Source: Coriobacteriia bacterium
GTDB taxonomy: Bacteria; Actinomycetota; Coriobacteriia; Coriobacteriales; Atopobiaceae
Length of the DNA: 37,933 nucleotides
Assembly (NCBI GenBank): GCA_030530145.1
Contig: JAUMVN010000006.1
Span: 1 to 37,933 of the forward strand
Direction: 5' to 3'
Numbering within the stretch: the stretch's first letter is position 1; each line of letters opens with the position of its first letter. The translations under genes and the position numbers were made by a program. The notes beneath the pieces are model-generated. The model did not search any database. It was not told where the DNA came from and saw only the letters and a list, made by a program, of their open reading frames with translations. Below, piece after piece: positions 1 through 37,933 of this stretch.

Positions 1-29
1 CCCCTCTCCCCGACCGCACGCCCGCTCAC

Positions 30-56
30 GGCGCAAACCGGCCGCTAGGCGCAAAC
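30..56. repeat. Direct repeat GGCGCAAAC x2 upstream of flavin reductase
   Basis: GGCGCAAAC occurs at 30-38 and again at 48-56, an 18-bp step, in the leader of the first flavin oxidoreductase gene. The rest of 1-151 is GC-rich and also repeats the string CGCACGCCC. The spacing could suit an activator binding site, but no promoter is evident and the upstream context lies outside the window. Confidence 0.3.
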
Positions 57-151
57 ACGCGGCGACTACCGCCCCGCACGCCCACAATTGGAGCATTGCG
101 GCAACAAACGCCGCGCACGCCCAACGCACGCTCAAGGGAATGGAGAGGCCC

Positions 152-2125
152 ATGCCGAGCACGTCGATCGCCGCGTCTTCCGAGAAGTACCCGCAGCTCT
201 TCTCGCCCATCAAGGTAGGGACCCAGACCGTCAAGAACCGGCTCTGGATGCCGCCCGTGTCGACGAACCTCGCCGTCGACCACGGCCACGTGTCCGACGC
301 GCTCGTCGAGCACTACACCAACCGCGCCAAGGGCGGCGTCGGCCTCATCGTCACCGAGGTCGTGACCGTCGAGCCCACCTACGTCTACCTGCCCGGCGAC
401 ATGTGCATGGCCGACGACTCCTTCGTCCCCGGCTGGGAGAAGCTCGCCGCCGGCGTCCACGAGCACGGCGCGAAGATCCTTCCGCAGCTCTTCCACCCCG
501 CGTACATGGCCTTCCCCATCCCCGGGACGCCGCAGCTCATAGCCCCGTCGTTCGTCGGGCCCTACTACGCCCGCGAGGCGCCGCGCCCCGTGACCAAGGA
601 GGAACTCGCCGTCATCATCCGTCAGTTCGGCGACGCGGCCGAGCGCATGCGCCGCGCCGGCACCGACGGCGTGGAGATCCACGCCGCCCACGCGCACGGC
701 CTTCTCGGCGGGTTCCTCTCGCCGCTGTACAACAAGCGCACCGACGAGTACGGCGGCGACATCGACGGCCGCCTCAAGCTCACGCTCGACGTGGTGCGCG
801 AGGTCCGCGAGCGCTGCGGCGAGGACTTCATCATCGACGTGCGCATCTCGGGAGACGAGCGCTCCGAGGGCGGCCTGACCTTGGACGACATGGTCTACGT
901 GGCCAAACAGCTCGAGCGCGCCGGCGTCGACATGCTCCACGTCTCCGGCGGGACCACGATCAAGCGCGGCAGCGCCATCCCCGGCAACGGCACGAAGCCG
1001 GCAAGCCACGCCGACCTCTCGTGCGAGATCAAGCGCCACGTGTCCATCCCGGTGGCCACGGTCGGACGCATCACCGAGGCCTGGGTCGCCGAAGAGCTCA
1101 TCGAGAACGGGGCCGCCGACGCCTGCATGATGGGCCGCGCGAACGTCTGCGACGCGCGCTTTGCCGAGAAGGCCGCCGCCGGCAAGACCGCCGACATCCG
1201 CCCCTGCATCGGTTGCTTGCGCTGCCTCACCGGCATCATGTTCGGCAAGCCCATCAGCTGCACCGTGAACCCGGACGTCGAGGGCGACGACGGAGCGGTC
1301 GAGCCGGCCGCCGTAAAGAAGGACGTGCTGGTCGTCGGCGCGGGCCCGGCCGGCATGGAGGCGGCCTTCGTCGCCGCGCGGCGCGGGCACCGCGTCGTGC
1401 TCGCCGACGACCAGGGCGAGGTCGGCGGCACCATGAGGATCGCCGCCGTGCCCATCGCCAAGCAGGACCTCTGTCGCGTGATCAAGTTCCAGGCCAGGCG
1501 CCTTGAGCAGGAGGGCGTCGAGGTCAAGCTGGGCACGCGCCTCTCGGCGGAGGACATCGCGCGCGACTACGCCGGCTACGAGGTCGTGGCCGCCTACGGC
1601 GCCGAGCCGATCGCGCCCGCGTCGATGACGAGCTTCAAGCAGGCGTGCACCGCCGACGACATCCTCTACGGCCGCGTCCACCCCGGGCGCAGGATCGTCG
1701 TCGTGGGCGGCGGCTCGGTCGGCTGCGAGACGGCCGACTACCTGGCCCCGCTCGTCAACGACCTCGCGAAGACGAACCGCCGGATCACCCTGCTCGAGAT
1801 GGGCGACGTCCTGGCGGCCAACGAGTCGGGCGCGGGCCGCGCGGTCCTTATCACCCGCATGCTGTCCAAGGGCGTCGAGGCCGTGACCGGCGCGAAGGTC
1901 ACGCGCGTGGACGAGGAGACGATCACCTACGAGAAGGACGGCGCCGAGCACACGATCGACGACGCCGACACCCTCGTCCTCGCGCTCGGCTACCGCGCAA
2001 ACCCGTCCCTGGTAGAGGACCTCGAGGCGGCCGGGGTCGCCGTCCACGCCATCGGTGACGCGAAGGCACCCGGCAACATCCGCGACGCCGTGGCCGCGGC
2101 CTACGCGCTCGCCCGCGAGCTCTAG
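152..2125 (+). CDS. NADH:flavin oxidoreductase / 2,4-dienoyl-CoA-reductase-type OYE enzyme
   Basis: A 657-aa flavoenzyme of the FadH/FldZ/BaiCD type. The family uses an FMN TIM barrel, a 4Fe-4S cluster and an FAD/NAD(P)H domain to reduce activated C=C bonds. The barrel covers about residues 12-345, with a HAAHAHG motif at 177-183 and the conserved N-R-D-Y-GG loop near 194-202. Cluster ligands are Cys352, 355, 358 and 370 (CxxCxxC-x11-C). A first Rossmann motif GAGPAG lies at 396-401 and a second glycine-rich motif (GGGSVG) near 517. I chose ATG 152 because GGAG sits 6 nt before it; ATG 140 has a poorly spaced ribosome site. It stands alone on this strand. The substrate cannot be told from sequence: enoates, cinnamates, steroids or xenobiotics are all possible. 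Confidence 0.9.
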   Translation: MPSTSIAASSEKYPQLFSPIKVGTQTVKNRLWMPPVSTNLAVDHGHVSDALVEHYTNRAKGGVGLIVTEVVTVEPTYVYLPGDMCMADDSFVPGWEKLAAGVHEHGAKILPQLFHPAYMAFPIPGTPQLIAPSFVGPYYAREAPRPVTKEELAVIIRQFGDAAERMRRAGTDGVEIHAAHAHGLLGGFLSPLYNKRTDEYGGDIDGRLKLTLDVVREVRERCGEDFIIDVRISGDERSEGGLTLDDMVYVAKQLERAGVDMLHVSGGTTIKRGSAIPGNGTKPASHADLSCEIKRHVSIPVATVGRITEAWVAEELIENGAADACMMGRANVCDARFAEKAAAGKTADIRPCIGCLRCLTGIMFGKPISCTVNPDVEGDDGAVEPAAVKKDVLVVGAGPAGMEAAFVAARRGHRVVLADDQGEVGGTMRIAAVPIAKQDLCRVIKFQARRLEQEGVEVKLGTRLSAEDIARDYAGYEVVAAYGAEPIAPASMTSFKQACTADDILYGRVHPGRRIVVVGGGSVGCETADYLAPLVNDLAKTNRRITLLEMGDVLAANESGAGRAVLITRMLSKGVEAVTGAKVTRVDEETITYEKDGAEHTIDDADTLVLALGYRANPSLVEDLEAAGVAVHAIGDAKAPGNIRDAVAAAYALAREL

Positions 2126-2158
2126 CGAGCAAGCGAGGCGGCGAGAAGCGCGCCCCGT

Positions 2159-2300
2159 AAACGACGGTCGCAGCAACAGACGATAGCTGCGACCGTCGTT
2201 TCGGGGGCGAAAAGGCCCCTCTCATTACTGCGACCGTCATTTAAGGGGCGAGAAGAAGCCCCTCGTTGCTGCACCCGTCGTTTCGGGGGCGCCGCCCAAA
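2159..2300. repeat. Three 41-bp tandem repeats plus an inverted copy
   Basis: Units begin at 2187, 2228 and 2269, exactly 41 bp apart, each opening with CTGCGACCGTCGTTT or a 1-3 base variant. Units 1 and 2 continue into a small G/C hairpin (GGGGC...GCCCC). An inverted copy of the opening 15 bases lies at 2159-2173 and pairs perfectly with 2187-2201 across a 13-nt loop. A 41-bp period rules out an in-frame coding repeat. It may also terminate the upstream gene. Confidence 0.8.
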
Positions 2301-2402
2301 GAAGCGCTTACTTGGCAATCGGCGGCGTACAGCAGGTCGTGGGCTAACGCCCCAATGCACATCAGTCCTCACAGAGTGCATTGTTGTCACAACCCGCTGC
2401 TA

Positions 2403-2436
2403 CCTTGGCCCTGTAAGTAGAAACAGGGCCAAGGAG
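2403..2436 (+). promoter_or_regulatory. 11-bp hairpin overlapping the exonuclease ribosome-binding site
   Basis: Arms 2403-2413 and 2424-2434 are perfect complements (CCTTGGCCCTG / CAGGGCCAAGG) with a 10-nt loop. The second arm includes most of the AAGGAG ribosome site at 2431-2436, 7 nt before the exonuclease ATG. Folding of the mRNA would hide the site; alternatively the dyad is a repressor operator. Confidence 0.7.
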
Positions 2437-2442
2437 CACTTC

Positions 2443-3147
2443 ATGGGCAGCGCGTACGTCAGCAACATCGTTATCGACCTCGAGTTCACCTCGGTGCCCC
2501 GCAGGCTCCAAACGCTTGGACTCCAAAGCGAAATCATAGAGGTGGGCGCAGTCAAGATACGGCCGGACGGCGCCGAGACGGGCCGTTTCTCATGCATGGT
2601 CAAGCCTCTCGAGACCGATCGCGTATCGGGCGGGGTCCGACGGCTCACGGGTATCGGCGGCGAGAACCTCGTCGACGCGCGGCCCCTCGAGACCGTTCTG
2701 AGGCAACTTGTCGAGTGGATCGGGCCGGGGCGCTCGCGCATGGTCACTTGGAGCGGCACCGACAAGTGCCAGGTAATGGCGGAATGCTCCGCGAAGAAAA
2801 TCGACGCATCGATCCTCCCCCACAGATGGCTGGATATCCAAAAACTCTATCCACGCCTCATGGGCACGAGCGGCCGCAGCGTCGCACTCGGCGAGGCAGC
2901 CGATTGGTGCGGGATCTCCCTCAAGGGAAACAAGGCCCACCGGGCGCTCGACGACGCGTTGGTCACAGCCGAGCTCTTCAAGATGATGGCTTCCGGCGAG
3001 TGCGGTGAACAGCGCGCCGTGCTCGACGCGGGCATCCGCGGGTCCGGAGCCGAGGCTTGCATGAGCAGCATCGCGAGCCGCTGCGGAGATGGGCTCGAGG
3101 CCCTTCTCGCCAGCCTAAGACAAGACGAAGCATCCGAAGTCGCTTAG
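2443..3147 (+). CDS. DEDDh 3'-5' exonuclease (DnaQ/RNase T-like)
   Basis: A 234-aa protein consisting mostly of one exonuclease domain of the DnaQ/DEDDh superfamily, which removes nucleotides from 3' ends using two metal ions. The acidic residues are visible: Asp12-x-Glu14 (IDLEF), Asp107 (WSGTDK) and the HRALDD segment with His166 and Asp171, the HxxxxD spacing of the DEDDh branch. There is no polymerase domain, so it is a stand-alone proofreading-like or RNA/DNA end-trimming nuclease. The open frame extends upstream, but ATG 2443 has a strong AAGGAG and begins just before the first beta strand, so it is the likely start. It is monocistronic, with no obvious partner nearby. Confidence 0.85.
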   Translation: MGSAYVSNIVIDLEFTSVPRRLQTLGLQSEIIEVGAVKIRPDGAETGRFSCMVKPLETDRVSGGVRRLTGIGGENLVDARPLETVLRQLVEWIGPGRSRMVTWSGTDKCQVMAECSAKKIDASILPHRWLDIQKLYPRLMGTSGRSVALGEAADWCGISLKGNKAHRALDDALVTAELFKMMASGECGEQRAVLDAGIRGSGAEACMSSIASRCGDGLEALLASLRQDEASEVA

Positions 3148-3185
3148 AAGACGTGCTGTGCACCCCCGAGCACGGGCCTCGACGC

Positions 3186-3401
3186 CTACTTCGAGACGCG
3201 AAGGTCCTTGTCGGCCACGATCTGCAGGATGTAGTAGAGGACCTCGAGGAACGAGAGCGCGATGTCGTTTATGTACTCGATGTTGTACAGGCGGAACAGC
3301 CTGTGCATGGCGTCGATCTCGTCCTCGGTAGCCATGCCCTGCTCGCGCAGCAGCTCATAGGCGCGTTCCTGGGCCTTCCTCTGGGTGCGCAGCGTCCACA
3401 C
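3186..3401 (-). CDS. Small hypothetical protein, 71 aa
   Basis: I do not recognise this gene. It starts at GTG and encodes a mainly helical, highly charged 71-residue protein. The N-terminal half is rich in Arg, Glu and Gln; the middle and C-terminal half (IALSFLEVLYYILQIV) is hydrophobic, possibly a packed helix or a membrane-associated one. Codons end strongly in G or C, as in the surrounding real genes, which argues for genuine coding. The weak point is the start: no good ribosome site precedes GTG 3401. It is convergent with the exonuclease and divergent from the VUT transporter gene. Confidence 0.6.
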   Translation of the reverse strand: MWTLRTQRKAQERAYELLREQGMATEDEIDAMHRLFRLYNIEYINDIALSFLEVLYYILQIVADKDLRVSK

Positions 3402-3480
3402 GGAAAGCGCCGGCGAGAAAACCTGCCGGTAGCTGACTTGCCGCCCGTCGCATGCTATCCTCTCCTACGGCGCACCGCCC

Positions 3481-3496
3481 GCGGGCGGCCGCCCGC
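3481..3496. other. 16-bp perfect GC palindrome upstream of VUT gene
   Basis: GCGGGCGGCCGCCCGC at 3481-3496 is its own reverse complement and lies 61 bp before the transporter ATG. It could be an operator or a very stable hairpin. No T-tract follows, so it is not a typical terminator. Confidence 0.4.
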
Positions 3497-3557
3497 GCTG
3501 TTCGGGTCCGATATCCAGCGCGTTAGAAGCTAAAACCAAAGGAGAAAAGGAATAGCC

Positions 3558-4295
3558 ATGCTTAAAGAGACCCTTGAGGACTACAAGATCCTCCTGCGAA
3601 GCATTCCCGCTTCCACCATCACCGTGTTCGTCGTCAGCGTCATCCTCATGAACCTGCTGGCAAACAAGGAGCTCGTGAGCTTCCCCTACCTCGCGCTCGA
3701 CTGCGGCTTCACGCTGAGCTGGGTCGCGTTCCTGTGCCAGGACATGATCTGCAAGCGCTTCGGGCCCAAGGCCTCCGTCAAGGTCTCCATCATGGCGCTT
3801 GCCTGCAACCTCGCCGTGAGCCTGCTCTTCTGGCTCGTTAGCCTCGCGCCCGGCATGTGGGGCGCCTACTACACGACTGAGTCGCTCGAGGTCAACGCCG
3901 CGCTCAACTCAACCATCGGCGGCTCTTGGTACGTCGTGCTCGGCAGCTCGGTGGCCATGCTCTGCTCCTCGTTCGTGAACTCGCACGTGAACCAGTTCAT
4001 CGGCCACCTGACCGACGACGGCAGCTTCGCCAAGTTCGCGCTGCGCAGCTATGTCTCGACCGGCGTGGGCCAGTTCGTGGACAACCTGGTCTTCGCGCTC
4101 ATCGTGTCGTACAACTTCTTCGGCTGGACCCCGGTGCAGGTCATCACCTGCTCGATCACGGGCGCGTTGGCCGAGCTCGCCTGCGAGATCCTGCTCTCGC
4201 CCGTGGGCTTCCGCGTGGCTTCCGGCTGGGAGCGCGAGGGCGTGGGCGAGGACTACGTCCAGAAGCACGCCGCTGAGCTCGAGGCGCGCGCGTAA
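3558..4295 (+). CDS. VUT family (DUF165/YhhQ-like) queuosine-precursor transporter
   Basis: A 245-aa multispanning membrane protein with about six hydrophobic segments. The CGFTLSWVAFLCQDMICKRFG region and the later FVNSHVNQFIGHLTDDG and YVSTGVGQFVDNLVFALIV segments match the VUT family (vitamin uptake transporter, Pfam DUF165). E. coli YhhQ of this family imports queuosine precursors (preQ0/preQ1). An AAGGA ribosome site precedes the ATG. The stop codon overlaps the ATG of the downstream dehydrogenase (TAATG), so the two are translationally coupled. Family assignment is firm; the exact substrate is inferred from the family. Confidence 0.85.
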   Translation: MLKETLEDYKILLRSIPASTITVFVVSVILMNLLANKELVSFPYLALDCGFTLSWVAFLCQDMICKRFGPKASVKVSIMALACNLAVSLLFWLVSLAPGMWGAYYTTESLEVNAALNSTIGGSWYVVLGSSVAMLCSSFVNSHVNQFIGHLTDDGSFAKFALRSYVSTGVGQFVDNLVFALIVSYNFFGWTPVQVITCSITGALAELACEILLSPVGFRVASGWEREGVGEDYVQKHAAELEARA

Positions 4296-4993
4296 TGGAC
4301 GTCCTTATCACCGGCACGAGTTCGGGCATCGGGCGCGCCACGGCCGAGAAGTTCCTGGCGGAAGGCCACCGCGTCTGGGGGCTCGACGTGGCGGAGGCAA
4401 CGATTGAATGCGCTTCTTACCAGCACTTTATTTGCGACGTGGCAGACGCGGCGAGCCTGCCCGCGGGTCTGGAGCCCGAGGTTGTCGTGAACAACGCCGG
4501 CGTCCAGGGCTCGGCGGACGACCTCGCCGTGAACCTGCGCGGCACCATCAACGTGACGGAGCGCTACTGCTTCGCGGGCCCCTGCACGGGCGAGAAGCGC
4601 GAGCTCGGACGGACCCCCGCGCCGCGCATCCGCTCCGTGGTCATGGTCGGCTCCGCGAGCGCGCACACGGGCAGCGAGTTCCCCGTCTACGCGGCGAGCA
4701 AGGGCGGTGTAGCGGCCTACACCAAGAACGTCGCCGGGCGCCTCGCGCCGCAGGCCATCTGCAACAGCGTGGACCCGGGCGGCGTGGCGACCGAGCTCAA
4801 CCGGCCGGTGATGGACGACCCCGCGATGTGGGGGCGCATCATGGACCTGACGCCGCTGCGTCGCTGGGCCGAGCCGGAAGAAATCGCTGACTGGATCTAC
4901 TTCGTCGCCGTGACGAACCGCTTCATGACCGGCCAGAACCTCCTCATCGACGGCGGCGAGGCCGGCCGCACCGAGTTCGTCTGGCCGGACTAG
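4295..4993 (+). CDS. SDR-family NAD(P)-dependent oxidoreductase
   Basis: A 232-aa classical short-chain dehydrogenase/reductase. The cofactor motif TGTSSGIG (6-13), NNAG (66-69), Asn80, catalytic Ser120 and the Y132-x3-K136 pair (YAASK) are all present, as is the C-terminal LIDGG signature of FabG-like and hydroxysteroid-type enzymes. The protein is slightly short for the family (usually about 250 aa) and has a compact 40-60 region. It overlaps the VUT transporter gene by one base, so both are in one operon. The order is unusual because queuosine transport has no known need for an SDR. The substrate is unknown; sterol, bile-acid or 3-oxoacyl roles are all possible. Confidence 0.88.
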   Translation: MDVLITGTSSGIGRATAEKFLAEGHRVWGLDVAEATIECASYQHFICDVADAASLPAGLEPEVVVNNAGVQGSADDLAVNLRGTINVTERYCFAGPCTGEKRELGRTPAPRIRSVVMVGSASAHTGSEFPVYAASKGGVAAYTKNVAGRLAPQAICNSVDPGGVATELNRPVMDDPAMWGRIMDLTPLRRWAEPEEIADWIYFVAVTNRFMTGQNLLIDGGEAGRTEFVWPD

Positions 4994-5062
4994 GCGGGCT
5001 TCAGGAAGTTCTTCCTGGACATAAACTGCGACTCAGACTTCCTCTCCCTGCACGTTAATGAG

Positions 5063-5102
5063 CCCCTAAAGGCCTCGAAGTTGGCCTTCAGGGACTTTTT
5101 TT
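5063..5102 (+). terminator. Rho-independent terminator of VUT-SDR operon
   Basis: Stem CCCTAAAGGCC / GGCCTTCAGGG (one mismatch) with a short loop, followed by ACTTTTTTT at 5094-5102. It lies 70 bp after the SDR stop codon and has the classic hairpin plus T-run form. Confidence 0.85.
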
Positions 5103-5266
5103 GCACACTATTTCGAGATTCTGCGTGGGTTTTCCGGGGCTCCGACAAGTAGCAAAGGTATGCAAGAACCCGCACGAAGCGACGGCGAGCATAAAAGCCC
5201 AGGATTTGCGTTACTGAAGGAGCATCAGGTTCTTAACTGTACAAGCAGAATCTCGAAATACTGTGC
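5102..5266. repeat. Inverted-repeat element with 16-bp perfect arms
   Basis: TATTTCGAGATTCTGC at 5109-5124 recurs inverted at 5245-5260, and partial matches extend outward by about 7 bases (GCACA / TGTGC). The enclosed 120 bp have no credible gene. It resembles a small non-autonomous element or a paired regulator site. No target duplication is visible. The rest of 4994-5351 holds two terminator-like hairpins and no gene. Confidence 0.65.
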
Positions 5267-5303
5267 GACTCGGAGTCGGAAAGGGGCCTTCGGATAGCAA
5301 TCA

Positions 5304-5338
5304 CGCCCTTCCGGAAACGATTCGGTCCCGGAAGGGCG
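5304..5338 (-). terminator. Hairpin downstream of second flavin oxidoreductase
   Basis: Perfect 11-bp arms (CGCCCTTCCGG / CCGGAAGGGCG) at 5304-5314 and 5328-5338 lie 14 bp beyond the stop of the minus-strand flavin reductase gene. No T-run follows on the minus strand, so termination strength is uncertain. Confidence 0.55.
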
Positions 5339-5351
5339 CGCGTAGCCGCGA

Positions 5352-7313
5352 TTAGATGTCCAATGCGGCGTGGTAACCCTCGTAGACGGCGTTGGTGATG
5401 GTGCTCACGCGGCCAGCGTCGCCGATGACGCGCACGAAGGGCGCGCACCCGCGCAGGCTCGCGGCCACGTCGGCGCGCGGCTTCTGGCCGAGCGCGCAGA
5501 TCACGGTGTCGGCCGGCAGCTCCACGTGCTTGCCGGCGGCATCCTCGCAGGCCACGCCCGTCTCGGCGACCTCAACGCAGCGCAGCCCGCAGCGCGCGTC
5601 GACGTGAGCCGCCACTTGCTCGAGCAAGAGCGGCCGGTGCCGCACGTTCGCGTCGGGAGCGAGCACGTCGCGCATCTCCACAAGCGTGACCTTCTTGCCG
5701 AGCTTACCTAGGTGAATGGCCAGCTCACAGCCCGCGAGGCCGCCGCCCAGCACGACCACGCGCTCCCCCACCTCGGCCTCGCGCAGGTAGTAGTCCGTGG
5801 CAAAAATAACGCGCGGGTCGGCAAGCCCCGGGATCGGCGGCACGAGCGGCGTGGATCCGACGGCCACGATGAGCGCGTCGGGCGCCTCCGCCGCGACGAG
5901 CTCCGGCGTGACCTCGATGCCGCAGCGGATGCGCGCGCCCGCCTCGGCGGCAAGCCGCGCGTAGGTGCCTGCGAGCTCGTACATCTCGTGCTTGAAGGGG
6001 ATGGCCTGCTCGCCCTTGAGGACGCCGCCGACCTCCGCTTCCTTCTCGTAGAGCACGACGTCGTGCCCGCGGCGCGCCGCGGTGTAGGCGGCGTAAAGAC
6101 CGCCGGGGCCTCCGCCCGCGACGAGCACGCGGCGACGGCGCGGCGCGGGCGCGACCTCATGGCCCTCCATCTCGCGGCCGATCAGCGGGTTCACCGTGCA
6201 GCGGCGCGTCGAGGTGACGGCGCGCTCGGCCATACAGGTAAAGCAGCGCAGGCAGCGCACGATGCTCTCGTCGCGGCCCGAGACGACCTTGCGCGGCAGC
6301 TCCGGGTCGGCGAGAAGCGCACGCCCCATATACACCACGTCCGCCTTGCCGGAAGCGATAATCTCCTCCATCTGCGCCGGGTCGTTGAGGCCGCCGAGCG
6401 TGGCCACAGGCACGCTGACGTGCTTCTTTATCTCCGCCGCAAGGTACACGTTGCGACCGTGCTCCTCGAACATGGAGGGGTGCGTGAGGCCGAACCCGCG
6501 CTGGTAGGTGCCAGCAGAGACGTGCAGCAGGTCGACGCGGCTCTCGAGCTGCTGCGCGATGCGCACGCCCTCGTCCAGGCCGTAGCCGCCCTCGAAGAGC
6601 TCAGAGCCGCTCATGCGGAACTCGATCGGGAAGCGCGGCCCCACGGCGGCGCGCACGGCGTCGAGCACCTCGCAGGCGAAGCGGCAGCGGTTCTCCAGGC
6701 TACCGCCGTACTCGTCGGTGCGGTGGTTGAAGTACGGCGAGAGGAACTGGTTGATGAGCCAGCCGTGGCCGCCGTGGATCATGAGCATGCGGAAGCCGGC
6801 GCGCTTGGCCAGGCCGGCGACGTGCCCGTACGCCGCGGCGATCCCGCGCAGCTGCTCGGCCGAGAGGGCGCGGACCTCCACGCCGTCGGGGCGCACCGTG
6901 TCGGACGGGCCCCACTGATGCATCTCGTGCTGGCGCGCCTTGTCGGTCATGTAGGTGCCCGCGTACATACCGGAGTGCGAGAGCTCAAGGCTCGCGACCG
7001 TGCCGTGGCGGTTGATGGCGTCGGCCGTGTAGGTTGCCGCGGCGAGCGAGTTCAGGATGGATTCGTCCAGGTGGTAGGCGTGACTGCCGTCGGTGGCCGG
7101 GTGCACCATGCACTCCGAGACGGTCACGGCCGCCGCGCCGCCCCAGGCACGCAGCTCGTAGAAGGCGGTCGACTTGGGCCCGATGCAACCGTCGTTCGTG
7201 ATGTCGGTGCCGCCCATCGGCGTCGAGAACATTCGGTTGGCGAAGGTCTGGCCGGCGATGGTGATAGGCGCGCTCAGGTGCGGGTACTTGGGGACGAAGG
7301 CGTTGCAGGACAT
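5352..7313 (-). CDS. NADH:flavin oxidoreductase / enoate-reductase-type OYE enzyme
   Basis: A 653-aa paralogue of the enzyme at 152-2125 with the same three-part plan. The FMN barrel (about 10-345) contains the [16 protein letters not shown] segment with His180 and His183 and the N-R-D-Y-GG loop at 196-204. Cys354, 357, 360 and 372 bind the 4Fe-4S cluster. The FAD motif AGGGPGG begins near 399, and a second Rossmann motif (LGGGLAG) lies near 526. The family reduces conjugated C=C bonds with NAD(P)H. It is transcribed away from a PadR regulator, with a consensus promoter and a 20-bp operator in between, so expression is probably induced by its substrate or a related phenolic or lipid signal. 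The substrate is unknown. Confidence 0.9.
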
Positions 7314-7342
7314 GGGGCTCCTCTCGCTAAGGTGACGAGAAG

Positions 7343-7371
7343 AGCGTATTCGCAGTTCGTCCCTATGTCAA
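7343..7371 (-). promoter_or_regulatory. Sigma-70 promoter of second flavin oxidoreductase
   Basis: On the minus strand a perfect -35 TTGACA (7371-7366) is followed after exactly 17 bp by TACGCT (7348-7343). The start codon is at 7313, giving a leader of roughly 20-25 nt. The PadR operator lies just upstream of the -35 box. Confidence 0.8.
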
Positions 7372-7376
7372 TAATT

Positions 7377-7396
7377 ACATGTTTGTCTCAACATGT
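7377..7396. promoter_or_regulatory. PadR-type operator palindrome
   Basis: ACATGTT-N6-AACATGT is a perfect 7-bp inverted repeat and contains the ATGT-N8-ACAT core typical of PadR operators. It sits between the divergent flavin reductase and PadR genes, next to the reductase -35 box and overlapping the PadR -35 region, so one dimer could repress both genes. Confidence 0.85.
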
Positions 7397-7413
7397 CTCG
7401 ATCGTGCGATACT
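7383..7413 (+). promoter_or_regulatory. Probable padR promoter (autoregulated)
   Basis: A -35-like TTGTCT at 7383-7388 and an extended -10 (TG-n-GATACT, 7405-7413) have 19-bp spacing. The -35 lies inside the operator palindrome, which predicts autorepression. Confidence 0.5.
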
Positions 7414-7448
7414 AGCCGCAGCATCCGCAAGCGTCGACGGAGATCACG

Positions 7449-8018
7449 ATGGGAACCCTCAGATACGCCGTGCTCGGCCTGCTCAACCGCGAGGACCTGA
7501 CCGGCTACGAGCTCACGCGCGCGTTCAGCTCCTCGCTCTCGGAGTTCTGGAGCGCGCGCCACAGCCAGATCTACCCGGAGCTGCGCTCGCTCGCCGACGA
7601 GGGCCTCGTGACCTACGAGGTCGAGACGGGCGGCACCGCCCTCGAGAAGAAGCGCTACTCCATCACCGCCGAGGGCCGGCGGGCGTTCCTCGCCTGGGAG
7701 CGCAAGCCGCAGAAGCTCAAGCCCACGCCCAAGGACGAGTTCCGCCTGCAGCTCTTCTTCGCAGACTGCCTGAAGCCGGGCGAGCGAGAAGCGCTGCTGC
7801 GCGGGCAGCTCGCTGCGCACGAGGAGCGGCTCGAGCACCTGCGCGCAAACCAAGCGCAGCTCACGGGCGGCGACCCGAGCGCTTTGGACGACAAGGGCTG
7901 GAGCGATTACCTGGTGCTTCTCGGCGCGATCGAGCGCGAGGAGGGCGCTTGCCGCTGGCTTCGGCGCTGTATCGAGCTCGACGCGGCGCGAACGGGGCGG
8001 GTCGGCGAGAAGCGCTGA
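7449..8018 (+). CDS. PadR family transcriptional regulator
   Basis: A 189-aa protein. Residues 1-80 form the PadR winged helix: LRYAVLGLLNREDLTGYELTRAF leads into the recognition region with SQIYPELRSLADEGLV and the wing EKKRYSITAEGRRAF. Residues 95-185 form the helical C-terminal dimerisation domain seen in the longer PadR subfamily (Vir_act_alpha_C type). A GGAGA ribosome site precedes ATG 7449 with good spacing. It is divergent from the flavin oxidoreductase and shares an operator with it. PadR proteins usually repress until a small molecule binds, so the reductase substrate or product may be the inducer (inference). Confidence 0.92.
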   Translation: MGTLRYAVLGLLNREDLTGYELTRAFSSSLSEFWSARHSQIYPELRSLADEGLVTYEVETGGTALEKKRYSITAEGRRAFLAWERKPQKLKPTPKDEFRLQLFFADCLKPGEREALLRGQLAAHEERLEHLRANQAQLTGGDPSALDDKGWSDYLVLLGAIEREEGACRWLRRCIELDAARTGRVGEKR

Positions 8019-8076
8019 CGACGGGACGCCGACGGCGCGGCGACACGGCGGCATCCGGTATCCACTTTGGCTACCC

Positions 8077-8157
8077 AAACAATCTGACGGGATTCTCACA
8101 GCCGTTTGAGGCCCAAAATCAGGGCATAACGTCCGTAATAATCCCGTTAGATTGTTT
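8077..8157. repeat. 18-bp inverted repeat (one mismatch), 45-nt centre
   Basis: AAACAATCTGACGGGATT at 8077-8094 matches the inverse of 8140-8157 with one mismatch. A small inner hairpin GCCC...GGGC lies at 8111-8125. It occupies the gap between padR and the PAP2 gene and may be a terminator-like or mobile repeat. No other gene is visible in 8019-8305. Confidence 0.65.
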
Positions 8158-8305
8158 AGCCTTCTGAATTGCGGAGAATGGCGCTCGTTGACGGTGCCGA
8201 CGGCGCCTTAACCGCATGCCCGGGGCCCCGCACAGCCGTTTAGAATAGGCCGTGCTGCCCCGCGTATTGAGGGCGCGACCGTCATCGCCGACCAAAGGAG
8301 AGACC

Positions 8306-9262
8306 ATGGACATCGAATATCTGCTCGCGCTCCAACGCCTCCGCGAGGCGACCGGGATATTCCTGGCCGAGTTCATGGACATCGTGAGCAAGATCGCCGT
8401 GAGCGAGCTCCCGGTCCTGATGATCTGCTTCGTCTATTGGGCGTTCGACCGCCAGGCGGGCAAGCGCATCATCGGCGGGCTGTCGCTGGGCCTCTTCGTC
8501 AACGGCCTGCTCAAGCTCACGTTCTGCGTATACCGTCCCTGGATTCGCGACGCGCGCGTGCTGCCCTACGGAGACGCCAAGGTCGCCGCGACCGGCTACT
8601 CCTTTCCGAGCGGCCACTCGACATGGGCCACCGCCTGCTTCGGCGGCGTCGGCGAGTGGCTGCGGAGAATGGGTTGGCGCGCGCTCTGCATCGTGCTCTG
8701 GGTTTTCGTCGCGCTCGTCATGTTCTCGCGCAACTTCCTCGGGGTCCACACGCCGCAGGACGTCGTCGTCGGCTTCGGCGCCACGGCGCTCTCGATGTTC
8801 GCCGTCTATAAGCTCGAGGCCTGGACCGACGAAGACCCCAGGCGCGACTATTACGTGATGGTCGCCGGGCTTGCCATCTGCGTCGCGGCGGTGGCTTACT
8901 ACCAGCTCAAGCCGTACCCCCTCGACTACAACGCTGACGGCAGCCTCGTCGTGGGCCCCTCGGCGATGATGATCGACTCGTTCCAGGGCGTCGGTCTGCT
9001 CGGCGGTTACGTGGTGGGTCGCCTCATCGAGAGGCGCGGCTTCGACTTCGACCGCGAGCTCACCATGCGCGAGCGCATCGTCTGCGGAATCGCGGGGCTT
9101 ATCCCCCTCTATCTCCTGGTCACCCTAGGGATGGGCCTAGTAAAGAGCCTGTTCGGCGCGGCGACAAAGAACGTGGTCATGTTCGCGGCGATCGCGCTCT
9201 ACGCGATGGTGGTCATGCCCGCAGCCATGGGGCTCGTGGCCAAGGTCCGCGATCACAAGTAG
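8306..9262 (+). CDS. PAP2-superfamily membrane phosphatase
   Basis: A 318-aa integral membrane protein with the full phosphatidic-acid-phosphatase-2 signature: KLTFCVYRP (70-78), PSGH (101-104) and SRNFLGVHTPQD (141-152), which supply the catalytic histidines and phosphate-binding arginines. About eight hydrophobic segments follow this order. It probably hydrolyses a lipid phosphate or isoprenyl pyrophosphate at the outer membrane face. The C-terminal 130 residues extend beyond the minimal PAP2 domain with further membrane segments. ATG 8306 is preceded by AAAGGAGA at ideal spacing. It is monocistronic and followed by a long inverted-repeat element. Confidence 0.9.
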   Translation: MDIEYLLALQRLREATGIFLAEFMDIVSKIAVSELPVLMICFVYWAFDRQAGKRIIGGLSLGLFVNGLLKLTFCVYRPWIRDARVLPYGDAKVAATGYSFPSGHSTWATACFGGVGEWLRRMGWRALCIVLWVFVALVMFSRNFLGVHTPQDVVVGFGATALSMFAVYKLEAWTDEDPRRDYYVMVAGLAICVAAVAYYQLKPYPLDYNADGSLVVGPSAMMIDSFQGVGLLGGYVVGRLIERRGFDFDRELTMRERIVCGIAGLIPLYLLVTLGMGLVKSLFGAATKNVVMFAAIALYAMVVMPAAMGLVAKVRDHK

Positions 9263-9319
9263 CGACGCCCGGGCCGCGGTGGCGCGCGATAAGCCGCACG
9301 GCGAGGCGCTCGAAACCTA

Positions 9320-9457
9320 AACTCTGAGATTTCGCAGTTTAAAATCGCTCCCTCGTTGTAGAGGGAGCGATTCAATTTACATTTACGCAGGTAAACAAGA
9401 CCCGGAACATGAAGGCTACTTGCCCACCTCGATTTTAAAGTGCGAAATCTCAGAGTT
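9320..9457. repeat. MITE-like element with 28-bp terminal inverted repeats
   Basis: The arms at 9320-9347 and 9430-9457 match inversely at 27 of 28 positions (starting AACTCTGAGATTTCGCA). Directly inside the left arm a 12-bp perfect hairpin (9343-9354 / 9361-9372, loop 6) can form. No target duplication is clear. The 138-bp size and terminal repeats suggest a non-autonomous mobile element; it may double as a bidirectional terminator. Confidence 0.75.
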
Positions 9458-9483
9458 ATTCTCCCCTGCGCCGCAAATTGCCT

Positions 9484-9504
9484 GGGGAGAGGGGGTCTGT
9501 CCCC
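9484..9504 (-). terminator. GGGGACAGACCCC-type hairpin after etfA
   Basis: A short G-run/C-run hairpin (9491-9495 and 9501-9504) of the GGGGACAGACCCC kind, common as a dispersed palindrome in bacterial genomes, lies 5 bp beyond the etfA stop. The preceding TCTCCCC (9460-9466) can also pair with GGGGAGA (9484-9490). Confidence 0.4.
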
Positions 9505-9509
9505 AAACG

Positions 9510-10712
9510 TTAGCCCTCGAGCTCGGCGAGAAGGGCGGTCACGACCTCGACGGCGTCGCCGACGACGGAGTACTGGGCCGCGCCGAAGATGGGGGCGTCC
9601 GGGTCCTCGTTGATGGCGACGACGCACTCGGCGCCGCTGATGCCGGCGAGGTGCTGGATCGCGCCCGAGACACCCACGCTGACCAGCAACTTCGGCGCCA
9701 CGGAAACGCCCGTCTGCCCCACCTGGTGGCGGTACTCGAGCCAGCCGGCCTCCACGACCGGGCGCGTGCAGCCGAGCTCGGCGCCGAGCGCGTCGGCAAG
9801 GCGGCGCATCAGCTTGAGGTTCTTCTTGCTGCCGATGCCGCGGCCCACGACGACGAGGCGCTCGGCCTCGGTGATGGACGGCTCGTCGGAGGGCGTCGCG
9901 TGCTCGAGCACCTCGACGCGGGGACGCATGTCGGCCGCGAGCGCGACCTCCTCGACCGTGCCCTCGCGCGCGGCGTCGGGCTCAGGCGCGCGGAAGATGC
10001 CTGGGCGGACCGTCGCCATCTGCGGGCGGTGCGCCGGACACATGATTGTGGCCATGAGGTTGCCGCCGAAGGCCGGACGCGTCTGGTGGAGCAGCCCCGT
10101 CTCCTCGTCCATCTCGAGCACAGTGCAGTCGGCGGTAAGGCCGGTCTGCAGGCGGACCGCCACGCCGGGCGCCAGCTCGCGGCCGAAGTTCGTGGCGCCG
10201 TAGAGGATGATCTCGGGCTTGCGCTCGTGCGCGAGGTCGCAGATCAGGCGGGCGAAGCACTCGGCGTCGTTGTCACGCAGGCGCTCGTCGCGGCACACGA
10301 GCACGGCATCGGCACCCGCGGCGATGAGCTGGGCCGCGTTGCCCTCGGACGCGCCCGGGACCTCCCCCAGCACGGCCGTCACGGCGCAGCCACGCACGGC
10401 GGCGAGCTCGCGCGCGCGGCCCAGCAGCTCGAAGGCCACCGGCAGCACCGTCCCCGCGCCGTCAACCTGGCAGAACACCCAGATCCCGGAGTAAGAAGCG
10501 AGGTCCGCGGCGCCCGCGGCCTCCCCACGCTCGATGGCGATGGCGCCCACCGGGCACGCGTCCACGCAGCTGCCGCAGTACACGCAGTCACCCGTGGCAA
10601 CGGCACGCCGCTCGCGCTTCTCGCCCTCGATGCGCACGCCGCCGTTGGCGCACGCGCGGACGCACCGGCCGCAGCCGACGCACTTCTCGGCATCGATCCG
10701 AAGACCAGCCAT
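9510..10712 (-). CDS. etfA: Electron-transfer flavoprotein alpha subunit with N-terminal ferredoxin domain
   Basis: A 400-aa protein. Residues 1-60 form a two-cluster 4Fe-4S ferredoxin (Cys11, 14, 17, 21 and 43, 46, 49, 53). Residues 70-400 form the EtfA fold, ending in the FAD domain with TRP (about 315), GQTG (332-335), GAIQH (about 350) and AINEDPDAPIF. The ferredoxin fusion is the feature of EtfA subunits in clostridial and acetogenic confurcating complexes such as LctC. ATG 10712 overlaps the etfB stop (TAATG). Third gene of the operon FAD oxidase-etfB-etfA. It should pass electrons between the FAD oxidase and a low-potential carrier (inference). Confidence 0.93.
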   Translation of the reverse strand: MAGLRIDAEKCVGCGRCVRACANGGVRIEGEKRERRAVATGDCVYCGSCVDACPVGAIAIERGEAAGAADLASYSGIWVFCQVDGAGTVLPVAFELLGRARELAAVRGCAVTAVLGEVPGASEGNAAQLIAAGADAVLVCRDERLRDNDAECFARLICDLAHERKPEIILYGATNFGRELAPGVAVRLQTGLTADCTVLEMDEETGLLHQTRPAFGGNLMATIMCPAHRPQMATVRPGIFRAPEPDAAREGTVEEVALAADMRPRVEVLEHATPSDEPSITEAERLVVVGRGIGSKKNLKLMRRLADALGAELGCTRPVVEAGWLEYRHQVGQTGVSVAPKLLVSVGVSGAIQHLAGISGAECVVAINEDPDAPIFGAAQYSVVGDAVEVVTALLAELEG

Positions 10713-11527
10713 TATTCCATCCCCCTCACGATGTCGGCAAGACGGGCGGCCTGCTCGGCGGCCGTCCCCTCAATGCGCTCGCTCACGTGCTCGCGCTCGG
10801 GCACGAACGAGCGGACGACCTGCGTCGGCGAGCCGGTGAGGCCGCAGCGCGCGGCGTCGGCGCCGGAGGTCTCGGCCGTGAGCACGTCAATCTGGGCGGC
10901 CTCACCCGCGCGAACACCGGAGATGCTCGGCATGCGAAGCGTGGCCACGTCCTTGGAAACGGTGATGACGCACGGCAAGCAAACGCGCACCAGCTCAGAG
11001 CCCTCATCGGAGTCGCGGCGGAGGGTGAGCGCGGCCCCGGCGCCGCCCGTTCCGTCATCGAGGCTGACCACCTCAGTCACCCCGGCCACGCACGGCACGC
11101 CGAAGGCGCCCGCGAGCTCGGGGCCGATCTGGGCCGTGTCGCCGTCGACGGCCATCTTGCCGCAGACGATGAGGTCGGGCGCGGCCGGCAGCGCGCGGAT
11201 CCCGCAGGTCAGGGCATAGGCCGTGGCCAGCGTGTCCGCGCCGGCGAAGGCGCGGTCGGAAAGAAGCAACCCGGCGTCGGCGCCCCTTGCCACGCAGTCG
11301 CGCAGCAGGCGCTCGGTCGCGGGGATGCCCATCGAGACGCAGGTCACGCGGGTATCCAGCCCCGCTGCCGCCCGCTCGTCCTTGAGCGAGAGCGCCACCT
11401 CGAGCGCGCTCGCGTCGAACGGATTCACGACAGACTGCTTGCCGTCGCGGACGATGGTGTTGGTCTTCGGGTCCATCTTGACCTCGGTCGTGGACGGCAC
11501 GGCCTTCACGCAGACGACGATGTTCAC
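10712..11527 (-). CDS. etfB: Electron-transfer flavoprotein beta subunit
   Basis: A 271-aa EtfB protein. It begins NIVVCVKAVPSTTEV and carries VNPFDASALEVALSLK, CGKMAVDGDTAQIGPELA (nucleotide-binding segment around 120-140) and ITVSKDVATLRMPS near 205. The start is GTG 11527, chosen because GGGAGG lies 8 nt upstream and the family begins here; the longer open frame has no ribosome site. It starts 1 nt after the stop of the FAD oxidase gene and overlaps etfA, so all three are co-translated. In confurcating complexes EtfB holds the bifurcating FAD and the NAD site. Confidence 0.92.
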   Translation of the reverse strand: MNIVVCVKAVPSTTEVKMDPKTNTIVRDGKQSVVNPFDASALEVALSLKDERAAAGLDTRVTCVSMGIPATERLLRDCVARGADAGLLLSDRAFAGADTLATAYALTCGIRALPAAPDLIVCGKMAVDGDTAQIGPELAGAFGVPCVAGVTEVVSLDDGTGGAGAALTLRRDSDEGSELVRVCLPCVITVSKDVATLRMPSISGVRAGEAAQIDVLTAETSGADAARCGLTGSPTQVVRSFVPEREHVSERIEGTAAEQAARLADIVRGME

Positions 11528-11528
11528 G

Positions 11529-13178
11529 CTACTCGCCTCCCTTCTCGCCAGCGGCAGGCACGGCGGCAGGCGCGGCGACGGCCCCGGCCACCTGTGCCAG
11601 CGCGGCCTCCAGCACGTCCTCGCCGAAGAGGTTGCCCCGCCCGAGCTGACCCTTCGGGTCGAGCTCGGCCTTGAGTCGCGCCGACTCCGCGATGTGCTCC
11701 GGCCCGTACATAGTTGCCAAGAAGCCCGCCTTGAGCTTGCCGACGCCGTGCTCGGCGCTGACGGCGCCGCCCATGGCCGTGACCTCGCCGGCCCAGCCCG
11801 CGAAGAGCTCGCCGCCCGCCTTATGGTCGGCGGCGTCGCGCGGCAGGACATTCACGTGGATGTGGTTGTTGCCGATGTGGCCCCAGGCGGCGGACTCCAG
11901 GCCCGCCTCGGCGAGCGTGCGGCGGTAGAGCGCGAAGACGTCGTGCAGGTGCTCGTCGGGCACGGACATGTCGCTGCCCAGCTTGGTGATGGTGGGGTCC
12001 GCGCGGCGGCGCTCGTCGATGAGCATGTTCACGCTCTCCGGCACCGCGTGGCGGAAGAAGATCAGGCTCTCGCGGTCGATCTCGGTGCGGGCGACCCAGG
12101 TCGCATCCTCGGAGCCGCCGGTGGCCTCGAGCACCTCGCCCAGGCGATAAAGCTCAGCGGTCGCCTCCTCCTCAGAGTCGCAGTCGAGCTCCACGTAGAC
12201 GCAGACGGCCGCGTCGTCGGAAAGCTCCGGCAGCGCCGAGAAGGCCGTCGAGGCCTCACGCTGACGGCGCAGAATATCGAGCGCGCCGGCGTCGAAGTAC
12301 TCGATCGCTGCGGCGTGCGCGAGCACGGGGCGGACCTTCTCGGTAAAGTCGAGCGCGGCGGCCTCGGAGGCGAAGAAGCAGCTCACGCCCCACACGACGG
12401 CCGGGGCCGGCATGAGCGCGACCTCGATCTGCGTGATCACGCCGAGCGTGCCGCACGCGCCGATGAAGAGGTCGAGGGCGTCCATGTTGTCGGCCACGTA
12501 GTAGCCCGAGGCGTTCTTCGTCGCGGGCATGACGTAGGTGGGCAGGTCGAGCGCGAGCTCGCGGCCCGACTCGGTGACCAGGCGCAGGGTTCGGCCGTCG
12601 GCGTGGACCTCTCCGCGGCGCAGGACCAGCAGGTCGCCGTCCGCGAGCGCCACGTGCAGCGCCGTCACGTGCGGGCGCGCGGGGCCGTACTTGTAGCTGC
12701 GGGCGCCGGAGGCATTGCAGGCCACGATGCCGCCCATGCAGGCCGAGGCCTCGGTCGGGTCCGTGGGGAAGAACTGCTCGGGAGCGGCCTCGAAGGCCTC
12801 GAGCGCGGCGAGCGACGCGTCGTCCCAGCCCGCGTGCGCGAGGTTCTTCGCCGCGAGGTGCTTGCGGAGCTCGGAGAGCACGACGCCCGACTCCATGGCC
12901 AGGTAGAACGTACCGTCTGCGTCCTGGCGCATCCCAAGGTAGCGGGTCATGCGGCTCACGTTGAGCACGTGTCCGCCGTGCGGGACGGCGCCGGCCGCGA
13001 GGCCCGTGCGCGCGCCCTGGACGGTCACCGGCGTGCCGGCGGCGTGGAGCTCGCGCAGAACATCGCGAACCTCCTGCTCGGACGTCGGGAAGCTGATGCT
13101 CTCCGCCTCGCCCGAGCTGCGCGACTCGTCGCGGCGGTATTCCTCGAATTCATCGGTAAAAGGCCTGATCTGGGCCAT
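11529..13178 (-). CDS. FAD-binding oxidoreductase, lactate/glycolate dehydrogenase type (LctD/GlcD-like)
   Basis: A 549-aa flavoprotein with a PCMH-type FAD domain (about 25-210; TPVTVQGARTGLAAGAVP at 49-66 is the pyrophosphate loop) and an FAD-oxidase C domain containing GHIGNNHIHVNV and the AEHGVG motif near 490. It probably oxidises a 2-hydroxyacid. First gene of an operon with etfB and etfA, which is the gene set of electron-confurcating lactate dehydrogenase (LctD with LctBC in Acetobacterium woodii). ATG 13178 is chosen for its GGGAGG site; the frame upstream is not protein-like. The last 25 residues are an Ala-rich tail. Substrate choice between lactate, glycolate and others is unresolved. 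Confidence 0.88.
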   Translation of the reverse strand: MAQIRPFTDEFEEYRRDESRSSGEAESISFPTSEQEVRDVLRELHAAGTPVTVQGARTGLAAGAVPHGGHVLNVSRMTRYLGMRQDADGTFYLAMESGVVLSELRKHLAAKNLAHAGWDDASLAALEAFEAAPEQFFPTDPTEASACMGGIVACNASGARSYKYGPARPHVTALHVALADGDLLVLRRGEVHADGRTLRLVTESGRELALDLPTYVMPATKNASGYYVADNMDALDLFIGACGTLGVITQIEVALMPAPAVVWGVSCFFASEAAALDFTEKVRPVLAHAAAIEYFDAGALDILRRQREASTAFSALPELSDDAAVCVYVELDCDSEEEATAELYRLGEVLEATGGSEDATWVARTEIDRESLIFFRHAVPESVNMLIDERRRADPTITKLGSDMSVPDEHLHDVFALYRRTLAEAGLESAAWGHIGNNHIHVNVLPRDAADHKAGGELFAGWAGEVTAMGGAVSAEHGVGKLKAGFLATMYGPEHIAESARLKAELDPKGQLGRGNLFGEDVLEAALAQVAGAVAAPAAVPAAGEKGGE

Positions 13179-13331
13179 GGGCCCTCCCCTCTCGCAGGCG
13201 TATGTGGTCGCAATGCTAGCGCGCGCGCACGCACGGCACGGCGACGCGCCCCTCTTCGCAACGCAAACGCAACGCCTGTCGGAAGACTCGCGGGCGTAGC
13301 AAAGCGCCAAGGCGCCCGACGCCCCGCCTTC

Positions 13332-14735
13332 CTACTGCCAGTCTTCCAGGTCCTCGGGCTCGAGCGTCGAGAGGAGCTTCTTGCCGGGGTTCTTGCGCCC
13401 GAGCGCGATCACGCGCGTGGCGTGGTTGGCGATGGCGTGCTCGAGCAGGTTGCGCACGTCGCGGGCGTTGGCGAAGTTCTCCGGCTTGTGCGCCACGCGG
13501 CTCTCGATGAGCTCGCGGGCACGATCGCGCGCGGCGGCCGAGAGCACGTACTCGCGCTTGGCCACGTTCTGCTCGAAGATGCGCATGAGCTCGTCGGCCG
13601 TGTAGTCCTCGAAGGTGATGAAGTTCGAGAAGCGCGAGCGCAGCCCCGGGTTCGAGCTCAGGAACTGCTCCATAAGGTCGGTATAGCCCGCGACGATGAC
13701 CACGAGGTCGTCGCGGTGGTCCTCCATGGCCTTGAGCAGCGTGTCCACGGCCTCCTGGCCGAAGTCGCCGTCGCCCTTGCCCACCGTGAGCGCGTACGCC
13801 TCGTCGACGAAGAGCACGCCGCCGAGCGCCTGGTCCACCACCTCGGCCGTGCGCGTGGCGGTCTGGCCGATGTAGCCGCACACGAGCCCGGAACGGTCGA
13901 CCTCCACGAGCTGGCCCGTGCGCAGCACGCCCAGGTACTTATATATCTGCGCGAGCATGCGGGCCACGGTCGTCTTGCCCGTGCCGGGGTTGCCGAGAAA
14001 CACCATGTGCTTGCTCACGTCGGCCGCGGCCATGCCGAGCGCCTCGCGCATCTTCTGCACGCGGACGAGGTTGACGAGGCTCGCGACCTGGCGCTTGACG
14101 GCTTCGAGCCCCACGAGGGCGTTGAGCTCACCCAGGAGCTCCTCGAGCTTGGCCTGCTTCTGCTCCTCGGTCTCGTCGTCGGCCGCGGCGGGCTCGACGA
14201 CCGCGTAGCCTTTCTGCGAGACGGGGCGCCAGCAGGCGTACTCGCGGATAAACTTCTCGAGCATCCCCACGTAGGAGGTAAAGCGCGCGACGGCCGCGTC
14301 GGAGGCGTCGCGGCGACGGCTCGCGAGCATGGTCTGGCCGAACACCTCGAAGGCGTCGTAGCAGATCATGGCCATGCGCCCGGAGTCGGCGTGGCCGGCG
14401 ACCTTCTTGCCGGCGTCGGCGAGGACGAAGTACTTGAGCGACTCGGGCACGCGGGCGGCGAAGGCGTCGGAGAGCTTGGCGTGGTCGCAGATCTCGCGCC
14501 TTACCTCGGCGGTCTCGGTCCGGCCGAGGCAAGTGCAGATAAGCGCGGCCTCGTCGTCGTCCACGCCCTCGTCGGCGTCGGCCAGGTAGATGCCGAAGAG
14601 CAGCAGGTCGTCGTCGAGCTGGTCGCGCAGGGGCTTCTTGCCGGGGGCGCCGCAGCCGGCGACGTTCGCCGACGCGACGGACGCGCACGCGTCGTGGGCC
14701 CGCGCGATGAGGGCCTTGAGGTCGAGCTTCTCCAT
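13332..14735 (-). CDS. AAA+ ATPase, CbbX/SpoVK-like
   Basis: A 467-aa protein. Residues 1-175 are a helical N-terminal region of unknown role, and 176-205 are acidic and Gln-rich. Residues 205-467 form an AAA+ module of the CbbX/SpoVK/EccA type: Walker A GNPGTGKTT (248-256), the YIGQTA pore-loop region (288-293), Walker B GVLFVDEAY (306-314), and the arginine-finger segment GLRSRF near 360. Relatives remodel other proteins by threading them through a hexamer pore. An AAAGG-type site precedes ATG 14735. It lies on the same strand as, and upstream of, the FAD oxidase-Etf operon, with a 153-bp gap. The client protein is unknown. Confidence 0.85.
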   Translation of the reverse strand: MEKLDLKALIARAHDACASVASANVAGCGAPGKKPLRDQLDDDLLLFGIYLADADEGVDDDEAALICTCLGRTETAEVRREICDHAKLSDAFAARVPESLKYFVLADAGKKVAGHADSGRMAMICYDAFEVFGQTMLASRRRDASDAAVARFTSYVGMLEKFIREYACWRPVSQKGYAVVEPAAADDETEEQKQAKLEELLGELNALVGLEAVKRQVASLVNLVRVQKMREALGMAAADVSKHMVFLGNPGTGKTTVARMLAQIYKYLGVLRTGQLVEVDRSGLVCGYIGQTATRTAEVVDQALGGVLFVDEAYALTVGKGDGDFGQEAVDTLLKAMEDHRDDLVVIVAGYTDLMEQFLSSNPGLRSRFSNFITFEDYTADELMRIFEQNVAKREYVLSAAARDRARELIESRVAHKPENFANARDVRNLLEHAIANHATRVIALGRKNPGKKLLSTLEPEDLEDWQ

Positions 14736-14929
14736 GACGTCAGCCTTTCCGAACGCGCCGCATATGCCGGGCCAAGTCTAACACCCGCCCACGGGTCGGC
14801 AGGCGGGCGGCGCGTCGCTCCGCGACGGGTTGAGGAGCCAGACCCCGCCGCACGCCCGCTACCCGTCGCCGAACCCGTCGCGGCCTTCTCACCTGCCGGA
14901 AACCGAGGCGACACACTCGTTTGAGACAT

Positions 14930-14946
14930 TTACACAACATGTGTAA
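14930..14946. promoter_or_regulatory. Operator-like palindrome upstream of M20 hydrolase
   Basis: TTACACA-aca-TGTGTAA has perfect 7-bp arms and ends 19 bp before the ATG at 14966. A TTGAGA box at 14921-14926 could be a -35. The position suggests a repressor site over the transcription start. Confidence 0.6.
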
Positions 14947-14965
14947 TCCAGCGAAAAGAGGCGCC

Positions 14966-16144
14966 ATGGACTACTACCAGCGAGCTTGCGAGCTCAAGGA
15001 CGAGACGATCGCCAACCGCCGCCACATCCACACGAACGCCGAGGTGGGCCTGAACACGCCCAAGACCTGCGCTTTCGTCATGGAGAAGCTCACCGAGTAC
15101 GGCCTCGATCCCCGCGCGTGCGGCCACGGCGTGACGGCCACCCTGGGCTCCGGCTCCCCCGTCATCCTCCTGCGCGCCGACATGGACGCCCTGCCCATGC
15201 CCGAGGAGTCCGGCGAGCCCTTCGCCTGCCCGGACGGCAAGACGGCCCACGCCTGCGGCCATGACTTCCACGCCGCTATGCTCCTTACCGCCGCGCGCAT
15301 GCTCAAGGAGAGCGAGGCCGACCTCAAGGGCACCGTCAAGTTCATGTTCCAGCCCGCCGAGGAGACCTTCGAGGGCGCCAAGGACATGATCGAGGCGGGC
15401 ATCCTCGAGGACCCCAAGCCCAACGTGGCGCTCGCCTACCACGTGGCCGCCGGCAAGATGCCCGTCGGCATCTTCATGTACAACGACAAGAGCACCATGA
15501 TGTACTCCGTCGACGGCTTCAAGATCGTGGTCCACGGCCGCGGCTCCCACGGCGCCTACCCGCAGAACTCCATCGACCCCATCAACGCCGCCGTGCACAT
15601 CTACCTGGCGCTCGAGGCCATCATGGCCCGCGAGGTCGACCCCACTAAGGCCGCCATCATGACGGTGGGCCACATCGAGGCCGGCACCGCCGCGAACATC
15701 ATCCCCGACACCGCGATGCTCGAGGGCACCATCCGCTCCAACGACAAGGGCGCCCGCGAGACCATGGTGCGCCGCATGCGCGAGGTCGCGACCAAGACCG
15801 CCGAGGCCTACGGCGCCACCGCCGAGATCATCACGCTCTCCGACGTGGCCCCGCTGATCTGCGACCCCAAGCTCACCGACGAGGTCGTGGGCTACATGAA
15901 GGAGCTGCCGATCCCCGGCCTCACGCCCTACCCCGGCATCGAGGCCAGCGCCTCCGAGGACTTCGCCACCATCGCCGAGCAGGTCCCGTCCACGTTCATG
16001 TATCTCTCCGCCGGCTACACCGACGAGCGCGGCGCCTACAACGCGCACAACCCGAAGGTCCAGTTCAACGAGGCCGTCTGCGACCAGGGCCCGGCCTTCC
16101 TCGCGCACTGCGCCGTCCGCTGGCTCGAGGAGCACCAGGCGTAG
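14966..16144 (+). CDS. M20 family metallo-amidohydrolase
   Basis: A 392-aa enzyme of the M20D amidohydrolase group (hippurate, IAA-amino acid or N-acyl amino acid hydrolases). RADMDALPMPE lies at 70-80, the metal-ligand motif HACGHD at 95-100 (Cys97, His99), QPAEE at about 133-137, a HVAAG segment near 160, and ASEDF plus AHNPKVQFNE in the C-terminal half. A lid domain sits between. It should cleave an amide bond in the cytoplasm. ATG 14966 follows an AGAGG site; a palindrome lies just upstream. An MFS transporter gene follows after 96 bp and likely shares the transcript, pairing hydrolysis with transport of a conjugate or its product. Confidence 0.9.
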   Translation: MDYYQRACELKDETIANRRHIHTNAEVGLNTPKTCAFVMEKLTEYGLDPRACGHGVTATLGSGSPVILLRADMDALPMPEESGEPFACPDGKTAHACGHDFHAAMLLTAARMLKESEADLKGTVKFMFQPAEETFEGAKDMIEAGILEDPKPNVALAYHVAAGKMPVGIFMYNDKSTMMYSVDGFKIVVHGRGSHGAYPQNSIDPINAAVHIYLALEAIMAREVDPTKAAIMTVGHIEAGTAANIIPDTAMLEGTIRSNDKGARETMVRRMREVATKTAEAYGATAEIITLSDVAPLICDPKLTDEVVGYMKELPIPGLTPYPGIEASASEDFATIAEQVPSTFMYLSAGYTDERGAYNAHNPKVQFNEAVCDQGPAFLAHCAVRWLEEHQA

Positions 16145-16240
16145 GCGCCCGCGCCGTCCCGTGGCGACGCGCATGGCCCCGCGCCCCGCGCGCCGCCCCA
16201 ACCCCGCCGCCCTTCTTCCCAAAAGAGAAAGGACCCACAT

Positions 16241-17671
16241 ATGGCAGATCAAGCCACCAACGCGCCGCAGGTAGCGATCCCGCTGCCGCCTGCAAAGAAG
16301 CGCGCCGTCCAGGCCGGGTGCGTCTGCATGATGCTCTCCGTGGCCATGTACGGCCTCGTCTTCGCGACCCTCACCTCGCCCATCCTCGAGAGCGTTGACG
16401 CCATGGGCTACGTGAGCCTCTTCACCATCTTCGCGAGCCTGGGCGTGAGCATCATGACGCCCATCGGCGGCAAGCTCGGCGACCTCATCGGCCGCCGCAA
16501 CATCGTCGTGATCCCGGGCATCATCTGCGCCGTGGCCGGTTGCGCCTTCGCCTTCGTGCGCTCGCTCGTGCCGCTCATGGTGCTGCGTCTGCTCATCGGC
16601 TTTGCGCAGGGCGCCTTCACCGCCGCGCCCTACATCATCGCGGGCCTCATCAACGAGCGCAAAGACGTGCCCAAGGCCATGGGCATGCTCGCCACCGCCA
16701 TTGCGGTCGGCGGCTTCGGCGGCTCCATCATTGCCGGCATCCTTACCGACATGGGGCTTCTCACCGTGGCCATCCTCATGCCCGCCGTGCCGCTGATCGC
16801 CGGCGTACTGCTCATCGGACTCAACCTGCCGAACGTCAAGCGCGAGGGCAAGGTCCAGATCGACGTCGCCGGCATCTGCGCGCTCGTCGTGGCCCTCTGC
16901 GGTATCCTGCTCGCGCTCAACTTCGGCTCGTCCGTGGGCTGGGGCAACCCCGCCATCATCGGCGGCTTCGTCGTGGGCATCGCGGCCGTCGTCGCCTTCA
17001 TCAAGATCGAGGAGAAGGCCGTCGAGCCGCTGATCCCGCTGCGCCTCTTTGGCAACCAGCAGTACACGATGCTGCTGGTCATCGGCTTCATCTGCTACTT
17101 CTACACCACCGCGATGAACACCTACGCGCCCATCGGCGCCATGAAGGTGCTCGGCGCCTCCACCGGCCTCGCGGGCTCGCTGCAGTTCCCGCGCACCATC
17201 CTCACCATGGTGCTGCCCACCGTGGCCGGCGTCTGGGTCGGCAAGAAGTCCGCGAATGCCTGGAAGGCCATGGCCATCGGCACCCTGCTCGTGGCCGTGC
17301 CGATGCTCGCGCTCGGCTTCACCAACGCCGCGATGCCCATCGCCGTCTACTTCGTGGCCATCACCGTGACGGGCGTGGCAGAGAGCTTCCGCGCCGTCTC
17401 CATCACCCCGACCGCGCAGGCCACCCTGCCCCCGGCCGACATGGGCGTGGGCACCTCGCTCGTCAACTTCGTGAACTCGCTGGCCAACACCATCGCCGCC
17501 GCCGTCTTCGGCGTGGCGTACAACCTGAACACCGCCGCCGACCCCACGAACGCCGCGCTGATCCAGAACGGTGTCTGCGCCGTCTTTATGACCGCGGCCG
17601 TCGTCACCTTCGTCGGCTTCCTGCTGGTCATCTTCGTGATTCGCCCGAAGCTGCAGCCGAAGGAGATGTAA
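16241..17671 (+). CDS. MFS transporter, drug:H+ antiporter (EmrB-like)
   Basis: A 476-aa permease with 12-14 predicted membrane segments. The loop-2 signature GGKLGDLIGRR (about 68-78), a central cytoplasmic loop after NLPNVKREGKVQIDV, and overall length fit the DHA2/EmrB group. An AGAAAGGA ribosome site precedes the ATG. It follows the M20 amidohydrolase on the same strand and is closed by a perfect terminator, so the two form an operon. Import of the amidohydrolase substrate or export of its product are both reasonable; the sequence does not decide. Confidence 0.88.
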   Translation: MADQATNAPQVAIPLPPAKKRAVQAGCVCMMLSVAMYGLVFATLTSPILESVDAMGYVSLFTIFASLGVSIMTPIGGKLGDLIGRRNIVVIPGIICAVAGCAFAFVRSLVPLMVLRLLIGFAQGAFTAAPYIIAGLINERKDVPKAMGMLATAIAVGGFGGSIIAGILTDMGLLTVAILMPAVPLIAGVLLIGLNLPNVKREGKVQIDVAGICALVVALCGILLALNFGSSVGWGNPAIIGGFVVGIAAVVAFIKIEEKAVEPLIPLRLFGNQQYTMLLVIGFICYFYTTAMNTYAPIGAMKVLGASTGLAGSLQFPRTILTMVLPTVAGVWVGKKSANAWKAMAIGTLLVAVPMLALGFTNAAMPIAVYFVAITVTGVAESFRAVSITPTAQATLPPADMGVGTSLVNFVNSLANTIAAAVFGVAYNLNTAADPTNAALIQNGVCAVFMTAAVVTFVGFLLVIFVIRPKLQPKEM

Positions 17672-17701
17672 CCGGGGGGCCCGATAGCGCTCGTCAGCCA
17701 C

Positions 17702-17740
17702 AAAATAGCGCCCGCAGGCATGGCCTGCGGGCGCTATTTT
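17702..17740. terminator. Perfect 18-bp terminator hairpin
   Basis: Arms 17702-17719 and 17723-17740 are perfect complements around a 3-nt loop, with AAAA at the base of one arm and TTTT at the end of the other, so it should work in both directions. It closes the M20-MFS operon. Confidence 0.92.
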
Positions 17741-17783
17741 GCGGCGCAAGGGGCCTCGGGCAGGCCCAGAGTCAGCGAAACGT

Positions 17784-17919
17784 CGTAAGTGAACATCTTA
17801 ATTCGGACTGGCCGAGTAGCCAGCGCTTCGACGATCAGTGCGCAAGTTTCTGACCTGCGGAAACGCAAACGGGCATCCAGCGGCTACCCACACCTCCCAC
17901 AGCAAGATGTTCACTTACG
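17784..17919. repeat. Inverted-repeat element with 16-bp perfect arms
   Basis: CGTAAGTGAACATCTT at 17784-17799 recurs inverted at 17904-17919, enclosing 104 bp without a gene. It marks the junction between the metabolic region and the accessory island and ends 11 bp beyond the stop of the minus-strand DUF4143 ATPase. No target duplication is clear. Confidence 0.7.
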
Positions 17920-17930
17920 CGATATTCGCG

Positions 17931-19238
17931 CTACGAGGCTGTCCAAAGCCGATGGACGCCCATCGCATAAAGAGGGACGTTGCGCATCCAATCCTGCTCC
18001 CGATATCCCGAGAGCGAGAATCGCACAGCCGTTACCTCCGGATTCTTACTCTTAAAGGCGCGCAGGCTCTTTGCCTGCAGGTTCTCTTCCGCCTTGACCT
18101 CGATTGCGTGCGTTCGCCCATTATCTTGGATTAGAAAGTCGATCTCTCCAGAGGAATTCTCGGCAGACCAGTAGTAGGGCCTCATGCCGCAGTCCGAGAT
18201 GAGCTGTTGGCACACATACTGCTCGGCCAAGGCGCCCTTGAATTCCGTGAATACGACGTCCCCCTCAACAATGCTTGTCGGCTCGAGTCCACTCATCGCG
18301 CCGAGCAGGCCAACGTCAGAAAGAAACACTTTAAAAGCCTTGTGGTCGTCATAGGCCGAGAGCGGTACCCCCGGCTTCGTCACGCGCGGAACCTTATGGA
18401 TCAGTCCTGCCTGCGATAACCATACCAGCGCCTCCTCAAAGTCCTTCGCCCTCGCTCCTTCGCGCACGCGGCCGAACACGAACTTCTTGTTCTCATGCGA
18501 AAGGTGCGCGGGAATGGACTCCCAAACCTCCCGAACCCTTGCGTAAAGACGCATCGGAATGTGCTTCGAGAAGTCGCGCTCGTAATCCTGCAAAATCTGG
18601 CTCTGCAATCGGCGCGCGGCACGGCAGTCACCCGACTCGACAAACTCCTCCACCACAGCCGGCATTCCACCGACGACGCAGTAACGCCTAAGAGCCTCGA
18701 TAGATTTCTCCTTGAATGCATTCACGCTGACGGAATCCCCGGAATCGAGAAGCTCTCGGAGCATCCCGTCGCCTGTAGCGTCAAGAAACTCGCGGAAGCT
18801 CAAGGGATAGAGATCGAGGCAGTCGACCTTACCCACAGGGAAGCCCGAACCCTCTGCGGCCGAGATGCCCAACAGGGAACCAGCCGCAGAAACGGCGTAT
18901 TCAGGCGCCTCCTCACAAAAGTACTTGAGCGCCGTGATCGCCTTGGGCACAGACTGGACCTCGTCGAGAACAATAAGGGTGTTGCCGGGCTCTATGCGAA
19001 TATTCGTCAAAAGCGAAAGACCGTCGATGATTCGCCGAACATCAAAGTCAGAATCAAAGAGAGCACGCGCAGCGGTGTTGGAGTCGAGACTCACATACGC
19101 GAGCTTCTCGAACTGAGTGCGGCCGAACTCCTTGAGCAGCCACGTCTTGCCCACCTGACGCGCACCGTTAAGGACAAGGGGCTTGCGACGACGAGCGTCT
19201 CTCCATGCGACGAGGTCGTTCATGAGGTAACGGTCCAT
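17931..19238 (-). CDS. AAA ATPase with DUF4143 (PD-(D/E)xK-like) domain
   Basis: A 435-aa protein. The N-terminal ATPase has Walker A GARQVGKT (25-32) and Walker B LIVLDEVQ (88-95). The C-terminal DUF4143 region ends in a restriction-nuclease-like core, E365-x-D367...E380-x-K382 (GEIDFLIQ...IEVKA). The family is widespread and poorly understood; such proteins are often variable accessory genes. A paralogue at 31541-32878 keeps the motifs at the same residue positions. The gene starts at ATG 19238, 45 bp from a pair of 32-bp direct repeats. Its codons are less GC-ending than those of the flanking metabolic genes, consistent with acquisition. Confidence 0.88.
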   Translation of the reverse strand: MDRYLMNDLVAWRDARRRKPLVLNGARQVGKTWLLKEFGRTQFEKLAYVSLDSNTAARALFDSDFDVRRIIDGLSLLTNIRIEPGNTLIVLDEVQSVPKAITALKYFCEEAPEYAVSAAGSLLGISAAEGSGFPVGKVDCLDLYPLSFREFLDATGDGMLRELLDSGDSVSVNAFKEKSIEALRRYCVVGGMPAVVEEFVESGDCRAARRLQSQILQDYERDFSKHIPMRLYARVREVWESIPAHLSHENKKFVFGRVREGARAKDFEEALVWLSQAGLIHKVPRVTKPGVPLSAYDDHKAFKVFLSDVGLLGAMSGLEPTSIVEGDVVFTEFKGALAEQYVCQQLISDCGMRPYYWSAENSSGEIDFLIQDNGRTHAIEVKAEENLQAKSLRAFKSKNPEVTAVRFSLSGYREQDWMRNVPLYAMGVHRLWTAS

Positions 19239-19282
19239 AAGGGCTCCAAGCTCAATGCTCCGACTGATTTCCGTTGATTATT

Positions 19283-19346
19283 GCACTTTTACGGCCGTGT
19301 TTTTGTGATTTAGCGCACTTTTCTGGCGGAGTTTGGGTTTGCCAAT
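19283..19346. repeat. Two 32-bp direct repeats upstream of DUF4143 ATPase
   Basis: GCACTTTT begins units at 19283 and 19315, 32 bp apart, and both continue as xxGGCxGxGTTTxxG. They lie 45 bp before the ATPase start codon. The other DUF4143 ATPase has four 33-bp repeats at nearly the same distance, suggesting operator-like sites. Confidence 0.6.
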
Positions 19347-19538
19347 ATGAAGCACGACCTGACGCATATAGTCATCCCTCGCACGTGGAAGGTGCGACCT
19401 GTCCTCGCCGACGCCCAGAAGGCCCTCGAGGACAGCATCGCTCAGCTCAAGCAGGTCACCAACCCGTCCGAGGCCTTCGTCATCCAGAGGATCACCGGCC
19501 TGCCCAACATCATCGCCTCAGTCGCGATTGCTTGTTAA
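19347..19538 (+). CDS. Short hypothetical protein or gene remnant
   Basis: I do not recognise this 63-codon frame. It begins MKHDLTHIVIPRTWKVRPVL and ends in a hydrophobic run (LPNIIASVAIAC). Its codons end in G or C as in real genes, but no proper ribosome site precedes the ATG and the product looks cut short. It may be the leftover N-terminus of a larger gene lost when the island formed. It is divergent from the DUF4143 ATPase. Confidence 0.35.
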   Translation: MKHDLTHIVIPRTWKVRPVLADAQKALEDSIAQLKQVTNPSEAFVIQRITGLPNIIASVAIAC

Positions 19539-19548
19539 GAAGCAAAAA

Positions 19549-19576
19549 CCGCCCCAGGCTCACGAGCCCGGGGCGG
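19549..19576 (-). terminator. Terminator of toxin-antitoxin operon
   Basis: Arms CCGCCCCAGGCT and AGCCCGGGGCGG pair with one mismatch around a 4-nt loop. Read on the minus strand the stem is followed by TTTTT. It lies 28 bp beyond the toxin stop codon. Confidence 0.85.
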
Positions 19577-19604
19577 CCTGTTATGTCATGGCATGGGCCG
19601 AACC

Positions 19605-19877
19605 TCACTTGCCCTTATAAATCTCGCTCCGATGCCCGACGGAAAACACCTCAACGATAAGCCGGTCGTCCTCCAGCAGGCAGAGCACGCGGTAATCCCC
19701 GACTCGGTAACGCCACTCCCCTGTCCGGTTGGCCGTCAGCTCCTTCCCGTGGACGCGGGGGTCCTCGCAACCCTCGAGGTTTTTACCGATCCACGACAGG
19801 ATAAGCCTCGCGTCGAACCGGTCCATCTTCTTGAGCTGCTTGAGAGCCGCCTTCGTGTACTCGACTCGCCAGCCCAC
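19605..19877 (-). CDS. RelE/ParE-family toxin
   Basis: A 90-aa basic protein with the RelE/ParE fold signature: VEYTKAALKQLKKMD at the N-terminus, then GKELTANRTGEWRYRVGDYRVLCLLED and the C-terminal VFSVGHRSEIYK. RelE-type members cut mRNA on the ribosome, while ParE members poison gyrase; the RYRVGDYR segment and GHR end favour the mRNA-interferase branch. The start is GTG 19877, which overlaps the antitoxin stop (TAGTG), so translation is coupled. It sits at the left edge of the dynamin/HerA operon and may help keep the island. Confidence 0.88.
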   Translation of the reverse strand: MGWRVEYTKAALKQLKKMDRFDARLILSWIGKNLEGCEDPRVHGKELTANRTGEWRYRVGDYRVLCLLEDDRLIVEVFSVGHRSEIYKGK

Positions 19878-20092
19878 TAGAGCCCCAACTCAGCCAAAAC
19901 CTGATCGTGGGTGTAACGGGTGCCGTCGTCCTCGGCAACGGCGGCACGGAGGGCGGCGAGGTCCTCGGAATCCTCGATCTTCTCGAAGACCGCGTCGCGT
20001 ATGAAGTCGGAGATGGTCTTGCCCTCGAACTTCGCGTACTTGCGCACCACGGCCGCATCCGCGTCGTCGATTCTCATGGTCATCGTGGGCAT
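19877..20092 (-). CDS. RHH antitoxin (DUF6290/RelB-like)
   Basis: A 71-aa antitoxin. The N-terminal TMTMRIDDADAAVVRKYAK strand and the GKTISDFIRDAVFEKIED helix form a ribbon-helix-helix DNA-binding domain. The acidic C-terminal tail (AEDDGTRYTHDQVLAELGL) would wrap the toxin. ATG 20092 is chosen because a near-perfect AAGGAGGG site precedes it; the longer open frame upstream lacks one. It should repress its own operon through the palindrome at 20114-20128. Confidence 0.88.
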   Translation of the reverse strand: MPTMTMRIDDADAAVVRKYAKFEGKTISDFIRDAVFEKIEDSEDLAALRAAVAEDDGTRYTHDQVLAELGL

Positions 20093-20113
20093 ATATCCCT
20101 CCTTCATCAATGT

Positions 20114-20128
20114 GAATACATCGTATTC
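20114..20128. promoter_or_regulatory. Toxin-antitoxin operator palindrome
   Basis: GAATAC-atc-GTATTC is a perfect inverted repeat 22 bp before the antitoxin ATG. On the minus strand a TAGAAT -10-like box overlaps it (20131-20126). It fits autorepression by the RHH antitoxin. Confidence 0.7.
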
Positions 20129-20346
20129 TAGCAGTTCTCGAACTCCCGTAAGAATTAAACCGCCATCCTCACGAGCTTTGTCCATCACGGCAAAATTCAG
20201 CTGACAACTGAACAAACCTCAGGCCAGGGCACCTATTGTCTTGAACCGTTACCCGATTAGTACCCCCATCGGAAACCTGAACCAACCGCAGCGTACGTAT
20301 AGTGTTTTCAGTTCCGCTTAAACGACTAAATCGCCGAGGTGACGCC

Positions 20347-20601
20347 ATGGCAGGCACTATGATCAAGATTGTTAGCAACCCATATAAGGAGCAGGTGGAG
20401 TTCTTAACACCCACCGGGGATGCCTGGACCGCCATCAACCCAAACAGCCGGTTACTCAGCGAGAAGCTCGTCGGCGGTTTCTTCCCCTTCAAAGCTGAAG
20501 AGATCGTACGAACGACCCTCAAGGAGTTCGGAGGCGCCGAGCGGATCCACCTCGTCTTTGAAGGCTCGGACGACGAATGGCGCGAGCTCGAGGCTATCTG
20601 A
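20347..20601 (+). CDS. N-terminal piece of dynamin-like GTPase, ended by in-frame TGA
   Basis: An 84-codon frame with a strong GAGGTGA ribosome site before ATG 20347. The product (TMIKIVSNPYKEQVEF...FPFKAEEIVRTTLKEF...FEGSDDEWRELEAI) looks like a small alpha/beta domain. The TGA at 20599-20601 is in the same frame as the 770-codon dynamin-like frame that follows, and the reading stays open between them (DNDAYSDKITVE). I judge this to be the true start of one larger protein; related dynamin-like proteins, as I recall them, have this domain fused. A TGC, TGG or CGA to TGA change would explain the stop. If the stop is real, this piece is made alone. Confidence 0.7.
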   Translation: MAGTMIKIVSNPYKEQVEFLTPTGDAWTAINPNSRLLSEKLVGGFFPFKAEEIVRTTLKEFGGAERIHLVFEGSDDEWRELEAI

Positions 20602-20631
20602 GACAACGACGCCTATTCCGACAAAATCACG

Positions 20632-22914
20632 GTGGAGCGTGCCGAACGCCGCCTCTCCAACGCCCGCGACATCCTCCCGGAGATCATTGAGGTCTTCAAG
20701 GAGGTCAAACCACTCGTAGATAACTCAGTCTCCGACCATACCAAGGTCTCAAGCCATATCGACAAGTTCACCGACGTCTCTAGCGACATCATCCCGCTCT
20801 GCGTTCTGGGCAACTACAGCGCCGGCAAGTCCACCTTCATCAACGCGCTTATCGGCATGGAGATCCTGCCCAACGGCGACGAACCGGTGACTGCGCGCGT
20901 CTTCCAAATCAAGCGCTCGAAGGACCGCGATCGCGCAATGATCCAGTTCAACTGCGGAGAAAGCCGTTACGTCCTGCGCTTTGACCCAAACGGTCTCATG
21001 GAAAACAAGGAGCTCGTGGGAATCGCTCTCTACGACAAGATCGTTGCCAAGGTCGCGAAGGTCGACCCCGGCATGGCCACCCACATGAACAGCGCGCTCA
21101 AGGTGCTCAACTCCTACAAGGCAGGCGATGACGACAAACCCATCTCCGACCTCATCAGGCTCGAGGTGCCCTTCGCCGAGTCCGACCCCTGGCCGCACGA
21201 CCGCGAGTTCGTCATCTTCGACACGCCGGGATCCAACTCGGCGTCAAATGAAGACCACGTCAGGATACTCAGAGCCGCTATGGACGGCCTCTCCAACGGC
21301 CTGCCGATCTTCGTTGCCGAGTACAGCTCGCTGGACTCCACCGATAACGAGAAGCTCTACCGGGAAATCGAGCAGATTCCCGCGATCGATGAGCGCTTTG
21401 CCATGATCGTCGTGAACAAAGCTGACTCCGCCGACCTCCCCAAGGGCGGATTCGACGAGGACGAGGTCAAGCAGGTCATGGGCTGGTCCATCCCGCGTAA
21501 CCTCTACGGCCAGGGCATTTACTTCGTCTCTTCGATCCTCGGCCTCGGTGCCAAGATCGACGGCGAGTTCATGAGCGACAACTACGCCGAGAAGTTCGAG
21601 GACCAGCAGCGCAAGTATGTCGACCCCACAAGCCGGTTCTATAAGACCCTCTACCGCTACGACATCCTTCCTGGGCAAATCAGTCGCAGGACAAACGAGG
21701 AATCCGAGGCGTGCAAGGACCTCCTGCTCGCCAACAGCGGTCTGTTCTGCGTCGAGAACGAGATTCGCCTCTTCGCCGAGCGCTACTCCGCCTACAACAA
21801 GTGCAGCCGCTCCGAGGCGCTGCTTCAGGAAATTGTCGACATTACCGAAGAAGAAATCACCGCAGCCAAGCAGGCCGTTGAAGACGAGAAGAAAAAGCGC
21901 GAGCAGGAGCTCGATGACGAGAAGAGCGCCCTCATCGACAGGCTCGAGGCTTATGACAAAACTGCTCGCGACAGGGCAAGCAACGAATACCCCGCCGCAG
22001 TCAGCGCCGAGCTTAACGTGAGGCAGTGGAACACCAGCGTCGAGGAGCTCGAGCGGCGGCAGCGCTCCATCACCCACGAGAAGCGCGGTGACCTCGGCTG
22101 GTCCGAAAGAACAAGCAGCGCCGCCAACGCGCGCGACTCCATCCTCCCCAACCTTATAAATAGGGTTGCCGACTCTGTCCAGGGCGAGGGCAATATTGCC
22201 GACCGCGCAACGAATTTCGTGGACGGCATCACAGGCGCTGCCCAAGGCTTCATGAGCGACGCGCAGGATGCAATAAACAAGCAAGCCAAGGTGTTTGAAG
22301 CGGAGAAGACGGCAGATAAGAACGCGGCTAATGCCCAAATCGCCGAGGTGGAGAAGAACTACCACGACGCAGCCACGGAAATCGCCAGGGCCGTCGACGA
22401 CATCTCGCGAGTCTACTGGAACGGCCGCGCCGAGGACTGCCGCGAGACGTTCTACCGTATTGCGACAGCTGACGATACCCCGCTTTCGGACGAGAAACGA
22501 AAGGAACTGGGAGAGCTTATCGTCAACTATGAGGCCCTCAACCTCACCAAGCGAGACCGCGCCGTCTTCAACAAGGCCGACTTCACCGAGTTCAGGGTGA
22601 ATGACCGGGTCATCTTCAAGTCCGACAAGCTGTTCTTGGACAAGGTTGAGGCGAAGTACAACGCCGAGATCAACACCTGCATCAAAGAGACGCGCTTCGC
22701 GATGAGGCAAGCGCACGAGTTGGCTTTCAAGGAATGGCTCAACAGGCTCATGGGCCGGATCGTCGGCAACATCGTTGATTACAACCCTGTGCTACGGGGG
22801 TACTCGGAGGAAATCAACCGTAAGACGGCAGAGATCGACGCCCTCGAGGCTAAGCTCGCGACCCTTGAGGACCGCAAGAGCTACGTTGCACGTGTCATCG
22901 ACTGGAAGGACTAG
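20632..22914 (+). CDS. Dynamin-like GTPase (main part)
   Basis: A bacterial dynamin-family GTPase. The G1 loop is GNYSAGKST (residues 60-68 counted from GTG 20632), G3 is DTPGSNS near 197-203 and G4 is NKAD near 262. Residues about 405-445 form a charged coiled coil (VEDEKKKREQELDDEKSAL), followed by a long helical stalk-like region and a C-terminal coiled coil. Dynamins oligomerise and reshape or tether membranes. GTG 20632 has no ribosome site, so this frame is probably the continuation of 20347-20601 past a TGA. It is followed after 9 bp by the HerA-like ATPase gene, placing it in the six-gene operon. Client membrane and role are unknown. Confidence 0.85.
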   Translation: MERAERRLSNARDILPEIIEVFKEVKPLVDNSVSDHTKVSSHIDKFTDVSSDIIPLCVLGNYSAGKSTFINALIGMEILPNGDEPVTARVFQIKRSKDRDRAMIQFNCGESRYVLRFDPNGLMENKELVGIALYDKIVAKVAKVDPGMATHMNSALKVLNSYKAGDDDKPISDLIRLEVPFAESDPWPHDREFVIFDTPGSNSASNEDHVRILRAAMDGLSNGLPIFVAEYSSLDSTDNEKLYREIEQIPAIDERFAMIVVNKADSADLPKGGFDEDEVKQVMGWSIPRNLYGQGIYFVSSILGLGAKIDGEFMSDNYAEKFEDQQRKYVDPTSRFYKTLYRYDILPGQISRRTNEESEACKDLLLANSGLFCVENEIRLFAERYSAYNKCSRSEALLQEIVDITEEEITAAKQAVEDEKKKREQELDDEKSALIDRLEAYDKTARDRASNEYPAAVSAELNVRQWNTSVEELERRQRSITHEKRGDLGWSERTSSAANARDSILPNLINRVADSVQGEGNIADRATNFVDGITGAAQGFMSDAQDAINKQAKVFEAEKTADKNAANAQIAEVEKNYHDAATEIARAVDDISRVYWNGRAEDCRETFYRIATADDTPLSDEKRKELGELIVNYEALNLTKRDRAVFNKADFTEFRVNDRVIFKSDKLFLDKVEAKYNAEINTCIKETRFAMRQAHELAFKEWLNRLMGRIVGNIVDYNPVLRGYSEEINRKTAEIDALEAKLATLEDRKSYVARVIDWKD

Positions 22915-22923
22915 GCGAATCTC

Positions 22924-25900
22924 ATGGGCATAAAGAACGCCATCATGCGCGCAGCCGATAAGGCCGGCAACGCCGTCTCCAAGGTCTCCGCGCTCAGCTC
23001 CGCACAACTCAAGGAGATCGACGCCAAGCGAGAGGCCTATCTGGCCGAGAAGCCTTCGCCCGACGATGCCGAGGCGGTTGAGCTCACGAACCGCCTGCTG
23101 GCCACCGCCGCCGTCGAGATTCACAACGCCTACTTGCCGCAGCTACGCGACGTTTACTGGCCGGTCGACCCCGCCGTCGAGTATCCCGACGGCTTCGATG
23201 CGGACCACAACATCCGCTTCATGAACATCACCAAATGGATTGTCGACCCCGATGAGGACAGCCTCGAAAAGCTCGTGAACGTCTACGACGTCCTGGCCGA
23301 CGAGGACTGCAACATCGCGCTCGTGTTCAACCGCACCTGTGCGAGCACCAATGTCTACCTAGCTGAAATCGACGTCGACAACACGGGTGACAACATCGAC
23401 GTGGACAACTTCACACGGCGAATCGCCGATGCCCTCAAAGGCAACTTCCCTGGTTCGGAAATCGGGGAGGCACAACGCGGCACCATACCCTGCCTGCGCG
23501 ATAGGCATAGCTTCTCGGTAGCAGCAGTTTCCAACGTGCCCACCGAGAAGAACGAGAAGTTCCATACGCAGACCATCGAGAAGGTGCTCGATGGCATCGT
23601 TCCGGGTAGCCGTGACGAGGAGTACACGATCGTCCTGCTCGCCACGCCGATTCATGACGTCGAGGAGCGAAAGCTCAGACTGGCGCAGCTGCACAGCATG
23701 CTGACGCCGTATGCGTCGTGGACCACGAACTTCACGTACCACCAGAGCGACTCTGTGGGGTCCAGCGCCACCATCGGCGTCAACGCCGGCGTGAGCGCAG
23801 GCACGCAGGCGGGGAACAACTCTTCGATCAGCGAGAACAGCCAGGAAACGGATTCGACCAACTCGTCGGAAGCGACCTCAGAAAATGACAGCATCACCGA
23901 TACCGACACGACTTCGATAAGCCACCAAGAAGGAACTAGCGAATCGATCACCGCAGGCATCAGCTTTACGGAAGGCATACATACAGAAGGTGGTGTCAAC
24001 GTTGGCCCCATTCACGCAAGTGGCGGCTACAACTTCAGCTCAACTCAGCATGTAGACACGAGCAAGACCACTTCCACATCCGACACCGTCGGTTCTTCTG
24101 TCAGCAAAGCGATTTCAAAGTCTCTTGGCAAGACCGTAACCAGCGGCATCGGCAAGGCCGTCTCCAAGGGCGCCTCCGTCACCTCGGGCGTTTCCAAGGC
24201 CGTGAACTTCGGCGCCAACATCGGCGGCTCGTTCGCGCGCTCCAGCACCGTCACCGCCACCATCGGCAACGACGAAGGCATCACCCAGACCTTCAAGAAC
24301 TATGCCATCACCAACGCTCTCGAGATCCTCGAGATGCAGACCAAGCGTTACGACCTCGCCGCAGCTCTCGGCATGTGGGACTTTGCCGCCTACGTGCTCT
24401 CTGAGGACCACAACGTAGCCAACAACGTGGCCCACACCTACCTCGCCCTCACCCAGGGCAAAGAGTCCTTCATGTCCCAGGCCGCCGTCAATCTCTGGCG
24501 CGGCGACCTAGGCGAGAGGAGCGCCGACGCGGCCGCCATCTGCGGCTACCTGCGCGAACTTCGCCACCCGATCTTCGCGCTCTCGCCGGCGCTTCTCGAC
24601 GCGCACCCGAGCTTCTCGGTTTACCCCGCCTGCGTCACCGCCACAACGGCCCTCTCCGGCAAGGAGCTCGCCTACTCGCTGAACTTCCCAAAGAAGTCGG
24701 TCCCGGGCCTGCCGGTCATCGAGTGCGCGGCCTTCGGACGCAATGTCTCGACCTTCGACGGCACACAGCCCACCTCCGGCCTGCGCCTAGGCAAGGTCTT
24801 CCACATGCACCGGGAGGAGCCCGTTAAGGTGCTCCTGCAAAAGGATTCTCTCGCCAGCCACGTCTTCGTCACCGGCTCCACCGGCGCGGGCAAGACGAAC
24901 ACAGTCTGCCGAATCCTTGACCAAGCCCTGGATGAGGACGTCAAGTTCCTCGTCGTGGAACCTGCCAAGGGCGAGTACAAGAGCGTCTACGGCGGCCGCG
25001 AGGATGTGCGCGTCTTCGGCACGAACCCTGCTGCCGCTCCCCTGCTGCGCATCAATCCCTTTAGCTTCCCCGACGGCGTCCACGTGCTCGAGCACCTCGA
25101 TCGCCTGGTCGAGATCTTCAACGTGTGCTGGCCCATGTACGCCGCCATGCCCGCCGTCCTCAAGGACGCCGTCTCGCACTCCTACACCGACTGCGGCTGG
25201 GACCTCACGACGTCGACGAACCCCTACGGACCGAATCTCTGGCCGACCTTCGCCGATGTGGCTCGCAACGTCCGCACCATTCTCGACGAGAGCGAGTACG
25301 ACGCCGAGAACAAGGGCGCCTACAAGGGCTCGTTGCTCACACGCCTGCAGTCGCTCACCAACGGCCTCAACGGCATGATGCTCGTGGCCGACGAGGTGCC
25401 CGCCGCGCAGCTCTTCGACGAGAACTGCATCGTCGACCTCTCGCGCGTCGGCTCGGCGGAGACGAAGTCGCTGCTCATGGGTCTTCTCGTGCTCAAGCTC
25501 CAAGAGCACCGCATGGCGACGTCCGCCGGCATGAACCTGCCGCTGCGCCACCTCACCGTGCTCGAAGAGGCCCACAACTTGCTCAAGCGCACGTCAAACG
25601 AGCAGGGCGCCGAGGGCGGCAACCTCACCGGCAAGAGCGTCGAGATGATCTCCAACGCCATCGCCGAGATGCGCACCTACGGCGAGGGCTTCGTCATCGC
25701 CGACCAGGCGCCGGGACTTCTCGACATGGCGGCCATCCGCAACACCAACACGAAATTCATCATGCGCCTGCCCGATCTCTCGGACCGCGAACTCGTGGGC
25801 CGTGCCGCCAACCTCAACGACCGCCAGATCACCGAGCTGGCACGCCTGCCCAAGGGCGTGGCCGCCGTCTACCAGAACGATTGGATAGAGCCGGTGCTCT

Positions 25901-26397
25901 GCAAGGTCGCGAAGGCGGAGGACGGTGCGCCGTGGGTGTACGAGCAGCCGGCGGTGGACGCGGCCGAGCCCAACTCTGCCGATGCCCTCGCCGTAGCGGA
26001 GATCCTCGCTCATGGCGAGAAGATCTCCGACGAGAGCCGCCTGCGCGACATCCGCGAGGCCCTTGACCGCCTTGGCCTTGACGCGTCCATGAAGGTCGCG
26101 ATCCTCCACACCACGCAGAACCCGCCGACCGAGCCTCGCATGACCAAGCTGGCCCCGATGGTAAGCGCCCTCTTCCCGAGCGTTGCCGACGCGGCAAGAG
26201 AGGCTCTCGCCCGCTCCAAGGAAGCCGAGCAGTGGACCCGCGCAGCCGAGGCGGCGCTGCGCGCAAGCATCGACGCCGAGCTCGACGGCGTGGTCCGCCG
26301 CGTCATCATCCAAGGTGTCATGACCGACCTTCTCCACCTCCAGATGCGCGACGAGAAGGCCTTCAGCGACTGGTACCGGAACGGAGGGTTGGCCTAA
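22924..26397 (+). CDS. HerA/FtsK-type hexameric ATPase (DUF87-like) with Ser/Thr-rich insert
   Basis: A 1157-aa protein. Residues 1-270 are an unrecognised alpha/beta domain. Residues 276-446 are a low-complexity Ser/Thr/Gly/Asn segment; its last part (393-438) has hydrophobic residues every fourth position. Residues 620-1000 form a HerA/FtsK-type ATPase with Walker A GSTGAGKTNT (651-660), Walker B LTVLEEAH (877-884) and a FVIADQAPGLL sensor segment near 925-935. A helical C-terminal region follows. Members of this superfamily pump DNA or drive protein secretion (T4SS VirB4, T7SS EssC). No nuclease partner such as NurA, SIR2 or DUF4297 is adjacent. The stop overlaps the ATG of a predicted effector, so it likely acts with it. 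Confidence 0.85.
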   Translation: MGIKNAIMRAADKAGNAVSKVSALSSAQLKEIDAKREAYLAEKPSPDDAEAVELTNRLLATAAVEIHNAYLPQLRDVYWPVDPAVEYPDGFDADHNIRFMNITKWIVDPDEDSLEKLVNVYDVLADEDCNIALVFNRTCASTNVYLAEIDVDNTGDNIDVDNFTRRIADALKGNFPGSEIGEAQRGTIPCLRDRHSFSVAAVSNVPTEKNEKFHTQTIEKVLDGIVPGSRDEEYTIVLLATPIHDVEERKLRLAQLHSMLTPYASWTTNFTYHQSDSVGSSATIGVNAGVSAGTQAGNNSSISENSQETDSTNSSEATSENDSITDTDTTSISHQEGTSESITAGISFTEGIHTEGGVNVGPIHASGGYNFSSTQHVDTSKTTSTSDTVGSSVSKAISKSLGKTVTSGIGKAVSKGASVTSGVSKAVNFGANIGGSFARSSTVTATIGNDEGITQTFKNYAITNALEILEMQTKRYDLAAALGMWDFAAYVLSEDHNVANNVAHTYLALTQGKESFMSQAAVNLWRGDLGERSADAAAICGYLRELRHPIFALSPALLDAHPSFSVYPACVTATTALSGKELAYSLNFPKKSVPGLPVIECAAFGRNVSTFDGTQPTSGLRLGKVFHMHREEPVKVLLQKDSLASHVFVTGSTGAGKTNTVCRILDQALDEDVKFLVVEPAKGEYKSVYGGREDVRVFGTNPAAAPLLRINPFSFPDGVHVLEHLDRLVEIFNVCWPMYAAMPAVLKDAVSHSYTDCGWDLTTSTNPYGPNLWPTFADVARNVRTILDESEYDAENKGAYKGSLLTRLQSLTNGLNGMMLVADEVPAAQLFDENCIVDLSRVGSAETKSLLMGLLVLKLQEHRMATSAGMNLPLRHLTVLEEAHNLLKRTSNEQGAEGGNLTGKSVEMISNAIAEMRTYGEGFVIADQAPGLLDMAAIRNTNTKFIMRLPDLSDRELVGRAANLNDRQITELARLPKGVAAVYQNDWIEPVLCKVAKAEDGAPWVYEQPAVDAAEPNSADALAVAEILAHGEKISDESRLRDIREALDRLGLDASMKVAILHTTQNPPTEPRMTKLAPMVSALFPSVADAAREALARSKEAEQWTRAAEAALRASIDAELDGVVRRVIIQGVMTDLLHLQMRDEKAFSDWYRNGGLA

Positions 26398-27206
26398 TGG
26401 AGCTTGGAAAGGCAGAGATCAAAGAAACACAAGGCGATACCCCTGAGCTCGGCTTCGACCCCGATCAGCTCATCAGCGGCAACGAGGTCGGCGAGAATGA
26501 AGAGCCGGAGGGCGCCGATACCCCCGAGGTCATGGATGTCTCCGAAGTCGACGTAAACCCCGAGACGGTGCTCCACGACCCCGAGCAGCTCGCCGCGCCC
26601 GTCGAGGGCCTCGAGCAGACCCAGCAGGGTTTCGAGCAGCTAGACAACGGCAACACGCTGTTTGACCACCCATACGAGACGGGAGCGACCCTCAATAGCA
26701 ATCAGGGAAAAGCCGTTCCAGGCTTTGTCGGAACCTGCGGCCTCGTTTCCGCCGAGAACGTCTGCAAGCTTGCCGGCAAAGACATTAGCGAAGCCGATGT
26801 CGTCGGCATTGCCCGCGAGAACAAAGACTGCAAGCACCACTTCTGGTGGCCAGCGGAAGCGAACGGCGCAACAAATGCCTACACCATATGCGACGTCCTA
26901 AGTCATCTAGGAATCGGGGCATCCATCGACGCTTCGTGTTCAATTGCCAAGATGGCAGATTCAGTCGAATCGGGCCATGGCGTCATCGCCCTTGTCGATG
27001 TCGGCGAGTTCTGGCCCGACGTCGGCCAGGATGGCGGCCACGCCGTGACGGTAACGAGCGTCGAACGAAACCCCGATGGAAGCATCGCGGCGCTCTACGT
27101 ATGCGACTCCGGCAGGAAAGGGGAACAGCCCTGCAGAAGAGCCGAGCCCGATCTATTCAATGAGTCGCTTTATTGCGCCGTCGTGACCGACGACATCGTC
27201 AGGTAG
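26397..27206 (+). CDS. Predicted effector: papain-like/C39-like cysteine-protease-fold domain
   Basis: A 269-aa protein with an acidic, disordered N-terminus (1-100) and a C-terminal domain (100-265). The C-terminal domain shows a papain-like triad: Gln103 and Cys114 (GTCGLVSAENV), His215 (GGHAVTVTSV) and Asp237 (YVCDSG). Related domains occur as C-terminal toxins of polymorphic toxin proteins, where they may be peptidases or deamidase-like enzymes. The N-terminus has DPDQLI at 21-26 and DPEQLA at 61-66, resembling motifs in the second effector. No signal peptide, membrane segment, LXG or WXG domain is present. ATG overlaps the HerA stop (TAATG). Probably paired with the unknown protein that follows after 8 bp. 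Confidence 0.75.
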   Translation: MELGKAEIKETQGDTPELGFDPDQLISGNEVGENEEPEGADTPEVMDVSEVDVNPETVLHDPEQLAAPVEGLEQTQQGFEQLDNGNTLFDHPYETGATLNSNQGKAVPGFVGTCGLVSAENVCKLAGKDISEADVVGIARENKDCKHHFWWPAEANGATNAYTICDVLSHLGIGASIDASCSIAKMADSVESGHGVIALVDVGEFWPDVGQDGGHAVTVTSVERNPDGSIAALYVCDSGRKGEQPCRRAEPDLFNESLYCAVVTDDIVR

Positions 27207-27214
27207 GAGGAGAC

Positions 27215-27661
27215 GTGCGGACCTATAAGGATTTTAAACATGTCGTATGGAGAGCGCTGCCACTAGGGCATGTCATCTCGCTACCAATCCCCATTATGCG
27301 AAACGACGCCCTGGTAGACGTCGTGTTTAGCTATGTGAACGACAGCACCACGCTCATCCCGAGCAAGCCACTACTGATCATTGAGACAGATCTTGAAAAG
27401 GCCGAAGCCCATTACAGCGAAGCCGAAGGAGCCTTCCCCGACATCACCTACGAGCCCGCTCCATACGAGGCGGTCGAGTCATACAAGGAAAAGACCGCCG
27501 AGGCCAAGTCGCTCTACGCCGAGATACGCGAGGAAGCGGTGCGCGGCGAGGTGGGCCCTGCATCCCAACATTACGCTGAGCTCGTCTGGTCTGTGACGCA
27601 AAAGCCCCTGCGCCCCTACTACCGCGCCCTCTCCCCCGCTCTATTCGCCAACTGCCAGTAA
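27215..27661 (+). CDS. Unknown 148-aa protein, candidate immunity protein
   Basis: I do not recognise a family. Starts at GTG 27215 behind a strong AGGAGGAG site. The N-terminal half is beta-rich (HVISLPIPIMRNDALVDVVFSYVND) and the second half is helical and charged (EKTAEAKSLYAEIREEAVRGE). It is squeezed between the two effector genes, where the second pair has a known immunity protein type, so by position it is the likely antidote of the papain-like effector. That role is inference only. No signal peptide or membrane helix is seen, so it would act in the cytoplasm. Confidence 0.6.
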   Translation: MRTYKDFKHVVWRALPLGHVISLPIPIMRNDALVDVVFSYVNDSTTLIPSKPLLIIETDLEKAEAHYSEAEGAFPDITYEPAPYEAVESYKEKTAEAKSLYAEIREEAVRGEVGPASQHYAELVWSVTQKPLRPYYRALSPALFANCQ

Positions 27662-27671
27662 GGAGGCCGCC

Positions 27672-28325
27672 ATGGCATTCAGCGAGACAAACTCCGAGGT
27701 CTCCAAGACCCTAGAGACAAGCAAACTCGACATCGACGCCGACAAACTCATCGGCTCCGAAACCAAGGAGTCCAAGATGGAAGCCGGCGACGTCAAGAAC
27801 CACGAACCCGTTGACCCGGACAAGCTCATAGAGCCGGCTCAGCGCGAACACTTTGACGACAATGGCGAACTCTACAGAGCGGGTGACGACTTACTCCCAA
27901 ATAAGGCGTACGAGCTCAATGGCTACACATATCACACCGACTCCCACGGCAGAATCAAATCTGCAGAAGGTCAGCTCCATATAGACAACTCCCCGCGCAA
28001 AAACATTTCATCGTCAATGGAATCTATTGGTAAAGGCGACCAGCGAGAAAGCGACCAGCGCGGTCACCTCATTGCCGGCCGCTTTGGAGGAAGTAACGGC
28101 CTTGAGAACATCGTTGCAATGGACGGCAGAGTCAATCAGGGTGACTACAAGACCATAGAAAACAGGTGTGCCAAGGCTCTTGAAGCAGGGAAGGACGCAT
28201 ACATGAAGGTCGCCCCCAAATACGAGGGAAGCTCAAACCGCCCGACCGCCTTTCGCGTTACGTACGTCATTGATGGCGAAAAGACCGTTGTCACTCTCAA
28301 AAATGGAGGAGGCTTCCAGAAATGA
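27672..28325 (+). CDS. Predicted toxin: DNA/RNA non-specific endonuclease (Endonuclea_NS_2-like)
   Basis: A 217-aa protein. Residues 1-60 are acidic and disordered with DADKLI at 22-27 and DPDKLI at 48-53. Residues 60-217 resemble the Endonuclea_NS_2 toxin domain: YTYHTDSHGRI, the catalytic-type segment DQRGHLIAGRFGG (128-140; His132), NIVAMDGRVNQGDYKTIE and the terminal RPTAFRVTYVIDGE strands. In Bacillus the same domain is the DNase end of LXG proteins such as YeeF; here the LXG delivery domain is absent and replaced by the short acidic leader. An AGGAGG site precedes ATG 27672. Its stop overlaps the ATG of a YezG-like protein (ATGA). Confidence 0.85.
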   Translation: MAFSETNSEVSKTLETSKLDIDADKLIGSETKESKMEAGDVKNHEPVDPDKLIEPAQREHFDDNGELYRAGDDLLPNKAYELNGYTYHTDSHGRIKSAEGQLHIDNSPRKNISSSMESIGKGDQRESDQRGHLIAGRFGGSNGLENIVAMDGRVNQGDYKTIENRCAKALEAGKDAYMKVAPKYEGSSNRPTAFRVTYVIDGEKTVVTLKNGGGFQK

Positions 28326-28702
28326 GCAGCAGGAACTATTATCAAGAATTATTCGACCTGCTTCAGCCCTATTTGCCCGCAGGTTGGAAGCGAGCCGTTC
28401 TCTATGCGGAGTATGGGATTGCATCCTACTCAATCGAGTTCTTCGTCAAGACGGCAAGCGGCAAGTATGTCAAATGCTTCGATCTCCCCGGCGTCGACGA
28501 AGAGGCGCTGGACGACACGTTTGATGAGATGAATGAGGTCTACTCGGTCTTTCGCGCCGAGCTGCCAGGTTCATCCCTTTGGTCAAACGCGACCATTGCA
28601 ATCAATGCCTCCGGAAAGATGGATGCCGACTTCGATTACACCGACCTTCAGGAAAGTGGCTATAGCTATAAGCAAACCTGGAAAGCAAAGTATCTGATTT
28701 AG
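28322..28702 (+). CDS. YezG/DUF600-like immunity protein
   Basis: A 126-aa acidic protein resembling the YezG (DUF600) family: NYYQELFDLLQPYLPAGWKRAVLYAEYG, a beta-rich centre, DTFDEMNEVYSVFRAE and the closing FDYTDLQESGYSYKQTWKAKYL. YezG neutralises the YeeF DNase, whose toxin domain matches the protein encoded just upstream, so this is very likely the cognate antidote. Start and upstream stop overlap by 4 bases, ensuring antidote synthesis together with toxin. It ends the six-gene operon. Confidence 0.87.
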   Translation: MSSRNYYQELFDLLQPYLPAGWKRAVLYAEYGIASYSIEFFVKTASGKYVKCFDLPGVDEEALDDTFDEMNEVYSVFRAELPGSSLWSNATIAINASGKMDADFDYTDLQESGYSYKQTWKAKYLI

Positions 28703-28731
28703 TCTTCCTGAAACGGTATCTACAGATACAG

Positions 28732-28767
28732 CCAGAGGGCACAGGGAACAAACCTGGTGCCCTCTGG
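28732..28767 (+). terminator. Hairpin closing the dynamin/HerA/effector operon
   Basis: CCAGAGGGCAC and GTGCCCTCTGG are perfect complements, extended inward by three pairs past one bulged base to a 7-nt loop. It starts 30 bp after the YezG-like stop. No T-run follows, so efficiency is uncertain. The rest of 28703-28929 shows no gene. Confidence 0.65.
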
Positions 28768-28929
28768 TCAACAGGTTATTAATCCCGGTGAGGTTTTCAG
28801 AGTCTTATCGGTGACCCCAAATCAGCTCTAATCCATGCGGCGCCCCAGTAGTAATCCAAGATCCATCAGCCATTACGATAAGGCCGTCCTTTACGCCAAG
28901 GAACGCTGTCTCGCATCGCGCATCCCTCT

Positions 28930-29918
28930 CTACGCCGGAAACCAGATGCACCCGAGCGGCAGAATATTGCGCGTCTCTTCGTCAGCATTGGCGTAGTTCT
29001 CAACGTAAAGGCGCACGAAATCATCGATCATCGACCAAACGGATCGGCCGCGTCGCGCGCATGGCCTCGACCTTCGCATCCTTCGAAAAACCGCCGGTAG
29101 AAATATAGAGGCCGCGCTCATCTCCGTGTAGGCCAGCCATGAAGGAGCGGATTGCCGGTGCACCCATGGCACCCTTACGATGCTTGACCTCCGCCACCAC
29201 GAGCGGGTGCTCGAGGCCGAGGGCATCTAGCGAAGCCTCAACATCACGCCCGCCGTCGGGCCCGGGCCCCGTCACGCTGGCATGGTAACCCATAGCGCGG
29301 AGAAGACCTGCAGTCAGAGTTTCCATATCCGACCACGATAAACGTGTCACGCGATCCTTAATCGCCTCGATGCCGTCGTCAGGCAAGCTGTACTTCGGCA
29401 CCTCGGCTTCCACTAAGCCCCTGGCGGGCTCCACGGAGACTTGCGGCTTCTTCTTGCCCATTGCGACCTCGAGGTCCTCCATAACCTCATCGCTAATCGT
29501 AAAGACTGTAAGGATGCTGCCAAGAGAATTCCGGGACGCAAGGGGGGAGGTCGTCGCGCTTGGCGACGCCGCGCCAATTGACCTTGCGCCAATAAGTACG
29601 GCCGTCCGCATCTGGCGAGTACGTGCAGGGCCCGGCGATAATACCAATGTGATAAATCCGATCGGGCCCGTTGTACATAACGACAGTAGAGCCCTCAACA
29701 ACATCATGGCCAAAGTGAAAGACCTGGCTAGCCCCTGCGGCAAGTTTGCTCTTACTGAACGAAGGGGTGGTAGCAGAGTAGGAGTCGAAGATCTCCTCGT
29801 ACGTCATGGTGTCGATATTGCCAGTATTAATATCCCAACCTACGCCGATACAGCCTTTTTCGAACCAGTCTTCCGCATATACGCCATTGTGGCCAGCGCG
29901 AATCATCCAAGCTTTCAT
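28930..29918 (-). pseudogene. Mrr-like restriction endonuclease, broken by two frameshifts
   Basis: Three frames assemble into one Mrr-type enzyme. The N-terminal EVE-like domain (MKAWMIRAGHNGVYAEDWFEKG) runs in 29918-29493. The nuclease core (GPDGGRDVEA...VVAEVKHRKG) runs in the frame ending at 29021. The C-terminus (IDDFVRLYVENYANADEETRN) runs in a third frame ending at 28930. The first shift falls at a run of six G at about 29542-29547. The second coincides with a 7-bp tandem duplication (ATCATCG x2, 29020-29033); removing one copy restores the reading. Mrr enzymes cut modified DNA. It starts at ATG 29918 with a GAGGAGC site. It is either decayed, switchable by slippage, or affected by sequencing errors. 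Confidence 0.82.
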
Positions 29919-29960
29919 ATCGGACGCTCCTCGTCTCTGTAATATGCGTGTCCATTAATA

Positions 29961-30275
29961 TTAGCTCTCGCAGATAATGAGGCCATCACCATCGCTTTCA
30001 AACCGCTCAAGGAGGGAATGCAGGGACTTCGGCTCGAACATTTCGGGGCACGCACCCTCGAGCCTGCTCTGAAAAGCGTCGTGGAACTTGGAGTCCCTGA
30101 CGAGCTCGAGGCAAAGCTTGTCAATCTCAATTTGCCGCCCTGTCTTCTCATCGTCTGTGAGTTTCTTGCTAGAAGTGTTCTTCCCGTAAGGCCCAGCCCC
30201 TTTAAGCCGCCCTATTTCATCAAACAGTTCCTTATTGGTAGCCTGCGCAGCATCATCAAAGCTCGCTCTGAGCAA
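29961..30275 (-). CDS. Charged hypothetical ORF, in-frame continuation of upstream nuclease-like gene
   Basis: A 104-codon frame (ASFDDAAQATNKELFDEIGRL...SLHSLLERFESDGDGLIICES) with no ATG or ribosome site; TTG 30275 is the first possible start. It is in the same frame as the 302-aa gene ending at 30318, separated only by a TAG and 14 codons without another stop. It may therefore be the C-terminal part of that gene exposed by a nonsense change. I recognise no domain; it looks helical and soluble. The low-GC composition matches its neighbour. Confidence 0.45.
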   Translation of the reverse strand: MLRASFDDAAQATNKELFDEIGRLKGAGPYGKNTSSKKLTDDEKTGRQIEIDKLCLELVRDSKFHDAFQSRLEGACPEMFEPKSLHSLLERFESDGDGLIICES

Positions 30276-30317
30276 CGCAATCCACGGCCCTGAATCTGCT
30301 TTTATATACTTCTCATT

Positions 30318-31226
30318 CTAATTTGAGCCGTAGAAGTCACGATAGAACGCGCCCATCTTCTCGTATATGCCGCGGTCAAGGCCGATTACGCTTGAGCCGA
30401 AATGTACAGCTACGACATCGCCGCCAACCCGAACGTCCATTGTCACATCGGCCCGCTCGCGCAACTCAAAGAGCCGCACTATATTCTCGTAGTGAGCAGC
30501 CAACGAAATGTTAGGATCAGAAAACAAGATAGCGGTGCCCTTAGAAGGCGGGTCAACCTTCGAGATGCGCCATTCTTTGTCCTGACTCGCGCCACTCGAC
30601 GGCTTGCAGAATTCAGATGTAATGACATAACGGCTGATTGATGGCCCGAAATATATCTTGTTGTCATAGCAAATATGCCCAATGGAGCTCAGTTGATCTT
30701 TGGCATGCTCAAGCGAATCTCGCTTTATTTTCCCTGCCGAATCTTTACTCCACGACGTCCCTTTAGCCTCAAGCAGATAAGCGCTCGTATGACCTTTGTT
30801 GAATCCCACGAAATCCGGTGTAAAGCAACTCGCATTGACTCTGCCAAGCACGATAGAAGAATCCTTGGCATGAAGAAGAGGGTCGAGACCCATTAGCTTT
30901 TTATTTTCGCCAACGACACGAGCGGCCACCATTCCAGCAAAATAGGACAGTGAGGATTTGATCGACGGCTCCGCCATCGTATATCCATCGTTGGCGACAT
31001 ACCGCGAATTGCTGCAAGCAAGAATCATGCCAACAAGACTCTCGTAGAACTTCTTTTCGCAGGGCCCCGCTTGTCTACCGTTGAAATTGCAGAGCTTAAC
31101 CGCAACCTTATCGATTTCGCCGCGAGATATCAGGCAACTTTTATATGCGTTTTCCCAAACTTTTCTCTTATCAGCAGATAACTTGTCTTCGAATTTGTCA
31201 AATTCCCTGAAGTAAACCTCACTCAT
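30318..31226 (-). CDS. Hypothetical protein with PD-(D/E)xK-like nuclease motif
   Basis: A 302-aa protein. I do not recognise a named family, but residues 137-155 read TPDFVGFN...YLLEAKG, giving P137-D138 and E153-x-K155, the arrangement of PD-(D/E)xK restriction nucleases. The N-terminal 110 residues are helical and Cys/Lys-rich. It lies next to a broken Mrr endonuclease, supporting a restriction or defence role. The region is clearly more AT-rich than the rest of the window, a sign of recent transfer. ATG 31226 follows a GGAAGGGG site. The TAG stop at 30318 is in frame with a further 104 codons, so the native protein may have been longer. Confidence 0.6.
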   Translation of the reverse strand: MSEVYFREFDKFEDKLSADKRKVWENAYKSCLISRGEIDKVAVKLCNFNGRQAGPCEKKFYESLVGMILACSNSRYVANDGYTMAEPSIKSSLSYFAGMVAARVVGENKKLMGLDPLLHAKDSSIVLGRVNASCFTPDFVGFNKGHTSAYLLEAKGTSWSKDSAGKIKRDSLEHAKDQLSSIGHICYDNKIYFGPSISRYVITSEFCKPSSGASQDKEWRISKVDPPSKGTAILFSDPNISLAAHYENIVRLFELRERADVTMDVRVGGDVVAVHFGSSVIGLDRGIYEKMGAFYRDFYGSN

Positions 31227-31338
31227 TTAGAGCCCCTTCCATTAGCCGAGTCGCCGGCCTTCTGGGACGCAGTTTGCAGGCAATATACATAAATCGGCGG
31301 ATACGGTTGCCGGATTACTACAAAGGTCATTCTTCTTT

Positions 31339-31425
31339 CTTGTCAGCCAACTTGACAAGAAATTGCAATTCTTACCATGTTGGTTGACAAGAGCTCAGGT
31401 CTTCTTGCCGTCCAGTATGGCAAGA
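31339..31425. promoter_or_regulatory. Cluster of CTTGTCA/TGACAAG inverted repeats
   Basis: CTTGTCA (31339-31345) pairs with TGACAAG at 31353-31359 and again at 31385-31391; the outer match extends to 13 bp with one mismatch (CTTGTCAGCCAAC). A separate TCTTGCC/GGCAAGA pair lies at 31403-31409 and 31419-31425. The 314-bp gap 31227-31540 holds no credible gene, and this cluster lies upstream of the 302-aa nuclease-like gene, so operator or attenuator function is possible. Confidence 0.45.
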
Positions 31426-31540
31426 TGTATGGTCCCCGCCACAGGCTACGCAAACGGCAACGATACGACAGGACCGTTTCGCAGACAATCTCCCACCAGC
31501 ACGTTTGGAAGCCAACGCATGCAGCTGCCAAACATCACCC

Positions 31541-32878
31541 TTAAACCCTGACTACGAACGACTCCGGCAGCCTCTCCTGCTCCATGAACGAAACTGCATA
31601 CCAAGGAAGATACGTCACGCGACCGTCCTTCTCCACGTTCCCGCTGCACAAGACAACGGCTCGTTCAAGCCCCCACTCCTCAACGTCCATCAGATTGTCC
31701 AGGGCACGGTGAATCTTGAAGTCCGAGCCTGACTTCGCCTCCACGGGCAGGACAACCGAGCCGCGCTGCAGCACAAAATCGACCTCGCCGACCTTCGATT
31801 TGTCGTAGTAGGACAAGCTAAAGCCATGGGCAAGAAGCTCTTGCGCCACAACATTCTCGAGAAAAGACCCTTGGTTGATCGAGAGGTCGCCTTGAATGAT
31901 GTCGAACTGAACCGCGCCCACCGAAGCGGCGCTCAACAGCCCGCAGTCGCAGAGGAAAAGCTTAAACAGGTTGTGCTGCAGATTAATCTGCAGAGGCACG
32001 GTCGGCGCGCTCACGTTATAGCACGGCAAAGCGACGCCGGCGTCCGCCAGCCACATGAAGTCGCTCTCGTAGCGTTCCATCCGGGCGGTCTTGGCAAGGT
32101 CGCTCAGCTTGAAGCGACGGTTCTTCTTATCCAGCTGAGCCGGAATAGAGTCGAATATGGCGTTGACGTGCACTTTATTGGGCGCGTACTTAGACACATC
32201 TTGGCGGTAGAGGGTCAAGATGCCCCGCTGAACCTCCAACACGCGCGCCAGGTCGCCTGTGTCCACATAAGCCTGAACCGCAGCCGGCATACCGCCCACC
32301 GCCATGTAAATGCGGAAGGCCCTTATAAGGCGGTCGTTGATGGCGGGCAGGACCGGCTCCTGCGCCTCGCAGGCGCGACGTGCCTCGTCGAGAACCTCGG
32401 GCCGAATCCCGGCGGCCACTGCGAACTCGGCAAACGTGAGCGGGTAGGCGCGCAGTTCATCCTCGTACCCCACCGGGAGTGAGTCGACGTGCTGGTATGT
32501 CACGCCAAGAAGAGAACCGGACTCTACGTAGTCGAACCTGCCGTCGTCCACGAGGAACTTGATCGCCGTGCGCGCCCGGGGACACTCTTGAATCTCGTCA
32601 AAGAAAATCAGCGTCTTGCCGGGGATCAGCGCCGTCCCGGAATAAGCGGTCAGACCCAAGATGATCGCGGCCGCATCCAGGTCGCCCTCGAAGATGGACT
32701 TGGCGCCCGGTGTCTTGACGAAGTTGACCTCGAGAAACACCTCGTAGCATTCGGCGGCAAACTGCCTCACGGCAAAGGTCTTCCCGACCTGCCGGGCCCC
32801 GTCGATGAGAAGGGCCTTATGAGCTGGACGGTTTTTCCAGTCTTTAAGTTGCTGAAATAGTTTGCGCTGAATCGCCAC
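31541..32878 (-). CDS. AAA ATPase with DUF4143 (PD-(D/E)xK-like) domain
   Basis: A 445-aa relative of the ATPase at 17931-19238. Walker A is GARQVGKT (27-34), Walker B is LIFFDEIQ (90-97), and the C-terminal nuclease-like motif is E365-x-D367...E380-x-K382 (GEVDFVLQ...PVEAKSG), at the same residue numbers as in the paralogue. The sequences are otherwise well diverged, so they are two independent family members rather than a recent duplication. The start is GTG 32878 behind AGAGG. Four 33-bp repeats begin 41 bp upstream and overlap a possible promoter. The role is unknown; conflict or mobile-element association is likely. Confidence 0.88.
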   Translation of the reverse strand: MAIQRKLFQQLKDWKNRPAHKALLIDGARQVGKTFAVRQFAAECYEVFLEVNFVKTPGAKSIFEGDLDAAAIILGLTAYSGTALIPGKTLIFFDEIQECPRARTAIKFLVDDGRFDYVESGSLLGVTYQHVDSLPVGYEDELRAYPLTFAEFAVAAGIRPEVLDEARRACEAQEPVLPAINDRLIRAFRIYMAVGGMPAAVQAYVDTGDLARVLEVQRGILTLYRQDVSKYAPNKVHVNAIFDSIPAQLDKKNRRFKLSDLAKTARMERYESDFMWLADAGVALPCYNVSAPTVPLQINLQHNLFKLFLCDCGLLSAASVGAVQFDIIQGDLSINQGSFLENVVAQELLAHGFSLSYYDKSKVGEVDFVLQRGSVVLPVEAKSGSDFKIHRALDNLMDVEEWGLERAVVLCSGNVEKDGRVTYLPWYAVSFMEQERLPESFVVRV

Positions 32879-32918
32879 GATAATTCACCTCTGCATTTAG
32901 GCAGGTCAGAAGGTCGTT

Positions 32919-33050
32919 GCGACGTATTTTATCGTATTTAGACCGCACTCTGCGACGTGTTTCAACGGTTTTAGTACCTGTTTTGCGACGTATTTCGGCT
33001 GAATTTAAGGGCTTCCTGCGACGTATTTTCACGGTGAGCAACCAGCCCAC
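32919..33050. repeat. Four 33-bp phased direct repeats
   Basis: GCGACGTATTT or a one-base variant begins units at 32919, 32952, 32985 and 33018, each exactly 33 bp apart, with a weaker shared CGG and TTTA(G/A) further along. On the minus strand a TTGAAA/TCTAAA promoter-like pair with 17-bp spacing (32965-32937) lies across units 1 and 2. The array ends 41 bp before the DUF4143 ATPase start. The remainder of 32879-33227 contains a terminator and a pyrimidine tract but no gene. Confidence 0.8.
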
Positions 33051-33093
33051 GTCGTATGCCTTCATCGCGCGCAGAAACCGTACCCCCACCTCC

Positions 33094-33129
33094 AAAAGCA
33101 CGATGAGGAAATCATTTCCTCAGCCGTGC
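33094..33129 (-). terminator. Terminator of AlbA_2/HTH gene
   Basis: Inner arms GAGGAAA/TTTCCTC with a 3-nt loop and outer arms GCACG/CGTGC form a long hairpin. On the minus strand TTTT follows (33097-33094). It lies about 100 bp past the stop of the AlbA_2 gene. Confidence 0.75.
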
Positions 33130-33145
33130 CGACTCTCCTTTCCTT

Positions 33146-33173
33146 TCTTTCCTAGTTTTTCCTATTTTTCCTA
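33146..33173. repeat. Tandem TTTTTCCTA repeats in a pyrimidine tract
   Basis: TTTTTCCTA occurs in tandem at 33156-33164 and 33165-33173, with a near copy (TCTTTCCTA) at 33146-33154. The surrounding 33131-33175 is almost all pyrimidine on the plus strand. It would form a purine-rich 3' untranslated segment of the AlbA_2 gene transcript. Confidence 0.5.
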
Positions 33174-33227
33174 TTTGCCAATTACCTGCGGAAACGGCAC
33201 CACAATCGACTCCGTAAGCGAACCGCC

Positions 33228-34700
33228 CTACAGGATCTCCCACCAACCCGTGCGGGGACTGCCAACGCGCCGGATCAGCCCTGCGTCGCGCAGCGCGGCG
33301 ATATACCGGGCCACGGTCGCCGTGGAAACACCTAGCTCCTTGGCCATTCTCGACTGCGTCATCGACGGGTCCTCGCGTAACAGCGTCAGAACCGATGCAG
33401 ATGAAACCTGCCCCGGCTCCGCCGAAACGATTTCGGGCTCCGAATCCGAAGCCGCAAACCCAGCGTGGCAGTGCAGAGTTGTCAAGAAGTACAGGCGGTC
33501 GTCGTCGGTCTCAAAGAGCGGGTCGGGTGAACCGTTGTTTCTCATTGAGCGGAGGATTTTTGAGATGCCTGTGTTTCTACCCTCGGTGAGACGCAGCTCC
33601 TTAAGAAAGTCACCCACCCGGCGGTTACGGTACCGGCGAGAAATGGCCCTGTACGTGCGCAGACCTTCACGGCTGATGGAACGATCTGCCCCGGGATAGC
33701 TCAGGATCTCGATTCTGTCGGGCAGCACGCGGACCTCGACCGGCTCGCGGACGTCATACCCCTTGTGATACACGGCATTGGCCAAAGCCTCCTCGACGGC
33801 CCCGAACGGGTAGTTGAAGAACCTGAGCGACTCCGCCTTATCGCCCCTTTTGACGATTGTCTCCTTGATAACGGAGTTCTGTAGATACCGCAGGGCGTCG
33901 CGAAGCTGCTGGTCAAGAGGCCCGATGAACGTGCTTTCGATGATTCTGTCCCCGCCAAGCCCCTCCGGGAACTCCACGACGTCGATCTGCGCGCAAGGGA
34001 AGAAGCGTCTCGGGTCGTCAGAGAAGAAGAGAAGGCCGACGTTCTTCGGCTTGAGGTACTCATCCGGCCCCGCCACGATATCCATCCTGCGGCAAAGGTC
34101 CTTAAACGGCAGAGAGTCTGCCTCCGTATACAGGTCGCTCCCCACCTCCCTGAGAAATGACTTGATCAGCGTAGGGTTCAAATCCTCAAGCACGGCAGCA
34201 TGGTTAGGCCTGTCATCAAAGGGCACGTTGTTCGCTAAGGTATAGAGATCGCGCAGTTCCTCGCCGCTCGGCTCGATCGTGCTCGCGAGTTTGCGGATGT
34301 AGCACACCCGGGCCTTCTCGCCCTTGGACATGGAGCGCGGGCAGGAATAGGGGCGCACACTTCCTCCGGGACACCAGGCGATGATCAGCTGTTTCCCTTC
34401 GAATTCGGCGACGTCGACGATCGGCATGTAGTCTGGCGAGATGCGCTTGCAGCCGTTAAGCATGTCTTTGAGGATTCGGTCGACCGCCGCCGGACCGACA
34501 CCGACGACTTCACGCGAGCCGTCCTCATTCTCGCACACACCGATGATGAGGTAACCGCCGCCCCAGTTATCCAGATCATTCGCGAAGGCGCAGATGGTCT
34601 TGAGCGAGGCGGCAGCGTCCCAAGTCTCCTTGAGCTCAATACGCGCATTCTCGATAACTCCGCCCTTAAGCAGGGATTCTGCGCTGATAGGAATAGCCAT
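33228..34700 (-). CDS. AlbA_2 / HATPase_c_4 / winged-helix protein
   Basis: A 490-aa protein with three parts. Residues 10-135 form an AlbA_2 (Schlafen-type) domain: RIELKETWDAAASLKTICAFAND and GGGYLIIGVCEN. Residues about 270-390 form a GHKL-like ATPase region with NYPFGAVEEALANAVYHKGYD and the closing DRIEILSYPG and GRNTGI motifs. Residues 430-490 form a winged helix (MTQSRMAKELGVSTATVARYIAALRDAGLI). Such proteins are predicted regulators or defence-linked ATPases. ATG 34700 is chosen for its GGGAGC site; the frame upstream reads through a repeat tract (Asp/Asn-rich) and is not protein-like. It has a near-perfect promoter at 34740-34768. Confidence 0.87.
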   Translation of the reverse strand: MAIPISAESLLKGGVIENARIELKETWDAAASLKTICAFANDLDNWGGGYLIIGVCENEDGSREVVGVGPAAVDRILKDMLNGCKRISPDYMPIVDVAEFEGKQLIIAWCPGGSVRPYSCPRSMSKGEKARVCYIRKLASTIEPSGEELRDLYTLANNVPFDDRPNHAAVLEDLNPTLIKSFLREVGSDLYTEADSLPFKDLCRRMDIVAGPDEYLKPKNVGLLFFSDDPRRFFPCAQIDVVEFPEGLGGDRIIESTFIGPLDQQLRDALRYLQNSVIKETIVKRGDKAESLRFFNYPFGAVEEALANAVYHKGYDVREPVEVRVLPDRIEILSYPGADRSISREGLRTYRAISRRYRNRRVGDFLKELRLTEGRNTGISKILRSMRNNGSPDPLFETDDDRLYFLTTLHCHAGFAASDSEPEIVSAEPGQVSSASVLTLLREDPSMTQSRMAKELGVSTATVARYIAALRDAGLIRRVGSPRTGWWEIL

Positions 34701-34739
34701 CGATGCTCCCAATCGCTCGCTGGTTTTATCATTATCGTC

Positions 34740-34768
34740 ATTATAATCATTATCATCATCACTATCAA
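34740..34768 (-). promoter_or_regulatory. Consensus promoter with trinucleotide-repeat spacer
   Basis: On the minus strand TTGATA (34768-34763) is followed after 17 bp by a perfect TATAAT (34745-34740). The spacer is built of ATG/ATA triplets, continuing the AT-rich tract around it. Predicted transcription begins about 30 nt before the AlbA_2 ATG at 34700. Confidence 0.8.
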
Positions 34769-34887
34769 GGTGATAACAAACCGTGGCCAACGTACGGCCG
34801 AGTTATGCCCCGCACAACGACCTCGACGCCCGGCCGCGCCCCCGCCGCGTTACAGTAATACGAACAACCCTCACCGGAAGGACCCCC

Positions 34888-35871
34888 ATGAAGCTGTTCG
34901 CTTATTCCCTGCGCGAGTACGACGAGCTCGCGTTTCTCGACGCCCAGGCCGCCAAGAACGGCTTCGAGTACGGCTGGACGAGCGAGTACCCCACGCTCGA
35001 GAACGCCAAGCTGGCACAGGGCTACGACGCGCTCACCATCATCACGAACCCGATGACGCCGGAGCTGCTCGCCCGCTACGCGCAGATGGGCATCCGCGGC
35101 ATCGCCACGCGCTCCATCGGCTACGACCACATCGACCTCGGCGCCGCCCGCGACCTCGGCATCCGCGTGGCACACGCGGCCTACCCGCCCGACGGCGTGG
35201 CGGACTACACCGTCATGCTCATCCTCATGGCGCTGCGCAAGGCCAAGCTCGTGGACGCCGCGGCCTCCTACCAGGACTTCGAGCTCCGCGGAAAGATCGG
35301 CCGCACGCTCGGCTCCTGCACCGTGGGCGTCGTGGGCACCGGGCGCATCGGCGAGGCGGTCTGCCGCAGGCTCGCGGGCTTCGGCGCGCGCGTGGTCGCC
35401 TGCGACCCCTACCCCAAGGCTGCGCTCGCCGACGTGGTGGACTACGTCGAGCTCGATGAGCTTCTTGCCTGCTCCGACGTGGTCACGCTCCACGCGCCGG
35501 GCCTGCCCGAGAACGACCACATGATCGGGGCCGGCGAGCTCGCGCGCATGAAGGACGGTGTTGTCATCGTCAACGCGGCGCGCGGCGCGCTTATCGACAC
35601 GGCGGCCCTCATCGACGCGCTCGAGTCCGGCAAGGTCGGCGCCGCGGCCCTCGACACCATCGAGAACGAGGCCGGTCTCTACTACCTCGACCGCAGCCGA
35701 GACGTCCTTCCCAACCGCGACCGCTCCGTCCTCATGGCCTTCCCCAACGTAATCGTCACGCCGCACATGGCCTTCTACACCGAGGAGGCCGTCGACCACA
35801 TGGTCAGCAGCAACGTCGAGGCGCTTCTCGCCTTCGACCACGGCGAGGACTCGCCGTTCGAGGTCAAGTAA
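34888..35871 (+). CDS. D-isomer-specific 2-hydroxyacid dehydrogenase (D-lactate dehydrogenase type)
   Basis: A 327-aa NAD-dependent enzyme. The dinucleotide motif GTGRIG lies at 150-155 with Asp173 closing the next strand, favouring NADH over NADPH. Catalytic residues are Arg232 (NAARG), Glu261 (ENEAG) and His293 (TPHMAF). Length and these motifs match the D-LDH/VanH/2-hydroxyisocaproate dehydrogenase group, which interconverts 2-oxoacids and D-2-hydroxyacids. ATG 34888 is preceded by GGAAGGA. It is monocistronic with a strong terminator. The FAD oxidase-Etf operon elsewhere in the window could oxidise the same product. Confidence 0.9.
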   Translation: MKLFAYSLREYDELAFLDAQAAKNGFEYGWTSEYPTLENAKLAQGYDALTIITNPMTPELLARYAQMGIRGIATRSIGYDHIDLGAARDLGIRVAHAAYPPDGVADYTVMLILMALRKAKLVDAAASYQDFELRGKIGRTLGSCTVGVVGTGRIGEAVCRRLAGFGARVVACDPYPKAALADVVDYVELDELLACSDVVTLHAPGLPENDHMIGAGELARMKDGVVIVNAARGALIDTAALIDALESGKVGAAALDTIENEAGLYYLDRSRDVLPNRDRSVLMAFPNVIVTPHMAFYTEEAVDHMVSSNVEALLAFDHGEDSPFEVK

Positions 35872-35889
35872 CGACACCTCAGAGCATAA

Positions 35890-35927
35890 GGCGGGCGGCG
35901 AGAAGGACATTCTTCTCGCCGCCCGCC
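35890..35927 (+). terminator. 16-bp terminator hairpin after D-2-hydroxyacid dehydrogenase
   Basis: Arms 35890-35905 and 35912-35927 are perfect complements with a 6-nt loop, followed by GTATTTGTT. It lies 18 bp after the stop codon and may serve the convergent DUF1295 gene as well. Confidence 0.85.
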
Positions 35928-35965
35928 GTATTTGTTAGAGCCAGTTAAGTGTCCGGCCGTCCCCC

Positions 35966-36757
35966 CTACCCCTTGAGCCAGGTGCAGTCCGCCACGCTGT
36001 AGAGCGGGACGAACGGCAACAGAATCGGGGTCTTCTTCACGTAAACCTGGTACTCGGGGTCGGCGCCGTAGTTCTTGTTCTGGCGCAGCTCGAGCCGGCG
36101 AGCGCCGCCGAACATGACGTAGACGATGCCGACCCAGCCCACGATTGCGGCCGCCCACTGCCATGCGCCCGAGCAGGCCGTCGCGCCGGAGACGAGCATA
36201 CCCGTCCAGGTCAGGACCTCGCCCAGGTAGTTCGGGCAGCGAACGAACGAGTAGAGGCCCTTATCGCAGAAACGCCGCGGGTTCACGCGCTTCTGGGCGG
36301 TCTTCTGCAGGTCGGCGGCCGATTCCAGGACGATGCCGGCGACCATGAGGCACGCTCCCGCAACGGCGCATGCGTCGTCGCCGCAACCGTTGGTCAGGCG
36401 CCAGAGCACAGGGCTCGCCTCGCAGGCGTAGAGCAGCGCGCACACGGCCCAGATCACGGCCTTGAGCGGCGCCGACATCCCGGAACCGTCGTTGACCTGC
36501 GTCTTCATCACGTGGTTGTACGCCGCACTCTTCTTCTCGCGAACGGCCAGGTAGATGCCGAGCCTAAGGCCGTAGACCACGAGCATGAGGCAGATGGCGA
36601 GGCTCGCCGGCCCGAGCTGGCCCGCGAACATCGCGATGAGCGCTGCGCCGATAGCCGCCATCGAGAAGCCGTACCCCAGCGAGATGAACCAGACGAACTT
36701 CTTCCAGCCGATGGAGCTCACCAGAAGCCCGATGCCGAACAGAACCCAGAACTGCAT
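35966..36757 (-). CDS. DUF1295 (steroid-5-alpha-reductase-like) membrane protein
   Basis: A 263-aa integral membrane protein with about seven hydrophobic segments. The C-terminal NPRRFCDKGLYSFVRCPNYLGEVLTW segment is the signature of DUF1295, a family related to 3-oxo-5-alpha-steroid 4-dehydrogenases and isoprenylcysteine methyltransferases; it forms the cofactor-binding end. The long open frame continues upstream, but ATG 36757 follows a good GGAGG site and begins at the first membrane helix. It is divergent from a small membrane protein gene with a palindrome between them. A bacterial substrate is not established for the family. Confidence 0.85.
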   Translation of the reverse strand: MQFWVLFGIGLLVSSIGWKKFVWFISLGYGFSMAAIGAALIAMFAGQLGPASLAICLMLVVYGLRLGIYLAVREKKSAAYNHVMKTQVNDGSGMSAPLKAVIWAVCALLYACEASPVLWRLTNGCGDDACAVAGACLMVAGIVLESAADLQKTAQKRVNPRRFCDKGLYSFVRCPNYLGEVLTWTGMLVSGATACSGAWQWAAAIVGWVGIVYVMFGGARRLELRQNKNYGADPEYQVYVKKTPILLPFVPLYSVADCTWLKG

Positions 36758-36810
36758 TGCATGCCTCCAAACTTTGGTTGCACCAAGTATGCGCTCTCGG
36801 CGGAGTAGTA

Positions 36811-36825
36811 TTGAACTCGGTTCAA
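36811..36825. promoter_or_regulatory. Operator-like palindrome TTGAAC-tcg-GTTCAA
   Basis: Perfect 6-bp arms with a 3-nt centre lie between the divergent DUF1295 and 185-aa membrane protein genes, 25 bp before the latter's ATG. It could bind a dimeric regulator controlling one or both genes. Confidence 0.55.
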
Positions 36826-36849
36826 AATTGATGGCGAGAGAGACACGGG

Positions 36850-37407
36850 ATGAGCAAACAAAACACACACCGCGGAACGGACGAGAAGGCGACGGCCGGC
36901 AGCGCAGAAGCAGCCCGGAAGAGCGCAACCAACGACCTGCCCGAGGGCTTTACCCTGGCCCTCGCGCTCGTGGACGCCGTGCCGGTGGCGCTCTTCTGCG
37001 CGAGTGCGGTCGTCTTCGGGGCCCGTGCCGCGAGCCCGGTCTTTATAGCGGGCGCCGTCCTCACGTTCGCGGGCGGCGCGGGAAAGGTCTGCTGGAAGCT
37101 CCTCATTGCCGTCGCGAGGCGCAACGTCGCCTGGCTCGGCAAACAGATGCGCTACGTCATGCCGGCGGGCTTCGTGCTCATGATCGCAGGCGCCGCGATC
37201 AGCCACGAGCAGGTCGCAGGGCTCGTCGCGGCCCTTGTCCGGCTTCCGTCGCTCGCGCTTCTTCTTGCTTGGGCCGCCTGCATGTGCGCCATGGGCTACC
37301 TCGCCGGCCACCTGGACCAGGCGGATGCCCGTTCCAACTGGACCGAACAGCTCGTGAACGCCTGCGGCCAAGCCGCCCTTCTCGCCGCGCTCCTGCTCGC
37401 GGGGTAG
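36850..37407 (+). CDS. Small hypothetical membrane protein
   Basis: A 185-aa protein with a hydrophilic N-terminus (1-33) and four to five hydrophobic segments (about 34-58, 62-85, 100-120, 128-148, 165-184). I recognise no family. It is divergent from the DUF1295 gene and closed by a hairpin at 37420-37443. Its Ala/Leu-rich composition and GC-ending codons fit the host genome, so it is likely native. Function unknown. Confidence 0.75.
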   Translation: MSKQNTHRGTDEKATAGSAEAARKSATNDLPEGFTLALALVDAVPVALFCASAVVFGARAASPVFIAGAVLTFAGGAGKVCWKLLIAVARRNVAWLGKQMRYVMPAGFVLMIAGAAISHEQVAGLVAALVRLPSLALLLAWAACMCAMGYLAGHLDQADARSNWTEQLVNACGQAALLAALLLAG

Positions 37408-37419
37408 GGCACTAAAGAA

Positions 37420-37443
37420 TAAGGGCGAGTTACCTCGCCCTTA
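37420..37443 (+). terminator. Terminator hairpin TAAGGGCGAG/CTCGCCCTTA
   Basis: Perfect 10-bp arms and a 4-nt loop, 13 bp after the stop of the small membrane protein. No strong T-run. The following 37444-37615 is AT-richer and contains no gene I can support. Confidence 0.7.
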
Positions 37444-37615
37444 AAGTTAAATTCGCGCTTGGAATGGCGAAACACTCACTAGTAACTTTCTTGCTTAGGG
37501 CCAAGAGAAACCCGCTTGAAAATCTCTCGCTTAAGGCCGAGATATGGCTAGAAAGAGTATAGATCTAATCCGGCTCATACCGTGATGAGACTCCAATGAA
37601 AAACGACCATCACCG

Positions 37616-37927
37616 CTACTCCCCCACCAGCTCGGCGAGGAAGACGTTCAAGGTGTCCACTTCGGGGCAGCAGAACTTGGCCGTGCCGGGCTCGTTGCCG
37701 GGAACCACGCCGCCGTAGCGCAGGATGTCGATGTAGGGGAAGCCCACGTGGCAGGCCATGGGACAGAGCCGTCCGCGGTCACGGTCGAAGTCGAAGACGT
37801 CACCCGGCTTGTGGCCATGGTGGCAACGGCACTCCCCCAGCTGGTCCACACAGGTGATGCGGATGCGAGGCCGCTTGCCGCGCGGGGCGCCGGCCGGCTT
37901 TTGGGCAGCAGGCACCGCAGACGCCAC
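37616..37927 (-). CDS. TIGR04076 family protein (possibly cut at the window edge)
   Basis: A 103-codon frame with the Cys-rich pattern of the TIGR04076 family: RITCVDQLGECRCHHGHKPGDVF, then LCPMACHVGFPYIDILRYGG and a closing KFCCPEVD. Family members are small (about 80-100 aa), often bind metal or iron-sulfur through the paired cysteines, and occur in anaerobes; their role is unknown. GTG 37927 is the start seen, but the frame stays open to the window edge, so the true start could lie outside. The N-terminal Ala/Pro/Lys leader is not part of the family core. Confidence 0.8.
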   Translation of the reverse strand: MASAVPAAQKPAGAPRGKRPRIRITCVDQLGECRCHHGHKPGDVFDFDRDRGRLCPMACHVGFPYIDILRYGGVVPGNEPGTAKFCCPEVDTLNVFLAELVGE

Positions 37928-37933
37928 GGCGTC

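What the first reader, a model, noticed from the sequence alone, without database searches (positions are those of the whole stretch)
32919..33050. Four 33-bp helically phased repeats upstream of a DUF4143 ATPase
The core GCGACGTATTT recurs with exact 33-bp spacing at 32919, 32952, 32985 and 33018, about three DNA turns, next to the ATPase start and over a possible promoter. The rest of each unit has diverged, so the spacing is kept while the sequence is not, as expected of iteron-like protein sites. The period is also 11 codons; on the plus strand the units read LRRI or LRRV plus seven residues, so a coding origin cannot be dismissed.
Basis: seen in the sequence. Interest (0 to 1): 0.66.

Follow-up and report, generated by a model that had tools for sequence, protein, structure and literature searches.

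The report
Class-specific operator arrays of PDC-S01 ATPases
The evenly spaced repeats in front of this ATPase gene are real and recur, with the same 33-bp spacing but different letters, in front of related candidate phage-defence ATPases across bacteria and at least one archaeon, which suggests that each ATPase reads its own private switch.

Summary
The four 33-bp-spaced repeats are real; no shuffle of the region matches them (0/2000). They are not a local curiosity. Of 89 non-redundant homologues of the adjacent AAA_14-DUF4143 ATPase, about 78 have 33 or 32 bp as the strongest period before the start codon, in seven bacterial phyla; an archaeal paralogue has such an array too. PADLOC calls the ATPase PDC-S01, a very common phage-defence candidate without known mechanism. 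Between orthologues the 12-14 nt core and the spacing are kept while the 20 nt between cores diverge, so the array is not coding. The core's sequence follows the protein, not the host; paralogues in one genome have different cores. Spacing is set by protein class: GARQxGKT ATPases have 32-34 bp, GPKWCGKT ATPases 23 bp, about one helical turn less; the labels split on one branch of the protein tree. Arrays overlap or abut likely promoters, have no conserved partner gene, and often form one module with the ATPase. The window motif occurs nowhere else in its genome. Best reading: the array is the ATPase's own operator, bound head-to-tail, one protomer per repeat, to autoregulate a nuclease-fused AAA+ ATPase. 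Binding and repression are inferred, not shown.

The parts
33017..33028 (-). repeat core 1 (distal to the gene), AAATACGTCGCA in gene orientation
32984..32995 (-). repeat core 2, AAATACGTCGCA
32951..32962 (-). repeat core 3, AAACACGTCGCA
32918..32929 (-). repeat core 4 (proximal, ends 39 bp before the start codon), AAATACGTCGCA
32918..33028 (-). whole array: four cores at exact 33-bp spacing; the about 20 nt between cores are not conserved
32937..32965 (-). possible promoter of the ATPase, TTGAAA-17-TCTAAA, its -35 overlapping core 3 (weak match; similar placement in relatives L009 and L010)
   Evidence: inference
31541..32878 (-). AAA_14-DUF4143 ATPase, PADLOC family PDC-S01: AAA+ core (about 1-155), helical lid, winged helix (about 233-311), PD-(D/E)XK-like nuclease fold (about 312-431)

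Best explanation
The array is the ATPase's own operator. Each 12-14 bp asymmetric core binds one protomer, and equal spacing of about three helical turns puts the protomers on one face of the DNA, where they assemble head-to-tail and cover the promoter, keeping a nuclease-fused AAA+ ATPase at low level. Paralogues have drifted to private motifs, so each copy reads only its own switch. The ruler is built into the protein: GARQxGKT-class ATPases use 32-34 bp, GPKWCGKT-class ATPases use 23 bp, about one helical turn less. Shown: array, spacing classes, core conservation, motif-protein tracking, promoter overlap by sequence match, module boundaries, uniqueness in the genome. Inferred: that the ATPase itself binds, that binding represses, and that a phage or other signal releases it.
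For: Best period 33 in 63.5 and 32 in 14.2 of 89 non-redundant homologue upstreams; 69 of 89 score at or above 28, against about 2% of control pieces and 13 of 351 upstreams of other ORFs. Of the 4 control hits at 23, 32 or 33 bp, 3 turned out to precede other AAA_14 ATPases. Spacing tally in 68 class-A arrays: 33 bp 130 times, 32 bp 17, 34 bp 6. Class A: 79 of 81 arrays at 32-34 bp; class B: 32 of 35 at 23 bp plus one each at 24, 46 and 33. The spacing label needs one change on a 115-protein tree, SH-aLRT 98, 0/500 shuffles. Orthologues at 70-80% identity mostly keep cores at 75-100% while spacers fall to 20-60%. Motif similarity tracks protein identity, Spearman 0.61, 0/500 permutations; same-genome paralogues have unrelated motifs, and close proteins in different phyla often share motifs. 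In most Bacteroidales loci a -7 box TAnnTTTG begins at the end of a repeat core, inside the array; in L044 and L047 the -10 ends 2 bp before repeat 1. No conserved neighbour gene. Motif unique to the array in the genome; in G071 only two extra single hits, equal to the control. The model has a winged helix and resembles archaeal AAA+ ATPases 2qen and 2fna.
Against: No binding or expression data exist. About a fifth of class-A homologues show no clear array, including two class-A paralogues in this genome, L118 and L119; L124 is weak. The promoter in the window is a weak match. Motif similarity correlates better with the AAA domain than with the winged helix (partial rank correlation 0.43 against -0.04), so which part reads the DNA is open. 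Constant orientation of the motif would also fit an RNA-level role where the array is transcribed. Choosing the best 12-mer as register inflates within-array core identity.
Confidence: 0.68

Rival explanations
1. The array is bound by the ATPase but mainly as a scaffold: it holds or nucleates the AAA+ oligomer (storage, priming or safety catch for the nuclease), and regulation of transcription is secondary.
For: Arrays of 3-6 head-to-tail copies exceed what simple repression needs; strict spacing by protein class; AAA+/STAND-like fold, a group that oligomerises.
Against: The array touches the promoter in many loci and lies close before the start codon in nearly all, which is where an operator belongs; nothing shows assembly.
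Confidence: 0.17
2. The repeats act in the mRNA: a transcribed 5' leader bound by the ATPase or processed by its nuclease domain.
For: In L044 and L047 a strong promoter match lies just upstream of repeat 1, so the whole array would be transcribed.
Against: In most Bacteroidales loci the -7 box lies inside the array, so most repeats would lie upstream of the transcript start; exact spacing near whole helical turns is a DNA property.
Confidence: 0.07
3. A separate host regulator, not the ATPase, binds the array.
For: The binding partner is not identified; the genome encodes other regulators.
Against: Motif follows the ATPase across phyla and differs among paralogues in one genome; spacing follows ATPase class; motif absent elsewhere in the genome; no conserved neighbour.
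Confidence: 0.05
4. Coding or simple tandem-duplication relic (11-codon repeat).
For: 33 bp is 11 codons; a few more 33-bp arrays have an open frame than expected (74 against 65 of 76).
Against: 32-, 34- and 23-bp arrays break the frame; spacers diverge to near-random between orthologues while cores stay.
Confidence: 0.02

Closest known systems
PDC-S01 (PADLOC phage-defence candidate; PMC12988326)
   Same: The ATPase hits PDC-S01 models at E 1e-163; ATPase fused to a PD-(D/E)XK fold as described in PMC12988326.
   Different: No repeat array or regulation found described in the open-licence papers held.
Iterons and DnaA-box arrays of replication origins (general knowledge)
   Same: Short asymmetric direct repeats, same orientation, spaced near whole helical turns beside the gene of an AAA+ or winged-helix protein.
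   Different: Mostly chromosomal, no conserved replication gene nearby, motif private to each paralogue.
Plasmid partition centromeres such as parC (general knowledge)
   Same: Direct-repeat array upstream of an ATPase gene, overlapping its promoter, likely autoregulatory.
   Different: Single gene with no adaptor or partner; the ATPase carries a nuclease-like domain.
Archaeal AAA+ ATPases 2qen (PABY2304) and 2fna (SSO1545)
   Same: Best structural matches over residues 1-320, Z 17.0 (rmsd 4.2, 266 aligned) and 15.8 (rmsd 4.3, 267 aligned).
   Different: The C-terminal PD-(D/E)XK-like part lies outside the alignment; whether those genes carry arrays was not tested.

Membership tests
PDC-S01 / AAA_14-DUF4143 ATPase | Profile match over the whole protein | tested here: met
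   PDLC04792 1.2e-163 over 3-437; AAA_14 2e-23 and DUF4143 8e-29 above cut-offs
PDC-S01 / AAA_14-DUF4143 ATPase | Walker A/B and PD-(D/E)XK residues kept | tested here: met
   Invariant G27, G32, K33, D94, E95, E341, E365, E380, K382; D367 nearly invariant; the nuclease reading of these residues is inference
PDC-S01 / AAA_14-DUF4143 ATPase | Defends against phage | not testable with these tools
   No assay; [quoted passage not shown]
Iteron array (plasmid replication) | Equally spaced direct repeats near whole helical turns | tested here: met
Iteron array (plasmid replication) | Conserved replication initiator gene adjacent | tested here: not met
   No conserved neighbouring gene family
CRISPR array | Long near-identical repeats with cas genes | tested here: not met
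   Core only 12-14 nt; no conserved neighbour
Partition centromere (parC type) | ATPase gene with a conserved DNA-binding adaptor gene | tested here: not met
   No conserved neighbour
Autoregulatory operator | Overlaps the promoter of the gene it precedes | tested here: inconclusive
   Sequence matches to promoters in many loci, weak in the window
Autoregulatory operator | Product of the gene binds it | not testable with these tools
   Needs EMSA or footprinting

The most novel reading that the evidence does not exclude
PDC-S01 ATPases carry a built-in, class-specific DNA ruler: each copy polymerises on its own private repeat array, which both silences it and keeps the nuclease machine assembled but inactive until an invader disturbs it; paralogues evolve orthogonal addresses, giving each genome a set of independently wired sentinels.
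Probability: 0.2. Interest if true: 0.92.

Novelty: new variant of a known kind. Interest (0 to 1): 0.8.

Why it matters
PDC-S01 is reported as the fourth most common defence system in prokaryotes (29,494 bacterial and 9,986 archaeal copies in PMC12988326), and I found no described mechanism. A conserved cis element with a protein-class-specific spacing gives a directly testable handle: what the protein binds, how its subunits are spaced, how it is silenced, and why many paralogues can coexist in one genome (37 DUF4143 matches in G041). It also offers many apparently orthogonal protein-operator pairs for study of how DNA specificity evolves.

Tried and rejected
Exact-motif search in the family found only this genome, which first suggested a private oddity; searching by spacing instead of letters changed that. 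A mono-nucleotide shuffle exaggerated open frames in the arrays; a core-preserving shuffle brought the excess down to 74 against 65. Search for arrays on viral contigs with one Bacteroidales motif found none, though ATPase homologues in the viral collection carry their own arrays. Winged-helix divergence as the cause of motif divergence was not supported; the AAA domain correlates better, exploratory only. Paper searches for the Pfam, COG and PADLOC names with repeats found no description; one search was noise because AAA14 matches unrelated text. One control upstream with a 23-bp array (L103, metallophosphatase) is unexplained.

Full report
Observation. The periodicity is not reached by any of 2000 shuffles of the 300-bp upstream region, and the motif occurs nowhere else in the 2.47-Mb genome. 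The gene downstream, read leftwards from a GTG at 32878, is an AAA_14-DUF4143 ATPase.

From letters to spacing. The exact letters are private: among 140 genomes of the family only this one holds them twice at this spacing. I therefore searched for spacing. I took homologues of the ATPase from whole genomes and from the GTDB contigs, oriented them, and scored every period from 18 to 70 bp in the 300 bp before the start codon. In 89 non-redundant upstreams, 33 bp was best in 63.5 and 32 bp in 14.2 (ties split); 69 scored at or above 28, against about 2% of random pieces of the same loci and 13 of 351 upstreams of other ORFs. Of the four control hits at 23, 32 or 33 bp, three precede other AAA_14 ATPases, so the criterion nearly picks the gene family by itself. 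The hosts span Actinomycetota, Bacillota, Bacteroidota, Desulfovibrio, Spirochaetota, Gammaproteobacteria and Fibrobacterota. A paralogue in a Thermoplasmata genome carries a near-perfect 33-bp array (L248). Homologues on viral-collection contigs and some on plasmids carry arrays too.

Anatomy. Arrays have 3-6 detected copies (the method needs three), lie just before the start codon, and consist of an asymmetric 12-14 nt core plus about 20 nt of unrelated DNA. In 68 non-redundant arrays spacings are 33 (130), 32 (17) and 34 (6). Orthologues with 70-80% identical proteins mostly keep cores at 75-100% but spacers at 20-60%. Frames are broken in 32- and 34-bp arrays, and open frames in 33-bp arrays exceed a core-preserving shuffle only slightly (74 against 65). 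I reject a coding origin.

Motif follows protein. Motif similarity rises with protein identity (Spearman 0.61, 0 of 500 permutations). Related proteins in different phyla share motifs, e.g. AAAAACGTTACA in Bacillota and GAAAAACGTTAC in Desulfovibrio, while same-phylum pairs under 45% identity do not. Paralogues inside one genome have unrelated motifs unless the proteins are close.

Spacing follows protein class. Among DUF4143 paralogues, ATPases with a GARQxGKT-type Walker A have 32-34 bp arrays (79 of 81) and those with GPKWCGKT-type have 23 bp (32 of 35, plus one 24, one 46, one 33). On a tree of 115 proteins the label changes once (SH-aLRT 98, 0 of 500 shuffles; a quick tree of about 160 columns). 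The two rulers differ by 10 bp, about one helical turn. Class B includes two paralogues in the window's own genome (L120, L123). Short-form ATPases (GPRQSGKT, or MYIxRxIE start) mostly have none.

Promoters. In most Bacteroidales loci the -7 box TAnnTTTG begins at the end of a repeat core, inside the array; in L044 and L047 a strong -10 match ends 2 bp before repeat 1; in the window and its two nearest relatives a weaker -35 match overlaps a core. Position relative to the promoter varies, but in these loci the array touches it.

Module. No neighbouring gene family recurs. In several pairs with different flanks, DNA homology begins at or near repeat 1 and ends near the stop codon: L009/L010 at -94 where the array starts at -94; L073/L105 at -83 where one array starts at -83; L114/L116 at -112; L040/L041 at -102 with the array at -99. 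Array plus ATPase behaves as one unit.

Protein. The model (pLDDT 91.6) shows AAA+, lid, winged helix and a PD-(D/E)XK-like domain; the best solved matches are archaeal AAA+ ATPases 2qen and 2fna, then CED-4 and NLR proteins. Class B has the same order of elements (pLDDT 93.6). PADLOC calls both PDC-S01, reported as the fourth most common defence system across prokaryotes, with validation pending for most such candidates.

Mechanism. The simplest reading is an autoregulatory operator read by the ATPase itself, one protomer per repeat on one DNA face. Shown: array, conservation, tracking, class rulers, promoter contact by sequence match, uniqueness. Inferred: binding, repression, release by a signal. 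The part that reads DNA is open; the AAA domain correlates with the motif better than the winged helix (exploratory, pairs not independent).

Limits. About a fifth of class-A homologues show no clear array, and some window-genome paralogues lack one. Literature coverage is open-licence PMC only, so a published description elsewhere cannot be excluded.

Noticed in passing
window 18090-18581 (minus strand; locus L118): A second DUF4143 ATPase lies in the same window, class A by its Walker A, but without a detectable array.
   Followed up: partly
window 29021-29918 (minus strand): Two overlapping ORFs match the two halves of PDC-S02 / Mrr-type restriction endonuclease models: the gene looks frameshifted in this assembly.
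   Followed up: no
L086:8321-9526, L094:7383-8585: AAA_14 ATPases without DUF4143 (weak nSTAND_NTPase5) also carry 33- or 32-bp arrays, so the arrangement reaches beyond PDC-S01.
   Followed up: partly
L103 upstream of 3514: A 23-bp array precedes a metallophosphatase gene next to a DUF4143 ATPase; unexplained.
   Followed up: no
L028, L030, L285: Some class-A relatives show 42-45 bp periods, perhaps a four-turn ruler or irregular arrays.
   Followed up: no
G041 (whole genome): 37 DUF4143 domain matches in one 3.2-Mb genome.
   Followed up: partly
L040/L041, L098/L101, L080/L085: Flanking blocks are shuffled around the array-plus-gene unit, with homology breaking near the first repeat and the stop codon, as if cassettes move as units.
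   Followed up: partly
window 33228-34790 (minus strand): Schlafen/AlbA_2-type protein with a C-terminal helix-turn-helix lies upstream of the array.
   Followed up: no
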